NCBI RefSeq assembly: GCF_014202215.1
Contig: NZ_JACHGB010000007.1
Span: 186,001-250,000, forward strand
From: Quisquiliibacterium transsilvanicum
Lineage (GTDB): Bacteria > Pseudomonadota > Gammaproteobacteria > Burkholderiales > Burkholderiaceae_E
Reading direction: 5' to 3'
Length of the DNA stretch: 64,000 nt
The position numbers and the translations under genes were made by a program. Positions 1 through 64,000 of the stretch are shown here, one piece after another. The first letter of the stretch is position 1, and each line of letters begins with the position of its first letter. Below the pieces are notes generated by a model that had not been told where the DNA came from, made no database searches, and saw nothing but the letters and a program-made list of their open reading frames with translations.

Positions 1-2
1 TC

Positions 3-476
3 CCGGAGGGGCCGAGCATGCTGGTGCTCCCCGGCACCGGCCGGACCTTCCAGCAGTTCCAGGCGGACGACGCGATGTGCCGGCAGTACGCGCTGCGCCA
101 GTCCGGCGGTTCGCCGCAGCAGGCGGCGGACGCGAGCGGCGTGCGCAGCGCCGCGCTGGCCACCGCGGTCGGTGCGATTGCAGGCGCGGCGGTCGACGGC
201 TCGCGCGGGGCGGCGGTGGGCGCCGGCAGCGGGCTGGTGCTCGGCACGATGTCCGGGACCGGGTCGGGCCAGGCCTCGGGCTCGGCCCTGCAGCGCCGCT
301 ACGACCACGCGTACGTGCAGTGCATGTACGCTCAGGGTCATCGGGTGCCGGTTTCAGGGCAGCTGGGCGGGCAGTCCTATCGCTCCTCGTCCTCCCAGTA
401 CTACCAGTCGGGGCCCGCTGTGCCGCCGCCGGCCGGCATTCCGCCGCCGCCGCCGCCTGGCATCTACGGCCGCTGA
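3..476 (+). CDS. glycine-zipper envelope protein, 5' end missing
   Basis: The reading frame is open from the left edge of the window; residues P-E-G-P-S precede the first ATG at 18, and the family usually carries a signal peptide or lipobox upstream, so I treat the gene as 5'-truncated by the window. The visible part has a short Cys-containing segment (DDAMCRQYA), a Gly/Ala-rich glycine-zipper stretch at about residues 48-80 of the visible protein, a second Cys (VQCMYAQG) and a proline-rich C-terminus. Glycine-zipper proteins of this type sit in or near the outer membrane; no catalytic function is implied. Exact role unknown. Confidence 0.7.
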   Translation, partial: PEGPSMLVLPGTGRTFQQFQADDAMCRQYALRQSGGSPQQAADASGVRSAALATAVGAIAGAAVDGSRGAAVGAGSGLVLGTMSGTGSGQASGSALQRRYDHAYVQCMYAQGHRVPVSGQLGGQSYRSSSSQYYQSGPAVPPPAGIPPPPPPGIYGR

Positions 477-564
477 AGCTGGCGGCCGCGGGTCGCGGCC
501 GCGGCACGCAGACGCCGGCGCGGTCGGCCCGCCGGGCCGTGCCGCAATCAAATACACTGCGGGA

Positions 565-1119
565 ATGACCGGACAGGCTTCCCTCTGGCGAGCCGAGCAT
601 GCCGCCTTCCGCATGCTGCTCTCGATGCTCGAGCGCGAACTCGCCGCCTTCGAGCGCGGCGCCGTGCCCGACCACGGCCTGATGGCCGACGTCGTCACCT
701 ACCTGGAACAGCACGCAGAGCATGCGCATCGCCTGCGCGAGGAGGCAGCCTTCGAGCGCCTGGTCGCGCACGATCCTTCGCTGTCGATCCTGCTGGGCCG
801 GCTGCGGCAGGAGCACCGGGTGCTCGCTGCCTGCGCCGCAGAGCTGCTCGCGCGTCTGGGTGAGCTCGAGTCGGAGGTCGTGGTCAGCCGGGAGCCGGTC
901 GAGTCCGCGGCGGCCACCTTCCTCGTCTACTACCGTCACCATCTTGCAGTCGAGGAGCGCGACTTCCTGCCGCGCGCGGAGGTCTTGTTCACTCCTGACG
1001 ACTGGGCGGCAGTGTTCGCCGCTGCCGGGTCCGAGGCCGACCCGCTGTTCGGCGATCCGCCCGGACATCGCTTCGCCGAACTGCGCCGCCGGATCGACCG
1101 CGAAGCCGGCGCAGGCTGA
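565..1119 (+). CDS. hemerythrin-like domain protein
   Basis: The product is 184 residues and is predicted to be a four-helix di-iron carboxylate protein that binds O2 or senses oxygen or iron. Metal-ligand-like motifs are spaced along the protein: WRAEHAAFR near the N-terminus, HAHRLREEAAFE, EHRVLAA and YYRHHLAVEERDFLP near the C-terminus, which follows the H...HxxxE...H...HxxxE order of the family. I chose the ATG at 565 because homology to the fold starts directly after it. The stop overlaps the start of the next gene (ATGA at 1117-1121), so it is probably translated together with the lipid-transport permease, an uncommon pairing. Confidence 0.85.
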   Translation: MTGQASLWRAEHAAFRMLLSMLERELAAFERGAVPDHGLMADVVTYLEQHAEHAHRLREEAAFERLVAHDPSLSILLGRLRQEHRVLAACAAELLARLGELESEVVVSREPVESAAATFLVYYRHHLAVEERDFLPRAEVLFTPDDWAAVFAAAGSEADPLFGDPPGHRFAELRRRIDREAGAG

Positions 1120-2324
1120 TGCATCCGGACTGCCGGGTCGAGGCGGACGCCGGGGGCTGGCGGCTGCATCTGGAGGGCGTCTGGCGCCTGCCGCGACTGG
1201 TCGAGCTGCGTCGCTCGCTCGAGGCCCTGCCGCTGGCAGCTTCCCGGGCTGCCTCGGCCCGCGTTCGCGCGGGAGCGGGAGCGGGAGCGGGAGCGGGAGC
1301 GGGAGCGGGAGCGGCCGAAGGTGCGGGTGGCGCAGGGCTGGCGCTGGACGGCAGCGGGCTGGAGGCGATCGACACCGCCGCCGCGCTGCTGCTGCTGCGC
1401 CATCTCGAGGACGCCGGAATCGCCGCTGACGCGATCCTCCTGGAGGGGTTCTCGGACAGTCACAGGCGCATCGTCGAGGTGGTGCGGGAACGGCTCCCGC
1501 TGGCAGGCCCGCAGCACGCGCTGGTGCCCCGCGGGCTGCTAGGCCAGTTGGGCGCGGCCAGCGTTGCGGTCGGCCGCCTGATCGGCGGGCACGTCGCCTT
1601 CCTTGGCCTGGTGACCGTCGAGGTCGGGCGCCTGCTGGTGCGTCCGGCGGCGCTCCGGCCCAGGGAGCTGGGCTCGCAGCTTCGCCAGGTCTGCGTGAGC
1701 GCGATCCCGGTGGTGGTGCTGGTCACCTTCCTGATCGGCACCATCGTCGCCTATCTGCTCGGCCAGCAGGCCGAGAAGTTCGGCGCCAACATTTTCGTGG
1801 TGGACGGTGTCGTGCTGGGGATGGTGCGGGAGTTTGCGCCGATCATCGTCGCCACCATCGTGGCCGGCCGCTCGGGCGCGGCCTTCACCGCGCAGCTGGG
1901 CACGATGAAGCTGAACCAGGAAATCGACGCGATCCGCACGCTGGGCCTGTCGGCCGAACAGGTGCTGGTGGTGCCAAGGGTGCTCGCGCTGATGATCGCG
2001 CTGCCGCTGCTGGTGTTCGCCGGCGACGTTGCCGGGATCGCCGGCGCGATGACGGTCGCCGACCTGATGCTGGGGATCACTCCCACCACCTTCCTGGAGC
2101 GGATGCAGTCGGCGCTGACCGAGCGCCATTACCTGATCGGTCTGGCGAAGGCGCCGGTGTTCGCGCTGGTCATCGCGGTGATCGGCTGCCGGATGGGGCT
2201 CGACGTCAGCCGGGACACCCGCTCGATCGGCCTGCACACCACCTCGACGGTCGTCCAGTGCATCGTCGCAGTGATCCTGCTCGACGCGCTGTTCGCGGTG
2301 CTGCTGCAGGAGCTGCGCCTTTGA
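1119..2324 (+). CDS. MlaE-type ABC transporter permease with N-terminal STAS-like domain
   Basis: The product is 401 residues. About residues 1-130 look like a STAS domain interrupted by a Gly-Ala repeat; residues about 150-401 are the MlaE permease fold, with several hydrophobic helices and the conserved segment GRSGAAFTAQLGTMKLNQEI followed by DAIRTLG. MlaE-family permeases form the membrane channel of MCE lipid transporters that move phospholipids between the inner and outer membranes. Canonical MlaE lacks the STAS part (about 260 residues), so this is the longer STAS-MlaE variety. The four-gene order permease-ATPase-MCE protein-lipoprotein supports the assignment. I leave the symbol empty because it is not the canonical mla operon. 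Confidence 0.9.
   Translation: MHPDCRVEADAGGWRLHLEGVWRLPRLVELRRSLEALPLAASRAASARVRAGAGAGAGAGAGAGAAEGAGGAGLALDGSGLEAIDTAAALLLLRHLEDAGIAADAILLEGFSDSHRRIVEVVRERLPLAGPQHALVPRGLLGQLGAASVAVGRLIGGHVAFLGLVTVEVGRLLVRPAALRPRELGSQLRQVCVSAIPVVVLVTFLIGTIVAYLLGQQAEKFGANIFVVDGVVLGMVREFAPIIVATIVAGRSGAAFTAQLGTMKLNQEIDAIRTLGLSAEQVLVVPRVLALMIALPLLVFAGDVAGIAGAMTVADLMLGITPTTFLERMQSALTERHYLIGLAKAPVFALVIAVIGCRMGLDVSRDTRSIGLHTTSTVVQCIVAVILLDALFAVLLQELRL
1271..1312 (+). repeat. hexanucleotide tandem repeat (GGGAGC x7) inside the permease gene
   Basis: Seven perfect copies of GGGAGC run head to tail and encode alternating Gly and Ala in the STAS-like domain. Because the unit is six bases, gain or loss of units would keep the reading frame and change only linker length. 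Confidence 0.95.
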
Positions 2325-3085
2325 GCGCCGAGGCGGTCATCGAGGTCGAGGGGCTGCGCACCCGGATCGGCTCGCAGCAGATCCACGACGGGCTCGACCT
2401 CCGGGTGCGCCGCGGCGAGCTGGTCGCCCTGATCGGCGGCAGCGGCACCGGCAAGACCGTGCTGCTGCGCGAGATGATCGGGCTGATGCGGCCTTCCGGC
2501 GGCACGGTGCGGCTGCTGGGCACCGATGTCTGGTCCGCCTCCGAGCCGCAGCTGCGCGCGCTGCGGCGGCGCGTGGGGGTGATGTTCCAGGACGGCGCGC
2601 TGTTCTCGTCACTGGACGTCGCGGCCAACGTCGCGACCCCGCTGCGCGAGCACACAGACCTCCCGGAGGATCTGATCGACGACCTGGTCGGGCTCAGGAT
2701 CGCGCTGGCCGGACTCCCGCCGGATGCCGCGCACAAGATGCCCAGCATGCTGTCGGGCGGCATGAAGAAGCGGGCAGCGATCGCGAGGGCACTGGCGCTG
2801 GAGCCCGAGCTGCTGTTCCTGGACGAGCCGACCTCCGGGCTCGACCCGGTCACTGCCCGTTCGCTGGACCGGCTGCTGCGCTTCCTGTGCGACGACCTGG
2901 GGATCACGGTGCTGCTGGTCACGCACGACCTGGACACGGTGACCGGGATCGTCGACCGCGTGATCGCCCTCGGCAAGGGCAGGGTGCTGGCCGACGGTAC
3001 ACTGGACGAGGTGCGCGCGGTGGACGACCCGTGGATCCGCGACTGGTTCGCGGGCACGGGCATTCGCGCGGCGCACGGAGGTTGA
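2321..3085 (+). CDS. MlaF-type ABC transporter ATP-binding protein
   Basis: The product is 254 residues if translation starts at the TTG at 2321, which overlaps the permease stop (TTGA). The Walker A motif GGSGTGKT lies at about residues 39-46, the signature LSGGMKKRAAIARAL follows a Q-loop (MFQDGALF), and Walker B is LLFLDEPTSGLDP with a downstream H-loop (LVTHD). The GGMKKR form of the signature is typical of the Mla/Ttg2A family. It would power lipid movement through the permease encoded just upstream. An in-frame start further upstream at 2258 exists, but it would lie inside the permease gene and add residues not typical of the family. Confidence 0.9.
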   Translation: MSAEAVIEVEGLRTRIGSQQIHDGLDLRVRRGELVALIGGSGTGKTVLLREMIGLMRPSGGTVRLLGTDVWSASEPQLRALRRRVGVMFQDGALFSSLDVAANVATPLREHTDLPEDLIDDLVGLRIALAGLPPDAAHKMPSMLSGGMKKRAAIARALALEPELLFLDEPTSGLDPVTARSLDRLLRFLCDDLGITVLLVTHDLDTVTGIVDRVIALGKGRVLADGTLDEVRAVDDPWIRDWFAGTGIRAAHGG

Positions 3086-3089
3086 CAGC

Positions 3090-4085
3090 ATGGAACCGGA
3101 AACCCGCTACCCCGTGATCGGCGCGATCGTGCTGCTGCTGGCGCTGGGCGCGGCGTTCGCGTTCACCTGGTGGGCACGCGATGGCGCCGCCGACGCGCCG
3201 TACTACGTGGTGGTCTTCGATCGGCAGTCGGTCGAGGGCTTGCAGGTGGGCAGCGACGTCAGCATGCGCGGAGTCAAGGTCGGCAGGGTCGAGCGCTTCA
3301 CGCTGGGCAGCGAGAACATCAACCGGGTCAAGGTGCTGGTGCGGGTCGACCGGCAGACGCCCGTGAGCGAGAACAGCTCGGCGGTGGTGGCGCGCAATTT
3401 CCTCACCGGGCTGGCGCGGATCAACCTCGTGACCCCCGGCGAACCCGGGCCGCAGCTCACCCACGTCCCGCCTGGCGAGGACTACCCGGTGATCCCCGAG
3501 GGCACGTCCGGAATGGACCAGATCGCAGAATCCGCCAACCGCCTGGCCCTGTCCGGCGAGGAGGCGCTGGCCAACCTGAACCGCCTGATGACGCCGGAGA
3601 ACCGCGAGGCCTTCGGACAGACGCTGGCGGCGACGCGCGACATCGCCGTCGGCCTGAGCGAGCGCCTCGACGGGCTCGACCGCACCCTGGCAGGCGTCGA
3701 CGCATCGGTGCGCGCCTTCGGCGAGACCAACCGCAGCATCGCCGCCGCCGCGCAGCAGGCGAACGTCCTGATGCGCGACGCGGGCACGACGCTCGGCGAG
3801 GCGCGGACCACGCTGTCGGAAGGCACGGTCGCCATTCGCGATGCCCGCGGCAGTCTCGCCGAGTTCACCCGGCTGGCCCGCACCCTGGAGCGCGAGGCCG
3901 GCGAGTTCGGCGCGCGCGCCAGCGGCGCTGCGGACACCGGCCTGCTCGAGCTGCGCGCCACTGCCCAGGAGACCCGGCGGGCCGCGGAGCTGCTGTCCCA
4001 GGCGCTCGAGCGCCTGTCCGAGCCGCGCTCGGCGCTGATCGGGCCGGGCGCCCGCGAACTTGGGCCCGGGGAGCGGCTGCCATGA
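3090..4085 (+). CDS. MlaD/MCE domain substrate-binding protein
   Basis: The product is 331 residues. One transmembrane helix lies at about residues 8-28, anchoring it in the inner membrane; an MCE domain follows at about 36-120, containing GLQVGSDVSMRGVKVGRV; the remaining 200 residues are predicted helical and coiled, which in longer MCE proteins forms a channel or needle across the periplasm. Canonical MlaD is about half this length, so this belongs to the longer YrbD/PqiB-like class. It starts 4 bases after the ATPase gene and its stop overlaps the next start (ATGA), so the operon is tightly coupled. Confidence 0.9.
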   Translation: MEPETRYPVIGAIVLLLALGAAFAFTWWARDGAADAPYYVVVFDRQSVEGLQVGSDVSMRGVKVGRVERFTLGSENINRVKVLVRVDRQTPVSENSSAVVARNFLTGLARINLVTPGEPGPQLTHVPPGEDYPVIPEGTSGMDQIAESANRLALSGEEALANLNRLMTPENREAFGQTLAATRDIAVGLSERLDGLDRTLAGVDASVRAFGETNRSIAAAAQQANVLMRDAGTTLGEARTTLSEGTVAIRDARGSLAEFTRLARTLEREAGEFGARASGAADTGLLELRATAQETRRAAELLSQALERLSEPRSALIGPGARELGPGERLP

Positions 4086-4717
4086 CTGCAATTTCCGCGC
4101 GCAAGGCCCGCAGGGCTGTGGTGACCGGGCTGCCGGCGCTGGCTGCGATGCTTGCCGGCGGCTGCGCCGTGCTGGGCGGCAACCCCGAGCCGCGCCAGTG
4201 GCATCGGCTCGAGGACCTCGCAGCGCTCGCACGGGCGCCGGGGCCGGCGATTCCCCGCGTGCTGCTGGTGGAGATGGTGTCGACCGCCTCGCTGCACGAC
4301 GGCGCCGCGCTGGTGTACTCCAGGGATCCGGGACTGCTGGCCCACTATCGCTTCGCGGACTGGGCCGAGCCGCCGGCGCGGCGAATCGCGCACCTGGTCG
4401 AACGCCGGCTCGACGGCCGCGGGCGTTTCCGGGCGGTTGGCCAGTCCACTGCCGGGCTGGGCGGCGACCTGCTGTTGCGGGTGGGGCTGGACGAGTTCTT
4501 CCACGACGCGTCCACCGAGCCAGGCGTGGCGCGGCTGGCGCTCGACGCCGACCTGATCGACTGGCGCGCCCGCACCCGCGTTGCGCGGCGCCGCTTCGTG
4601 CGCACCGAAGCCCTGGCCTTCGCGAACGCTGCCGGCGCGGCCGCCGCGCTGAGCCGGGCGCTCAGTGCCGCACTGGACGAACTGGCCCCCTGGGTGGAGG
4701 CGGCGGCCGCAGGCTGA
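4082..4717 (+). CDS. ABC-type transport auxiliary lipoprotein
   Basis: The product is 211 residues. A signal peptide ends in a lipobox, LAGGC, with the lipidated Cys at residue 28. The mature part matches the general layout of the ABC-type transport auxiliary component (PqiC/YmbA-like) found as the last gene of MCE operons: a central R-V-L-L-V-E-M strand and a long helix near the C-terminus. It is expected at the inner leaflet of the outer membrane, receiving lipid from the MCE channel. The start overlaps the stop of the MCE gene. The next gene converges on it, 22 bases downstream. Confidence 0.8.
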   Translation: MTAISARKARRAVVTGLPALAAMLAGGCAVLGGNPEPRQWHRLEDLAALARAPGPAIPRVLLVEMVSTASLHDGAALVYSRDPGLLAHYRFADWAEPPARRIAHLVERRLDGRGRFRAVGQSTAGLGGDLLLRVGLDEFFHDASTEPGVARLALDADLIDWRARTRVARRRFVRTEALAFANAAGAAAALSRALSAALDELAPWVEAAAAG

Positions 4718-4739
4718 CCGGGTCCCCCGGGCAGCGGCT

Positions 4740-7331
4740 TCAGGCGGCCGCTGCCACCGGGTTATGGGTCGCGATCCGTGCGGTGATGTGCTCCAGCGCC
4801 TCTTCCACCTGATCGATCAGGATCAGGCAGAGATCGCCGGGGCGCAGCGCCTCCAGCGCGACGTCGATCGCCAGGAATTCGCCATGCACTTCCTGGACCG
4901 AGCGGGTGCGCGCGGCCCCTTCCAGCCCCTGGCGCAGCAGCGCGAGCACTTCGCCGTCGGCGCGGCCGCGCTGGCACTGGTCCTGGTAGAGGATCACGTC
5001 GTCGAAGACCTGGCCGAGGATCTCGGTCTGCTGGCGGATGTCCTCGTCGCGGCGGTCGCCTGCGCCGCTGATGACCACGCTGCGCCGCTGTGCGGGCATC
5101 GCCTCGACCGCGCGCGCCAGCGCGAGGATCGCGTCCGGATTGTGGCCGTAGTCGGCGATCACGGTGGCGCCGCGGTGGTTCATCACGTTGAAGCGGCCCG
5201 GGACCTTGCCGGCGTCGTTGACGAAGGACGCGAGACCGGCCTCGATGATGCTCCAGGGCAGGCCGAGCGCCCAGCCGGCGCCGACCGCAGCCATCGCGTT
5301 CTCGACCTGGAAGCCGATGGTCCCGCTGCGGGTGATCGGCACGCCGGCCAGTGGCAGGCGGTGCTCGAACTTGCCCTCGGCGGCGACGATCGCGCCGCGG
5401 TCGACGTAGACGACGCGCCTGCCGCGTGCCCGGTGTCCGGCCATCACGGGCCCGCTGCAGTCGACCGCGAAGAATGTCACCGCGCCGGGGCAGCCTTCGG
5501 CCATTCGGGCGACGATCGGGTCGGCCGCGTTCAGCACCGCCATGCCGTCCGGGGCGACGTTCTGCACCACCACCCGCTTGAGCACCGCGAGATCCTCGAC
5601 GGTGGTGATGTAGTTCAGGCCCAGGTGGTCGCCCTGGCCGATGTTGGTGACCACCGCGACCTGGCAGCGGTCGAAGGCCAGTCCTTCGCGCAGCAGGCCG
5701 CCGCGCGCAGTCTCGAACACCGCGGCATCGACATCCGGGTGCATCAGCACGTTGCGCGCGCTGCGCGGCCCGCTGCAGTCGCCGGTGTCGATCCGCTCGC
5801 CGGCGACGTAGACGCCGTCGGTGTTGGTCATGCCCACGCGCTTGCCGTCGCCCTCGAGCAGGTGGGCGATCAGCCGCACCGTGGTGGTCTTGCCGTTGGT
5901 GCCGGTGACCGCGACCACCGGGATCCGGCCGTCGCCGCCGTCCGGGTACATCTCCGCGATCACCGCCTCGCCCACCGGCCGGCCGCGGCCGAAGGAGGGG
6001 GTGAGGTGCATGCGCAGTCCCGGCGCGGCGTTCACCTCGACGATGCCGCCGCCCTGGTCCTCGAGCGGCCGGAGCACCGACTCGCAGACCACGTCGACGC
6101 CGCAGATGTCCAGACCGACCATCCGTGCAGCCTCCACCGCGCGCGCTGCCACCATCGGATGGACGTCGTCGGTGACGTCGGTGGCGGTGCCGCCGGTGCT
6201 GAGGTTCGCGTTGTTGCGCAGCACCACCCGGGTGCCTGCGGGAGGAACCGATGCGGCGTCGTAGCCCTGCGCGGCGAGCCGCGCCAGCGCGATCTCGTCG
6301 AAACGGATCCTGGTCAGCGAGGTGGCGTGGCCGTCGCCGCGCCGCGGGTCGGTGTTGACGAGGTCGACCAGCTCGCGCACCGTGTGCACGCCGTCGCCGA
6401 TCACATGCGGGGGCTCGCGCCGCGCCGCCGCCACCAGATGTTTGCCGACCACCAGCAGGCGGAAGTCGTGGCCCGGGATGAAGCGCTCCACCATCACGTC
6501 GTCGCTGATCTCGGCCGCGGCCCGGTAGGCGATGTCGAGGTGCTCGCGGGTGTCGACGTTCACCGTCACGCCCTTGCCCTGGTTGCCGTCCTGTGGCTTC
6601 ACGACCACCGGCTGGCCGATCTCCCGCATCGCCTTCCATGCATCGTCCAGGTCATGCACCGGCCGGCCGCGGGGCACCGGCACGCCGGCGGCCTCCAGCA
6701 GCTGCTTGGTGAGCTCCTTGTCCTGGGCGATGGTCTCGGCGATCGCGCCGGTGCGGTCAATCTCGGCGGCCTGGATCCTTCGTTGCCGGCTGCCCCAGCC
6801 GAACTGCACCAGGCTGCCCTCGGTCAGGCGCCGGCAGGGGATGCCGCGGGCCACCGCAGCGTCGACGATCGCGCCAGTGCTCGGCCCGAGCCGGACGTCC
6901 TCGTCCAGTTCGCGCAGCCGCGCCAGCGCCGCCTCGGCGTCATAGGGCGCATCGTGCAGCGCGGCCTCGCAGAGCCCCGCGCCGAGTTCCAGCGCCAGCC
7001 GTCCGACCGCCTCTTCCGAATACTGGACGACCACCTGGAAGACTCCGCTGTCCACCGTCTGCGAAGTGCGGCTGAAGGAGACCGGGCAGCCGGCCTGCGC
7101 CTGCAGCGCGAGCGCCGACAGCGCCAGCGCGTGCGCCATCGACATCGGCTCGCGCCGGCCGATCGGCTGGAGCGTGCCAATGCCCGGGAAGCGCGCCCGC
7201 AGGCGCGCCTCGAAGGCCGCTGGATCGGCGGGCAGGCGCTCCGCGTCGTCGCAGGTGACGAGCGCCTCGATCGCCGTGTGACGGCTCCAGAGGTTGGGGC
7301 CGCGCAGGGCGCGGATGCGGGAGATTTCCAT
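4740..7331 (-). CDS. cphA: cyanophycin synthetase, full length
   Basis: The product is 863 residues, the usual length of CphA1. It makes multi-L-arginyl-poly-L-aspartate, an intracellular nitrogen and carbon store, by adding Asp and Arg with two ATP-dependent sites. The N-terminal domain starts with a family pattern (ALRGPNLWS), the ATP-grasp domain (about 210-460) has KPQDGNQGKGV and the ENxxPG-like NAAPGLRMH, and the Mur-ligase domain has the P-loop GTNGKTT at about residue 477 and the late-domain motif ADYGHNPDA. It lies 80 bases downstream of the shorter paralogue and is probably co-transcribed with it. Confidence 0.95.
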   Translation of the reverse strand: MEISRIRALRGPNLWSRHTAIEALVTCDDAERLPADPAAFEARLRARFPGIGTLQPIGRREPMSMAHALALSALALQAQAGCPVSFSRTSQTVDSGVFQVVVQYSEEAVGRLALELGAGLCEAALHDAPYDAEAALARLRELDEDVRLGPSTGAIVDAAVARGIPCRRLTEGSLVQFGWGSRQRRIQAAEIDRTGAIAETIAQDKELTKQLLEAAGVPVPRGRPVHDLDDAWKAMREIGQPVVVKPQDGNQGKGVTVNVDTREHLDIAYRAAAEISDDVMVERFIPGHDFRLLVVGKHLVAAARREPPHVIGDGVHTVRELVDLVNTDPRRGDGHATSLTRIRFDEIALARLAAQGYDAASVPPAGTRVVLRNNANLSTGGTATDVTDDVHPMVAARAVEAARMVGLDICGVDVVCESVLRPLEDQGGGIVEVNAAPGLRMHLTPSFGRGRPVGEAVIAEMYPDGGDGRIPVVAVTGTNGKTTTVRLIAHLLEGDGKRVGMTNTDGVYVAGERIDTGDCSGPRSARNVLMHPDVDAAVFETARGGLLREGLAFDRCQVAVVTNIGQGDHLGLNYITTVEDLAVLKRVVVQNVAPDGMAVLNAADPIVARMAEGCPGAVTFFAVDCSGPVMAGHRARGRRVVYVDRGAIVAAEGKFEHRLPLAGVPITRSGTIGFQVENAMAAVGAGWALGLPWSIIEAGLASFVNDAGKVPGRFNVMNHRGATVIADYGHNPDAILALARAVEAMPAQRRSVVISGAGDRRDEDIRQQTEILGQVFDDVILYQDQCQRGRADGEVLALLRQGLEGAARTRSVQEVHGEFLAIDVALEALRPGDLCLILIDQVEEALEHITARIATHNPVAAAA

Positions 7332-7411
7332 CGGGAGGACTCCAGGCGGAGCAGGGTTTGCGCCCCGGGCCGCGGCAGTGCGCGGCGCCGGGAGTGGCGG
7401 CGAAGAAGCGT

Positions 7412-9592
7412 TCAGCGGAAGGCCGGCGCGCTGCCGTTGGCGCGTTCGGCGGAATAGGTCCCGACGGCGGCACGGATCAGCTCTGGAGCGACGCCCAGGG
7501 CCCAGGCCGCACCGGCGGCGGCAAGCACGTTCTCGATGTGCAGCCCGTCGTCGCCGATGGCGGCGCGGATCGCGTCGACCGCCGCCAGCGGGATTTCAGC
7601 GGCGCCGGTGGCCAGCGTCACCCAGCCGTCCTTGACCAGCACCGCGCGTCCGCCGGCTGCGCGATGCGCCATGACGATCGGCAGCGCCGGATCGGTGGAG
7701 AACCAGAGCACCTCGCCGTCGCACAACTCGGCCATCTCGGCCACCCGCTCGTCCCGGGCGTTGAGCACGCCCACGCCGTCGGGCAGCACCACGTCGATCT
7801 GGGTGCGCATCACGGTGAACAGATGGCGGGGCGTCTCGATGTAGTGCTCGGGCAGGACGGCGTCCGGGTCGATGTTGGTGACCACGCCCACCGCGCAGCG
7901 ATCGTAGGCCAGGCCTTCGGTGACGATGGCGCGCGGCCCGTTCTCGATCACCGCAGCCTCCACGTTGCGGTTGACCAGCACCCGCCGGGCGGCGTCGAAG
8001 CGCGCGGCGTCCTCACGGTCGATCGCGCGGCGGTCGAAGAACAGCCCGTCGGTGCAGGCCAGCCCGACCTGCCGGCCGGCAAGCTGCAGCAGGTAGGAGA
8101 TGATCCGCGCGACGCCGGTCTTGCCCTTGGAGCCGGTGATGCCGACCACCGGGATGCGGCCGAGGTCGCCTTCAGGGAACAGGTTGTCGACGATCGCCTG
8201 GCCAACCGGACGCGGGCTGCCTTCGGCGGGCTTCAGGTGCATCAGCAGGCCCGGACCGGCGTTGACCTCGACGATCGCGCCGCGCTGCTCCTCGAGCGGG
8301 CGCGAGATGTCCTCGGCCACGACGTCGACGCCGGCGATGTCCAGCCCCACCACGCGCGCGGCCAGCGCGACGCGGGCGGCGACCTTGGGATGGACCAGGT
8401 CGGTGACGTCGAAGGCGACGTTGCCGTTGCGCTGGATCAGCACCGGCAGGCCGTCGGCGGGCACCGACTCGGGGTCGAAACCCTGCTGGGAAAGTTCGAG
8501 GCGGGCGGCCGAGTCCAGCCGCACCGGGTTCAGCGGGAAGTCCTCGGAGCTGCCGCGGCGCGGATCGGTATTGAGTTGTGACTCGATCAGTTCGCGGATC
8601 GTCGAGCGGCCGTCGCCAGTGATCCAGGCCGCCTCGCCGCGGGCGGCGGCGACCACCTTGCCGCCGACCACCAGCAGCCGGTGTTCCAGCCCCGGCACGA
8701 AGCGCTCGACGATGACGCCGCTGCCTTCGTCGCGGGCCACCGTCCAGGCGGCCTCGACGGCCTCGCGGGTCGACAGGTTGGTGAACACGCCGCGGCCGTG
8801 ATTGCCGTCGTAGGGCTTGATCACGACCGGCAGGCCGATCTCGCAGGCGGCCTCCCAGGCGTCGGCGGCGTCCTTCACCAGCCGGCCTTCGGGTACCGGG
8901 ATGCCGCAGGAGGACAGCAGCTGCTTGGTCAGGTCCTTGTCGCGCGAGATGCCCTCGGCGATGGCGCTGGTGCTGTCGGTCTCGGCGGTCCAGATCCTGC
9001 GCTGCCGGGCGCCATAGCCCAGCTGCACCAGGTTGCCGTCGTTCAGGCGCACGAAGGGGATCTTCCTCGCCTCGGCGGCCTCGACGATGCAGGCGGTGCT
9101 CGGTCCGAGCCAGCGCCGGTCGACCAGGTCGCGCAGCTCGCTGACCGCCGCGTCCAGGTCGTACGGGCGATCCTCGATCGCGGCCATCAGCAGGTCGCGC
9201 CCGGACAGCACCGCGGCGCGGGTGATGTCCTCGTGGTGCGCGTGGATCACCACCTTGTAGACGCCGCGGGTGGAGGTTTCGCGAGCCCGGCCGAAGCCGC
9301 CCGGCAAGCCTGCCAGCGTCTGCAGTTCCAGCGTGACGTGCTCCAGGATGTGCCCGGGCCAGGTGCCTTCCTCGAGTCTGCGCAGGAAGCCGCCGCGCTC
9401 GTCGTAGCTGCAGCGGTGCTCGACCAGTCCGGGAAGCCAGGCCGACAGCCGCCCATACAGGCCGGGGATCAGGTTCGACGGGAAATCCTCCAGCTCGCCG
9501 ATGTCGATCAGCACCTCGAGTGCCGGGACGTAGGTCCACAGGTTCGGCCCGCGCAGGTGCGTGATGCCAAGGATCTCGATGTCTTTCTTCAT
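7412..9592 (-). CDS. second cyanophycin synthetase lacking the C-terminal Mur ligase domain
   Basis: The product is 726 residues from ATG 9592; I chose this start because the protein then begins M-K-K-D-I-E-I-L, like the paralogue, although 10 more in-frame residues lie upstream. It has the N-terminal domain with LRGPNLWTY, an ATP-grasp domain with KPYDGNHGRGV and NAGPGLLMH, and a Mur central domain with an intact P-loop (GSKGKT, about residue 487). It stops at the point where the other copy enters its Mur C-terminal domain, so that whole domain is absent. Paired long and short synthetases are known in betaproteobacteria; the precise role of the short one is not clear to me. Confidence 0.88.
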   Translation of the reverse strand: MKKDIEILGITHLRGPNLWTYVPALEVLIDIGELEDFPSNLIPGLYGRLSAWLPGLVEHRCSYDERGGFLRRLEEGTWPGHILEHVTLELQTLAGLPGGFGRARETSTRGVYKVVIHAHHEDITRAAVLSGRDLLMAAIEDRPYDLDAAVSELRDLVDRRWLGPSTACIVEAAEARKIPFVRLNDGNLVQLGYGARQRRIWTAETDSTSAIAEGISRDKDLTKQLLSSCGIPVPEGRLVKDAADAWEAACEIGLPVVIKPYDGNHGRGVFTNLSTREAVEAAWTVARDEGSGVIVERFVPGLEHRLLVVGGKVVAAARGEAAWITGDGRSTIRELIESQLNTDPRRGSSEDFPLNPVRLDSAARLELSQQGFDPESVPADGLPVLIQRNGNVAFDVTDLVHPKVAARVALAARVVGLDIAGVDVVAEDISRPLEEQRGAIVEVNAGPGLLMHLKPAEGSPRPVGQAIVDNLFPEGDLGRIPVVGITGSKGKTGVARIISYLLQLAGRQVGLACTDGLFFDRRAIDREDAARFDAARRVLVNRNVEAAVIENGPRAIVTEGLAYDRCAVGVVTNIDPDAVLPEHYIETPRHLFTVMRTQIDVVLPDGVGVLNARDERVAEMAELCDGEVLWFSTDPALPIVMAHRAAGGRAVLVKDGWVTLATGAAEIPLAAVDAIRAAIGDDGLHIENVLAAAGAAWALGVAPELIRAAVGTYSAERANGSAPAFR

Positions 9593-9765
9593 GACGGCCG
9601 CGCGAGGAAGGGGTGCGAGCATGGCTGGCTTCTGCGGGTTTCGGTGGAACTCAAACGCGGCAGCGGCGAAACGGTTTACCGCCGCCGGTCATCGTTTTCG
9701 CCGGCCGCGCGTTGAAAAGGCACAGAATCCTTTCCAACCGGGCCTCCAGCCCTCCGGACCATCGC

Positions 9766-12144
9766 TTGAACACATCCCTCCGACCCCTGCCGGGGTCCGG
9801 CAGCACCCCCCAGGACGCCGGCGAGGATCGCGGCACCCCGGCGGCCCGGGCCGCCACGATCGACCGGCTGCAACGTGAACTCCCGGCCCGGCTTGGCCCG
9901 GGCGAGGAACTGCTCGCCACGGTCCCGGTCGACCTGGACGCCCACCTGCGTTACAGCGCCGGGCTGCTGGGGCTGACCAGTCGGCGCCTTCTCGCCTGGA
10001 CGGACGAGACCGGGGGCTGGCGCGAATGGGCCTGGCGCGACGGACTTTCGCTGCACCGCAGCGACCATGCGGGCGTGGGCTGCATCGAGCTCGCCGGGCC
10101 GGGCGAGCGGCTGGCGCGCTGGCGCTACACCCTCGAGCATGACGGCGCCGCGCTGCGGCTGGTCGACCGATTCCAGGCCGGTCCGGAGCCCGGGGCCGGC
10201 GGGGCGCAGCCTGTCGAGGCGGCAACCTGCCCGCGCTGCCATCTGCCGATTCCCCCGGGCGAGTACGACTGCCCTGCCTGCTCCGGCGAGGAGCAGGAGA
10301 AGCCGCCGTCGACCTGGACGCTGCTGCGGCTCTGGCGCTTCGCCCGCCCCTACCGGGGCCGCCTGCTGGCGGGCTTCCTGCTGACCCTGGCCTCGACCGC
10401 GGCCACGCTGGTGCCACCTTATCTGACCATGCCGCTGATCGACGACGTGCTGATTCCCTTCCAGCAGGGGGTGCCGATCGACGTCGACCTGGTCCGGATG
10501 TACCTGGGCGGGCTGCTGGCGGCGGCGCTGCTGGCCTGGGGACTGGGCTGGGCCCGCACCTGGCTGCTCGCAGTGGTCAGCGAGCGGATCGGCGCCGACC
10601 TGCGCACCGCCACCTACGAGCACCTGCTGGGGCTGTCGCTGGAGTACTTCGGCGGCAAGCGCACCGGCGACCTGATGGCGCGGATCGGCTCCGAGACCGA
10701 CCGGATCTGCCTGTTCCTGTCGCTGCACCTGCTCGATTTCGCCACCGACGTGCTGATGATCGTGATGACCGCGGCGATCCTGTTCTCGATCGACCCCGGG
10801 CTGGCGCTGGCGACGCTGCTGCCGCTGCCCTTCATCGTCTGGATGATCCACCTGGTGCGCGACCGGCTGCGGCACGGCTTCGAGAAGGTCGACCGGATCT
10901 GGGGCGAGGTCACCAACGTGCTGGCCGACACCATTCCCGGCATCCGCGTGGTCAAGGCCTTCGCGCAGGAAAAGCGGGAGGCCGCGCGCTTCCGGGAGGC
11001 CAACCGGCACAACCTGACGGTGAACGACCGGGTCAACCGGGTCTGGTCGATGTTCTCGCCCACGGTGGGGCTGCTCACCGAGATCGGACTGCTGTTGGTG
11101 TGGGCCTTCGGCATCTGGCAGGTGGCCAACCAGAACGTCACCGTGGGCGTGCTCACCGCATTCCTCGCGTACATCGGCCGCTTCTACACCCGGCTCGATT
11201 CGATGAGCCGGATCGTGTCCTTCACACAGAAGGCGGCGGCCGGCGCCAAGCGGATCTTCGACATCCTCGATCACGTCTCCAGCGTGCCCGACGCCGCCAA
11301 CCCGGTCAGGGTCGGACGGCTGGAGGGCGGCATCCGGATGCGTTCGGTGGGCTTTCGCTACGGCAACCGGGCCGTCATCCGCAACCTGGACCTGGACATC
11401 GCGCCGGGCGAGATGGTGGGCCTGGTCGGCCACAGCGGCTCCGGCAAGAGCACGATGGTCAACCTGCTCTGCCGCTTCTACGACGTCGCCGACGGCTCGA
11501 TCTCGGTCGACGGCCATGACATCCGCTCGCTGGCGGTCGCCGACTACCGGCGCAACATCGGCCTGGTGCTGCAGGAGCCCTTCCTGTTCTTCGGCACCAT
11601 CGCCGAGAACATCGCCTATGGCCGGCCGGAGGCCACCCGCGCCGAGATCGTCGCGGCGGCGCGCGCCGCCCATGCGCACGACTTCATCCTGCGCCTGCCG
11701 CATGGCTACGACTCGCTGGTGGGCGAGCGCGGCCAGGCGCTGTCGGGTGGCGAGCGCCAGCGGATCTCGATCGCGCGGGCGCTGCTGATCGACCCGCGCA
11801 TCCTGATCCTGGACGAGGCCACTTCCTCGGTGGACACCGAGACCGAGAAGGAAATCCAGAAGGCGCTGGACAACCTGGTGCGCGGGCGCACGACGATCGC
11901 GATCGCGCACCGCCTGTCCACGCTGCGCAAGGCCGACCGGCTGGTGGTGATGGATCGCGGCCAGGTCGTCGAGGTCGGCGGGCACGACGAGCTGATGGCC
12001 CGCGAGGGCGCCTACTTCCGCCTGTACCAGGCGCAGGCGCGCAACGTCGACACCGAGGACGGCTGGGCCGGCGCCCAGACCGAGGGCGCAGGGGTCATCG
12101 CCGCGGCGGCCACTGCCGGCGCGGTCCGCACTGCCGAAAGCTGA
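9766..12144 (+). CDS. cyanophycin-associated ABC transporter (fused membrane and ATPase domains)
   Basis: The product is about 792 residues from the TTG at 9766; this start is uncertain, because no clear ribosome site is visible and the frame stays open upstream to 9613. Order of domains: an N-terminal segment of about 150 residues with no obvious family, a zinc-ribbon-like CPRCHLP...CPAC at about 154-175, a six-helix exporter domain (about 190-500), then the ATPase with Walker A GHSGSGKST near 554, signature LSGGERQRIS near 659 and Walker B ILILDEATSSVD. It resembles a half-transporter exporter. It is transcribed away from the synthetases and followed by DUF1854, an arrangement recognised as cyanophycin-linked. 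Confidence 0.85.
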   Translation: MNTSLRPLPGSGSTPQDAGEDRGTPAARAATIDRLQRELPARLGPGEELLATVPVDLDAHLRYSAGLLGLTSRRLLAWTDETGGWREWAWRDGLSLHRSDHAGVGCIELAGPGERLARWRYTLEHDGAALRLVDRFQAGPEPGAGGAQPVEAATCPRCHLPIPPGEYDCPACSGEEQEKPPSTWTLLRLWRFARPYRGRLLAGFLLTLASTAATLVPPYLTMPLIDDVLIPFQQGVPIDVDLVRMYLGGLLAAALLAWGLGWARTWLLAVVSERIGADLRTATYEHLLGLSLEYFGGKRTGDLMARIGSETDRICLFLSLHLLDFATDVLMIVMTAAILFSIDPGLALATLLPLPFIVWMIHLVRDRLRHGFEKVDRIWGEVTNVLADTIPGIRVVKAFAQEKREAARFREANRHNLTVNDRVNRVWSMFSPTVGLLTEIGLLLVWAFGIWQVANQNVTVGVLTAFLAYIGRFYTRLDSMSRIVSFTQKAAAGAKRIFDILDHVSSVPDAANPVRVGRLEGGIRMRSVGFRYGNRAVIRNLDLDIAPGEMVGLVGHSGSGKSTMVNLLCRFYDVADGSISVDGHDIRSLAVADYRRNIGLVLQEPFLFFGTIAENIAYGRPEATRAEIVAAARAAHAHDFILRLPHGYDSLVGERGQALSGGERQRISIARALLIDPRILILDEATSSVDTETEKEIQKALDNLVRGRTTIAIAHRLSTLRKADRLVVMDRGQVVEVGGHDELMAREGAYFRLYQAQARNVDTEDGWAGAQTEGAGVIAAAATAGAVRTAES

Positions 12145-12154
12145 GGAACCCGAG

Positions 12155-12625
12155 ATGACCGCCCACGCATTCCGCCTGACCCGCAACTCCTTCGGCCGGC
12201 TGGTGCTCGAGATGCCGGACGGAAGCGTCCACGAGGCCGTCGTGCCGGTGCGCGCGTTTCCGATCGGCGCGCCCGACGACGGTCTGGCCCTGGTGGGCTC
12301 GCATGGCCACGAGCTCGCCTGGGTGGATCGACTGTCGGACCTGGCGCCGGCCACCCGCGCGCTGATCGAGGAGGAGCTTGCCAGCCGCGAGTTCATGCCC
12401 GAGATCCGGCGCATCGCGGACGTGTCGGGCTTCGTCACCCCATGCACCTGGGAGGTGGAGACCGACCGCGGGCCGACCCGCTTCCTGCTCAGGGGCGAGG
12501 AGTCGATCCGGCGCCTGCCGCCCCCGGCGCTGCTGGTCGCAGATGCGCACGGAATCCAGTACCTGATCCGAGATCCGCAGGCGCTGGACCGGCGGAGCCG
12601 GAAGCTGCTCGACCGCTTCCTGTGA
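12155..12625 (+). CDS. DUF1854 protein, cyanophycin-locus associated
   Basis: The product is 156 residues, soluble, with no signal peptide. It begins 10 bases after the ABC transporter stop and almost certainly shares its transcript. Recognisable family features are the N-terminal FRLTRNSFGRLVLEMPDG, the central G-H-E-L-A-W-V-D and the closing segment V-A-D-A-H-G-I-Q-Y. DUF1854 has no proven biochemical function; its constant company with cyanophycin synthetase and this ABC transporter suggests a joint job. Its last 137 bases are also the 3' end of the acyltransferase reading frame on the other strand. Confidence 0.85.
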   Translation: MTAHAFRLTRNSFGRLVLEMPDGSVHEAVVPVRAFPIGAPDDGLALVGSHGHELAWVDRLSDLAPATRALIEEELASREFMPEIRRIADVSGFVTPCTWEVETDRGPTRFLLRGEESIRRLPPPALLVADAHGIQYLIRDPQALDRRSRKLLDRFL

Positions 12626-13649
12626 AGCGCAGTTCGACGTGGCGGTGGAACAGCGCGCCGCCCGCCACGCAGGCTGCCCAGGCCGCCAGCAGCCCGGCCG
12701 CATTGGCCAGCGGCTGGCCGGGGAAGATCCGCCACACCAGCGCCCCGATTGCGATGCTGATCGGGAAGTGCACCAGGAACACCGAGTACGAGATTCTGCC
12801 GAGCCAGGCCAGCAGGGCAGAGCGAGGCCAGCGCTCCAGCAGGCGGGTGCGCCGCGCGATGCCCAGCACGAGCGCAACGGCCAGCGCCACCGCGATTCGC
12901 AGCCGCCAGTCCAGCGCCAGCGCCGCCGCGCCGGCCAGCGCGAGCGCCGCCAGTCCGTGGATGCGGGCACCGGGGCGGCCGGCCCACCAGGCGCAGGCGC
13001 CCAGCGCGTACGCGCCGAAAAAATAGGGCGCCCACGCGTCCAGCTCCGGCAGCCGGTTGAAGACGAACAGCGAGGCCAGGCCCAGCCCGGCGACCAGCGA
13101 GATCGCCAGCGGCCGTGCCGGCGACCCCGCGCCGCGGGCGAGCCAGAGCAGTCCGAGCGTCAGCGCGAACAGCTGGAAGTCGATGGCCACGTACCAGACG
13201 CCTGCCGACAGCGCGTCGATGCCGAGCACGTCCTGCAGCAGCAGCAGGTGCGCGAGCAACTGGCCCGGGCTCGGCGCCAGGGGGATCGCCGGGTTGGGGT
13301 TCAGCCAGCTGGCGAGCGCCGACAGCACGACGGCCAGCATGATCGCGGCCATCAGCGGCGGCGCCAGCCGCAGGTAGCGTCGCAGCAGCAGCGGGCCCGG
13401 TGGTCCGAACTCCGGTGCGCCGGCCGGGGCCAGCGTGCGCGCGGCCATGAAGCCGCCGCAGACCAGGAAGGCCTGCACCGCCACCCGTGCATGCTCCGAC
13501 AGCCAGGCGAAGACCGCGGGCGCCAGCCCCTCCACCGCGTCCGACATCGGGCCGTAGAACGCGAGATGGTGCAGCACGATGAGCTGCGACGCCACCGCCC
13601 GCAGCGCGTCGATCAGCGGCATCCGCGACGCCGCCGGCGAGATGCTCAT
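12489..13649 (-). CDS. acyltransferase 3 family membrane protein
   Basis: The product is 386 residues with about ten hydrophobic helices. The N-terminal block IDALRAVASQLIVLHHLAF carries the conserved R and H of the acyltransferase 3 family, which O-acylates sugars or other exported molecules at the inner membrane. The family core ends near F-H-R-H-V-E-L-R-F, about where the neighbouring DUF1854 gene ends; the last 45 or so residues are low complexity (G/A/P/S) and are read antisense to DUF1854. The tail therefore looks like a read-through extension. The acceptor substrate cannot be told from sequence. Confidence 0.8.
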   Translation of the reverse strand: MSISPAASRMPLIDALRAVASQLIVLHHLAFYGPMSDAVEGLAPAVFAWLSEHARVAVQAFLVCGGFMAARTLAPAGAPEFGPPGPLLLRRYLRLAPPLMAAIMLAVVLSALASWLNPNPAIPLAPSPGQLLAHLLLLQDVLGIDALSAGVWYVAIDFQLFALTLGLLWLARGAGSPARPLAISLVAGLGLASLFVFNRLPELDAWAPYFFGAYALGACAWWAGRPGARIHGLAALALAGAAALALDWRLRIAVALAVALVLGIARRTRLLERWPRSALLAWLGRISYSVFLVHFPISIAIGALVWRIFPGQPLANAAGLLAAWAACVAGGALFHRHVELRFTGSGRAASGSAGPAPADLGSGTGFRAHLRPAAPGAAGAGSTPRP

Positions 13650-13687
13650 CCGATCGTCCGCGCTGCGAGAATCAGCCGGTCAGCGGA

Positions 13688-14359
13688 TCAAAGACCGCGG
13701 AACTTCGTGAAGGCCTCCAGCGGCGCCCGGTCGGCGTACAGCCTGTTCGCCGGTTCGCCCGGATCCGCCTGGCCGATCGCCATGCCGCAGAACAGCATCT
13801 GCTCGGGCGGCAGCTCCAGGAACTCGCCGATGGTCTTGGGGTAGATCGCCCAGCACTCCTGCGGGCAGCTGTCCAGGCCCTCGGCGCGCAGCATCAGCAT
13901 CACGGTCTGCAGGAACATCCCGCAGTCCGACCACTGCGGCGGCCCCATGCGGCGGTCGATCGTGCAGAACAGTGCCATCGGCGCACCGAAGAACTGGAAG
14001 TTGCGCGCGAACCAGCGCTTGCGCCCCGCCTTGTCCTCGCGCGGAATGCCGATCTGGGCGTACATGTCCTCGCCGAGCTTGAAGCGGTAGTCGCGGTGGG
14101 GCGACACCAGTTCCTTCGGGTAGATGTCGTATTCGCTGCCGTCGCCGCCCGGCAGCTCCTCGACCTTCTTCAGCATGGTCGCCTTGAGCTGGGCCAGCGG
14201 CTCGCCGGCCACGACCTGGATCTGCCAGGGCTGGACGTTGCCGCCCGAGGGCGCGCGCGAGGCGATCGCGAGCACACGGCGGATGGTTTCCGTGGGCACC
14301 GGGGTGTTCAGGAAGCCGCGCACCGAGCGGCGGCTGTTGATGGCCTCGACGAGATCCAT
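13688..14359 (-). CDS. nitroreductase family FMN oxidoreductase
   Basis: The product is 223 residues. The start at 14359 is supported by a strong ribosome site (AAGGAGAGGA) directly upstream; the longer frame to 14542 lies in the promoter region. Family motifs are RRSVRGF near residue 12, APSGGNVQPW (the FMN-phosphate region, about 36-45) and the C-terminal GMAIGQADP. Such enzymes reduce nitro groups, quinones or enones with NAD(P)H. It stands alone and diverges from the binding-protein gene on the other side of a 203-base gap. Confidence 0.88.
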   Translation of the reverse strand: MDLVEAINSRRSVRGFLNTPVPTETIRRVLAIASRAPSGGNVQPWQIQVVAGEPLAQLKATMLKKVEELPGGDGSEYDIYPKELVSPHRDYRFKLGEDMYAQIGIPREDKAGRKRWFARNFQFFGAPMALFCTIDRRMGPPQWSDCGMFLQTVMLMLRAEGLDSCPQECWAIYPKTIGEFLELPPEQMLFCGMAIGQADPGEPANRLYADRAPLEAFTKFRGL

Positions 14360-14443
14360 GCGTTCCTCTCCTTGGGTCGAATTCTGGACAACCGCGCAGC
14401 CTAGCACCGTCGGGGCGGCCGGGCCTGCGGCCCGGTACCTTGC

Positions 14444-14472
14444 GCGTTCCGGAATGCCCGGGCGTTCCGGAA
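14444..14472. repeat. two 11-base direct repeats, each with the palindrome TTCCGGAA
   Basis: GCGTTCCGGAA occurs at 14444-14454 and again at 14462-14472, 18 bases apart, in the gap between the divergent nitroreductase and binding-protein genes. A TATCAT box at 14491-14496 follows. The layout suits an operator, but no regulator is encoded nearby. Confidence 0.5.
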
Positions 14473-14562
14473 ACCGCCGCGGCGGTGGCTTATCATCTCG
14501 CGCGCGCCGCGGGCACCGAGTTCGCGGCACGCTCTCCTCCAAAAAACAGACAGAGGGTCCGC

Positions 14563-15786
14563 ATGCACTTCAAGAAGATCACCCGCCGCACGGCGATCGC
14601 CGGCGCGGCCGCCGCCGCAGCGCTCGCCGGCTTCTCCACCGGCGCGCTGGCGCAGAAGAAGTACGACACCGGCGCCACCGACAAGACCATCAAGATCGGC
14701 CACATCGTTCCCTACTCGGGTCCGGTCTCTGCCTACGGCACGATCGGCAAGTCCATCGTCGCCTACTTCGCCAAGGTCAACGAGGAAGGCGGCATCAACG
14801 GCCGCAAGGTCGAGGTGCTCTCGCTGGACGACGCCTACAACCCGGCCAAGACGGTCGAGGTGGCGCGCAAGCTGGTCGAACAGGACGAGATCTTCCTGCT
14901 GTTCGCGCCGCTGGGCACCGGCCAGAACACCGCGATCGTCAAGTACATGAACGCGAAGAAGGTGCCGCACCTGTTCCTGGCCACCGGCGCCACGCGTTGG
15001 GGCGACTACAAGAATTTCCCCTGGACCATGGGCTGGCAGCCCACCTACCAGGCCGAGGGCAAGATCTACGCCGAGCACATCCTGAAGAACCACCCGAACG
15101 CGAAGATCGCGATCCTTTATCAGAACGACGACTTCGGCAAGGACAACCTCAAGGGCGTGCTCGACGGGCTGGGCGACAAGGTCAAGACCATGGTCGTCTC
15201 GCAGCTCAGCTACGAGGTCACCGATCCGACGGTCGACAGCCAGCTGACGATGCTCAAGGGCACCGGCGCCGACGTGTTCGTCAACCTGTCGACGCCCAAG
15301 TTCGCGGCGATGATCATCAAGAAGCTGCCGGAGATCGGCTGGAAGCCGGTGCACTACCTGTCCAGCGTGTCGCAGTCGATCCAGTCGGTGCTGACGCCGG
15401 CGGGCCTGGACAACGCCTCCGGCGTGATCACCAGCGTGTACCTGCGCGATCCGAACGATCCGCGCTTCAAGGACACCAAGGAAGTCGCCGACTACCGGGC
15501 CTGGATCCAGAAGTACTACGCGGCGGGCAACCCGGGCGATTCGCTCAATGTGATCGGCTACTCGAGCGCGCAGACGCTGCACAAGGTGCTCGAGCGCGCG
15601 GGTGACAACCTGACCCGCGCGAACGTGATGAAGATCGCAGCCGGCCTCGACCTGCAGCTTCCGATGCTGTATCCGGGCATCAACCTGAAGACGGCCGCGG
15701 ACGACTACTACCCGATCGAGCGGATGCAGCCGGTGCGCTTCAACGGCAAGACCTACGAACCGATGGGACCCGTCCTGGGCCGCTGA
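14563..15786 (+). CDS. ABC transporter substrate-binding protein (Leu/Ile/Val type)
   Basis: The product is 407 residues, periplasmic. The signal peptide begins with MHFKKITRRTAIAG, which has a paired arginine and could use the Tat route, and ends after A-L-A. The mature protein has the type I periplasmic-binding fold: IKIGHIVPYSGPVSAYG at its start and later D-D-A-Y-N-P-A-K-T. Relatives bind branched-chain amino acids, amides or aromatic acids. No permease or ATPase genes lie nearby, so it is an orphan; in Burkholderiales such orphans are numerous. The start at 14563 follows AGAGGGTCCGC. Confidence 0.92.
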   Translation: MHFKKITRRTAIAGAAAAAALAGFSTGALAQKKYDTGATDKTIKIGHIVPYSGPVSAYGTIGKSIVAYFAKVNEEGGINGRKVEVLSLDDAYNPAKTVEVARKLVEQDEIFLLFAPLGTGQNTAIVKYMNAKKVPHLFLATGATRWGDYKNFPWTMGWQPTYQAEGKIYAEHILKNHPNAKIAILYQNDDFGKDNLKGVLDGLGDKVKTMVVSQLSYEVTDPTVDSQLTMLKGTGADVFVNLSTPKFAAMIIKKLPEIGWKPVHYLSSVSQSIQSVLTPAGLDNASGVITSVYLRDPNDPRFKDTKEVADYRAWIQKYYAAGNPGDSLNVIGYSSAQTLHKVLERAGDNLTRANVMKIAAGLDLQLPMLYPGINLKTAADDYYPIERMQPVRFNGKTYEPMGPVLGR

Positions 15787-15803
15787 GCCCGGCTCGCCCG
15801 AAT

Positions 15804-15843
15804 CCGGACCGGCGGCTGAGCCCCTGCGTTGCCGCCGGTCCGG
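15804..15843 (+). terminator. long GC hairpin after the binding-protein gene
   Basis: CCGGACCGGCGG (15804-15815) pairs perfectly with CCGCCGGTCCGG (15832-15843), a 12-bp stem with a 16-base loop, starting 17 bases after the stop codon. There is no run of T after it, so it may act as a Rho-independent-like or RNA-stabilising hairpin. Confidence 0.6.
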
Positions 15844-15888
15844 TCCGCGTCACAATGCGATTCCCCGCGAACTGAAGGAGCAGGACAG

Positions 15889-16725
15889 ATGACGACGAAC
15901 GAACGGGTCAGGGTCACCGTCGGCGCCGACGGCGTGGCCGAGGTGCGGCTGAACCGTCCCGACAAGATGAATGCGCTCGACGCCGCGATGTTCACCGGCA
16001 TCGTCGCCGCTGGCGAGCAGGTGGCGCGCGACCCCCGCGTGCGCGCAGTGGTGCTGTGCGGCGAGGGCCGCGCCTTCTGCGCCGGCCTGGACATGGGCCG
16101 CTTCGGCAACATGGCTGAGGGCAAGAGCTCGACCGGCAACGCCGCCGACCCCATCGACCGGCTCACCGCCCGCTCGCACGGCATCTCCAATGCCGCGCAG
16201 CAGGTCGCCATGGTCTGGCGCGAGGTGCCGGTGCCGGTGATCGCTGCGGTCCACGGCGTCTCCTTCGGCGGCGGTTTCCAGCTTGCGCTGGGCGCGGACA
16301 TCCGCTTCGTCACTGCCGACCTGAAGATGTCGGTGATGGAGATCAAGTGGGGTCTGGTGCCCGACATGGCCGGCATTGCGCTGATGCGCGAGCTGGCCCG
16401 CAACGACGTGGTCCGCGAGCTCACCTACAGCGGCCGGATCTTCTCCGGCGAGGAGGCGCTGCAGCTCGGGTTCGCCACGCGCGTCTGCGCCGACCCCTAC
16501 GCCGAGGCGATGGCCTTCGCGCGCGAGGTCGCGGGCAGGAACCCGGATGCCATCCGTGCCGACAAGCGCCTGCTCAACGCGGCGATGGCCGAGGATGCAG
16601 CGGCGCTGCTGATGGCCGAGTCGGTCGAGCAGACGAAGCTGATCGGCAGCCCGAACCAGGTCGAGGCGGTCAAGGCCCAGCTGGAGAAGCGCGCGCCGAA
16701 CTTCAGCGACCCGGTGGCGGGCTGA
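15889..16725 (+). CDS. enoyl-CoA hydratase/crotonase family protein
   Basis: The product is 278 residues, starting at ATG 15889 behind GAAGGAGCAGG. Crotonase landmarks are the oxyanion-hole segment EGRAFCAGLDMG at about 62-73 and AVHGVSFGGGFQLALGADIR at about 123-142. The usual catalytic glutamates are partly replaced (the M-S-V-M-E-I-K-W-G-L region keeps one), so hydratase activity is likely but isomerase or other crotonase activity is possible. It lies among genes for CoA-ester metabolism and would act in beta-oxidation-like breakdown. Confidence 0.88.
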   Translation: MTTNERVRVTVGADGVAEVRLNRPDKMNALDAAMFTGIVAAGEQVARDPRVRAVVLCGEGRAFCAGLDMGRFGNMAEGKSSTGNAADPIDRLTARSHGISNAAQQVAMVWREVPVPVIAAVHGVSFGGGFQLALGADIRFVTADLKMSVMEIKWGLVPDMAGIALMRELARNDVVRELTYSGRIFSGEEALQLGFATRVCADPYAEAMAFAREVAGRNPDAIRADKRLLNAAMAEDAAALLMAESVEQTKLIGSPNQVEAVKAQLEKRAPNFSDPVAG

Positions 16726-16747
16726 TCCGCCGCGCCAGGCCTGACCG

Positions 16748-16779
16748 TCCGGTGCAGCCGGTGGCCCGGCTGCACCGGA
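16748..16779. terminator. bidirectional terminator hairpin between convergent genes
   Basis: TCCGGTGCAGCCGG (16748-16761) pairs perfectly with CCGGCTGCACCGGA (16766-16779), a 14-bp stem with a 4-base loop. It fills the gap between the hydratase stop and the stop of the universal stress protein gene on the other strand. Confidence 0.8.
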
Positions 16780-17673
16780 TCACTGCTCGCGCCGGGCCAC
16801 CAGCACGTCGCACCTGGCGTCCGACAGGACGTGCCGCGTGACGCTGCCCAGCATCATTTCCTCCAGCCCCGACTCGCCGTGCTTGCCGAGCACGATCAGG
16901 TCGGCGCCCAGGTGCTCGGCCTGCTCGAGCACGGTCCGGCCGGCATGGCCCTGCTGGACCACGCGCGAGATCCGCATCGGGTCGAGCCCCGCCTCGACGG
17001 CGGCGCGCTCGATGCCGCGCATCGCATCCAGGCGCGCCTGCGCGCGGTAGTGCTGGATCTCGTCGTCGCGGATGCCGGCGGCCAGCAGCTTGCCCTCGAA
17101 GGGCAGGTCGAAGGCATGCACCGCGGCCAGTTCGGCGCCCGGCGCCAGCCGCGCCGCTGCGCGCAGCGCGGCCACCGAATCCGGCGAAAAGTCCATTGCC
17201 ACCGCCACCTGCCGGTAGGGCTCGCGCGCCGGCTGCCTCGCCACCAGGATGGGCCGCGTCGACTTCGCCAGGATCCGTTCGGCAGTGGTGCCCAGGATGA
17301 GATCGCGCAGCGGGTTCGAACCACGCGGGCCGAGCACCAGCAGGTCGTGCTGGGCGGCGGCTGCCAGCACCTCGTCCACGATCTTCCCCACTCGGACTTC
17401 GCAGGCGATCTCGCCGTCCAGGTTGCCGAGCATCGTGGCCAGCGACCGCAGCGACTGTCGGGTCTCCTCGATCATCCGGCCCTCGGTGTCCTGCCGGTCG
17501 CTGCCGCCGAACATCGCGCGCAGTGCGCCCAGCATCGGCGCGCTGACCACGTGCAGCAGCGACAGCCGCGCCGGCAGCCCCGCGGCGAGCATCGCCGCCC
17601 GCGCCACCGCATGCCCGGCGTCCTCGGAGAAGTCGGTGGCGACCAGGACGGACAGCGGCTGCGGCGCGGTCAT
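16780..17673 (-). CDS. tandem-domain universal stress protein
   Basis: The product is 297 residues made of two UspA domains, at about 5-150 and 155-297. The first ends with the ATP-binding-like pattern GPRGSNPLRDLILGTTAERI followed by L-A-K-S-T; the second has GKHGESGLEEMMLGSVTRHV followed by L-S-D-A. Both resemble the G-x2-G-x9-G-S/T motif. Double-domain Usp proteins help cells survive starvation, oxygen limitation and other stress. The start at 17673 overlaps the stop of the upstream CoA-transferase gene by 4 bases, so the two are probably co-translated. Confidence 0.9.
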   Translation of the reverse strand: MTAPQPLSVLVATDFSEDAGHAVARAAMLAAGLPARLSLLHVVSAPMLGALRAMFGGSDRQDTEGRMIEETRQSLRSLATMLGNLDGEIACEVRVGKIVDEVLAAAAQHDLLVLGPRGSNPLRDLILGTTAERILAKSTRPILVARQPAREPYRQVAVAMDFSPDSVAALRAAARLAPGAELAAVHAFDLPFEGKLLAAGIRDDEIQHYRAQARLDAMRGIERAAVEAGLDPMRISRVVQQGHAGRTVLEQAEHLGADLIVLGKHGESGLEEMMLGSVTRHVLSDARCDVLVARREQ

Positions 17674-18983
17674 CGGTCCTGCTCCGGGCCGCCGGAGCCG
17701 CCGGCGTGTGTGCGGGCGGCGCCGCTGCCGACCAGGCGCCGGATCGCCTCTGCATCCAGGCCGGCCTCGGCCAGCACTTCGAGCGTGTGCTCGCCCAGCG
17801 ACGGCGGCATGCGCATCGGCACCTCGCTGTCGGCCAGGCGCACCGGGTTGCGCACCAGCCGGCAGGCGCTGCCGTCGTCGCCATGCACCGTCGGAAACAG
17901 CCCGACCGCCTTCAGGTGCGGGTCGTGCTCCATGTCCTCCAGCCGGTTGACCGGCGCGGCAGGGATCTCCAGCCGCTTGCACAGCTCCAGCCACCAGGCG
18001 GTGTCGCGGTGGGCGACGATCTCGCCGGCGATCTCGTAGAGCTCGGCGATGTGCCGGGTGCGCGAGGCGATGTCCTGGAAGCGCGGGTCGCTGGCCAGCT
18101 CGGGGTGGCCGGTGTGCTCGAAGAACAGCTGCCAGTGCGCGGTGGTGTAGGGAAGGATGCAGACATGGCCGTCAGCGGTGCGCTGCGGCCGGCGCCAGGG
18201 CGTGAGCAGGCGCGGGTAGCCGGCGCTGTGCGCCTGCGCTGCGTCGCCGTCGCCGTCGCCGTCCGCGCCGCGCGCCGGGCCTGGCGCCGGGTCGGGTTCC
18301 CCTTCCCGCGCCAGGTGCCGGCCGTAGAAATGCTCGAGCAGCATGAACGAGGTCATGCTCTCGAACATCGGCACCTCGACGCACTGCCCGCGGCCGGTGC
18401 GCTCGCGCTGGAACAGCGCCGCCAGCACGGCGTGCGCCGCCACCTGGCCGCAGGCCTTGTCCGCGGCGATGGTGGGGAAGTAGCGCGGCGTGCCGGTCTG
18501 GCGCTCCATCAGGTCGGCCACGCCGGACAGGCCCTGGATGATGTCGTCATAGGCGGGCTGGCCCGCGTAGGGGCCATCCGAGCCGAAGCCGTGCAGCCCC
18601 GCATAGATGAGGCGCGGGTTGCGCGCCATCAGCGCCGCCGGGCCCAGCCCCAGCTTCTCGAGCTTCTGCGGGCGCACGCTGTGCACGAACACGTCCGCGG
18701 TGTCGACCAGCGCCAGCAGCGCTTCGCGGGCTGCCGGCTGCTTGAGGTCGAGCACCACGCTGCGCTTGTTACGGTTCGCAGCCAGGAAGATCGCCGCGCG
18801 GCCATGGTCCAGAGAGGGCCCGGTCCAGCGCGTGGTGTCGCCCTCCGGGGCCTCCACCTTGATGACGTCCGCGCCGTAGTCCGCGAGGATCTGGGTGCAG
18901 TAGGGGCCGAAGATGACCGCGGTGAGGTCGACGATGCGCACGCCCGCGAGGGCGCCGCCGATGGGGGCTTGGGAGGTGCTCAT
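17670..18983 (-). CDS. CaiB/BaiF (family III) CoA transferase
   Basis: The product is 437 residues, starting at ATG 18983. Family features: GVRIVDLTAVIFGPYCTQIL then ADYGADVIKVE near the N-terminus, NRNKRSVVLDLK at about 85, and the catalytic-Asp region A-Y-D-D-I-I-Q-G-L-S-G. Such enzymes move CoA between an acyl-CoA and a carboxylic acid (formyl, carnitine, succinyl and other donors). An insertion with Asp-Gly repeats, encoded by GTCGCC units at 18243-18263, precedes G-Y-P-R-L-L-T-P-W. It diverges from the acetyl-CoA hydrolase gene 84 bases away. The substrate is unknown. Confidence 0.9.
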   Translation of the reverse strand: MSTSQAPIGGALAGVRIVDLTAVIFGPYCTQILADYGADVIKVEAPEGDTTRWTGPSLDHGRAAIFLAANRNKRSVVLDLKQPAAREALLALVDTADVFVHSVRPQKLEKLGLGPAALMARNPRLIYAGLHGFGSDGPYAGQPAYDDIIQGLSGVADLMERQTGTPRYFPTIAADKACGQVAAHAVLAALFQRERTGRGQCVEVPMFESMTSFMLLEHFYGRHLAREGEPDPAPGPARGADGDGDGDAAQAHSAGYPRLLTPWRRPQRTADGHVCILPYTTAHWQLFFEHTGHPELASDPRFQDIASRTRHIAELYEIAGEIVAHRDTAWWLELCKRLEIPAAPVNRLEDMEHDPHLKAVGLFPTVHGDDGSACRLVRNPVRLADSEVPMRMPPSLGEHTLEVLAEAGLDAEAIRRLVGSGAARTHAGGSGGPEQDR

Positions 18984-19067
18984 TCGCGAATCATCCTTGC
19001 CGGGGATGCGAGCTGTCCAGTCGGGCGGTCCGATCATGGGCCGTTTCCGTGGACAATACACATCGCC

Positions 19068-20336
19068 ATGACCAGACAACTGAACCCCGATGCCCCGGAC
19101 CTGTCCGGGCTGATCCGACCCGGCGACACCGTCCTCTGGAGCCAGGCCGACGCCGAGCCCGTCGTGCTGACCCGCGCGCTCGCCGCGCAGCGCGCCGCGG
19201 TGGGCGGCCGCTTCACCGTTTTTCCCGGCATCGCGCTGTCCGATGCGCTGGCGCCCGAACAGGCCGACTGCATCGACTTCGTCTCCTATTGCGGCACCGG
19301 CCGCAACCGCGCGCTGGCCAAGGCCGGCGTGCTCGACATCCTGCCCTGCCATTACTCCGAGTTCCCGCCGATGATCCGCAGCGGGGCGCTGAAAGTGGAC
19401 GTGCTGATGCTGCAGCTGGCGCCGCCGGACGAGCAGGGCCGCTACAGCCTGGGGCTTGCGCACGAGTATCTGGTTGCCGCCATCGGCAAGGCGCGCACCA
19501 TCATTGCCGAAGTCAACGACCAGTGCCCCTGGACCCACGGCGAGCGCCACCTGCGCGAGGAGGATCTCGCCGCGGTGGTGCGCACTTCGCGCCCGCCGCT
19601 CGAGAGTCCGAAGGTCGAGCCCGGCCCGGTCGAGGACGCGATCGCCGCCCACGTCGCCGGGCTGATCCCGGACGGGGCCACGCTTCAGTTCGGCCTGGGC
19701 GCCATTCCCGAGGCCATCCTGAGCCGGCTCGGCGGCCACCGCGACCTCGGCGTGCACTCGGGCACCATCGGCGACGGGGTGGCCCGGCTGGTGGAGGCCG
19801 GCGTCATCACCAACGCGCGCAAGTCGATCGATCCCGGCGTGATCGTCACCGGAATGGTGATGGGCAGCCGGCGCGCCCATGCGTTCGTGCACCGCAATCC
19901 GCTGGTGCAGTTCCGCGGCACCGACTACACGCACGGCGCCGACGTGCTGGCGCGCGTCGAGCGCTTCGCTGCGCTGAATTCCGCGGTCGAGGTGGACCTC
20001 ACCGGCCAGGTCAATGCCGAGCTGGTCGGGGGCACCTACGTGGGCGCGGTGGGCGGTGCGCTCGACTTCCTGCGCGCCGCGCGGCGTTCGCCCGGCGGGC
20101 TGCCGATCGTCGCGCTGCCGTCGACCGCAGGCGCGAACAGCCGGATCGTCGCGCGCATCGGCGCGGCCACGGTCAGCACGCCGCGCAGCGACGCCGGCAT
20201 CGTGGTCACCGAGCACGGCGCTGCCGACCTGCGCGGCCTCACGCTGCGCCAGCGCGTCGCCCGGATGATCGCCATCGCCGCGCCGGCGCACCGCGAACAG
20301 CTCGAGCGCGAGGCGCACGCGGGCCTGGGCATCTGA
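19068..20336 (+). CDS. acetyl-CoA hydrolase/transferase family protein
   Basis: The product is 422 residues. It fits family I CoA transferases of the acetyl-CoA hydrolase or 4-hydroxybutyrate CoA-transferase type: LIRPGDTVLWSQADAEPVVL at the N-terminus, LQFGLGAIPEAI at about 205-216, the late catalytic-loop region S-E-V/N-S-A-V-E-V-D-L-T-G-Q-V-N-A-E and the C-terminal V-V-T-E-H-G-A-A-D-L-R-G-L. The thiolase gene starts 38 bases after its stop, so the two form a short operon. It probably exchanges CoA between short acids in the same pathway as the thiolase. Confidence 0.9.
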   Translation: MTRQLNPDAPDLSGLIRPGDTVLWSQADAEPVVLTRALAAQRAAVGGRFTVFPGIALSDALAPEQADCIDFVSYCGTGRNRALAKAGVLDILPCHYSEFPPMIRSGALKVDVLMLQLAPPDEQGRYSLGLAHEYLVAAIGKARTIIAEVNDQCPWTHGERHLREEDLAAVVRTSRPPLESPKVEPGPVEDAIAAHVAGLIPDGATLQFGLGAIPEAILSRLGGHRDLGVHSGTIGDGVARLVEAGVITNARKSIDPGVIVTGMVMGSRRAHAFVHRNPLVQFRGTDYTHGADVLARVERFAALNSAVEVDLTGQVNAELVGGTYVGAVGGALDFLRAARRSPGGLPIVALPSTAGANSRIVARIGAATVSTPRSDAGIVVTEHGAADLRGLTLRQRVARMIAIAAPAHREQLEREAHAGLGI

Positions 20337-20374
20337 ACACCCGCAACACCGATACCAACCACAGGGAGATCGAA

Positions 20375-21571
20375 ATGAGAAGAGCGGCAATCGTCAGCCC
20401 GGTGCGCACCGGCGTGGGCACCTTCGGCGGCAGCCTGCGGCCGGTGCCGGTCGAGGAACTGGGCGCCATCGTCGTCAAGGCGCTGATCGAGCGCACCGGC
20501 ATCGATCCCGGGCGCATCGAGGACCTGGTGTTCGCGCAGTCCTACGCCAGCAGCGAGACGCCGTGCGTCGGGCGCTGGGTGGCGCTGCAGGCCGGCCTGC
20601 CGGTCGAGGTGCCCGGCATGCAGCTGGACCGCCGCTGCGGCGGCGGCCTGCAGGCGATCGCCACCGCCGCGATGATGGTGCAGAGCGGCGCCGCCGACGT
20701 CGTGGTCGCGGGCGGCGTCGAGAGCATGAGCAACATCGAGTACTACACCACCGACATGCGCTGGGGCGCGCGCTCCGGCTCGGTGCGGATGCATGACCGC
20801 CTCGAGCGCGGCCGCGAGCGCTCGCAGCCCGAATCGCGCTTCGGCTACATCTCCGGGATGATCGAGACCGCGGAGAACCTGGCGAAGCAGTACGCGATCC
20901 CGCGTGCCGACGCCGATGCCTACGCGATGCGCAGCCATCAGCGGGCCGCCGAGGCCTGGGCGGCCGGCCGCTTCGACGCCGAGGTGGTGCCGGTGGAGAT
21001 CCCCCAGAAGAAGGGCGATCCGCTGAAGTTCGCGAGCGACGAAGGCATTCGCGCGCAGACCACGATGGAGTCGCTCGGCAAGCTGCGTCCGCTGATGAAG
21101 GACGGCAGCGTCACCGCCGGCAACTCCAGCCAGCAGAACGACGCGGCGGCGGCCTGCCTGATCGTCGCAGAGGACAAGCTGAAGGAACTCAGGCTCGAGC
21201 CGATGGCGTTTCTCAAGGGATGGGCAGTGGCCGGCTGCGAGCCCGGCTGCATGGGCATCGGCCCGGTGCCGGCGGTGAAGAAGCTGTTCGCCAAGACCGG
21301 CCTGTCCTTCGATCAGATGGACCTGGTCGAGCTGAACGAGGCCTTCGCCTGCCAGGTGCTGTCGGTGCTCAAGGGCTGGGGCTGGAACGATCCCGACCGT
21401 CTCAACGTCAACGGCTCGGGCATCTCGCTGGGCCACCCGATCGGCGCCACCGGCGTGCGCATCCTGGCCACGCTGCTGCACGAGATGGAGCGGCGCAAGT
21501 CGCGCTACGGGCTGGAGACCATGTGCATCGGGGGCGGGCAGGGCATCGCCGCGGTGTTCGAACGGCCCTGA
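20375..21571 (+). CDS. acetyl-CoA C-acyltransferase (thiolase)
   Basis: The product is 398 residues, preceded by AGGGAGATCGAA. The nucleophilic Cys is at residue 88 (LDRRCGGGLQ), the NEAFA histidine/asparagine loop is at about 319-323, the active-site His is in GHPIGATGVRI, and the second Cys is in MCIGGGQG near the C-terminus. All catalytic residues of degradative thiolases are present. It cleaves 3-ketoacyl-CoA to acetyl-CoA and a shortened acyl-CoA. The RRCGGG motif differs slightly from the common N-R-x-C-G/S-S-G form. Confidence 0.95.
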   Translation: MRRAAIVSPVRTGVGTFGGSLRPVPVEELGAIVVKALIERTGIDPGRIEDLVFAQSYASSETPCVGRWVALQAGLPVEVPGMQLDRRCGGGLQAIATAAMMVQSGAADVVVAGGVESMSNIEYYTTDMRWGARSGSVRMHDRLERGRERSQPESRFGYISGMIETAENLAKQYAIPRADADAYAMRSHQRAAEAWAAGRFDAEVVPVEIPQKKGDPLKFASDEGIRAQTTMESLGKLRPLMKDGSVTAGNSSQQNDAAAACLIVAEDKLKELRLEPMAFLKGWAVAGCEPGCMGIGPVPAVKKLFAKTGLSFDQMDLVELNEAFACQVLSVLKGWGWNDPDRLNVNGSGISLGHPIGATGVRILATLLHEMERRKSRYGLETMCIGGGQGIAAVFERP

Positions 21572-21575
21572 GCGT

Positions 21576-21717
21576 TCGCGCCCGCAGGCGCGAGGGCCTT
21601 CCGGGGCGCGCGCCCGCGCGCAGGCGCGGGCGCATGTGCAGGTCAGGCTTGCAGCCCGCGTTCGCGCCTGCAGGCGCTCACCCCTTCGCTGGCGCGACCC
21701 CGTGCGCAGGCACGGGG
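21576..21717. repeat. cluster of four GC palindromes with a shared CGCAGG core
   Basis: Four small inverted repeats lie in the 157-base gap between convergent genes: 21576-21593 (TCGCGCC/GGCGCGA), 21610-21633 (GCGCCCGCG/CGCGGGCGC around CGCAGG), 21664-21677 (perfect palindrome GCGCCTGCAGGCGC) and 21698-21717 (CCCCGTG/CACGGGG around CGCAGG). They probably work as terminators for both genes; the shared core suggests a REP-like repeat family. Confidence 0.7.
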
Positions 21718-21728
21718 CCGTGTCCCGC

Positions 21729-22502
21729 TCAGGCGTTCCGGATCGTCAGGCCGCCGTCGACCGGGATGGTCGCGCCGGTGAGGAAGGACGCGGCCGGCAG
21801 CGAGATCGACAGCGTCATCTGCGCCACTTCCTCCGGGTCAGCGTAGCGGTTCAGCGGCACCCGGCGATGCGCATACTTCGCGCGCTGCTCGGCCGGAATG
21901 CGCGCGGTCATCGCGGTGTCGATCGGGCCGGGGCAGATGCAATTGACCGTGATGCCCTCGGCGCCGAGTTCCACCGCGAGCGAGCGCGTCAGCCCGATCA
22001 CGCCGTGCTTGGCCGCCGTGTAAGGGCTGATTCCCTTGGTGGCGCCGAGGCCTTCGGTGGACGCGATGTTGACGATTCGCGGCGAGGTCGACTTGCGCAG
22101 CCAGGGCAGCGCGGCGCGCACCGTGCGGGTGTGCGCGGTGAGCAGCACGTCGAGGCCGCGCGCCCACATCGCCTCGTAGCCATCGGAGTCGATCGGCGCG
22201 GGCGTCGAAATGCCGGCGTTGTTGATCAGGATGTCGATGCCGCCGAAGCGCTCGGCCACCTCGGCGATCACCTGCTCGACGTTCTGCTGGCTGGAGACGT
22301 CCAGCTGCCAGGGGTGCGCGATGGCGCCGGCGGCGTTGATGGTGTCGGCGACTTCCTGCTGTCCCTTGACGTCGGTCACCGCGACCTTCGCGCCCTCGTC
22401 GGCGAACAGGAAGGCGGTGGCGCGCCCCATGCCGCTGCCGGCTCCGGTGACGATGACGACCTTGCCCGCGACGGAGCGCGAGAGCTTGGTGATGCGAGGC
22501 AT
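21729..22502 (-). CDS. short-chain dehydrogenase/reductase (SDR)
   Basis: The product is 257 residues. The cofactor motif TGAGSGMG is at about 19-26, NNAGIS at about 92-97, and the catalytic Y-x-x-x-K is in YTAAKHG near residue 160, preceded by an active-site Ser (NIASTEG). The Asp at the end of strand 2 (VAVTDVKG) suggests preference for NAD(H). The closest functional types are 3-oxoacyl-ACP reductase-like or 3-hydroxyacyl-CoA dehydrogenase-like enzymes, which fits the thiolase and hydratases around it. Substrate uncertain. Confidence 0.92.
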   Translation of the reverse strand: MPRITKLSRSVAGKVVIVTGAGSGMGRATAFLFADEGAKVAVTDVKGQQEVADTINAAGAIAHPWQLDVSSQQNVEQVIAEVAERFGGIDILINNAGISTPAPIDSDGYEAMWARGLDVLLTAHTRTVRAALPWLRKSTSPRIVNIASTEGLGATKGISPYTAAKHGVIGLTRSLAVELGAEGITVNCICPGPIDTAMTARIPAEQRAKYAHRRVPLNRYADPEEVAQMTLSISLPAASFLTGATIPVDGGLTIRNA

Positions 22503-22576
22503 GTGGGAGGCTCCTGTCTGCTTGGCCTCGAGCGAGGCCGGGAGAGCATTGTAGGGACGGGCGGCGCCAGCGCGGC

Positions 22577-22639
22577 GACGCCCGCGATCCGTTTCGGAAC
22601 GCGGGCGTCTCGTTCGCTTCCGGGGCGGGAACGCCCCGG
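22577..22639 (-). terminator. double hairpin terminator of the sulfur operon
   Basis: Two perfect hairpins follow the last gene of the minus-strand operon: CCGGGGCG/CGCCCCGG with loop GGAA at 22620-22639, two bases past the stop, then GACGCCCGCG/CGCGGGCGTC with a 13-base loop at 22577-22609. No T tract follows either. Confidence 0.65.
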
Positions 22640-22641
22640 TT

Positions 22642-22809
22642 TCAGCGTGTGGAGCCCGAGCAGTGCCCGGCGCCCGCCACCTTGCCGCTGCCCAGCGCGA
22701 ACGCGGGAGGCTCGGCGAAGCGGTCGTGCGCGGCGGACAGCCCGCGGTCGGCCGCGATGAAGCCCAGCAGGACGATCCAGAAGGCGGCTGCGATGATGGT
22801 TCTGCGCAT
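22642..22809 (-). CDS. small membrane-anchored protein of the sulfur operon
   Basis: The product is 55 residues. Residues about 4-20 are hydrophobic (TIIAAAFWIVLLGFIAA), so it is a signal peptide or a membrane anchor with the rest in the periplasm; a single Cys lies near the end (GHCSG). It starts 2 bases after the permease stop and has a good ribosome site (AAGGGG), and a terminator follows, so I treat it as a real gene. I recognise no family. It may assist the sulfur-compound permease upstream. Confidence 0.65.
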   Translation of the reverse strand: MRRTIIAAAFWIVLLGFIAADRGLSAAHDRFAEPPAFALGSGKVAGAGHCSGSTR

Positions 22810-22811
22810 GC

Positions 22812-23966
22812 TCACCCCTTGAAGCCGACGCGCTCGCGCAGCCGCACGCCGACCAGCGAGCCCGCGAAGGCGCAGGCGAACCAGACCCAGCCATGCAGGC
22901 TGCCCGTGGAGATGCCGGAGAAGAACGCGCCCACGTTGCAGCCGAAGGCCAGGCGCGCGCTGTAGCCGAGCACCAGGCCGGCTGCGACCGACCAGAGCCA
23001 CTGCCGGCCGGTGATGCGGCCGACGTCGGGGCAGGCCGAGCGGCGGCGCCAGGCAAGCAGGAAGCTGCCGGCGAGCAGCCCGAGGTTGGTCACCGAGGTG
23101 ACGTCGTCGAGCAGCGAGGCCGCGATCTGCGCCTGCTGGGCATCGCGCCCCCAGAACGCGTTCGCAGAGAGGTCGAAGCCCGCCCAGGTGACGATCTTCG
23201 CGCCCCACAGCCCGAGGCCGTAGACGATGCCCCAGGGCTGGCCGGCCACCACCAGGTTGGCGATCGCGAGCACCGCCATGATGACCGCCGCGACGTAGAT
23301 GCCGCGGCCGGTCCAGCGGCTGGTCGTGGTGCGGCGGCGCGACCAGAGCAGGGCCCCGATCGCGGCAAGTACCGCGAGTTCGAGCGCCAGCGCGACCGCG
23401 GGCCCGAGCGCGTCGATCAGCGACACGGCGGGCAGCGAGCCGAGCGCGAGCCAGGCATCCAGGTGCGCTGCGCCGAGGAAGCTGCCGGCCACGAAGGACG
23501 GGAACACGGCCAGGCTTACCGGATGCCCCAGTCCGGCCTTGTACAGCGTGCCAGAGCCGCAGCCGTCGGCCAGCTGCATCGCCGCGCCGAACACGAAGGC
23601 GCCGATCACCAGGCTCCACGAGAGCGGCGCAGCGGCGCCGGACAGCTCGGTGCGGCTGGCCAGCAGCGGGATCGCGACCGCCGCGGTCAGCCCGATCGCC
23701 AGGAACTGCGCGAGCATCCCGGTGGGGTCGCGGTGCCGGATCCAGACCCGCCAGCCGGTGGTGAAGCCGAAGGCGGCGCCCGAGAGCACTGCGCCGAATC
23801 CGGCGCCGATCAGGAACAGCAGTCCCTGCCTGAGGCCGGCCAGCCAGGTGACCGCCACCCATCCCGCCAGCACCGCGAGGATCGCGATCGCGTGTCCGGA
23901 CAGCCGCGCGGCGCGCCCCTCGCCCGGGGGCAGCGCGCCTGCGGAAAGCGTGCCGCTCATGCTCAT
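22812..23966 (-). CDS. YeeE/YedE family permease (thiosulfate/sulfur transport)
   Basis: The product is 384 residues with about ten hydrophobic segments. Two copies of the family Cys-containing pattern are visible: LADGCGSGTLYKAGLGHPVS at about 131-150 and LAFGCNVGAFFSGISTGSLH near residues 345-365. In characterised relatives (TsuA) these cysteines relay thiosulfate across the membrane. It follows the rhodanese gene with no spacing, so uptake and sulfane-sulfur transfer are probably coupled. Some YedE relatives serve selenium metabolism instead, which I cannot exclude. Confidence 0.9.
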   Translation of the reverse strand: MSMSGTLSAGALPPGEGRAARLSGHAIAILAVLAGWVAVTWLAGLRQGLLFLIGAGFGAVLSGAAFGFTTGWRVWIRHRDPTGMLAQFLAIGLTAAVAIPLLASRTELSGAAAPLSWSLVIGAFVFGAAMQLADGCGSGTLYKAGLGHPVSLAVFPSFVAGSFLGAAHLDAWLALGSLPAVSLIDALGPAVALALELAVLAAIGALLWSRRRTTTSRWTGRGIYVAAVIMAVLAIANLVVAGQPWGIVYGLGLWGAKIVTWAGFDLSANAFWGRDAQQAQIAASLLDDVTSVTNLGLLAGSFLLAWRRRSACPDVGRITGRQWLWSVAAGLVLGYSARLAFGCNVGAFFSGISTGSLHGWVWFACAFAGSLVGVRLRERVGFKG

Positions 23967-24926
23967 TTACTTTGTCGCCAGTTTCAGGTCGATCAGCAGC
24001 TGCTTCAGGCGGTTCGGGACGTTGGCCATCGGCAGGCCGGCGGCGGACCACTCCACCATCGACTCCGGATACATCTTCACATTGCGGTCGCCGAGCACTT
24101 CGGAGAGCACGAACCAGTTGGTGGCCGCCCAGTGGCCAGTGTTGCAGAAGGAGACGGTGGTCGTGTCGTCCTTGCCGGTCTCGATGCCGTTGCGCTGGGC
24201 CACGCGGCGCACCTCGTCGGCGGGCAGCATCGCGCGGCCGTCCTTGCCGAACCAGACTGCGTGGCTGACGTTGGTCGCGCCCTGGATGGTGCCGGGCACC
24301 TTGGCGGCGACGTGACGGGTCTCGCCGGCGAAGAAGTCCGCCGGGCGCGCGTCCAGCAGCCTGGAACTGGAGCTGGCGACCGCCTTCTCGACCTCGGCGC
24401 GGGTGGCGACCAGCCGCGGGTCGATCTTCGCGACGTAGGTCGACGGCGCCACGCTGGGCGCCTCGGTCGAGAGGGGTTTCCCAGCGGCCTGCCACGCCTG
24501 GACGCCGCCGTTGAGGATCGACAGCTTCGACAGGCCTGCGGTCTTCAGCGTCCAGTAGACGCGCGCCGCAGCGCCGAAGTCGGTGGCGTCCTTGCCCTGA
24601 TGGACGACCACCACTTCGGTGTTCGCGTCCAGGCCGAGGCGCTGCAGCAGTGCGGAAAGCTTCGCCGTATCCGGCAGCTTGCCGGGGTTGTCCGCCGTGC
24701 CGCGCCATTGCGAGTAGGGCGCATGCACCGCGCCTGGCAGGTGGCCGAGCTCGTAGGGCGTCTTGCCAGCCTCGTTCTTGCCGTCGCGGATGTCCAGGAT
24801 CCTGACGGCCGGGCTCGAGACGCGCTCGGCGAGTTCGGCCGGGGTGAGCAGCGGCGCCGCGAACGCGGCGGGCAGACCAAGGCCCAGGGCCGAGGCGAGG
24901 ATCAGGGAGGCGGTGAAGCGTCGCAT
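23967..24926 (-). CDS. periplasmic rhodanese-type sulfurtransferase, two domains
   Basis: The product is 319 residues from ATG 24926, which has AGGA about 7 bases upstream and begins a clear signal peptide (RRFTASLILASALGLG, cleaved after A-F-A). Two rhodanese domains follow. The first lacks a catalytic Cys (VVVVHQGKDATD), and the second has it at residue 261 in VSFCNTGHWA. This inactive-plus-active layout is normal for thiosulfate or 3-mercaptopyruvate sulfurtransferases. It would pass sulfane sulfur in the periplasm, next to the permease gene. Confidence 0.92.
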   Translation of the reverse strand: MRRFTASLILASALGLGLPAAFAAPLLTPAELAERVSSPAVRILDIRDGKNEAGKTPYELGHLPGAVHAPYSQWRGTADNPGKLPDTAKLSALLQRLGLDANTEVVVVHQGKDATDFGAAARVYWTLKTAGLSKLSILNGGVQAWQAAGKPLSTEAPSVAPSTYVAKIDPRLVATRAEVEKAVASSSSRLLDARPADFFAGETRHVAAKVPGTIQGATNVSHAVWFGKDGRAMLPADEVRRVAQRNGIETGKDDTTTVSFCNTGHWAATNWFVLSEVLGDRNVKMYPESMVEWSAAGLPMANVPNRLKQLLIDLKLATK

Positions 24927-25015
24927 GGCGTGTCCTGCGGAGGTGGTGATCGATGGCAACGCAGTTTCCGCGCGGCGCGCAACATCGTCGATCAAATGCG
25001 CTGCGACCCGGACGC

Positions 25016-25034
25016 ATATTCGAGGAGGGAATAT
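25016..25034. promoter_or_regulatory. inverted repeat ATATTC-N7-GAATAT, candidate operator
   Basis: This perfect 6-bp inverted repeat stands 90 bases upstream of the rhodanese start, in the gap shared with a divergent hydratase gene. It resembles ATTC-spacer-GAAT sites of ArsR-type persulfide sensors (SqrR, BigR), although those usually have an 8-base spacer. Confidence 0.4.
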
Positions 25035-25126
25035 CGGCGGCGCCGAAAGTGGCTCGACTGTAATGAGTCCGCTGGCGCGGGATGACAGAATGCGGGGTCT
25101 CAGAACCCATTCCAGGAGTGATGCAC

Positions 25127-25912
25127 ATGAGCGCCGAGAGCCCCGTGCTGTGGAGCGTCGAGAACGGCGTTGGCCGGATCACGCTGAACCGTCCCGAGCG
25201 GGCCAACGCGGTCGGGCTCGAGTCGAGCCGCGCGCTGGCCGCCGCCATCGACGCGGTGGTCGCCGCTGCGCCGCGCGTGGTGGTGCTGACGGGCCGCGGC
25301 CGCCTCTTCTGCGCGGGCGGCGACATCGGCGAATTCGTCGCCGACCAGGAGAACATGGCAGGCCTGATCGACGACATCCTGGCGCCGCTGCATCCGGCGC
25401 TGCTGCGCCTGGCCACGATGCCGGCGCCGGTGATCACCGCGGTCAACGGTCCGCTGGGCGGCGCCGGGATCGCGCTTGCGCTGTGCGGCGACATCGTGCT
25501 GGCCGCCGACACCATGAAGCTGCGCGCTGGCTACTCGGCGATCGGACTCACGCCGGACGCGGGCGCCTCATGGTTCCTCAGCCGTCGGGTGGGCGCCTCC
25601 AAGGCCAAGGAACTCTTTCTGCTGAACGACTCCATGTCAGCCGACGAGTGCCTGCGGCTGGGCATCGTGAACGCGGTGTGTCCCGCGGCCGAGCTCGAGC
25701 AGCGCACGCAGGCGCTGGTCGACCGGCTGCTGGCGGGCGCGGCGGGTGCCTTCGCACGGATCAAGATCCTGTGCGACGGCGCCGAGCACCGCGACCTGGC
25801 CGACCACCTGGCGCTCGAGCACCAGATGATGCTCGCCAGCGCGGCTTCCGCGGACGCCCGCGAGGGCGTGCGGGCCTTCAGCGAGAAGCGGGCGCCGAAG
25901 TTCGGCGGCTGA
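25127..25912 (+). CDS. enoyl-CoA hydratase/isomerase family protein
   Basis: The product is 261 residues. I chose ATG 25127 because CCAGGAG is placed 8 bases upstream; ATG 25121 is only 2 bases from it. Crotonase features are LTGRGRLFCAGGDIGEF at about 49-65 and ITAVNGPLGGAGIALALCGD at about 103-122. The position of the usual catalytic Glu in helix 4 reads G-L-T-P-D-A-G, an Asp-containing variant seen in enoyl-CoA isomerase-like members. It faces away from the sulfur operon and precedes the SUF operon promoter. Confidence 0.88.
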   Translation: MSAESPVLWSVENGVGRITLNRPERANAVGLESSRALAAAIDAVVAAAPRVVVLTGRGRLFCAGGDIGEFVADQENMAGLIDDILAPLHPALLRLATMPAPVITAVNGPLGGAGIALALCGDIVLAADTMKLRAGYSAIGLTPDAGASWFLSRRVGASKAKELFLLNDSMSADECLRLGIVNAVCPAAELEQRTQALVDRLLAGAAGAFARIKILCDGAEHRDLADHLALEHQMMLASAASADAREGVRAFSEKRAPKFGG

Positions 25913-25976
25913 TCCCAGGCCGTCCTCTACGCGGCGCAGAAGCCCCTGCCGCCAGTGGTGCGGCTCCGGCGTCGGC

Positions 25977-26010
25977 TTGCGGGGCGATCAATACGGGACT
26001 AAAATTGTCC
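25977..26010 (+). promoter_or_regulatory. SUF operon promoter with IscR-like operator
   Basis: A -35-like TTGCGG (25977-25982) and a -10-like TAAAAT (26000-26005) are exactly 17 bases apart. The -10 box sits inside ATACGGGACTAAAATTGTCC (25991-26010), which matches most of the IscR type 1 pattern (ATA...GACT-A/T-rich-GTC) and contains the inverted repeat GGAC-N7-GTCC. Binding by the regulator encoded 55 bases downstream would block RNA polymerase. Confidence 0.6.
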
Positions 26011-26065
26011 TCTTTCTCCGGTGGACGCAGCGATCGTGCAGCGCCCCGGAGCAGGGCCGATTCCA

Positions 26066-26554
26066 ATGCTTCGCGTCAGCAGACTCACAGACTACGGCAC
26101 CCTGGTGATGAGCCAGATGGCCGGCGATCCCGGGCAGGTGTTCAGCGCCAGCGAACTCGCCGGCCGCCTCGGCCTGGGCGCAGCCACGGTGAGCAAGATC
26201 CTCAAGAGCCTGGCGCGGCACGAACTGGTGGTGAGCGTGCGCGGCCAGCGCGGCGGCTACTCGCTGAGCCGGCCGCCGCAGCGGATCACACTGGCGGAAA
26301 TCGTCGACGCGCTCGAGGAACAGCCCTTCGGCCTGACCGAATGCAGCGCCCACGCCGGGTTGTGCGGAATCGAAGGAGGCTGCCGGGTCCAGGCCAACTG
26401 GCAGCGGGTGAGCGCAGTGGTGCGCCGCGCGCTGGAATCGGTGAGCCTGGCCGACATGCTGGAGCCGGTGTCCGTGCCGATGCGCGGACCCCAGCGCAGC
26501 GGCGCGGTCGCGCTCAAGCGCGCCGCGGAGGCCGAGGCCAGCCGCACGAGATGA
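26066..26554 (+). CDS. Rrf2-family regulator of the SUF operon
   Basis: The product is 162 residues from ATG 26066, where family similarity starts ([15 protein letters not shown]). A winged-helix DNA-binding domain covers about 1-80, and three cysteines at 93, 100 and 106 ([15 protein letters not shown]) match the iron-sulfur ligand set of IscR-type sensors. This subtype is the SUF-associated regulator known from gammaproteobacteria and betaproteobacteria. It is the first gene of the operon, 16 bases before sufB, and probably represses its own promoter when cluster-loaded. Confidence 0.92.
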
Positions 26555-26570
26555 CAGGGAGCAGTACATC

Positions 26571-28019
<1,449 letters not shown>

Positions 28020-28051
28020 GGCCGCACGCCGCTCGAAGGAGAAACTACTCA

Positions 28052-28857
<806 letters not shown>

Positions 28858-28861
<4 letters not shown>

Positions 28862-30162
28862 GCTCGGCCCAGTCTCGCCTGGCGGCGTTCCCGTCGGTTG
28901 CCCCCGGGCTGCCGGGCGCGGCGCTGCCCTGGCTGGCGTCACTGCGCGGCCGGGCGATCGAGCGCTTCGCGCAGGCCGGCTGGCCCACCAACCGCCTCGA
29001 AAACTGGCGGCACACCTCGCTGGCGGGCCTGGAGCAGGCGCAGTTCGCGCCCGGCGCCGAGGCCCGCCCGGAACTGCTGGTCGAGCGGCTGCGCGCCGGC
29101 GAAGGCGGTCACTGGCTGGTGTTCGTCGACGGCGCGCATGCCCCGGCGCTGTCCGCGGTCGGCAGCCTGCCCGCCGGCGCAAGGGTCGACACGCTGTCTC
29201 AGCTGCTGGCCTCCGATCCGGCCGCGGTCGAGGCGCTGTACGGCAGCGCCGAGGACGGCGAGAGCCCGTCGGCGCTGAACGCTGCGCTGGCCAGCGACGG
29301 CGCCGTGATCCGCCTGGCGCGCGGCGTGGCGGTCGACGAGACCATCCACCTGGTGTTCGTCGGCGGCATGCGCCGCGGCGAGAGCCATGTGCGCAACCTG
29401 GTGTCGGCGGAAGCCGGTGCCCGTGCCACCGTCGTCGAGCACTACATCGGCGAGGGCGAGGCGGCCACGCTCACCACCGCGGTCACGCGGGTGCTGGCGG
29501 GCGCCGATGCGCGCATCGTCCACGTGAAGCTGCAGCAGGAGGCGCCGCAGGCGGTGCACCTGGCGGCGATCGACGCCTTCCAGGCGCGCGGCGCCGGCTT
29601 CGACTCGCATTCGCTGGCCTTCGGCGCGCGGCTGTCGCGCACCGACATCCGCGCCCGCTTCGACGGCGAGGGCTGCGAGGCGCTGCTCAACGGGCTCTAC
29701 CACGTCGACGGGCGCAGGCACGTCGACCATCACACGCGCATCGATCACGCCCAGCCGCGCGGCACCAGCCGCGAGTTCTACCGCGGCATTCTGGACGGCG
29801 CCGGCCGCGGCGTGTTCACCGGGCGCATCGTGGTGGCGCCCGGCGCCCAGCGCACCGACGCGCAGCAGCGCACCGACAGCCTGCTGCTGTCGCCGCAGGC
29901 GCAGGCCGATGCGCGGCCCGAACTCGAGATCTACGCGGACGACGTGAAGTGCGCCCACGGCGCCACCGTCGGCCAGATCGACGACGAGAGCCTGTTCTAC
30001 CTGCGCTCGCGCGGCATTGACGAAGCGCATGCGCGCAACCTGCTGACCTGGGCCTTCGCCGCGCAGGCGCTGGCGCGCATCGAGGTCGAGCCGCTGCGCC
30101 GCCGCGCCGAGGCCGCGATCCGGTCCCGGTTGCCCGGCGGCGCGCTGATGGAAACGCTCTGA
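28858..30162 (+). CDS. sufD: Fe-S cluster assembly protein SufD
   Basis: The product is 434 residues. It is the partner of SufB in the scaffold complex. Family features: the N-terminal W-P-T-N-R-L-E-N-W-R-H-T, the central beta-helix region, and the C-terminal DDVKCAHGATVGQIDDESLF then YLRSRGI, which carries the conserved Cys-Ala-His of the SufB-SufD interface, where iron is thought to bind. It overlaps sufC by 4 bases (ATGA) and touches sufS by one base (TGATG). Confidence 0.96.
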
Positions 30163-31385
30163 TGAAGCCGTTCGCAGCCGATTTTCCGATCCTGTCGCGG
30201 CCGGTGCACGGCCGGCGGCTGGTCTACCTGGACAACGCCGCCACCACGCACAAGCCCGACGCGGTGATCGAAGCGGAGCGCGCCTTCTACCGCGAGTCCA
30301 ACGCCAACATCCATCGTGGCGTGCACTGGCTGTCGCAGCACGCCACCGACCTGCACGAGGCGGCGCGCGAGAAGGTGCGCGGCCTGCTGAACGCGGCCCG
30401 CGCCGACGAGATCGTCTTCACCCGCGGCACCACCGAGGCGATCAACCTGGTGGCGCAGAGCTGGGGGCGCGCGAACCTGAAGCCGGGTGACGAGATCCTG
30501 GTCACCGGCATGGAGCATCACTCCAACATCGTTCCCTGGCAGCTGCTCTGCGCGCAGACCGGCGCGGTGCTGCGGCACGTGCCGATCACTGACAGCGGCG
30601 AGCTCGAGCCGGGCGCCTACGAGTCCCTGCTCGGGCCACGCACCCGGCTGGTGGCGGTGGTGCATGTCTCGAACGCGCTGGGCACCGTCAATCCCGTCGA
30701 GGAGATGACGCGCAAGGCGCACGAGGCTGGCGCGCTGGTGCTGGTCGACGGCGCGCAGGCGGTCGCGCACCAGCGGGTCGACGTGCGCGCGATCGGCTGC
30801 GACTTCTACGCGTTCTCAGGCCACAAGCTGTACGGGCCCACTGGCATCGGCGCGCTCTACGGGCGGCGCGAACTGCTGGCGGCGATGCCGCCCTGGCAGG
30901 GCGGCGGCGACATGATCCGCACCGTCGCCTTCGAGGGCAGCACCTGGGCCGAGCCCCCGGCGCGTTTCGAGGCGGGCACGCCCAACATCGCCGGCGCGGT
31001 GGCGCTCGGCGCGGCGATCGATTACGTCCAGGGTGTCGGGCTGGAGCGCATCGCCGCGCATGAGCACGCGCTGCTCGCGGTGGCCACCGAAGCGGTGCAG
31101 CGGCTGCCGGGCGTGCGCCTGTACGGCACGGCGCCGGACAAGGCCGGCATCCTGTCGTTCACGGTGCAGGGCATCCATCCGCACGACCTGGGCACCATCC
31201 TGGACGCAGAAGGCGTGGCGATCCGCGCCGGTCATCACTGCGCGATGCCGGTGATGACACGCTTCGGCATTCCCGGCACCGCGCGCGCCTCGTTCGCGCT
31301 CTACAACGACGAGCGCGACGTCGATGCGCTGGTGGCGGCGATCGGCAAGGCGCAGCGCCTGTTCAATGGAGAACGAGTCCAATGA
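30162..31385 (+). CDS. sufS: cysteine desulfurase SufS
   Basis: The product is 407 residues, a PLP enzyme that takes sulfur from L-cysteine as an enzyme-bound persulfide. The PLP lysine is in SGHKLYGPTGIGALYG at about 222 and the catalytic Cys is residue 360 in RAGHHCAMPVMTRFG, the short lobe typical of type II desulfurases. The N-terminal YLDNAATTHKP and the R-G-V-H motif are also present. It would pass sulfur to SufU, the next gene, with which it overlaps by 4 bases. Confidence 0.97.
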   Translation: MKPFAADFPILSRPVHGRRLVYLDNAATTHKPDAVIEAERAFYRESNANIHRGVHWLSQHATDLHEAAREKVRGLLNAARADEIVFTRGTTEAINLVAQSWGRANLKPGDEILVTGMEHHSNIVPWQLLCAQTGAVLRHVPITDSGELEPGAYESLLGPRTRLVAVVHVSNALGTVNPVEEMTRKAHEAGALVLVDGAQAVAHQRVDVRAIGCDFYAFSGHKLYGPTGIGALYGRRELLAAMPPWQGGGDMIRTVAFEGSTWAEPPARFEAGTPNIAGAVALGAAIDYVQGVGLERIAAHEHALLAVATEAVQRLPGVRLYGTAPDKAGILSFTVQGIHPHDLGTILDAEGVAIRAGHHCAMPVMTRFGIPGTARASFALYNDERDVDALVAAIGKAQRLFNGERVQ

Positions 31386-31825
31386 GCGACCTCCGCGAGC
31401 TCTACCAGGAAGTGATCTTCGATCACAACCGCAGCCCCCGGAACTTCCACGAGATGAAGGACGCGGACCATTCCGCCGACGGACACAACCCGCTGTGCGG
31501 CGACCAGCTTACCGTGTTCCTGCGCATCGAGGACGGGAAGGTGGCCGACGCGAGCTTCGTCGGGCATGGCTGCGCGATCTCCACGGCGTCGGCCTCGCTG
31601 ATGACCGAGGCGGTCAAGGGCCTCGGCGTGGACGAGGTCGAGTCGCTGTTCGAGGACTTCCACGCAATGCTCACCGACGCGGCGCCGGCTGGGCGCGATT
31701 TCGGCAAGCTCGAGGTCTTCTCGGGCGTGAGAGAGTTCCCGGCGCGCGTGAAGTGCGCGACGCTGGCCTGGCATACCCTGCACAACGCGCTGGCCGGCGT
31801 GCGGGACACCGCGAAGACAGAGTAA
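31382..31825 (+). CDS. sufU: SufU, sulfur acceptor / IscU-like protein
   Basis: The product is 147 residues. The three conserved cysteines are at 39 (NPLCGD), 64 (GHGCAIS) and 125 (VKCATLAWHT). The insertion of about 20 residues before the last Cys separates SufU from IscU. In Firmicutes SufU binds zinc and relays persulfide from SufS; the same is likely here because no SufE gene is present in the operon. Confidence 0.94.
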   Translation: MSDLRELYQEVIFDHNRSPRNFHEMKDADHSADGHNPLCGDQLTVFLRIEDGKVADASFVGHGCAISTASASLMTEAVKGLGVDEVESLFEDFHAMLTDAAPAGRDFGKLEVFSGVREFPARVKCATLAWHTLHNALAGVRDTAKTE

Positions 31826-31835
31826 GGAAAAGGCG

Positions 31836-32411
31836 ATGGGCGGCAGGCACGGAGAGATCCAGGAAGTCACCTTCGAGCGCGACTGCCCTGCAGTTGCAGT
31901 GCCCTGGGGCACGCCCGCCACGATCGAGGCGGGACGCATCGGCTACATCAGCCAGCGGCTCGGCGGAACCTTCACGATCATGGTGGAAGGCAACCTGTAC
32001 CGGGTCGACGGCAAGGATGCGGACGCGCTGGGCCTCGAGGACGAGGTCGAGGGCGCCGCGGTCCAGGACGAGGACGACGGCGCCCCGGTGACCGCGGAGT
32101 CGATCGAGGAGGCCGCCTGGAAGCAGCTGGCCACCTGCTACGACCCCGAGATCCCGGTGGACATCGTCAACCTCGGCCTGGTCTACGGGTGCGACGTCAC
32201 GCCGCTGGACGACGGCCGCTTCAGGCTCGATGTCCGGATGACGCTGACCGCGCCGGGCTGCGGCATGGGTACGCTGATCGCCGACGAGGCGAAGCAGAAG
32301 CTGGAGTCGATCCGCGGCGTCGCCGAAGTGGCGGTCGACCTGGTCTGGGATCCGCCCTGGAGCCGGGAGATGATGAGCGAGGCGGCCCGGCTGGAGATGG
32401 GGCTGATGTGA
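31836..32411 (+). CDS. sufT: Fe-S cluster assembly protein SufT
   Basis: The product is 191 residues. The C-terminal half is a DUF59/MIP18 domain with CYDPEIPVDIVNLGLVY and TLTAPGCGMG; the N-terminal half (about 1-80) is the extension that defines the long SufT form. SufT helps mature iron-sulfur proteins under high demand. It is the last SUF gene, 10 bases after sufU, and a convergent gene ends 19 bases further on. Confidence 0.92.
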   Translation: MGGRHGEIQEVTFERDCPAVAVPWGTPATIEAGRIGYISQRLGGTFTIMVEGNLYRVDGKDADALGLEDEVEGAAVQDEDDGAPVTAESIEEAAWKQLATCYDPEIPVDIVNLGLVYGCDVTPLDDGRFRLDVRMTLTAPGCGMGTLIADEAKQKLESIRGVAEVAVDLVWDPPWSREMMSEAARLEMGLM

Positions 32412-32429
32412 CGGCGGCGCGGCGGTGAT

Positions 32430-32915
32430 TCAGCCGCGGAAGTCGCCGTCCAGGTAGTACCAGCGCCCGTCCTCGCGAACGAAGCGGCTGGTTTCGTGCA
32501 GCCGGTGGGCGCGCCCGCCCAGCTTGCTGCGCGCCACGAATTCCACGGTGGCGTGCGCGTCGTCCTGCTGCTGGTGGCGGCGCAGTTCCAGTCCTAGCCA
32601 GCGCAGTCCAGGCTCGTCCGGCGCCAGCGACGCCGGCCGGGTCGACGGATGCCAGGTCTGCAGCAGGTAGTCGCGCAGGCCGAACACGAAGGCACAGTAG
32701 CGCGAGCGCATCAGCGCCTGAGCGGTGGGCGCGCACAGCCGCAGAGGGCCGTCGTGCCAGCGGCCGCAGCAGCCCGCATAAGAGGCGCCGCTGCCGCAGG
32801 GGCAGGGCGCGGTGCCTGGCGGACGGGGCGCAATGCCGGGCAGGCCGGGCAGCCGGGGCACGGTGTCGGGCACGTTGGGCACGGTGTCGGGCAGGTCGGG
32901 CACGGCGTCGGGCAA
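32430..32915 (-). CDS. YchJ-like SEC-C/UPF0225 protein
   Basis: The product is up to 161 residues. The core starts with the zinc-binding CPCGSGASYAGCCG and continues with ALMRSRYCAFVFGLRDYLLQ and the closing F-V-R-E-D-G-R-W-Y-Y-L-D-G, as in YchJ. The start is unclear: the first possible codon after the methyltransferase stop is TTG 32915, and GTG codons at 32903, 32882, 32873 and 32861 are in frame, with no good ribosome site for any. The first 20 residues come from a 21-base tandem repeat. The role is unknown. Confidence 0.8.
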   Translation of the reverse strand: MPDAVPDLPDTVPNVPDTVPRLPGLPGIAPRPPGTAPCPCGSGASYAGCCGRWHDGPLRLCAPTAQALMRSRYCAFVFGLRDYLLQTWHPSTRPASLAPDEPGLRWLGLELRRHQQQDDAHATVEFVARSKLGGRAHRLHETSRFVREDGRWYYLDGDFRG

Positions 32916-32918
32916 GCC
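32856..32918. repeat. three 21-base tandem repeats at the YchJ gene start
   Basis: Copies at 32856-32876, 32877-32897 and 32898-32918 share GGGCACGG-GTCGGGCA and differ at a few bases. On the minus strand they encode Val-Pro-x-x-Pro-Asp-x heptads and provide several in-frame GTG codons directly after the methyltransferase gene. Confidence 0.85.
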
Positions 32919-32920
32919 CG

Positions 32921-33979
32921 TCAGGCCCGCAGCTCGTAGAAGGCCATCGCCGGACTGCGCACCGGCAGCACCGCGAAGTGCGAGAACCCCGCCTCGGCGG
33001 CGAGTTCGCGCGCGCGCGTCGGGCCCCAGCAGGCGCCCAGCCCGGGGCCGCCCTGCGCCAGCGACTGCGGCACGCAATGCAGGCAGCTGATCGCGAAGAG
33101 CATTCGTCCGAACGGGTTCTCGCGATTCTTCTCCAGCAGGTCGTCCACCTTCGGCTCCACCATCAGGTAGGTGCCGCCCTCGGCCAGCGCGCCGCGGATG
33201 CGCTGCAGCACACCCAGCGGATCGGGCAGGTCGTGCACCACGTCGAAGGTCGTGACCAGGTCGTAGCCGGGCTGCCCGGAGAGCGCCTCGGCCGACGCGT
33301 TGACGAAGCGCACCCGGTCCTGCAGGCCTTCGCGCTCGGCGTAGGAGCGCGCGATGGCGATCGAGCGGGCATCGAGGTCGAGCCCCTCGATGCTGGCCTG
33401 CGGGAACGCGCGCGCCAGCAGCAGCGGGACCACTCCGGTGCCGCAGCCGACGTCGATGGCGCGCCCGCCCGCCTGCAGCCGCTCCACCGCCGCGGGCACC
33501 GCAGGCAGCCAGGTGCGCACCAGCCGGCTCTCGTAGACCGAGCGGTTCATCTGCTCGAGCGCCACCGGCAGCGCCTCGCCGAACTCGGCGAAGGGCACGC
33601 CGCCGCCCGACCTGAAGGCGTCGGCGAGCCTGGGCGCCATCGCCATCATCGCGGGCAGGCCGGTGAACATGCCCAGCAGCCAGGCCTCGGACTGCGGGTC
33701 GGTCAGGTACATCGCATGCTCGTCGGGCAGCTCGAAGCGGTCCGTGGCCGGGTCGTGCTCGACGTAGCCGGAGCAGGTCATCGCCCCCAGCCACTCCTGC
33801 GCGTAGCGCGGATGCACGCCGCTTCTCTGCGCCACCTCGTCGGCCGACAGAGGCCCGGCGCCGGCCATCGCCCGGAACAGTCCCGTGCTGTCACCGACGA
33901 GCACCAGTGCGCCCGACAGCGTGGTGGCGACGTCGCCGATCACCTTGTGCATGAAGCGCTGCGCGCGTTCCTTGTCCAT
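32921..33979 (-). CDS. class I SAM-dependent methyltransferase with N-terminal winged-helix domain
   Basis: The product is 352 residues. About residues 1-100 form a dimerisation/winged-helix region (LSADEVAQRSGVHPRYAQEW), and the SAM-binding motif I is AIDVGCGTGVVPLL at about 170-183, followed by acidic motif EGLDLDARS and DVVHDLPDP. This layout is close to O-methyltransferases and to the rhodocetin-like or ubiquinone-type group often annotated only by fold. Substrate unknown. Its stop precedes the YchJ start region by a few bases. Confidence 0.85.
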   Translation of the reverse strand: MDKERAQRFMHKVIGDVATTLSGALVLVGDSTGLFRAMAGAGPLSADEVAQRSGVHPRYAQEWLGAMTCSGYVEHDPATDRFELPDEHAMYLTDPQSEAWLLGMFTGLPAMMAMAPRLADAFRSGGGVPFAEFGEALPVALEQMNRSVYESRLVRTWLPAVPAAVERLQAGGRAIDVGCGTGVVPLLLARAFPQASIEGLDLDARSIAIARSYAEREGLQDRVRFVNASAEALSGQPGYDLVTTFDVVHDLPDPLGVLQRIRGALAEGGTYLMVEPKVDDLLEKNRENPFGRMLFAISCLHCVPQSLAQGGPGLGACWGPTRARELAAEAGFSHFAVLPVRSPAMAFYELRA

Positions 33980-34094
33980 CTGGGGGCTCCTGTGGCGGGT
34001 CGTCGATGGCCGTCAACGCAGGCCGTCAGCGCACCAATGAAAACGCCGCGCATGCGCGCGGCGGAACGGCGTTTCCCGAATTGGGCAGTCTGCG

Positions 34095-34454
34095 TCAGCG
34101 GGTCAGTCGAGTTCCGTCCTGGAGCACGACGGCCGCGACACCTGCGACCGCGCCATCCGCGGGCGCACCCGGAGCCGAGGGAGCCGCCGTCTGCGATCCG
34201 TTGACGCCAAGCTTGTTGGCGCCAAGCCGGTTGGCACCAAGCCGATTGGCACTGAGCTTGTTGGCACTGAGCTTGTTGGCACCGAGCTTGTTGGCACCGA
34301 GCTTGTTGGCACCGAGGCGGTTGACCGCGATGCGGTTCGTCACTGGTTCCTTCGCTTCGCGGCTTGCAGCCTGCGTTTCGGATCGTGCCGGTGAACTGAC
34401 CGCGAGCGCGATGCCGACCAGCGAAAGACAGAGAACTGTCCTGGTTGCTGACAT
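34095..34454 (-). CDS. secreted pentapeptide (L-G-A-N-K) repeat protein
   Basis: The product is 119 residues. A signal peptide (VLCLSLVGIALAVSSPARS) is followed by a stretch of about nine five-residue units of the form L-G/S-A-N-K/R (residues about 42-86), then an Ala/Gly/Pro-rich tail. The pattern recalls A-N/D-L-x-x pentapeptide-repeat proteins and the LNG-type repeats next to ADYC domains. It is 52 bases downstream of the ADYC gene on the same strand, so they probably form one unit. No known function. Confidence 0.75.
   Translation of the reverse strand: MSATRTVLCLSLVGIALAVSSPARSETQAASREAKEPVTNRIAVNRLGANKLGANKLGANKLSANKLSANRLGANRLGANKLGVNGSQTAAPSAPGAPADGAVAGVAAVVLQDGTRLTR
34197..34316 (-). 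repeat. 15-base coding tandem repeat (8 units)
   Basis: Eight imperfect 15-base units encode residues 47-86 of the secreted repeat protein. Adjacent units such as AGCTTGTTGGCACCG (plus strand) are nearly identical, so slippage or recombination can change copy number without a frameshift. Confidence 0.9.
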
Positions 34455-34506
34455 GGGAACCTCCTCATCAAAAGAGGCGTCAAGGCCTGAGCGAGCGCCG
34501 CAGACC

Positions 34507-35424
34507 TTAACGAGAACTGTTATACAGCAGCGCCTCCCCAGTGTAAACGCCGTACTTCGGCGGCAGGCAGGCCTGCTCGCCGAGGTGTCCGCGCAAGCGC
34601 GGGCATTCCGTTGCGAGCTGATCGAGCGTCATGTTCTCGGTCACGCGGGTATGCGCGACGCACACGGCGCCTGCGGGGCCCCAGGCGGCCTCGAACCGCA
34701 AGCCATGGGTCTTCGGATCCGGGTCCGGCTGCTGGATGCCAAGCCGATCGTAGATGTCGATCAGCATCCCGTCGCGGGTCGTTCCCTTGCCGCCGCAGTA
34801 ATCGGCGCGGACGAGTCGAACGCATGCCTGATGGTACGGGGCGAGGCTGGTGCCGTCCGCGCGAGTCTTCCAGGGCTTGTAGCCGAACCGGACGCACTTC
34901 CCGAGCGCCCAGTCCGCGCAGGCGAGAGTGAAACCGCGGTCGGTCAATCGATTGCCTTCGCGGTCCCATTGCCCCTGCAGAGGAAACACCCAGCGCTCTC
35001 CCTGTGCGTTCGGCGCGCACAGGCTCTCCGAGCGCCCGGTGCGCGGATCCACCGCGCTCATCTGGTAGAGCAGGGTCTCGCGCTCCGGGTCGCGGGGATC
35101 CACCGCAACTGCATCGATGCGCACGTGCTGCGGCACCGTTCCGTGCGGGGCGACCAGGGTGAGACTGGCGCCGGTCAGGTCCGCTCCGGAGAGGCGCCGG
35201 CCGCTGGCGAGCCGGACCTCCAGCGCGGTTCCTTCCACCGCCACGGAGACGATTCGACCTCTTGACTGGGACTCGCCCTGGACCTCGCCCGGAATGCCGC
35301 CACCGGCGACCAGGAGCGTGCACACGATCCATCCGGCACGCCGGGCCGAAGTCCGGCGGCGGCGCCGTTCTGCGCGCGCCTTGCGCGCCGCAGCCCTCTG
35401 GGTGTCAGTCGCGCCGCGTCGCAT
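34507..35424 (-). CDS. secreted ADYC-domain protein
   Basis: The product is 305 residues from ATG 35424 (GAGGA upstream); ATG 35445 and 35562 are in-frame alternatives. A basic N-terminus and hydrophobic segment (GWIVCTLLVAGGG) form a long signal peptide. Residues about 50-70 contain GRRLSGADLTGASLTLV, a short pentapeptide-like part. The C-terminal domain has ACADWALGKCVRFGYKPW and, at 207-210, the eponymous ADYC (RLVRADYCGG), plus several Cys likely to form disulfides. ADYC-domain proteins are common in myxobacteria and poorly studied; function unknown. Confidence 0.8.
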   Translation of the reverse strand: MRRGATDTQRAAARKARAERRRRRTSARRAGWIVCTLLVAGGGIPGEVQGESQSRGRIVSVAVEGTALEVRLASGRRLSGADLTGASLTLVAPHGTVPQHVRIDAVAVDPRDPERETLLYQMSAVDPRTGRSESLCAPNAQGERWVFPLQGQWDREGNRLTDRGFTLACADWALGKCVRFGYKPWKTRADGTSLAPYHQACVRLVRADYCGGKGTTRDGMLIDIYDRLGIQQPDPDPKTHGLRFEAAWGPAGAVCVAHTRVTENMTLDQLATECPRLRGHLGEQACLPPKYGVYTGEALLYNSSR

Positions 35425-35587
35425 GTCGAGGCGTCCTCGGTTCATCCGCCTGGGGTGGAGCTGCGCTTCCGCCGGACTGATGGAAGAAGCGATGACGAAG
35501 CAGAGGATCGCACTCACGCAGCCGCCTGAGAAGGGGGCTGGGTGGCAGGGGGCAGACGCCATGTCCCTTGCGCAATGTTGCGCTGCA

Positions 35588-35650
35588 ATAGCGGAAAGCT
35601 ATCAATAGCTTTTAGAAAATCAAATGGCAGACATGATAGAATGTGGCTAT
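35588..35650 (+). promoter_or_regulatory. ahpC promoter region with two OxyR-like motifs
   Basis: Two copies of ATAG-N7-CTAT, the half of the OxyR consensus, lie at 35588-35602 and 35636-35650 in an AT-rich patch. A -10-like TAGAAT (35638-35643) is inside the second. The first copy would sit about 50-60 bases upstream of transcription start, the usual activator position. The third and fourth tetrads of a full OxyR site are not conserved. Confidence 0.45.
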
Positions 35651-35706
35651 TATTCGTTCCGTACCAGGCACGAATCACTGGCACCAACCGCAACAAAGGA
35701 GCTCAA

Positions 35707-36270
35707 ATGTCCCTGATCAACACCAAAGTCAAGCCCTTCAAGGCCACCGCCTTCCACAACGGCAAGTTCGTTCCGGTCTCCGACGAGAGCCTGAAGGGCA
35801 AGTGGTCCGTGGTGTTCTTCTACCCGGCCGACTTCACCTTCGTGTGCCCGACCGAGCTCGGCGACCTGGCCGACCACTACGACACCTTCAAGTCGCTGGG
35901 CGTGGAAATCTACTCGGTGTCGACCGACACCCATTTCACGCACAAAGCCTGGCACGACACCTCGGACACGATCACCAAGATCAAGTATCCGATGGTTGCC
36001 GACCCGACCGGCGCGATCACCCGCAACTTCGAGGTGATGATCGAGGAAGAGGGCCTGGCACTGCGCGGCACCTTCGTGATCAACCCCGAAGGCGAGATCA
36101 AGCTGTGCGAGGTTCACGACAACGGCATCGGCCGCGACGCCAAGGAACTGCTGCGCAAGGTCCAGGCGGCCCAGTACGTCGCCTCGCACCCGGGCGAAGT
36201 GTGCCCGGCCAAGTGGACCCCGGGCGAGGCCACCCTGGCCCCGTCGCTGGACCTGGTCGGCAAGATCTGA
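35707..36270 (+). CDS. ahpC: alkyl hydroperoxide reductase peroxiredoxin AhpC
   Basis: The product is 187 residues, the exact usual length. The peroxidatic Cys is residue 47 in [17 protein letters not shown] and the resolving Cys is residue 166 in [11 protein letters not shown], so it is a typical 2-Cys peroxiredoxin that reduces H2O2, organic peroxides and peroxynitrite. AAAGGAGCTCAA gives a strong ribosome site. It forms a pair with AhpF, encoded next, which reduces it. Confidence 0.98.
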
Positions 36271-36301
36271 CCGCTACGATCTGATCCCCGCGATCTGATC
36301 G

Positions 36302-36394
36302 GCGCCTGCTGAAGGCGCAGGGGCCAGCCCTCGGGCCGGCCCCGCCCCGAGCCGCTTTCCCGGGCGCCGGCCCTGCGCCGGCCACCGGGAAAGC
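36302..36394 (+). terminator. three hairpins between ahpC and ahpF
   Basis: Stems are GCGCCT/AGGCGC (36302-36318), GGGGCCAGCCC/GGGCCGGCCCC with one mismatch (36320-36343) and GCTTTCCCGG/CCGGGAAAGC (36354-36394) enclosing a smaller GCCGGC/GCCGGC hairpin. They probably reduce transcription into ahpF or stabilise the ahpC message, so that AhpC is made in excess. Confidence 0.6.
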
Positions 36395-36468
36395 GACCCG
36401 GGACGCGCAGGGTCCCAGACCCGCGCATCCCTCGGAACCCCCAAGAACCGCTGCAAATGGAGAGCCCC

Positions 36469-38037
36469 ATGCTTGACGCCGCCGTGAAGAATCAACTCCA
36501 GGCCTACATGGAGAAGATCCTGCTGCCCATCGAGATCACCGCCTCGCTGGACGACAGCGACAAGTCGCGCGAGATGCTCGCGCTGCTCCAGGACGTGGCC
36601 TCGCTGTCGCCCAAGGTCTCGCTGGTCGAGAGCCGCGCCGACTCCGAGCGCAAGCCCTCGTTCCGCATCAACCGGGTCGGCGCGGACATGGGCGTGCGCT
36701 TCGCGGGCATCCCGATGGGTCACGAGTTCACCTCGCTGGTGCTCGCGTTGCTGCAGGTGGGCGGCCATCCGCCGAAGGTCGAGGCCGAACTGCTCGAGCA
36801 GGTGCGCAGGCTCGAGGGCGAGCACGTGTTCGAGACCTACATCTCGCTGTCCTGCCAGAACTGCCCTGAAGTGGTCCAGGCGCTCAACCTGATGGCGGTG
36901 CTCAATCCGCGCATCCGCCACACGATGATCGACGGCGCGCTGTTCCAGGACGAAGTCGAGGCGCGCAAGATCATGGCGGTGCCGGCGGTCTACCGCAATG
37001 GCGAGCTCTTCGGCCAGGGCCGCACCGACCTCGAGGAAATTCTGTCGAAGCTCGACAGCGGCCGCGCGGAGCGCGAAGCCGCGCGCATCGCGGGCAAGGC
37101 TCCATTCGACGTGCTGGTGGTCGGCGGCGGTCCGGCCGGCGCGGCCGCGGCGATCTACGCCGCCCGCAAGGGCATCCGCACCGGAGTCTTGGCCGAGCGC
37201 TTCGGCGGCCAGGTGCTGGACACGCTGGCCATCGAGAACTTCATCTCGGTCGAGCACACCGAAGGCCCGAAGCTGGCGGCCGCGCTCGAGCAGCACGTGA
37301 AGTCCTACGAGGTGGACATCATGAACCTGCAGCGTGCCAGGGCGCTGGTGCCGGGCGAACTGGTCGAGGTGCAGCTCGAGAGCGGGGCGACCCTGCAGGC
37401 CCGCAGTGTGATCATCGCCACCGGCGCGCGCTGGCGCGAGATGAACGTGCCAGGCGAGCAGGAGTACCGCGGCAAGGGCGTTGCCTACTGCCCGCACTGC
37501 GACGGCCCGCTGTTCAAGGGCAAGCGCGTGGCGGTGATCGGCGGCGGCAACTCCGGCGTCGAGGCGGCGATCGACCTGGCCGGGGTGGTGGCGCACGTGA
37601 CGCTGCTGGAGTTCGACTCGCAGCTGCGTGCGGACGCCGTGCTGCAGCGCAAGCTGCTGAGCCTGCCCAACGTCACGGTGATCACCAGCGCCCAGACCAG
37701 CGAGGTGATGGGCAATGGCGAGAAGGTCAACGGTCTGCGCTATACCGATCGCACCGACGGCAGCAGCCATGCCGTCGAGCTCGAGGGGATCTTCGTTCAG
37801 ATCGGCCTGCTGCCCAACACCGACTGGCTCAAGGGCACGGTGGCGCTGAGCCCGCGCGGCGAGATCGAGATCGATGCGCGCGGCCAGACCTCGGTGCCGG
37901 GCGTGTTTGCCGCGGGCGACGCGACGACGGTGCCGTACAAGCAGATCGTGATCGCGATGGGCGAGGGCTCCAAGGCCGCGCTGTCCGCCTTCGACCACCT
38001 GATCCGCAGCTCGGCGCCTGAAGCCGTGGCCGCCTGA
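36469..38037 (+). CDS. ahpF: alkyl hydroperoxide reductase flavoprotein AhpF
   Basis: The product is 522 residues. I start at ATG 36469 because GGAG is placed 6 bases upstream. The N-terminal domain is a double thioredoxin fold with redox pair C129-x-x-C132 ([11 protein letters not shown]); the rest is thioredoxin reductase-like with FAD motif [17 protein letters not shown], active-site pair C341-x-x-C344 ([10 protein letters not shown]) and NAD(P)H motif [12 protein letters not shown]. It passes electrons from NADH to AhpC. Confidence 0.97.
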
Positions 38038-38059
38038 TTCGCCGGGGTATCCTGCACCG

Positions 38060-38992
38060 ATGGACGCCGCGCGCACCGCTTCGCCCCCCAGCTGGCCGGA
38101 GTCGGTGCGCGCGCACGTCCGCGCGCACCCGCTGACCGCGCTCGGCTTCGGCGCCGCCACCCTCGGGGTGCTGGCGCTGCTGGTGCAGAGCCTCGTGCAG
38201 ATCGTCTCGGGCGACGCGCAGGCGGTGGTGCGATACGCGTTGCTGGGCGGCACCGCCGGTTTCGTCGCAACCGCGCTCGGCGCGCTGCCGGCCCTGGTGG
38301 TGCGCAGCATCCCGCAGCGCGTCGAAGACACGATGCTCGGCCTGGCGGCCGGAATGATGCTCGCCGCCAGCGCCTTCTCGCTGATCCTTCCCGGCCTGGA
38401 GGCTGGCGCGTCGATCCTCGGCAGCGAGCCGCTGGGCGCCGCGGTGGTGGTGCTCGGCATGGCGCTGGGCGTGCTGATGATGCTGGGGCTGGACGAGTTC
38501 ACTCCGCACGAGCACCTCAGCACCGGCCCCTGCGGCGCGGGGCACGAGCGCTGCGGCCGGGCCTGGCTCTTCGTGTTCGCGATCGCGTTGCACAACCTGC
38601 CCGAGGGCATGGCCATCGGCACCAGCTTCGCGCAGGGCGACCTCTCCGTGGGGCTGCCGCTGGCCACCGCGATCGCGCTGCAGGACATCCCGGAAGGCCT
38701 GGCCGTGGCGATCGCGCTGCGTGCGGCTGGTCTTTCGCCCCGCACCGCGGTGCTGGTCGCCGCAGCCAGCGGCCTGCTCGAGCCGCTCGGCGCGCTGGTC
38801 GGCGTCGGGCTGTCCAGCGGCATGGCGCTGGCCTATCCGATCGGACTGGGGCTGTCGGCGGGCGCGATGATCTTCGTCGTCTCGCACGAGGTGATTCCCG
38901 AGACCCATCGCAACGGGCATCAGACGCCGGCCACGCTGGGTCTGATGGCGGGATTCGCCATCATGATGACGCTCGACACCACGCTGGGCTGA
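38060..38992 (+). CDS. ZIP family metal (zinc/iron) transporter
   Basis: The product is 310 residues with about eight hydrophobic helices. Metal-site motifs of ZIP proteins are visible in helix 4 (ALHNLPEGMAIG) and helix 5 (LQDIPEGLAVAIAL), and a His-containing loop, DEFTPHEHL, precedes them. It would import divalent metal into the cytoplasm. The N-terminal 45 residues before the first helix are unusual in length but contain no clear domain. It follows ahpF by 22 bases. Confidence 0.9.
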   Translation: MDAARTASPPSWPESVRAHVRAHPLTALGFGAATLGVLALLVQSLVQIVSGDAQAVVRYALLGGTAGFVATALGALPALVVRSIPQRVEDTMLGLAAGMMLAASAFSLILPGLEAGASILGSEPLGAAVVVLGMALGVLMMLGLDEFTPHEHLSTGPCGAGHERCGRAWLFVFAIALHNLPEGMAIGTSFAQGDLSVGLPLATAIALQDIPEGLAVAIALRAAGLSPRTAVLVAAASGLLEPLGALVGVGLSSGMALAYPIGLGLSAGAMIFVVSHEVIPETHRNGHQTPATLGLMAGFAIMMTLDTTLG

Positions 38993-39006
38993 GAGGCCGA
39001 CACCCC

Positions 39007-39243
39007 ATGTTGCTCGACCGGTTCCCGCTCTGGCTGTTCGCCGTGTTCGCGCTGACCCTCGGCCTGGCGCCCTTTCTGCCGGAGCCGCACCTGTGGGAGA
39101 AGCTCCGGATGCTCGCTTCAGGTACCCTGTCGCGCCCCATCGACGTTTTCGACCTGCTCTGGCACGCCTTGCCCTGGCTCCTGCTCGCGCTGAAGCTGCT
39201 GCGGATGATGCGTGCGCAGCAGCCAGGCCGGGGCGCGTCCTGA
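39007..39243 (+). CDS. small two-helix membrane protein
   Basis: The product is 78 residues. Two hydrophobic helices (PLWLFAVFALTLGLAPF and LLWHALPWLLLALKLL) are separated by a short charged loop. It starts 14 bases after the ZIP transporter stop and 24 bases before rlmJ. Similar small proteins are sometimes annotated as RND-transporter related, but I see nothing that proves this. Treated as a real gene from its position and codon pattern. Confidence 0.7.
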   Translation: MLLDRFPLWLFAVFALTLGLAPFLPEPHLWEKLRMLASGTLSRPIDVFDLLWHALPWLLLALKLLRMMRAQQPGRGAS

Positions 39244-39267
39244 CACCGACAAGGCCAAGCCCAGCGC

Positions 39268-40122
39268 ATGTTCAGCTACCGTCACGCCTTCCACGCCGGC
39301 AACCATGCCGACGTCCTCAAGCACACCATCCTGGTGCACCTGCTGGCGCACTTCGAGCAGAAGGAAACTCCCTTCTGGGTGATCGACACGCACGCGGGCG
39401 CCGGCGTCTATTCGCTCGAGGGCGAGTGGGCCACCAAGCGCGGCGAGTTCGCCGAGGGCATCGGCCGCCTCTGGGATCGCACCGACGCGCCGCCCGCAGT
39501 GGCCGCCTACCTGGAGGCGGTGCGCGCGCTCAATCCCGACGGACGGATGCGCCGCTATCCCGGTTCGCCCTTCATCGCGCTGGCGCGGCTGCGCGACCGC
39601 GACCGCCTGCGTCTGTTCGAGCTGCACGGCAACGAGAGCGAGGCGCTCGCCAACAACATCCGGGAAGCGGGCCGCGACGCGCAGCGCCGCACCATCGTCT
39701 ATGCCGACGACGGCTTCGCAGCGCTCAAGGCGCTGCTGCCGCCGCCGCCGCGCCGGGCGCTGGTGCTGATCGACCCATCATATGAAGACAAGCGCGACTA
39801 CGCGCGCGTGGGCGTGACGCTGCGCGATGCGCTGACGCGCTTTCCCACCGGCTGCTATGCGATCTGGTATCCGCAGGTGCAGCGGCGCGAGTCGCGCGAA
39901 CTGGCTTTCAAGCTCACCCGGATGCGCGGTGTGAGCTGGCTGCATGCGAGCCTGACGGTGCGCGATCCCTCGCCGGACGGGCTGGGCCTGCATGGCAGCG
40001 GGATGTTCGTCGTGAATCCGCCCTGGACGCTGCATGCGTCGCTGCAGCAGAGCCTGCCCTGGCTGGTCAAGGCGCTGGGGCAGGATGGCGGGGCGCGCTA
40101 CGTGCTCGAATCGGCCGGCTGA
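39268..40122 (+). CDS. rlmJ: 23S rRNA (adenine2030-N6)-methyltransferase RlmJ
   Basis: The product is 284 residues. The diagnostic N-terminus FSYRHAFHAGNHADVLKH is present, SAM-binding residues lie in VIDTHAGAGVYSL, and the catalytic motif is LIDPSYEDKRDY at about 168-179 (the D-P-P-Y class, here DPSY as in RlmJ). It methylates A2030 of 23S rRNA in the cytoplasm. Its last 25 bases overlap the convergent ArsR gene. Confidence 0.96.
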   Translation: MFSYRHAFHAGNHADVLKHTILVHLLAHFEQKETPFWVIDTHAGAGVYSLEGEWATKRGEFAEGIGRLWDRTDAPPAVAAYLEAVRALNPDGRMRRYPGSPFIALARLRDRDRLRLFELHGNESEALANNIREAGRDAQRRTIVYADDGFAALKALLPPPPRRALVLIDPSYEDKRDYARVGVTLRDALTRFPTGCYAIWYPQVQRRESRELAFKLTRMRGVSWLHASLTVRDPSPDGLGLHGSGMFVVNPPWTLHASLQQSLPWLVKALGQDGGARYVLESAG

Positions 40123-40442
40123 GCGCAGCCTGCATCCGGCAGCGCGCACTGCTCCGGATTGCCGGAGCAGCACTCCTCGGTGAGGTAGACGATCAGCTCG
40201 CGCATCAGCGCCAGGTTGGCCCGGTAGCGCTGGAAGCGCCCCTCCTGTTCGGCCGACACCAGCCCTGCCTGGCTCAGCGCCTTCAGATGGAAGGACAGGT
40301 TGGTGGGCGGCACGCCGAGCGTCGCGCCGATTTCGCCGGCGACCATGCCCTGCGGACCCATTTTCACGAGAAGGCGGTAGACGTCCAGGCGGACCCCGGA
40401 CGCCAGCGATTCGAAGACCGAAGTGGCAGTGCGCTTGTCCAT
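40098..40442 (-). CDS. ArsR-family helix-turn-helix regulator with Cys-rich tail
   Basis: The product is 114 residues from ATG 40442. A winged-helix DNA-binding domain has GATLGVPPTNLSFHLKALSQ as its recognition-helix region. The C-terminus has four to five cysteines (TEECCSGNPEQCALPDAGC), which may bind arsenite or another soft metal or metalloid. Arsenic resistance operons often begin with such a regulator, but no arsenic gene is next to this one: the neighbours are malate synthase and RlmJ. Its target is therefore unknown. Confidence 0.85.
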   Translation of the reverse strand: MDKRTATSVFESLASGVRLDVYRLLVKMGPQGMVAGEIGATLGVPPTNLSFHLKALSQAGLVSAEQEGRFQRYRANLALMRELIVYLTEECCSGNPEQCALPDAGCAQPADSST

Positions 40443-40509
40443 CGCGTCATCATACAAGACGCGTTGAATTGTCCGGCCATGCCCCTTCGGGGAGCGCGTG
40501 CGCCGGGCC

Positions 40510-42672
40510 TCAGGCCAGCGAGGCCTTCAGCTCCAGTCGGCGGCGATGCAGGATCGGCTCGGTGTAGCCCGACGGCTGCTCCGTGCCCTCGAACACCAGG
40601 TCGCAGGCCGCCTTGAACGCGATGGTGTCGAAGCCCGGCGCCATCGGACGGTACAGCGGGTCGCCCTCGTTCTGGCGGTCCACCACCGCGGCCATCCGCT
40701 TCATCACTTCCATCACCTGGTCGCGGGTGACCACGCCGTGGTGCAGCCAGTTGGCGATGTGCTGCGAGGAGATCCGGCAGGTGGCGCGATCTTCCATCAG
40801 GCCCACGTTGTTGATGTCGGGCACCTTGGAGCAGCCCACGCCCTGGTCGACCCAGCGGACCACGTAGCCCAGGATGCCCTGGGCGTTGTTCTCGAGCTCG
40901 GCGGTGATCTCGGCGGCGGACCAGCTGGTGTCCTTCGCCAGCGGGATGGTGAGGATGTCCTCGAGCTTGCCGCGGCGGCCCTGCTTCGCGATCTCGGCCT
41001 GGCGGGCCAGCACGTCGACCTTGTGGTAATGGGTGGCGTGCAGCGTTGCGGCGGTGGGGCTGGGCACCCAGGCGCAGTTGGCGCCGGCCTGCGGATGGCC
41101 GATCTTCTGCTCGAGCATCCCGCCCATCAGGTCCGGCATCGCCCACATGCCCTTGCCGATCTGGGCGCGGCCGGCCAGCCCGCAGGCCAGGCCGACGTCG
41201 ACGTTGGCCAGCTCGTAGGCGCCGATCCACGGCTGCGCCTTCATCTCCGCCTTGCGCACCATCGGGCCGGCCTCCATCGAGGTGTGGATCTCGTCGCCGG
41301 TGCGGTCCAGGAAGCCGGTGTTGATGAAGGCCACGCGGCGCTTCGCGGCGCGGATGCACTCCTTCAGGTTCACCGTGGTGCGGCGCTCCTCGTCCATGAT
41401 GCCCAGCTTGACGGTGTCGGCGGGCAGGCCGAGCGCCTTCTCCACGTGGCTGAAGATCTCATCGGCGAAAGCCACTTCCTCCGGGCCGTGCATCTTCGGC
41501 TTGACCACGTAGATCGAGCCCTTCACCGAGTTGCGCAGGCCGTCGGTCTTGCGCAGGTCGTGCATCGAGATCAGCGCGGTGCACATCGCATCGAGCAGGC
41601 CTTCGCCGGCTTCGGCGCCGTCGCGGTCGAGCACTGCCGGGTTGGTCATCAGGTGGCCCACGTTGCGCACCAGCATCAGCGAGCGGCCCTTGAGCGTGCG
41701 CGTGCCGCCGTCCGGAGCGGTGTAGCTGCGGTCCGGGTTGAGCTTGCGCTGGAAGCTGCCGCTGCCCTTGGCCACGGTCTCCACCAGGCTGCCCTGCATC
41801 AGGCCCAGCCAGTTGCGGTAGGCGAGCGCCTTGTCCTCGGCGTCGACAGCGGCGACCGAATCCTCGCAGTCCATGATCGTGGTGATCGCCGCCTCCAGCA
41901 GCACGTCTGAAACGCCGGCCGGATCGGTGGCGCCGATCGAGTGCCGGCGGTCGACCAGGATCTCCAGGTGCAGGCGGTTGTGTCTGATCAGCAGGCCGGA
42001 GGGGGCGTCGGCGTCGCCGCGGTGGCCGGCGAACTGCCCCGGCTCGGCCAGGCCGGTCTCGCCTGCGGGGGTGTCCGCCACCAGCCGGCCGCCCGAAACG
42101 CGGTAGGCGCTGACGTCGGCATGGCTGCCCTTGGCCAGCGGTGCGGTCTCGTCCAGGAACCTGCGGGCCCAGGCGATCACGCGCGCGCCGCGCACCGGGT
42201 CGTAACCGCCGGCCTCGGGGCCGTCGCCCATCGCGTCGGTGCCGTACAGCGCGTCGTACAGGCTGCCCCAGCGGGCGTTGGCTGCGTTCAGCGCATAGCG
42301 GGCGTTCATCACCGGCACCACCAGCTGCGGGCCGCAGATGCTCGCGATCTCGTCATCGACGTTGGCGGTCTCGGCGGAGAAGTCGGGGCCTTCGGGAACC
42401 AGGTAGCCGATCTCCTTCAGGAAGGCGGTGTAGGCGGCCTGGTCGAACGGCTGGACGCGGCGCTCGCGGTGCCAGCCGTCGATCTTCGCCTGGATCTCCT
42501 CGCGCCTGGCCAGCAGCGCCCGGTTCTTCGGGCCCTTTTCGTGGACGAGCGCGGACAGGCCCTGCCAGAACTGGTCGGAAGACACGCCGGTGCCGGGCAG
42601 CGCCTCGTTCTCGATCATGTCGTGCAGGCTGCGGGCCACCTGCAGGCCGAATTTCTCGATGCGGTCGGTCAT
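40510..42672 (-). CDS. glcB: malate synthase G
   Basis: The product is 720 residues, full length for the G isoform. It condenses glyoxylate with acetyl-CoA to give malate, completing the glyoxylate or glycolate pathway. Conserved blocks include [20 protein letters not shown] near 260, [17 protein letters not shown] at about 435, and [20 protein letters not shown] near 495. No isocitrate lyase or glycolate oxidase gene is adjacent. A ribosome site (GGAG) lies 9 bases upstream. Confidence 0.98.
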
Positions 42673-42855
42673 GGAGCGTTTCTCCGTGGAGGTTCGAAAC
42701 GTGGGAAGGCGGACGGCGCGGTCCGGGCACCGGGGCGCATGGGCGTCAGGGGCGGACTGCCGGGAAGCTCTGGACGGAGCTTATATCTTCACGATAGGTT
42801 GAAAAAGAACGCGAAAGCGTAATCAGTCGATACTTTTGAGTAAAGATCAGGCGGG

Positions 42856-44283
42856 CTACGCTGGCGCACGAGGCCCGTCCGACGGTGCGGTCCTGCCCGG
42901 GGGAGGTCCGCTCGGCATCTCGAGCTGGATGAAATCCGGGCCGCCGGTCAGCACCGCTGCAAGCTGGGCGGCGCTGCGGCTCCACGGTGCGAAGGCCTGC
43001 GCGGGAACGTGCCGGGCGCGTTGCGCCGCATCGAGCGCCAGCCAGTCGCGCAGCCGCGCCGCCAGCGTGTGCCGCGGCCCCCTGCCCGACTCGAACCAGA
43101 AGGGCTGGTCGCCGGCGATCTCCCGGAACACCGGGATGTCGCGGGCGATCGTCGGCCGCCCGAGCGCGGCGGCCTCGGCCATCGGCAGGCCGAAGCCCTC
43201 GTCGCGCGAGGGCAGGATCAGCGCCTGCGCGCGGGCGGCGATCCGGCGCAACTGCTCGTCGCCGAGGAAGCCGGGCGCCAGCAGCCGGCGGCCGGCTTCC
43301 GGGTGCGCCCGGATCATCGCTGTCATGTTCTGGTCGATCGAACGGCCGCTGAGCACCAGCCGCAGGTCCTGGCCCTGCTCCCAGAGCTGCGAGAAGGCGG
43401 CGACCAGGGTGTCGACGCCTTTGCGGGGGTGGATCGCCGCGATCGCGAGGAAGGTCGGCACATCGTCGTCGGGCAGCACGAAGCGGGCGGCGTCCCCGGC
43501 CCCGGTCCATTGCGGCGCAGGGCCCGCCGCGGACAGGCCGTCGCCGCCGGCGTCGATCACGGACACCGGCAGCCTGCGCCGCGGCGCGCCGGCGGGCAGG
43601 GGCGCGGTCGCAACCCAGCGCCGCAGCTGGCGCGCGCTGTGCTGGGACAGGCAGACGATCCGGTCGGAAGCGGCAAGGCTGCGCTGCAGCCAGGCGTCGA
43701 AGGACAGCACTTCGGTGTAAGAGGTCCACTGCGGGTAGGACAGCGCGAAGACGTCGTGGACCAGCGTGGCGATGCGCAGCCCGGCGCGCCGCATGCGCGC
43801 CAGTTGCGCGAACGCCTCGAGCGGCAGCTGGTAGTCCAGCTCGACGTTGAGCAAGCGGTCGTCCGGGCCGGCGGCGAGCGCCGGGCCGGTCGCCGCCATG
43901 CGCGGGGCCTGCGGGTCGCCGCCGGTCGCCAGATCCCGCGCCTCGCGCCAGCTCGTGCCGTCATAGGCCACCGGCAGCAGCCGTTGCGGCCGGCGCGCAA
44001 GCTCCGCGCGCAGCGCGAGCACCACCCGGTCGATGCTGTTCGGCGAGCGGCGGCGGCACAGGTTGCTCACGTTGTAGAGGATGCGCCCGCTGTCCTCCGC
44101 CTGCGCCCCCGGCGCCGGCGCCGCCAGGCAGCGCGCGGCTAGGGCCTCGCGGTAGCGCAGGTTCACCTCCGCGACGAGGTCCGCGTCGCGCTGCGCGTCC
44201 CGGAACGCCAGCGCGCGGCGGTGCAGCCTCAGCAGCCGCTGGGTCTGGGCTGCGTCGGGGCGGAAATCGGGCGGTGGCGGCAT
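42856..44283 (-). CDS. glycosyltransferase family 4 protein
   Basis: The product is 475 residues. Two Rossmann-like halves are recognisable; the C-terminal half has the nucleotide-sugar region LAIAAIHPRKGVDTLVAAF and the E-x7-E motif in PSRDEGFGLPMAEAAALG at about 375-392. The N-terminus (1-100) has no known domain. Such enzymes add a sugar to a lipid or polysaccharide precursor at the cytoplasmic side of the membrane. No other polysaccharide genes lie nearby, so the acceptor is unknown. Confidence 0.87.
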   Translation of the reverse strand: MPPPPDFRPDAAQTQRLLRLHRRALAFRDAQRDADLVAEVNLRYREALAARCLAAPAPGAQAEDSGRILYNVSNLCRRRSPNSIDRVVLALRAELARRPQRLLPVAYDGTSWREARDLATGGDPQAPRMAATGPALAAGPDDRLLNVELDYQLPLEAFAQLARMRRAGLRIATLVHDVFALSYPQWTSYTEVLSFDAWLQRSLAASDRIVCLSQHSARQLRRWVATAPLPAGAPRRRLPVSVIDAGGDGLSAAGPAPQWTGAGDAARFVLPDDDVPTFLAIAAIHPRKGVDTLVAAFSQLWEQGQDLRLVLSGRSIDQNMTAMIRAHPEAGRRLLAPGFLGDEQLRRIAARAQALILPSRDEGFGLPMAEAAALGRPTIARDIPVFREIAGDQPFWFESGRGPRHTLAARLRDWLALDAAQRARHVPAQAFAPWSRSAAQLAAVLTGGPDFIQLEMPSGPPPGRTAPSDGPRAPA

Positions 44284-44342
44284 CGTGAGGCGGTCGGTCG
44301 GAGTCCGGGGCCGGCATTGTCGCAGGCCGGCGCCCGGCCGGT

Positions 44343-44371
44343 TTGCATGACGCCGGCCGATCCACTATATA
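44343..44371 (+). promoter_or_regulatory. promoter of the DUF481 gene, possibly leaderless
   Basis: TTGCAT (44343-44348) and TATATA (44366-44371) are 17 bases apart. Only six bases separate the -10 box from the ATG at 44378, so transcription would start at or beside the start codon. No ribosome binding site is visible before the ATG. Confidence 0.5.
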
Positions 44372-44377
44372 GGCCGG

Positions 44378-45529
44378 ATGACCGAATCGAAGAGCCATCT
44401 CCCCCCGGGCGCCCGCCGGGGCGCCGTCCTCGCCGCGATCGCCCTGGGATCGCTCTGCGCAGGCGCGCAGGCCGACAGCATCACCCTGCACAACGGCGAC
44501 CGGCTGACCGGCCGCATCCTGCACATGTCGCCGTCGACGCTCACCTTCGAGACGACCTGGGCCGGCGAACTGAAGATCCCGCGCTACGAGGTCAGTGCCA
44601 TCGAAACCGACAAGCCGGTGACGATCATGCGCGAGCGCGCCGAACGAACCGAATCGGTGATGATGACGCCCGCCGGGCCCGGCAAGGTGCTGGTCACGTC
44701 CGAGCCAGCCAGGCAGTCGTCGCCGGCGGGGCCGGGCGATGCCGCGCCCGCCGTCGCGCAGACCGCAGCGGCCGGCGCCACCGGCGCCACCGGCGCCACC
44801 GCAGTGCCGGCCGCCCGGCCGCTGCCGATCGCCCGCCTGCGCTACCTGAACCCCAAGCCCGAGGAAAGCGGCGAGGGCGTCTCCTATGACGGCAGGGCTG
44901 CGCTCTCGGGGTCCTTCGCGCGCGGCGGCACCACCCGCGACCGGCTCTACGCGGAAGGCGACTTCGGCGCGCGCGCGCTGGACTGGCGCTACTCGCTGAC
45001 CGGCAAGTTCCTGCAGGAGAGCGACGAAGCCGGGACCACGGCCCAGAACTGGCTGGTCTCGGGCAACTTCGACCGCTTCCTCGATGACGACAGCTTCCTC
45101 TATGCGCGCGGCTCGGCCGAGCGTGACCGCTTCCGGGACATCTCCAGGCGGGCGACGCTGGGCGTGGGGTATGGCCGTCAGCTGATCCAGACCGAGCGCA
45201 CCGCGCTGTCGGTGCGCGCCGGGCCCGAGCTGATCTCGGTGCGCCGCCTGGCGGGGGAGGACGACACCTCGCCGGCGCTGGGCTGGGGCCTGAACCTCTC
45301 GCACCGGCTCGACACCCTGTCCGCCGAGCTCTTCCACGACCAGCGCGGCTTCCGCACGCTGGGCGGAGACACCCAGCTATCGCTGCGCAGCCGCACCGGC
45401 CTGCGCGTGCCGCTCGCCTCCGGGCTCACCGCCTCGCTGCAGCTGAACCTCGATTGGGACGAGCACACCGGCGCCGCGCGCGGCGGCTCCGACAGCACCT
45501 GGCTGATCGGCCTGGGCTACGCCTGGTGA
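44378..45529 (+). CDS. DUF481 outer membrane beta-barrel protein
   Basis: The product is 383 residues. A signal peptide ends after A-G-A-Q-A. Residues about 35-85 (ADSITLHNGDRLTGRIL) form the small N-terminal domain seen before DUF481 barrels, then comes a low-complexity linker with three GAT repeats (44774-44800), and residues about 150-383 are alternating beta-strands ending in aromatic W (G-Y-A-W), typical of a porin-like outer membrane barrel. Salt-induced YdiY-like proteins belong to this group. Function unknown. Confidence 0.85.
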   Translation: MTESKSHLPPGARRGAVLAAIALGSLCAGAQADSITLHNGDRLTGRILHMSPSTLTFETTWAGELKIPRYEVSAIETDKPVTIMRERAERTESVMMTPAGPGKVLVTSEPARQSSPAGPGDAAPAVAQTAAAGATGATGATAVPAARPLPIARLRYLNPKPEESGEGVSYDGRAALSGSFARGGTTRDRLYAEGDFGARALDWRYSLTGKFLQESDEAGTTAQNWLVSGNFDRFLDDDSFLYARGSAERDRFRDISRRATLGVGYGRQLIQTERTALSVRAGPELISVRRLAGEDDTSPALGWGLNLSHRLDTLSAELFHDQRGFRTLGGDTQLSLRSRTGLRVPLASGLTASLQLNLDWDEHTGAARGGSDSTWLIGLGYAW

Positions 45530-45921
45530 GCGGTGCCGTCGGGGGCAGCGGCGTCCAGCGGAATCACCTCGAAGTCGTCGACGAAGAAGACCGGCGAGTT
45601 GGGCAGGTCGATGAACCTGGCCTCGTCCTCCAGCAGTTCGCGGCTGGCGCGGCGGGCAGCGTCGAGCGCGGCGGGGTCGGTGAGCTGCCGGCGCTCCCAC
45701 CACAGTTCGGCAACGCCGTCCCAGGGAGCGATTCCGCCACGCGGCTTGCTCATCGCGGCATACGTCGGCTCGCCCATCGTGTGCCGCTGCACGTAGCGGC
45801 GGATGGCCAGCGCCTTCGCATGCGAGGCCACCAGCGGCGCGTGCCTGTCGCGCCAGTAGCTCTGGAATTCCTCGCGGCTGAGGTGCGGCAGGCGGCGCAG
45901 GCAGAACAGGAGCTTGATCAT
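45517..45921 (-). CDS. EthD-domain protein (dimeric alpha-beta barrel)
   Basis: The product is 134 residues. The N-terminal MIKLLFCLRRLPHLSREEFQ then YWRDRHAPLV fits the EthD domain, a ferredoxin-like dimer used in small degradation enzymes and accessory proteins. It overlaps the end of the DUF481 gene by 13 bases in convergent orientation. The reaction is not predictable. Confidence 0.85.
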   Translation of the reverse strand: MIKLLFCLRRLPHLSREEFQSYWRDRHAPLVASHAKALAIRRYVQRHTMGEPTYAAMSKPRGGIAPWDGVAELWWERRQLTDPAALDAARRASRELLEDEARFIDLPNSPVFFVDDFEVIPLDAAAPDGTAHQA

Positions 45922-46084
45922 GGGGCGGAATCCTTCACGAGGCGCAGGGGGTCGTCGAGTCTAGCCCGCTGCTGCTGCCGCGCCGCGCCGCCGGTCCAGC
46001 GGGCCGTTCCGTTCCGCCGCAGCCGATGACGCGCTGCGCCGGGCCGTCGTAAGCTCTGCGCCGGACGCCCGACCCGTGACACCC

Positions 46085-46639
46085 ATGCAGGACACGAATC
46101 CCATCAACCATTCCAGCGACTGCCAGCCGGCCCAGGGCAGGCGGGTTGCGCTGCTTGGCGCCTGCGCGGCCGCGTTGCTGTCCGCGTGCTCCAGCCTGCC
46201 GTCGACCGGTGGTGACCGGGCCGCGGGCCCGCCCGACAGCCCGACGGACTGGCCCGGGGCGCTCACCGAGGACTTCGCGCGAGAAGTGGTGTTCCTCGCG
46301 CTGAGCCTGGTCGACACGCCCTACCGATGGGGGGGCAACACACCCACGACCGGCTTCGACTGCAGCGGCCTGATCGTCCATGTATTCCGGGGCGCGGCCG
46401 GCGTGGCGCTGCCGCGTACCGTGGCGCAGCTCGCCTCGGTCGGACGGCCCGTGCCGCGCACCCAGGTGCGCACCGCCGACCTGGTGTTCTTCAACGCGAC
46501 CGGCCGCTTCTCCCACGCCGGCATCTACGTCGGCGGCGACCGCTTCGTGCATGCCCCGTCGACCGGCGGCCGCGTGCGGCTCGACGGCATCGACGCGCGC
46601 TACTGGGCGCCCCGGCTGGCCGCGATCCGGCGGGTCTGA
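46085..46639 (+). CDS. NlpC/P60 (C40) family lipoprotein peptidase
   Basis: The product is 184 residues from ATG 46085; a GTG at 46076 is an alternative. The signal peptide ends in a lipobox, LLSAC, with lipidated Cys at 35. The NlpC/P60 domain has its catalytic Cys at 93 (TGFDCSGLIVHVF), the His in FSHAGIYVGGD and the third polar residue in FVHAPSTGG. It probably cleaves peptidoglycan peptide cross-links while anchored in the outer membrane. Confidence 0.92.
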   Translation: MQDTNPINHSSDCQPAQGRRVALLGACAAALLSACSSLPSTGGDRAAGPPDSPTDWPGALTEDFAREVVFLALSLVDTPYRWGGNTPTTGFDCSGLIVHVFRGAAGVALPRTVAQLASVGRPVPRTQVRTADLVFFNATGRFSHAGIYVGGDRFVHAPSTGGRVRLDGIDARYWAPRLAAIRRV

Positions 46640-46748
46640 TTTTCCGGGCGACGCATCCCGGCGACGCGGCCGGCTGGCAGATCCGGCCCCGGACCGAAAT
46701 CCGCCGCGTCTGCGGGACAGCCTGCGCGATCCACGGTACACATTCGCC

Positions 46749-47552
46749 ATGAGCGACTTCGACACAGAAACCCGACTCGAGGCCCAGCCGGACGGCGGCT
46801 ATTCGGGCATCGTCCACCCCAGCTGGAACATCGGCGACAACCCCAACGGCGGCTACCTGCTGACGCTGGCGGTGGCGGCGCTGCAGCGGGCGATGCCGGG
46901 GCATGCCGATCCGCTGAGCGTCACGGTCCACTTCCTGCGCCCGGGCCTTGCCGGCAAGCCCTTCCGGGTCGACGTCCAGGTGCTGCGGCAGGGGCGCACG
47001 CTGAGCACCGGCCGCGCCACCCTCGTGCAGGACGGCAAGACCTGCCTCGAGGTGCTGGCCGCGCTCGGCGACCTGGACCGGCCGGCCGAGCCGGTGATGT
47101 CGCTGCAGCCACCGCCGATGCCGCCACCCGAGCAGTGCGTGTCGCGCTCCGGCGGCGAGCAGGGCCTGCCCCTGCCGCTCCTCGACCGCCTCGACATCCG
47201 CCTGCATCCCGGCCAGGCGCGCGCCGGCGCGGCCGGCGAGGCCATGGTCAGCGGCTGGATCCGCTTCCACGATGGCCGCCCGCCCGACACCCTGGCCAGC
47301 CTGCTGTTCGCGGACGCCTTCCCTCCCGCGGTGTTCGGGCTGCTGGGGATGGTCGGCTGGGTGCCGACGATCGAGCTCACCGTCCATGTGCGGCGCCGCC
47401 CGTCGCCCGGCTGGATGCTGGGGCGCTTCACCGCCAACGACCTGATCGACGGGCGCCTGATCGAGGATGGCGCCCTCTGGGACTCGGCCGGGAACCTGGT
47501 CGTGCAATGCCGTCAACTGTCCCTGGTGCGCCAGGGCGAACCGAAGGAATGA
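46749..47552 (+). CDS. acyl-CoA thioesterase, double hotdog type
   Basis: The product is 267 residues. The N-terminal hotdog half has WNIGDNPNGGYLLTLAVAAL and the sentence-like V-H-F-L-R-P-G motif; the C-terminal half repeats the fold, with catalytic-region residues near D-T-L-A-S-L-L-F-A-D-A-F-P-P. It resembles TesB-like thioesterases of the 4HBT_3 class. It hydrolyses acyl-CoA to the free acid and CoA. It ends directly before the old yellow enzyme gene (2 bases) and is probably co-transcribed with it. Confidence 0.88.
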   Translation: MSDFDTETRLEAQPDGGYSGIVHPSWNIGDNPNGGYLLTLAVAALQRAMPGHADPLSVTVHFLRPGLAGKPFRVDVQVLRQGRTLSTGRATLVQDGKTCLEVLAALGDLDRPAEPVMSLQPPPMPPPEQCVSRSGGEQGLPLPLLDRLDIRLHPGQARAGAAGEAMVSGWIRFHDGRPPDTLASLLFADAFPPAVFGLLGMVGWVPTIELTVHVRRRPSPGWMLGRFTANDLIDGRLIEDGALWDSAGNLVVQCRQLSLVRQGEPKE

Positions 47553-47554
47553 GG

Positions 47555-48670
47555 ATGTCTGTCGAATCGCTGTTCCGGCCGCTGAAGGTCGGTCCCTATG
47601 AGCTGTCGCACCGCGTGGTCATGGCGCCGCTGACGCGGATGCGCGCCACCGTCCCGGGCAATGTCGCCAATCCGCTGAACGCGCAGTACTACGCCCAGCG
47701 GGCCACGCCGGGCGGACTGATCATCGCCGAGGCATCGCAGGTGCTGCCCACCGGCCAGGGCGCGCCGGCCACCCCGGGCATCCACACGCCCGCGCAGGTG
47801 GAGGGCTGGAAGGGCGTGGCGCAGGCGATCCACGCCAGGGGCGGGCGCGTCTTCCTGCAGCTCTGGCACGTCGGGCGCATCTCCCATCCCTCGCACCAGC
47901 CCGGCGGCGAGCTCCCGATTGCGCCTTCGGCGATCGCCGCCAACGGCAAGGTGACCACCGCGCAGTCCAAGCGCGAGCCCTATCCCACGCCGCGGGCGCT
48001 GCGCACCGAGGAGATCTCCGGCATCGTCGAGGGCTATGCGCAGGCGGCGCGCAATGCGCTCGATGCCGGCTTCGACGGGGTGGAGATCCACTCGGCCAAC
48101 GGCTACCTGCTCGAGCAGTTCCTGCAGGCGCGCACCAACCAGCGCACCGACGCCTACGGCGGGTCGATCGGGAACCGCTGCCGGCTCAGCCTCGAAGTCA
48201 CCGAAGCGGTCGCCGCCGTCTGGGGCGCGGACCGGGTGGGCATCCGCCTGTCGCCGTTCGGCGTCGCCAACGACAGCGGCGAGGCCGAGCCCATGCCGCT
48301 CTACGGCCACCTGATCGGCGAGCTCGACCGGATGGGCCTGGCCTACCTGCACCTGATCGAGCCGCGCGCCAGCGGCGCGGGTCAGGGCGAGGTCGACCAC
48401 CAGGGCGTGCCCTCGGCGGCCGAACTGTTCCGGCCGGCCTGGCGGGGCGTGCTGATCGCCGCCGGCAACTTCCGCGGCGACAGCGCCGCCGAGGCCATCG
48501 AGCGCGGCCATGCCGACGCGATCGCCTTCGGCCGGCTGTTCATCTCCAACCCCGACCTGCCGGCGCGGCTGCGCGCAGGGGCCGAGCTCACGCCCTACGA
48601 CCGCGCCACCTTCTACGGCGGCGGACCCGAGGGCTACATCGACTACCCGGAGATGCAGCAGGCCGCATGA
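47555..48670 (+). CDS. old yellow enzyme family alkene reductase
   Basis: The product is 371 residues, starting at ATG 47555 after GAAGGAATGAGG. FMN-binding and active-site blocks of the OYE family are present: LWHVGRISHP at about 103, the H-S-A-N-G-Y-L-L-E-Q-F catalytic pair region (His-Asn) at about 181-191, TNQRTDAYGGSIGNRCRL and the C-terminal FGRLFISNPDLP. It is close to NemA-type N-ethylmaleimide reductase, reducing activated C=C bonds with NAD(P)H. The selenoprotein gene starts 37 bases downstream. Confidence 0.95.
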   Translation: MSVESLFRPLKVGPYELSHRVVMAPLTRMRATVPGNVANPLNAQYYAQRATPGGLIIAEASQVLPTGQGAPATPGIHTPAQVEGWKGVAQAIHARGGRVFLQLWHVGRISHPSHQPGGELPIAPSAIAANGKVTTAQSKREPYPTPRALRTEEISGIVEGYAQAARNALDAGFDGVEIHSANGYLLEQFLQARTNQRTDAYGGSIGNRCRLSLEVTEAVAAVWGADRVGIRLSPFGVANDSGEAEPMPLYGHLIGELDRMGLAYLHLIEPRASGAGQGEVDHQGVPSAAELFRPAWRGVLIAAGNFRGDSAAEAIERGHADAIAFGRLFISNPDLPARLRAGAELTPYDRATFYGGGPEGYIDYPEMQQAA

Positions 48671-48707
48671 AGCAGCGGACGCCGCACCCGACACTGGAGG
48701 CTGACCG

Positions 48708-49808
48708 ATGATCACTGTCCTGCACGAACAGCGCGAGACCGAGCTGCCGCGGGCACGCGCCCAGGCCGACGCACTCTGGGCCGACCGCGACGAGGTGGAG
48801 CTTGCCACCGGCTGGGCCTGGAAGCCCGAAGGCCTGTGCCGGGCCGACGCCTGCGTGCCGCTGCCCCGGGGCGCCGGAATCGAGCGCGACGGCATGCTCG
48901 ATCTCGCCGCGATGTGGCGCTTCATGGGCCACCCGGTCGTCCACGACGATGCCGGCGCCACCTGGGTCCTGGGCACCGGCGCCGGGCAGCGTGCCGAGGC
49001 GCTCGCCACGCTGGAGGCGCCGGATTTCGCGCTGCCCGACCTGGCGGGCAGCGTCCATCGGCTGTCGGAATACCGGGGCCGCAAGGTCTTCCTCGCCACC
49101 TGGGCTTCCTGGTGAGGGTGTCGCGCCGACCTGTCCGTGTGGCAGGCATTGCACGACGAACTCGAGGAGCTTGGCTTCACCGTCCTGGCCATTGCGATGG
49201 ACGGGGCCGAAGGCGCCCGGCCGTGGATCGAGGCGGCCGACCCGTCCTATCCCTGCCTGGTCGACAATGACCATCACGTCGCCGATCTCTACGGCCTGGT
49301 CAACGTGCCCCAGGCGGTGTGGATCGACGAGTCGGGCCGCATCGTCCGCGGACCGGAGACTGCCGGCGCCACCGACGGCTTCCGCCGGATGGACCGCAGC
49401 CGGTTTACGATGCCCGAGGAGGCGATCGAGGAGCGCAAGCGCGTCAGGGAGCGCTACCTGGAGGCGATCCGCGACTGGGCGCATGAGGGCGCGCGCAGCA
49501 GCCACCTGCCGGATCCCGCAGCGCTGGCGGCCAGCTTGAAGCCTGCGGACCCTGCGATCGCAGAGGCGCATGCGCGCTTTCGCCTCGGGCGGCACCTGGC
49601 GCGCCACGGGCGGGAGCAGGAGGCGCAGGCGCAGTTCGCGCTGGCGGTGCAGCTGCACCCGGACTCCTGGAACATCTGGCGCCAGACCGCGGGCAAGGAC
49701 GAGCGCGGGCTGGCCTCGGGCGAAGCCTTCTGGGCCCGGGTGGATGCGCTTGGCGACCGTCCCTACTATGCGCCGGTCGATACCGGCAAGACGCCCGGGC
49801 GGAGCTGA
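48708..49808 (+). CDS. selenocysteine-containing redoxin (ResA/TlpA-like), Sec at codon 49113-49115
   Basis: Read through the in-frame TGA, the product is 366 residues with selenocysteine at 136. Residues 1-100 form a leading domain (GLCRADACVPLPRG), and 103-260 are a thioredoxin-fold redoxin (APDFALPDLAGS, then W-A-S-W-U-G-C-R-A-D-L), followed by a TPR-like C-terminal part. Cys homologues carry W-A-S-W-C-G-C-R, so the TGA replaces the reactive Cys; the reading frame, codon use and family similarity continue beyond it. A good ribosome site (GGAGG) precedes ATG 48708. Redoxins with WAxxUGC are known to occur as selenoproteins. The alternative, a nonsense mutation, is less likely because the residue is the exact active-site position and a SECIS-like hairpin follows. 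Confidence 0.85.
49130..49146 (+). promoter_or_regulatory. bacterial SECIS-like hairpin
   Basis: Stem CCTG-CC pairs with GG-CAGG, with one unpaired T (49134) on the 5' side and an apical loop GTGT (49137-49140). The loop lies 22-25 bases after the TGA, inside the 16-37 range of bacterial SECIS elements, and the bulged U plus G/U in the loop are the SelB contact features known from E. coli fdhF. Confidence 0.7.
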
Positions 49809-49885
49809 CTCCGCCTGCGCACGCCGCGCGCCCGGCGCGGAGGGGCGAGGCGAACCCGGCCTGCGGCAGCCGCTGCGCCCCTCGC

Positions 49886-50749
49886 TTACATGCGCCGGCG
49901 CACCGGGTGCAGGTCGGGGAAGCTCGGCTCGCGCTTTTCCTGCTTCGCGCGGAATGCCTCGGCCATGTGCGCGCCCGAGAACATGCCGGTCTGCCAGGTG
50001 GCGATGTAGTCCAGGCCGTCGGCGATCGTGTGGTCGCGTGCGTAGTTGATCATCACCTTCGAACCGGCCACCGCCAGCGGCGCCTTCGACGCGATCTCGC
50101 GGGCCGTCGCGAGCACGTGCTCGAGCAGCGCCTCGTGCGTGTCGAAGACCTCGTTGACCAGGCCGATCTCCTTTGCCTTCTGGGCCGGCAGGCGGCGTCC
50201 GGTGTAGGCCATCTCCCGCACCCAGCCTTCCGGGATCAGCTTGCACAGCCGCGGGAAGGTGCCCACGTCGGCGGTCATGCCGATGTTGATCTCCTGGATG
50301 CAGAAGAAGGCGTCCGCGGTCGCATAGCGGATGTCGCAGGACGACACCAGGTCGACGCCGCCGCCGATGCAGGCGCCCTGGATCGCCGCCAGCACCGGCA
50401 TGCGCGCCTGGTCCAGACAGCTGAACGCGCCCTGCAGGTGATGCACGTGGCGGCGGAAGGACTCCATCGCGGTGTGCCGGTCATCCCCTTCGCCGTCAGG
50501 CGAGGTCACTCCGTCGAAGACCGACAGGTCCATTCCCGCCGAGAAGTGCCTGCCGGTCGAGGAGACCACGATGCAGCGCGCGCGGGCATGGTCGTCGATG
50601 TCGCGGACGATCTCCGGAAGCTCGTTCCAGAAGTCCCGGTTCATCGCGTTGAAGGCCTCGGGGCGGTTCAGACGGATGTGGGCGACGCCCTGGTCGAAGC
50701 TGACGTCGAAGCTCTTGTGGCTGGTGCTGGCTTGGGCGTTGGTGGTCAT
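49886..50749 (-). CDS. dienoyl-CoA isomerase-like crotonase
   Basis: The product is 287 residues from ATG 50749, which follows GAGGAACCC. Crotonase blocks are STGRHFSAGMDLSVF and AAIQGACIGGGVDLVSSCDI. The segment QEINIGMTADVGTFPRL has the Glu and Asp pair typical of delta(3,5)-delta(2,4)-dienoyl-CoA isomerase (ECH1), rather than the two Glu of hydratases. It therefore probably moves double bonds in the oxidation of polyunsaturated or odd-position acyl chains. Confidence 0.85.
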   Translation of the reverse strand: MTTNAQASTSHKSFDVSFDQGVAHIRLNRPEAFNAMNRDFWNELPEIVRDIDDHARARCIVVSSTGRHFSAGMDLSVFDGVTSPDGEGDDRHTAMESFRRHVHHLQGAFSCLDQARMPVLAAIQGACIGGGVDLVSSCDIRYATADAFFCIQEINIGMTADVGTFPRLCKLIPEGWVREMAYTGRRLPAQKAKEIGLVNEVFDTHEALLEHVLATAREIASKAPLAVAGSKVMINYARDHTIADGLDYIATWQTGMFSGAHMAEAFRAKQEKREPSFPDLHPVRRRM

Positions 50750-50864
50750 GGGTTCCTCGTGGTGATGGGCGGCGGATGGCTCGCGGGCATTTTGGCCCAG
50801 GGCACAAGTCACGGGCACGGGACACGTGCCGACCGGATGCCGCTTTTCGCGATCCTGCGCCTTG

Positions 50865-51578
50865 TCAGCCTGCAGGGGCAGGGACCGCGTGTTGCGCCCA
50901 CGCCTGCCACTCGGGGCCGAGCGGCGCCTCGATGCGCAGCATGCGTCCGTCGGCCGGATGCTCGATCTCGAGGCGCAGCGCATGCAGCCACAGCCGCTGC
51001 AGCCCCAGCAGGCCTGCCAGCGCCCGGTTCAGCCGACCCTTGCCGTGCGTGGCGTCGCCGATCAGCGGATGGGCGATGTGTTTCATGTGCCTGCGCAGCT
51101 GGTGGCGCCGGCCGCTGAGCGGCTCCAACTCCACCAGCGCGCAGCGGGTGGTCGGGAAGCGGGCGCAGGGCAGGGCGAGCTCGTGGCGGGCCAGCGTCCT
51201 GAAACGCGTGCGCGCGTCCTGTATCTCGTCGCTACCGCGGCGGGCGTCGTCGGCCAGGCGCCGCAGCGGATGGTCGACCAGTCCTTCCGCGGCCGGCCAG
51301 CCGCGCACCATCCCGAGATAGGTCTTGCGCAGCGCCGCGCCCGCCTCGAAGCGCCGGCCCAGCAGCCCGGCCGTGCCGGCGTCGAGCGCGAACAGCAGCA
51401 CCCCGCTGGTGCCCTTGTCCAGCCGGTGCACCGGCCACACGTGGCGGCCCAGCTGGTCGCGCAGCAGCTGCAGCGCGAAGCGCGTCTCCCCGGCATCGAG
51501 CCCCGTGCGGTGCACCAGCAGGCCAGCGGGCTTGTCGACCGCAACCATCAGTTCGTCCAGGTGAAGAATCTCGAGCAT
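50865..51578 (-). CDS. truC: tRNA pseudouridine(65) synthase TruC
   Basis: The product is 237 residues from ATG 51578, where similarity to E. coli TruC begins (MLEILHLDELMVAVDKPAG). The catalytic Asp is residue 54 in VHRLDKGTSGVLLFA. RluA-family landmarks also include RRHQLRRHMKHI and the conserved H-P-L-I-G-D. It converts U65 of tRNAs to pseudouridine. The frame extends to 51605 but this is not needed. Confidence 0.92.
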   Translation of the reverse strand: MLEILHLDELMVAVDKPAGLLVHRTGLDAGETRFALQLLRDQLGRHVWPVHRLDKGTSGVLLFALDAGTAGLLGRRFEAGAALRKTYLGMVRGWPAAEGLVDHPLRRLADDARRGSDEIQDARTRFRTLARHELALPCARFPTTRCALVELEPLSGRRHQLRRHMKHIAHPLIGDATHGKGRLNRALAGLLGLQRLWLHALRLEIEHPADGRMLRIEAPLGPEWQAWAQHAVPAPAG

Positions 51579-51792
51579 GTGGCGATCCTGCCACGGAGAT
51601 GTCATGTCGGAGCGCTATCTTCGGCCGTTGCGCAATGCGAGCCGACCGAACGCGCGCCGCAAGGCCCGTTTCCCTCTGATCCGGCCTTTGCGGGGTTTGC
51701 CCCCGGGTCGATCCGGCATTAGAGTCGAACGGTTGATGCGCGCCGCAAGCAATGCGTGTGCCCGCCCTCGCAAGCAAAGGAACCGAAGGTCC

Positions 51793-52677
51793 GTGTCTGC
51801 TTTGTCCACGATCGCACGCTGCCAGCGCCTTGCCGCGAACTCCGCGGGCCGGGACCTGGTGGTCGGGGATCTGCACGGCCATCGCTCGCTGTTCGAGCGC
51901 GTGCTGGAGCGCATGAACTTCGACCCGGCGCGCGACCGCGTCCTCTCGGTGGGCGACCTGATCGATCGTGGGCCGGAGTCGCTGGACACGCTGGCGCTGA
52001 TCGAGCAGCCCTGGTTCCATGCGGTGCTTGGCAACCACGAGCTGATGCTGCTCAACTTCCTCGGGTACTACGGCAGCCGCATCCACAACAGGAAGTCCTT
52101 CCCTTCCGGCAGCGGTCAGTGGGTCATCGAGGCTGCGTCGCGCAGCCGCAAGAGGCTCGGGCGGCTCGCCGACCGGCTCGCGTCCCTGCCGCTGGCGATC
52201 CACGTCGATGCCTCCGTGCCTTTCAACGTGACCCACGGCGATCTGCACCCGCTGGGCGATTCGCAGCAGAACCTGCTCGACGTGGCCGGCGTGTCCGTCC
52301 ACGTCGCCGACAGCGCAACCACGTCCCGCCGCAACATCGGCGAGGCGATGAAGTGCGGTTTCGTCGACCTGGATTTCGCCGGCCAGCCGGTGCAGGTGAG
52401 CGACGCGCCCTTCGGCGAGCTGCCGCTGACCTACGTCGGGCACTCGCCGCTGACCCGGGTGACGGTGCACAGGTCCTATGTCTATGTCGACCAGCGCGTC
52501 GGCGAGCGCTCGGCGCGGCGACCCGAGGACAGGCCGCCGACGGTGCTCGACCAGACGCGCTTCTCCTTCTGGCTGCGCGGCGTCGCGCTCGCGCGCAAAG
52601 GCGCCGAGGCACGCGAGCGCGTCGTTTTCCCGCTGCGCACCGGTCCGTCGGTGCGCGTTGCTGCGGCCCGCGCCTGA
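51793..52677 (+). CDS. metallophosphoesterase (serine/threonine phosphatase type)
   Basis: The product is 294 residues from GTG 51793, which has AAGGAACCGAAGG upstream; ATG 51736 in the same frame lacks a ribosome site. Metal-binding motifs appear in order: GDLHGH (about 25), GDLIDRGPE (about 53), GNHE (about 82), NVTHGDLHP and GHSPLT. It is close to PrpA/PrpB-type or ApaH-like phosphatases; a diadenosine tetraphosphatase or protein phosphatase role is possible. Confidence 0.87.
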   Translation: MSALSTIARCQRLAANSAGRDLVVGDLHGHRSLFERVLERMNFDPARDRVLSVGDLIDRGPESLDTLALIEQPWFHAVLGNHELMLLNFLGYYGSRIHNRKSFPSGSGQWVIEAASRSRKRLGRLADRLASLPLAIHVDASVPFNVTHGDLHPLGDSQQNLLDVAGVSVHVADSATTSRRNIGEAMKCGFVDLDFAGQPVQVSDAPFGELPLTYVGHSPLTRVTVHRSYVYVDQRVGERSARRPEDRPPTVLDQTRFSFWLRGVALARKGAEARERVVFPLRTGPSVRVAAARA

Positions 52678-52747
52678 AAGTGCGGCGCGCAGTGCCCGGC
52701 AGGCTTCGGCGCGCCCCGCCGTCGGGCTCCTGCCAACGAGAAGCCCC

Positions 52748-54358
52748 ATGAGCTCCCCCAAGGAAATCGAACTCAAGTTCCTCGTGCCCGCTGCCGCGCG
52801 CGCGGCTGTGGCGGCCGAGATGGCGCGCGGCTCGGCCACGCTGGAGCGGCGCACGCTGGCGGCGAGCTACCTGGACACCCGCGATCGCCGGCTGGCCCGC
52901 GCTGGCATCGCCTGGCGCCTGCGCCGCGAAGGCCGGCGCTGGATCCAGGCGCTGAAGGCCGGCGGCGCCAACGCGCTGGAGCGCTTCGAGCACGAGGTGA
53001 TCCGGCCGGTTGGCACCCACGATCCGCTCGAGCACGCCGGCACCAAGGTGGGCGACCGGCTGCTGGTGCTGCTCGAGCGCGCGCGCGCCGACGGCGTCGA
53101 GGTGGAGGTGCGCTTCCGCACCGAGGTGCGGCGCACCGCGCGCCGGGTGCGCACCCGGGGTGCGGTGGTCGAGATTGCGTTCGACGAAGGCCGGCTGTTG
53201 TCGGGCGATGCCAGGCTGCGGATCCGCGAAGTGGAGTTCGAGCTGGTGTCCGGCTCCGCGGTGGCGATGCTGGCGCTGGCCGATCGCTGGCGCAAGCGCT
53301 TCGGGCTGATCCACGATCCGCGCAGCAAGGCCGACCGCGGCGATCGTCTGGCGCAGGGCGAGCCCCATCCTCCGCTGCGCAAGGCGGCGCAGCCCGACTA
53401 CCGGCAGGACGCGGACGCGCTGGGCGCCTTCGGCGCAGTGCTCGACGAATGCCTCGCGCAGATCAACCGCAATGCCATCGGTCTGATCGAAGGCGACCCC
53501 GCGCTGCGCGTCGACCACGTGCACCAGTTGCGCGTCGGCATCCGCCGACTGCGCAGCGCGCTGCGCAGTTTCGACGGCTGGGTGCCGATGCCGCCGGCGG
53601 CGCTGGTCGACGAGCTGCGCGCGCTGTTCGCCGAGCTGGGCCGGTCGCGCGACAGCGACGTGCTCGATACCGGCGTGGTTGCCGAACTGGCCAAGGTGGG
53701 GGCGCCGCCGCTGGCGATGCCGGCCGGGGCCGCCGGGCCCGACCCTGCCGAGGCGCTGCGTTCTCAGCGCACGCAGGCGCTGCTGCTGGCGCTGATCGCC
53801 TGGCGCGCGGGCCTGGCCGAGCTGCCGCCCGCTGCGGCTGCCGGGGCGCGGCCCGATGAGGCGACGCTCCAGGAGGGCGGTGACGATGGCGAGGCCGAGG
53901 CCGAGGCCGGATCCGAGGGGGAGGCCGAGGCCCCGGAAGCCGCCGCCGAGGGCCCGCCGGATGTGCAACAGTTCCGCCGGGGCGTGGAGCGCCGGCTGCG
54001 CCGCTGGCATCGGCGCATCGCCGCCGACTGGAAGGCCTTCGACACGCTGGAGGAGGAGGCGCTGCACGCGCTGCGCAAGCGCATCAAGCGCCAGCGCTAT
54101 GCGGTGGAGTTCTTCGCGCCGGTGCTGCGGCGCCGTTCAGTCGAGCAGTACCTGAAGCCGCTGGCCGACGTGCAGGAGCGGATGGGCGAGCTCAACGACC
54201 TCTTCGTTGCGCGCAGCCGCTACCAGGAACTGCTCGCGGCGGACCCAGCCGCATGGTTCGCGCTCGGCTGGCTGGCGGCACGCATCGCCGAGCTGCGCGC
54301 GCTTGCCAGGCCCGAGCTCGGGCGGCTGGCGAAGGCGTCACCGCCGGTGGCCCGATAG
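52748..54358 (+). CDS. CYTH-CHAD domain protein (inorganic triphosphatase type)
   Basis: The product is 536 residues. The CYTH domain (about 3-200) starts with EIELKFLVP, the E-x-E-x-K metal-binding signature; the CHAD domain (about 215-530) has VHQLRVGIRRLRSALR and later ALHALRKRIKRQRYAVEFF, with basic residues that bind polyphosphate. Homologues cleave tripolyphosphate and localise to polyphosphate granules. An acidic Glu/Gly/Ala insertion at about 375-405 interrupts the CHAD domain. Confidence 0.92.
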   Translation: MSSPKEIELKFLVPAAARAAVAAEMARGSATLERRTLAASYLDTRDRRLARAGIAWRLRREGRRWIQALKAGGANALERFEHEVIRPVGTHDPLEHAGTKVGDRLLVLLERARADGVEVEVRFRTEVRRTARRVRTRGAVVEIAFDEGRLLSGDARLRIREVEFELVSGSAVAMLALADRWRKRFGLIHDPRSKADRGDRLAQGEPHPPLRKAAQPDYRQDADALGAFGAVLDECLAQINRNAIGLIEGDPALRVDHVHQLRVGIRRLRSALRSFDGWVPMPPAALVDELRALFAELGRSRDSDVLDTGVVAELAKVGAPPLAMPAGAAGPDPAEALRSQRTQALLLALIAWRAGLAELPPAAAAGARPDEATLQEGGDDGEAEAEAGSEGEAEAPEAAAEGPPDVQQFRRGVERRLRRWHRRIAADWKAFDTLEEEALHALRKRIKRQRYAVEFFAPVLRRRSVEQYLKPLADVQERMGELNDLFVARSRYQELLAADPAAWFALGWLAARIAELRALARPELGRLAKASPPVAR

Positions 54359-54414
54359 CCTGCAGGACAACGCGAGAGGACGGCCCTGTCGGCCGGCCCG
54401 AGGAGACGAGAACG

Positions 54415-54831
54415 GTGAGATACACGCCAGAGGCCATCGCCCGCTACAACGACAACCCGCTCTACCGGGCGATCGGCATCCGCCTGGAAGAAGTCGCCGA
54501 CGGCAATGCCCGGGCCACGCTCGCGCCGCTTGCGCAAGTGTGCTGGCCCACCGCGGGGCAGCCGCACGGCGGAATCCTGTTCACGACGCTGGACACCACG
54601 ATGGCCTTCGCCGCGCTGTCCACTGCCGACGCGGACAGCGGCTGCGCCACCGTCGACTGCAGCATCCAGTACCCGGCGCCGGCGCAGGACGGCCCGTTCA
54701 GCTGCCGCGCGACGACCGTGCGCAAGACGGGGCGCACGGTGTTCGTGCGCGCCGAGATCGTCGATTCGCGCGAGGCCCCGGTGGCGCTCGCGCAGGCCAC
54801 CTTCCGGATCCTGGCGCCCCGGCCGGGCTGA
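54415..54831 (+). CDS. PaaI-family hotdog thioesterase
   Basis: The product is 138 residues from GTG 54415, behind GAGGAGACGAG. The hotdog active-site region CWPTAGQPHGGILFTTLDTT (about 42-61) matches the PaaI/4HBT type, with the H-G-G segment near the catalytic Asp. It probably releases CoA from aromatic or medium-chain acyl-CoA. It follows the CYTH-CHAD gene after 56 bases. Confidence 0.88.
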   Translation: MRYTPEAIARYNDNPLYRAIGIRLEEVADGNARATLAPLAQVCWPTAGQPHGGILFTTLDTTMAFAALSTADADSGCATVDCSIQYPAPAQDGPFSCRATTVRKTGRTVFVRAEIVDSREAPVALAQATFRILAPRPG

Positions 54832-54940
54832 GTCTGGCGCGGATCCCTGGCCTACCCATCCGCTGGGCCTTCGGGCCTCGGCACAAGGGTGCCGCGCGTC
54901 CCGGGCCGGGCGTCGATCCCCTGACGGCAGGCACGCGGGT

Positions 54941-55252
54941 TCATGCGATCCCGGCCAGCCGCGCCAGCGCCGCGGCCGCTGCCCCCGCGATCACCACCCC
55001 GAGGAAGGGCGCGCGCAGCGCAAGCGCGACCGCCGCCGCGGCCAGCGCGAGCGCGCGGGCGTCCAGCGCCAGCGCGCGCTCCGCTCCCAAGGCGTTGACC
55101 GCAGTGAGCGCGGCCAGCAGCCCGATGGTAATGGTGCCGGCCACCCGGCTCATTCGCGGGCTCGACAGCCAGCGCGCCGGCACCAGGTAGCCGCCCAGCT
55201 TGGTGAGGTACGCGGCAGCGCTGGCGGCGAGAATCCATCCCCACAGACTCAT
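54941..55252 (-). CDS. azlD: AzlD branched-chain amino acid exporter subunit
   Basis: The product is 103 residues with four hydrophobic helices. It starts with W-G-W-I-L-A-A-S-A-A-A-Y and ends in a short Ala-rich helix, like AzlD. It is translationally coupled to the upstream AzlC gene by a 4-base overlap. AzlC and AzlD together export branched-chain amino acids or related compounds. Confidence 0.88.
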   Translation of the reverse strand: MSLWGWILAASAAAYLTKLGGYLVPARWLSSPRMSRVAGTITIGLLAALTAVNALGAERALALDARALALAAAAVALALRAPFLGVVIAGAAAAALARLAGIA

Positions 55253-55983
55253 CGAGAGGACTCCGTGCGCTCCGGCTCGTAGTCGCGCGGATCCACGTCC
55301 GGTTCCAGGCCCTCGTCAGCGGGCCCGTGCCCGAGCCAGCCCCATAGCGCGGCCACCAGCGCGGCCACCAGGATGGGGATGCCCGGCGGCGCCCAGGGCA
55401 CGGCCACCAGCGCGGCCAGCGCGCAGGCCACTGCGATCGCCGCCGGCTCGCGCCCGCGCAGCCTCGGCCAGAGCAGCCCGAGGAAGGCTGCCACTGCCGC
55501 GCCGTCCAGTCCCCAGCGCTTCGGGTCGCCCAGCGAGTCGCCCAGCAGCGCGCCGGCCAGCGTGCACAGGTTCCACAGCAGGAACACGCCCGCGCCCGCC
55601 GTCCAGAAGCCGCGCCGCTGCTCGGCCGGGTCGGTCTGTCCGGCGGCGGTCGCCGCGGATTCGTCGATGCTCAGCTGCGCGGCAAGCAGCCTGCGCCAGC
55701 CGCGCGGCGCCAGCATCCGGTTGAGCTGCATCCCGTAGACCGCATTGCGAACGCCCAGCAGCGTCGCCGCGCCGAAGGCCGCAGCGCCGGTGCCGCCGCC
55801 GGCCATCACGCCGATGAACGCAAATTGCGAGCCGCCAGTGAACATCAGCAGGCTCAGCGCCATCGTCTGCCAGAGGTCGAGTCCGGCGGCCGCCGACAGG
55901 GCGCCGAAGGAGATGCCGTACAGGCCGGTGGCGACCGAGATCGACAGGCCGATCCGGACCGCGGGGGAACTCAGGAAATCCAT
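55249..55983 (-). CDS. azlC: AzlC branched-chain amino acid permease
   Basis: The product is 244 residues with five to seven hydrophobic helices. The family block LSLLMFTGGSQFAFIGVMAG at about 38-57 and AVYGMQLNRML are present. It overlaps azlD by 4 bases. The C-terminus after residue 225 is acidic and hydrophilic (DEGLEPDVDPRDYEPERTE), an extension not found in all members. Confidence 0.92.
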   Translation of the reverse strand: MDFLSSPAVRIGLSISVATGLYGISFGALSAAAGLDLWQTMALSLLMFTGGSQFAFIGVMAGGGTGAAAFGAATLLGVRNAVYGMQLNRMLAPRGWRRLLAAQLSIDESAATAAGQTDPAEQRRGFWTAGAGVFLLWNLCTLAGALLGDSLGDPKRWGLDGAAVAAFLGLLWPRLRGREPAAIAVACALAALVAVPWAPPGIPILVAALVAALWGWLGHGPADEGLEPDVDPRDYEPERTESSR

Positions 55984-56068
55984 TCCCGGATTGTGCCGTG
56001 CCGCGTCCCGCCAACGGCGTTAAAGTGGCCGTTCCCGCGCTCCGAACCGCAGGCACAGGAGGTTCCCG

Positions 56069-56947
56069 ATGCAGCGACGCCCGTTCAAGCAGGTCGATGT
56101 CTTCACCCGGGAGCCCTTCCTGGGCAACCCGGTTGCGGTGGTGCTGCAGGCCGACGGGCTCGGCGCGGCGCAGATGCAGCACATCGCCCGCTGGACCAAC
56201 CTGTCCGAGACCGCCTTCGTGCTGACGCCCACCGACGCGCAGGCGCACTACCGCTTGCGGATGTTCACGCCGGGCGCGGAGCTTCCGTTTGCCGGGCATC
56301 CGACGATCGGCGCCGCGCATGCGCTGCTCGAAGCGGGTCTGGTCCAGGCCGACGAAAACGTGCTGCTGCAGGAGTGCGGCGCCGGCCTGGTCAGGCTGGA
56401 GATCACCCGCCACGCGGGCGCGGACCGCTGGATCGCCTTCGACCTGCCGCAACCCAGGACCACCCTGCTGGACGATGCCCAGCTCGAGGAACTCGAGTCC
56501 CTGCTGGGCGCGCCGGTGCTGCGCGCGATGCGGCCGCGGGTGATCGACGTCGGCGCGCGCTGGATCGTGGCGCAGCTCGAAGGCCCCGAGGCCGTGCTCG
56601 CGCTGCGGCCCGACCTGCAGCGGCTGGCGGTGCACGATGCGCGCGCGGGCGTCACCGGCGTGACGGTCTTCGGCGAGCATCCGCAGGGCTCGGCCGCCCG
56701 GCTCGAGGTGCGGTCCTTCGCGCCTGCGCAGGGCATCCCCGAGGACCCGGTGTGCGGCAGCGGCAACGGCTGCGTCGCGGTGTTCGTCCGCGAGACCAAC
56801 CAGCTGTCGCATCTGGGCAGCGACTTCCTGGTGGCCCAGGGTTCAGCGCTTGGCCGCGCGGGCCGGCTGCGTCTGCGGATCGAGCCGCAGCGGGTCCAGG
56901 TCGGCGGCATGGCGGTGACCTGCGTCGATGGCTCGATCGCCACCTGA
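56069..56947 (+). CDS. PhzF-family isomerase
   Basis: The product is 292 residues. PhzF motifs are VDVFTREPFLGNPVAVVLQA near the N-terminus, with the catalytic Glu in NLSETAFVLTP at about 46, and EDPVCGSGNGCVAVF in the second half. It has the diaminopimelate epimerase fold. Family members isomerise dihydro compounds in phenazine biosynthesis, but most are uncharacterised. No other phenazine genes are present, so the product is unknown. Confidence 0.93.
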   Translation: MQRRPFKQVDVFTREPFLGNPVAVVLQADGLGAAQMQHIARWTNLSETAFVLTPTDAQAHYRLRMFTPGAELPFAGHPTIGAAHALLEAGLVQADENVLLQECGAGLVRLEITRHAGADRWIAFDLPQPRTTLLDDAQLEELESLLGAPVLRAMRPRVIDVGARWIVAQLEGPEAVLALRPDLQRLAVHDARAGVTGVTVFGEHPQGSAARLEVRSFAPAQGIPEDPVCGSGNGCVAVFVRETNQLSHLGSDFLVAQGSALGRAGRLRLRIEPQRVQVGGMAVTCVDGSIAT

Positions 56948-56989
56948 AGCAGGCGCTCGCGCCCGCCGCTCCGGCAAAGCGCGACCAGA

Positions 56990-57008
56990 CGCCGGCGCGA
57001 TGCCGGCG
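56990..57008. terminator. hairpin between convergent phzF-like and monooxygenase genes
   Basis: CGCCGGC (56990-56996) pairs with GCCGGCG (57002-57008) around a 5-base loop, in the 78-base gap between two convergent genes. Confidence 0.45.
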
Positions 57009-57025
57009 GGCCGCGGCGCCGAGCC

Positions 57026-58867
57026 TCAGCCGTCCACGGTCTCGCGCACCGGCGTCATCTCCAGCCCCTGCAGGCTGCCGTCGTCGCGCCAGGCCTTCCA
57101 CATCCGGATGAAGGCCATCGGTCCGCGCCAGTACTGCGAGTTGCGCTCCATGCGCGCGTCGGGCTTGCCCTCGTTGTTGTAATAGCCCGGCGTGCACTCG
57201 TTCAGGAAGGCCTGGCGGGTGCGCGCGAGCGACACGATGGTGTCCACCCACTGTTCCTCGGCCTGTCCGTCCGCCTCGACGGTGCGCGCATCGCGCGCCT
57301 TGACCGCCTTCATCACGTAGGCGATGTGGTGCGACTGCTCGTCGAGCATGTGCTGGAAGTTGGCGCTCTGGCCCGACTGCTGCGTCGTCATCACGAACAG
57401 GTTCGGGAAGCCGCGCGTGAAGAGGCCGTGGAAGGTGCTTGCGCCGTCCTTCCACTTCTGGGTCAGCGTCAGCCCGCCGCGGCCGGTCACCTCGAAGCCC
57501 AGGCGGCGGGTGAAGTCGGTGCCCACCTCGAAACCGGTGCCGTAGATCAGGCAGTCGAGCTCGTACTCGCGTCCGTCCACGACCACGCCCCGCTCGGTGA
57601 TCCGCTCGACGCCCCTGCCGTGGGTGTCCACCAGGTGCACGCTGGGGCGGTTGAAGGTCTGCAGGTACTCGTCGTGGAAGCAGGGGCGCTTGCAGAACTG
57701 GTTGTACCAGGGCTTGAGCGCATCCGCGGTGGCGCGGTCCTTCACGATGGCGTCGACACGCGCGCGCACCCGCTCCATCTTCTGGTAGTCGGCGAGCTGG
57801 ATAAGTTCGGCCTCGTCGCGCACCGGCTCGCCGGTGCGCGGCTTCTTGCGTGCCGCGAGCAGGATGTTGCTGATCAGGTCGGTCCAGCCATCGTTGACCA
57901 GGTCCACATCGAAGCGGCTGCCCGAGATCACCGCGGTGAAGTTGTCCATCCGCTCGCGTTGCCAGCCGGGGGAGAGGCTCTTCGCCCACTCCGGGTCGGT
58001 GGGGCGGTCGTTGCGCACGTCGACCGACGAGGGCGTGCGCTGGAACACGAAGAGCTCCTGCGCGCTGGCGCCCAGGTGCGGCACGCATTGCACTGCGGTT
58101 GCGCCGGTGCCGATGATGCCCACGCGCTTGTCGGCCAGCCCGGAGAGCCCGCCGGTCGCGTCGCCGCCGGTGTAGGCGTAGTCCCAGCGGCTGGTGTGGA
58201 AGCTGTGTCCCTTGAAGCTGTCCACGCCGGGGATGCCGGGCAGCTTGGGCAGGTTCAGCGGTCCGCCGGCGATCACCACGAAGCGTGCGCGCAGCACGTC
58301 CCTGCGGTCGGTGAGCACTTCCCAGCGGGCCTCTTCGTCCAGCCAGCGCATGCCGGTGATCGTGGTCTGGAAGAGGGCGGCGCGGTACAGATCGAAGTGC
58401 CGCCCGATGCGGCGCGAGTGCTCGAGGATCTCGGGCGCCTTCGCGTACTTGGCCGTCGGCATGTAGCCGGTCTCTTCCAGCAGCGGCAGGTAGATGTAGC
58501 TTTCAGTGTCGCAGGCCGCGCCGGGGTAGCGGTTCCAGTACCAGGTGCCGCCGAAGTCCCCGCCCTTCTCCACGATGCACAGGTCCTCGAAGCCGGCAGC
58601 GCGCAGGCGCGCGCTGGCCAGCAGGCCGCCGAAGCCGCCGCCGACCACCAGCACGTCGAGATCGCGCACGATGGCGTCGCGCGTGAACCCGGGCTCCACG
58701 TAGGGGTCGTCCAGGTAGTGCGCGAAGTGCCCCGTCACCTCGACGTACTGTGCGTTGCCTTCAGCGCGCAGGCGGCGGTCGCGCTCTTCGTCGTACTTCC
58801 TGCGCAGCTCGGCGGGGTCGAAGCCCAGTGCTTCGACGGAGGGCGTGTTCGTGTCGGTGTCGGCCAT
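57026..58867 (-). CDS. Baeyer-Villiger-type flavin monooxygenase
   Basis: The product is 613 residues from ATG 58867. The FAD motif [12 protein letters not shown] is at about 74-85, the NADPH motif [10 protein letters not shown] near residue 245, and the BVMO fingerprint [12 protein letters not shown] lies at about 214-225. Such enzymes insert oxygen next to a ketone to give esters or lactones. The long N-terminus (about 65 residues before the FAD motif) is typical of the cyclopentadecanone and hydroxyacetophenone group. Diverges from the dioxygenase gene across a 233-base gap where I see no distinct signal. Confidence 0.92.
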
Positions 58868-59100
58868 GGGGGTCGCTTCGAAGGGGTGGGGCGCGGGTCT
58901 GTCCTGCGCGTTCGGGCCCAAGTTTAGGTCGGGCTGCCCGGGCGGGCGCGGAAGGCGTGCCGGTTTCGGAATGCCGCCGTCGGGTCGGTGGGGTCCCGGA
59001 TCGGACGGAAACCGGCCGGCCCGCGCCGCAGCGCACATTGACCCTGCGGGCGCGGGCCGGGAATACTGGATGCGAACCGACCCTCCGAGGAGCACCGCCG

Positions 59101-59979
59101 ATGACCCGCGCATTCGAGATCGAGCCGCTGGACGCCACCTTCGGGGCGGTGGTCCGCGGCATCAGGCTGGCCGAGCTGGACGAGGGCGCCTGGGCGGCGC
59201 TGCACGAGGCCTGGCTGGAGCATGCGCTGCTGGTGCTGCCGGGCCAGCACCTGGACCGCGCCCAGCAGGTGGAGTTCGCCAGGCGCTTCGGCCCGCTGGA
59301 GATCGAGCTGGCGGCGATCAGCAACGTGCGTCGCGATGGCAGCGTGCGCCCGGAGACCGGCGACGACGTCGTCAACGTGCTCAAGGGGAACATGGGCTGG
59401 CATGCGGACAGCACCTACATGCCGGTGCAGGCCAAGGGCGCGGTGTTCAGCGCCGAGGTGGTCCCCGCCGAGGGCGGTGAAACCGGCTTCGCCGACATGA
59501 GGGCCGCGTGGGACGCGCTCGATGCCGCGACGCGCGCGCGACTCGAGGAGCTCAGCGCGCATCACTCGCTGCATTACAGCCAGGCCAGGCTCGGCCACGA
59601 GCACCGCGAGGGCAGCGCCTACGGAGGCTACGGCTTCCACGACGGTCCGGTGCCGCTGCGCCCGCTGGTGAAGACCCACCCGGAAACCGGGCGCCGGTCG
59701 CTGCTGATCGGCCGCCATGCGCACGCGATTCCCGGCCTCGACCCGGACGAGTCGGAGCGGCTGCTGCAGGAGCTGATGGACTTCGCCTGCCAACCGCCAC
59801 GCACCTACCACCATCGCTGGACGCCCGGCGACGCGGTCATCTGGGACAACCGCTGCCTGCTGCACCGGGCAATGCCCTGGGACATGAGGCTGCCCCGGGT
59901 GATGTGGCACACGCGGCTGGCCGGTGACCCGGCAAGCGAGTCGGCGCTGCCGCAGCAGGCGGACCAGCAGGTGCGGTGA
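59101..59979 (+). CDS. TauD/TfdA-family 2-oxoglutarate dioxygenase
   Basis: The product is 292 residues, following CGAGGAGCACC. Iron ligands are H101 and D103 (GWHADSTYMP) and the distal H255 (NRCLLHRAMPW); the 2-oxoglutarate-binding Arg lies in M-W-H-T-R-L-A-G. TfdA and TauD relatives oxidise phenoxyacetates or sulfonates; the substrate cannot be predicted. It is followed after 106 bases by a carboxymuconolactone decarboxylase-like gene and an amidase, which suggests a catabolic cluster. Confidence 0.92.
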   Translation: MTRAFEIEPLDATFGAVVRGIRLAELDEGAWAALHEAWLEHALLVLPGQHLDRAQQVEFARRFGPLEIELAAISNVRRDGSVRPETGDDVVNVLKGNMGWHADSTYMPVQAKGAVFSAEVVPAEGGETGFADMRAAWDALDAATRARLEELSAHHSLHYSQARLGHEHREGSAYGGYGFHDGPVPLRPLVKTHPETGRRSLLIGRHAHAIPGLDPDESERLLQELMDFACQPPRTYHHRWTPGDAVIWDNRCLLHRAMPWDMRLPRVMWHTRLAGDPASESALPQQADQQVR

Positions 59980-60085
59980 CGCAAGCGGGATTGCGGAATC
60001 CGGCCGGCGCGCCACTCATGCCCCTGCGCCGCGCGCAAGGGATACTGGCCGACCGGCCTGCGCCTGATGACCACAAGGAGACCCC

Positions 60086-60658
60086 GTGCGCCTCGATTCC
60101 CCCCGAATCGCCCCCGTTCCGCAGGATCAGTGGACGCCCGAACAGCAGGCCATCGCGGCGCCGATGCTCGCGCGCAAGGGACCCCTGCTCAACATCTTCC
60201 GCACGCAGCTCGCGCATCCGGACGCGATGCGCGCCTTCCTGGACTTCGGCAGCTACGTGCTGAGCAAGCGCAACACGCTGCCCGCCCGCGAGCGCGAGCT
60301 GGTGATTCTTCGCGTGGGCTATCTGTGCCGGTCCGGGTACGAGTGGACGCAGCACCACCGCATCGGGCTGAACGCCGGGCTGGGCGCGCAGGAGATCGAG
60401 CGCATCAAGCAGGGCCCGGACGCGCCCGGCTGGAGCGCTGCCGATGCGTCGCTGCTGCGCGCCGCGGACGAACTGCACGCCGACCATTTCGTGACCGACC
60501 CCACCTGGCAGGCACTGTGCGAGCACTTCCAGCCGAAGCAGTGCGTCGACCTGATCTACACCGTGGGGCAGTACACGATGGTCTCGATGATGCTGAACAC
60601 GCTGGGCGTGCAACTCGACGAAGGCCAGGAGCTCGATCCCGACCTGAGGAAAAGCTGA
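60086..60658 (+). CDS. carboxymuconolactone decarboxylase-like (AhpD-fold) protein
   Basis: The product is 190 residues from GTG 60086, with AAGGAGACCCC directly upstream. The helix-rich CMD domain contains ARERELVILRVGYLCRSGYE with C-R-S-G-Y-E-W-x-x-H, the single-Cys version of the CxxC active site, so peroxidase activity is unlikely. Homologues act in aromatic degradation or have no known function. Confidence 0.88.
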   Translation: MRLDSPRIAPVPQDQWTPEQQAIAAPMLARKGPLLNIFRTQLAHPDAMRAFLDFGSYVLSKRNTLPARERELVILRVGYLCRSGYEWTQHHRIGLNAGLGAQEIERIKQGPDAPGWSAADASLLRAADELHADHFVTDPTWQALCEHFQPKQCVDLIYTVGQYTMVSMMLNTLGVQLDEGQELDPDLRKS

Positions 60659-60731
60659 CGCGCCGCCGCCGGCAGACGGGGAAGCAGCGACCCGGGCCGG
60701 ATAGAGATCGATCGTGACCAGGGAAACCCGA

Positions 60732-62183
60732 ATGCCTGCACTGCACCACCTTCCGGCCGTCCGGCTCGCCAGCGCAGTGCGCGCCGGCGAGGTCGGCGCG
60801 CGTGACCTCCTCGAGCACTTCCTCGAGCGCGTCGACCGGCTGAATCCCGCGATCAACGCGGTCATCCTGCAGGACCGCGAAGGCGCCCGTGCGCGTGCCG
60901 ACGCCGCCGATGCGGCGCGCGCCCGCGGCGATGCGCTGGGCCCGCTGCACGGCGTGCCGATGACGGTCAAGGAGAGCTACGACCTGGCCGGCATGCCGAC
61001 CACCTGGGGCATTCCGGAGCTGCGCGGCAACATCGCGCGCAGCGACGCGCTGGCGGTCCAGCGCCTGTCGGCCGCCGGCGCCAACGTCTTCGGCAAGACC
61101 AACGTGCCGATCCGGCTCGCGGATTTCCAGAGCTACAACGAAATCTACGGCGTCACCGGCAACCCCTGGGACCCCGCCCGCACGCCCGGCGGTTCCTCGG
61201 GGGGCTCCGCGGCGGCGCTCGCGGCGGGCCTGACCGGCCTGGAGATCGGCAGCGACATCGGCGGGTCGATCCGCAATCCCGCGCACTTCTGCGGCGTGTT
61301 CGGCCACAAGCCGACCTGGGGCCTGGTGCCGCCGCGCGGCCATGCGCTGGGCGGCGTGCTGACCCCGACGGACATCTCTGTCATCGGCCCGCTGGCGCGC
61401 TCGGCCGACGACCTCGAGTGCGCACTGCGGCTGATGGCCGGCCCGGACCTGCTCGAGTCGGCCGCGATGCGCGTGGAGCTGCCGCCGCTCGACAAGCCGC
61501 TGGCGAAGCTGCGCGTCGCGGTGTGGAAGACCGATCCCATGTGCCCGTCGTCGCGGGACGTCGCCGCGCGCGTGGAGGCGGTGGCCGCCGCGCTGGCGGG
61601 TCAGGGCGCGGTGATCGACGAGTCGGCCCGACCGCAGTTCAGCGCGGCGCACGGCCATGAGACCTTCACTGCGCTGCTGCTGGCGGCGATGGCTGCCCGC
61701 CTGCCCGACGGCGATTTCGCTGCCGCGGTGGCGCGCGCCGAATCGGCCGCGCCCGACGAGCGCAGCGCCGCCGCCGTGCAGCAGGCCCGCTGGCAGACGC
61801 TCCGGGTGCGCGACTGGGCGCGGATCAACGAGGCACGCACGCAGATCCGCTGGGCCTGGCACCGGTTCTTCGAACAGTTCGATTTCCTGCTCACGCCGGT
61901 GATGCCGACCTCCGCCTTCCCGCACGACCACCTGCCGTTCAACGAGCGCAGCATCGTCGTCGACGGCATGTCGCATCGGTATTCGATGCAGACCTTCTGG
62001 GCCGGCCTTGCAGGGGTCGCCTACCTGCCGGCCACGGTGCTGCCGGCAGGCAGCTGCGCGGCGGGCCTGCCGATCGGGGTCCAGGTAATCGGGCCGGCGT
62101 TCGGCGACCTGCGCACGATCCAGCTGGCGCAGCGGCTCGAAGCGATGGGGTTCGCGTTCCGCGCGCCGCCCTCGATGGCCTGA
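60732..62183 (+). CDS. amidase signature family protein
   Basis: The product is 483 residues from ATG 60732, with AGGGAAA upstream; GTG 60714 is an alternative. The catalytic triad of amidase signature enzymes is visible: Lys in MTVKESYDLAGM (about 82), the cis-Ser in GGSSGGSAAALAAG (about 157) and the nucleophilic Ser in SDIGGSIRNPAHF (about 180). It hydrolyses amides or transfers amino groups. It is not linked to gatB/C, so it is a free amidase rather than GatA. Confidence 0.92.
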   Translation: MPALHHLPAVRLASAVRAGEVGARDLLEHFLERVDRLNPAINAVILQDREGARARADAADAARARGDALGPLHGVPMTVKESYDLAGMPTTWGIPELRGNIARSDALAVQRLSAAGANVFGKTNVPIRLADFQSYNEIYGVTGNPWDPARTPGGSSGGSAAALAAGLTGLEIGSDIGGSIRNPAHFCGVFGHKPTWGLVPPRGHALGGVLTPTDISVIGPLARSADDLECALRLMAGPDLLESAAMRVELPPLDKPLAKLRVAVWKTDPMCPSSRDVAARVEAVAAALAGQGAVIDESARPQFSAAHGHETFTALLLAAMAARLPDGDFAAAVARAESAAPDERSAAAVQQARWQTLRVRDWARINEARTQIRWAWHRFFEQFDFLLTPVMPTSAFPHDHLPFNERSIVVDGMSHRYSMQTFWAGLAGVAYLPATVLPAGSCAAGLPIGVQVIGPAFGDLRTIQLAQRLEAMGFAFRAPPSMA

Positions 62184-62240
62184 CCCGCTGCGGGAGGCTG
62201 CGGCGCGGCAGGCCCGGCGCGCGCCGTCGGGGCGGGCGCC

Positions 62241-62260
62241 GCGCTGCGCTGCGCTGCGCT
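62241..62260. repeat. pentanucleotide GCGCT x4
   Basis: Four copies of GCGCT end at the stop codon of the TauE permease on the minus strand, in a GC-rich convergent gap. Confidence 0.85.
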
Positions 62261-63024
62261 CAGCCCTGCCGGGCGAAGAAGACTGCGCTCATCGCCAGCC
62301 CCGTCAGCACCACGCCCGCGCGCACCCATCGCGCGGGCAGCCTGCGCGCCCACTGCGCGCCGAACCAGCCGCCGGCCGTGGCCGCAGCCATCATCAGCAG
62401 GCCCTGCTTCCACGCGATCGCCCCGGCCAGCACGAAGGCCACCACCGAGACCCAGGACAGCACCAGCGAGTTCAGGTTCTTCAGCGCGTTCACCCTGTTC
62501 AGGCGCGTGTCGCCGGCAAGCGTGTACAGCGCCATCAGCAGGATGCCCAGGCCGCCGTTGAAGTAGCCGCCGTAGACCGCCACTGCCAGCAGCGCGGGGT
62601 CGTGCCAGCGCGCCGGCGCGCTGGCGCCGGACGAGCGCGCCTGCATCCGCCCGGCGATCGCCGGGCCGGCAGCGAACAGCACGGTGGCGAACAGCAGCAG
62701 CCAGGGCACGATCCCCGTGAACAGGTGGCCCGGGGTGACCAGCAGCAGCAAGGCGCCGGCCACGCCGCCGGCCGCCGAGATCAGCGTCTCGCGCCGCAGG
62801 CGCGCCATGGGCAGCTCGCGCAACTCGGTCTTGAAGCCCAGCGTGCTGCCCAGGTAGCCGGGGCTCACCGCCAGCGCACTGGTGGCGTTCGCGACGATCG
62901 GCGGCACGCCGGTGAACACCAGCGCCGGAAAGGTCAGGAAGCTGCCGCCGCCGGCGATGGCGTTGAGCACGCCGGCGGCGAAGGCTGCGAGTGCGAGAAG
63001 GGCGTAGGCGAGGAGAGGGTCCAT
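62260..63024 (-). CDS. TauE/SafE family sulfite or organosulfonate exporter-like permease
   Basis: The product is 254 residues from ATG 63024, with seven to eight hydrophobic helices. The N-terminal G-V-L-N-A-I-A-G-G-G-S-F-L-T-F-P repeat and the mirrored G-Y-F-N-G-G-L-G-I-L-L-M in the middle are the two halves of the family fold. TauE/SafE members move sulfite, sulfoacetate or similar anions. It lies between an amidase and an alcohol dehydrogenase; substrate unknown. Confidence 0.9.
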   Translation of the reverse strand: MDPLLAYALLALAAFAAGVLNAIAGGGSFLTFPALVFTGVPPIVANATSALAVSPGYLGSTLGFKTELRELPMARLRRETLISAAGGVAGALLLLVTPGHLFTGIVPWLLLFATVLFAAGPAIAGRMQARSSGASAPARWHDPALLAVAVYGGYFNGGLGILLMALYTLAGDTRLNRVNALKNLNSLVLSWVSVVAFVLAGAIAWKQGLLMMAAATAGGWFGAQWARRLPARWVRAGVVLTGLAMSAVFFARQG

Positions 63025-63204
63025 GTCGTTCCGGACGGCGGCTGGCGCAAAGGCCCGGATTATGGCCGCGATTCCGGAACCGTCCATGCCTGCCGGAGCG
63101 CGCCAGGCAGCCGCGCGCGGCACACTCCAGCCTTGTGCCGGCCGCCACCGCCAAGCGGGGCGGCGCGCCGGCGTTCCATCCAAGAGAAATCACCAGGAAC
63201 CGAC

Positions 63205-64000
63205 ATGCGTGCAATGAGGCTCAGGAAACCGGGCGGGCTGGACAGGATCGAAGCTGGCACGGCGGAGTCGCAGCCCGTCGGATCGGGGCAGGTGCGCGTG
63301 CGCCTGCACGCCAGCTCGATCAACTATCACGACTACGCGGTGGTCACCGGCGCCATTCCGACGCCCGACGGGCGGATCCCGATGTCGGACGGCGCAGGCG
63401 AAGTGATCGAGCTCGGCGAGGGCGTCACCGCGTTCTCGGTCGGCGACCGCGTCGTCAGCACCTTCTTTCCGCGCTGGCTGTCCGGCGAGCCCACGCCCGA
63501 GGCGATGGCCGAGGTGCCCGGCGACCGTGGCGACGGCTACGCGCGCGAGGAAGTGGTGGCGGCCGCCACCGCGTTCACCCGCGCGCCGGCCGGCTACACG
63601 CACGCGGAAGCCGCCACGCTGACCTGCGCTGCGCTCACCGCCTGGCGCGCGCTGTTCGTCGAGGCGCAGGTGCTGCCCGGCGAGACCGTGCTGGTGCAGG
63701 GCACCGGCGGCGTGTCGATCTTCGGTCTGCAGTTCGCCAAGGCGGCGGGCGCGCGGGTCATCGCCACCTCGTCCTCGCCCGCCAAGCTGGAGCGCCTGCG
63801 CGCAATGGGCGCGGACCACGTGATCGACTACCGCGCCGACCCCGAATGGGGCAAGACCGCGCGCAAGCTCACCGGCGGACGCGGCGTCGACCACGTCGTC
63901 GAGATCGGCGGCGCAGGCACGCTGCCGCAGTCGATCGCCGCCTGCCGGCTGCACGGACACATCGCGCTGATCGGCGTGCTTGCCGGAATGGCCGGCGACG
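63205..64000 (+). CDS. zinc-type/quinone-oxidoreductase-like alcohol dehydrogenase, 3' end missing
   Basis: The frame runs from ATG 63205 (AGGA 7 bases upstream) to the window end, giving 265 residues without a stop. The medium-chain dehydrogenase fold is clear: GAGEVIELGEGVTAFSVGDR at about 73-92 and the nucleotide-binding V-Q-G-T-G-G-V-S-I-F-G-L near residue 168. The usual catalytic Cys/His zinc ligands are not evident, so it belongs with the quinone-reductase-like or zinc-lost group. It continues beyond the window. Confidence 0.88.
   Translation, partial: MRAMRLRKPGGLDRIEAGTAESQPVGSGQVRVRLHASSINYHDYAVVTGAIPTPDGRIPMSDGAGEVIELGEGVTAFSVGDRVVSTFFPRWLSGEPTPEAMAEVPGDRGDGYAREEVVAAATAFTRAPAGYTHAEAATLTCAALTAWRALFVEAQVLPGETVLVQGTGGVSIFGLQFAKAAGARVIATSSSPAKLERLRAMGADHVIDYRADPEWGKTARKLTGGRGVDHVVEIGGAGTLPQSIAACRLHGHIALIGVLAGMAGD

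Follow-up and report, generated by a model that had tools for sequence, protein, structure and literature searches.

Classical ResA and TlpA proteins have a CxxC active site and carry an export signal or a membrane anchor. Redoxins with a UGC motif have been catalogued as predicted selenoproteins. The available passages of a 2008 study (PLoS Genet; PMC2398784) tabulate 'Prx-like (UGC-containing)' proteins under pfam00578 with the motif UGC, and count 46 selenoprotein sequences in 15 samples next to 855 Cys homologues. Those of two other publications list a 'UGC-containing Prx-like protein' (PMC9312934) and a 'UGC-containing TlpA disulfide reductase family protein' (PMC13188914, of 2026). In NCBIfam, the equivalog model NF041054, WAxxUGC_long, represents the ResA-like WAxxUGC motif-containing protein. 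The motif name WAxxUGC did not occur in the literature searched, six family terms sought in PMC12013277 gave no hit, and no enzymatic test of a UGC redoxin was found in the literature passages searched.

We analysed a gene of this kind in a 64,000-nucleotide stretch of the Quisquiliibacterium transsilvanicum genome (contig NZ_JACHGB010000007.1, positions 186,001 to 250,000), hereafter called the window. A first-pass annotation made from the letters of the window had proposed a selenoprotein with a TGA at the active-site Cys of a redoxin, noting that WAxxUGC redoxins can be selenoproteins. The locus is less novel than the annotation implied, since this kind of protein was already listed as a selenoprotein; the gene adds one more case to a type of predicted selenoprotein that the catalogues contain, and is not novel. 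The observation itself, a redoxin frame interrupted by TGA and followed by a hairpin, was confirmed. The product is very probably a redoxin with the TlpA/ResA fold, 366 residues long, with selenocysteine (Sec) 136 as the predicted attacking residue. The features of the locus are collected in the table. If the TGA is read as a stop, a clear selenoprotein gene is split into two pieces.

Features of the redoxin locus, with positions given in the window
Feature	Position	Strand	Remarks
Predicted redoxin selenoprotein gene	48708..49808	+	366 residues, with TGA136 as Sec; the terminal TGA, 49806-49808, is taken as an ordinary stop
TGA codon for predicted Sec136	49113..49115	+	In the place of the N-terminal Cys in WCxxC of ResA-type proteins
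Cys138 of the U-G-C motif	49119..49121	+	Invariant in 41/41 aligned sequences; probable resolving thiol
Cys44 and Cys49 in TGWxxKPEGxCRGxxCVPLP	48837..48854	+	Each invariant in 41/41 aligned sequences; second dithiol
AhpC-TSA/redoxin domain, residues 103-213	49014..49346	+	PF00578, 71.8 bits (cut-off 26)
Weak TPR-like stretch, residues about 288-327	49569..49688	+	Pfam score under cut-off
Candidate bacterial SECIS hairpin	49130..49146	+	17 nt, CCUGUC-CGUGU-GGCAGG; 6-bp stem, CGUGU loop

As the first-pass annotation had stated, the two pieces share frame and strand and are parted only by the TGA at 49113-49115, the sole interruption of the frame 48708-49808 (+). The read-through product contains W-A-S-W-U-G-C-R at this TGA, and the genes of the TGA-type relatives end at a similar position with TGA, TAG or TAA as the stop. 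Each arm alone matches NF041054, the upstream one over model positions 8-115 (99 bits) and the downstream one over positions 117-316 (180.7 bits). The match is thus contiguous across the TGA, with both arms in one curated family. With U entered as C, the joined protein covers positions 8-316 of 354, motif W-A-S-W-U-G-C included, and its score of 300.9 bits is barely above the cut-off of 300; a six-frame search with the stop left in place gave 294.4 bits, below that cut-off.

Residues about 97-220 match ResA/TlpA/DsbE-like structures by sequence. In three alignments, U136 falls on the first Cys of the ResA-type WCxxC, and Cys138 on the second, one residue closer. The active site is one residue shorter than that of ResA/TlpA, with UxC instead of CxxC; the motif is thus UxC and not UxxC. 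The protein further differs from ResA/TlpA by an additional N-terminal region that contains Cys44 and Cys49, and by an additional C-terminal region. Unlike ResA/TlpA, it has no export signal or membrane segment detectable by hydropathy (highest 19-residue mean 0.85, at residue 152), and on this basis it is probably cytosolic. By their description, the published UGC Prx-like/TlpA selenoproteins have in common with it a pfam00578 or cd02966 domain, the UGC motif and the existence of Cys homologues; NF041054 may cover only part of that published group. In a protein alignment of 41 rows, Sec and Cys forms together, Cys44, Cys49, W132-A-S-W135, Sec/Cys136, Gly137 and Cys138 are invariant, and all 41 sequences match NF041054 at E 1e-5 or better.

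Taken alone, in this single sequence, the frame and hairpin are a weak argument, no better than chance. The G+C content of the window is 71% and long open frames are frequent; 53 TGAs, the one at 49113 included, have at least 100 open codons on either side. Hairpins of SECIS geometry were found at 837 of the 1120 TGAs on both strands of the window, so that geometry is a weak test; at 289 of them the hairpin reaches -6.6 kcal/mol or better, and at 215 it reaches -7.5 or better. The case is carried by the active-site motif and by the comparison with relatives.

Homologous loci were collected by phmmer at E 1e-20. Of 80 loci, 79 span the site (43 TGC, 32 TGA and 4 TGT); one contig, L115, does not cover it, and L032-L049 and L118 were left out before counting as they did not reach that threshold. 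After removal of six duplicates, 73 distinct loci remained, the window included, with TGA at the site in 26, TGC or TGT in 47, and no other codon. These numbers are not a frequency, because the contig scan included the pattern TWASWCGC in Cys codons and is biased to Cys genes. In the search of the family genomes, which is free of this bias, full-length homologues were present in 12 of 74 genomes (the window's included), all 12 with TGA; the 11 others are 59-71% identical to the window's protein. When 369 genomes were drawn evenly from the class and the five best first-look candidates scored per genome, NF041054 was matched at E 1e-40 or better in three, one of which is the source genome of the window. 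A search of plasmids gave no match at E 1e-20. Two contigs, L052 and L115, belong to a metagenome-assembled genome (MAG) titled Bordetella parapertussis; the redoxin stretch of L052 is shared with a genome of the window's family, G053, so the title is possibly misassigned.

In the alignment with Cys homologues, the Cys of all 47 Cys loci falls exactly at the TGA position and not elsewhere, as expected from the earlier proposal that the TGA replaces the active-site Cys. The comparison shows the TGA to be the codon of a conserved active-site position that is otherwise occupied by Cys.

The hairpin starts 14 nt past the TGA, and its loop 20 nt past it. The available passages of PMC13188914 set the limits of bacterial SECIS elements at a stem of 4-16 bp, a loop of 3-9 nt with a G within its first two bases and located 16-37 nt from the UGA, and a folding energy no higher than -7.5 kcal/mol. 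The geometry of the candidate is within these published limits, with its 6-bp stem and 5-nt loop with G as the second base. Its energy is -6.6 kcal/mol for the 17-nt hairpin alone, short of the -7.5 limit in those passages; the flanks are needed to pass it, with -9.8 for the hairpin with 8-nt flanks and -16.4 for 45 nt. The best 45-nt folds do not preserve the hairpin in all TGA genes, as those of L021, L066 and L092 prefer other pairings. Rfam gave three weak matches in 48600-49900, none of them at the hairpin.

The sequence YTGYCCGTGTGGCAG is present in 26/26 TGA genes at a fixed offset, 18 bases beyond the first base of the TGA, versus 1/47 Cys genes. Among 22 distinct TGA-type 60-mers, that of the window included, all 22 preserve the five inner stem pairs and have CGUGU as the loop; the outermost pair can form in 11. 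The inner pairs show no covariation, only one-sided changes from C-G to U-G. In the Cys genes, the five inner pairs are intact in 9/47, and in one of the six nearest. The coordinates and distance of the hairpin proposed in the first-pass annotation held, and the element is kept together with the TGA, but the 'bulged U' did not: when the fold of the 17-mer is predicted, this base is paired with a G, and 12 of the 22 distinct TGA-type sequences have a C in its place.

Synonymous conservation was profiled in 24 of the 26 TGA genes and 42 of the 47 Cys genes. Among the 24 TGA representatives, the most conserved 8-codon segment starts at codon 7 after the TGA (0.84; median 0.55); the best segments of the Cys genes are elsewhere, at up to 0.90. 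The same synonymous codon is used in all comparable TGA-gene pairs at codons 7 (132/132), 8 (276/276) and 10 (276/276), versus 86/232 and 120/195 Cys-gene pairs at codons 7 and 8. Full identity of a single column does not stand out, since of the 10 fully identical codon columns among 210 in the TGA genes, three are inside the hairpin and seven are elsewhere. By comparison of the two gene sets, the candidate hairpin is shown to be kept at the nucleotide level in TGA genes and, with one exception, not in Cys genes. The gene offers a compact, testable SECIS.

The first-pass annotation had set a search for the Sec machinery as a test, and the machinery is there. In the source genome (4.26 Mb in 15 contigs, 99% complete), selA, selB and selD score above their curated cut-offs (570, 357 and 436 bits, for cut-offs of 268, 242 and 125, respectively). 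A tRNA-Sec with anticodon TCA is located on the selA contig, about 210 bases past the end of the selA frame; another hit to RF01852 above the cut-off turned out to be a tRNA-Ser. Within the family, selA exceeds the cut-off in 12/12 genomes with the full-length redoxin gene versus 24/62 of the others (Fisher p 5.7e-5, uncorrected for kinship). In one genus of 12 genomes, g15, seven have both the gene and selA and five have neither. In the window's genus, selA is present in 5/5 genomes with the gene and in 1/5 without it, several of the latter being incomplete.

We extended the selA test to 45 chosen loci (14 TGA, and 31 of the 47 Cys) in 43 genomes, as one locus dropped out and two loci are in one genome. 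Ten of the 14 further TGA genomes have selA over the cut-off. The other four, L055, L056, L066 and L067, are all MAGs whose completeness is not given. In L055, the C-terminal half of SelB is matched right next to the tRNA-Sec, so that selA was probably lost in assembly. In L056, L066 and L067, with 150 first-look candidates per genome, neither selA nor SelB was found over the cut-off, nor a tRNA-Sec at E 1e-8; no more than weak selA-like matches occur in L066 and L067. Among the Cys genomes, selA is present in 8 of the 29 tested, three Myxococcus-type ones among them, and therefore the Cys forms are not confined to machinery-free genomes.

A tree was built from 71 of the 73 loci (26 Sec and 45 Cys), with Sec entered as X and counted as a gap, and with a midpoint root. 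All Sec genes fall, together with six Cys genes, into a single supported group of 32, and four changes between Sec and Cys are needed. Most simply, Sec was apparently gained once and apparently reverted to Cys three times, a direction that we infer. The returns concern L071, which is a long branch, L072, and a weakly supported group (88/21) composed of Myxococcaceae and Pseudorhodoferax. The hairpin was mostly lost in these returns. The Myxococcus-type loci L058, L059 and L060 have the Cys form despite the presence of selA and are nested among mostly burkholderialean Sec forms. Their hairpin is eroded, as if Sec had been abandoned after transfer.

Other explanations of the interrupted frame have to be weighed against Sec insertion. 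The TGA might have arisen by nonsense mutation of a Cys redoxin gene, or be a sequencing error, with the downstream frame as a relic. A Cys codon is one base away from TGA and Cys homologues do exist, but 25 further distinct loci, spread over several proteobacterial groups and SAR324, have the identical TGA, and it is accompanied by the hairpin throughout. Moreover, eight pairwise comparisons with the window's gene gave similar values on the two sides of the TGA (dN 0.21-0.43 and dS 0.62-1.61 downstream, 0.19-0.35 and 0.56-1.12 upstream), which indicates that the downstream part evolves as protein. The degraded downstream frames that the first-pass annotation had named as damaging to its proposal are thus not seen in the relatives, and a pseudogene or an error is extremely improbable.

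Alternatively, the UGA might be read through by a near-cognate tRNA, as Trp or Cys, without SelB and Sec, or the two pieces might be translated separately. GTG 49137 is a possible start for a downstream piece of 223 residues, and the three MAGs with TGA copies and no detected Sec genes would fit read-through of another kind. However, a start at 49137 would omit the active-site motif, all 47 non-TGA loci have Cys at the site, and within the family the presence of selA follows that of the gene. We consider these possibilities very improbable. None of the three results that the first-pass annotation had listed as contrary to it was found, and its reading as a selenoprotein is supported.

For the selenoprotein, the following mechanism can be proposed. 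SelB carrying Sec-tRNA(UCA) would bind the hairpin and insert Sec at UGA 49113. The selenolate of Sec136 would attack a disulfide or a peroxide, and Cys138 would resolve the product to a selenenylsulfide, making the motif a UxC variant of CxxC. Subsequent reduction might be performed by a thiol system, perhaps, as a guess, via the invariant Cys44/Cys49 pair. Regarding other users of the Sec machinery, TIGR01553, the one model used for Sec formate dehydrogenase, gave seven matches in the source genome, all of them below the cut-off and free of internal stops. Among 12 AhpC-TSA matches in that genome, the redoxin gene is the only one with an internal TGA, and the other 11 have no internal stop. 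Together with the concordance of the gene and selA in 12/12 genomes of one genus, these data might suggest that the UGC redoxin is a main, perhaps the only, client of the Sec machinery in this genome and its relatives. That it would be so and also form a cytosolic two-dithiol relay from Cys44/Cys49 to Sec136/Cys138 is a speculative combination that we regard as unlikely.

Lastly, we surveyed the gene neighbourhoods. No conserved partner gene is common to the Sec genes, and the largest clusters found exclusively in their flanks comprise four loci; the Nocardioides-type Cys genes have neighbours in common, in up to 14 loci. Some neighbours will have been missed, because the flanks from the family genomes extended for only about 1.5 kb and any ORF that overlapped a longer one was removed. 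An enoyl-CoA hydratase gene (PF00378; 49886-50752, -) is convergent with the redoxin gene in the window. Such genes occur near four other Sec loci and three Cys loci at varying distances and on varying strands, and we rejected them as partners. A gene for an NADH:flavin oxidoreductase (PF00724; 47549-48670, +) ends 37 bases upstream of the redoxin gene, and given this short gap and the shared strand the two could be co-transcribed. Further downstream, the protein encoded at 52751-54358 (+) of the window combines a CYTH and a CHAD domain.
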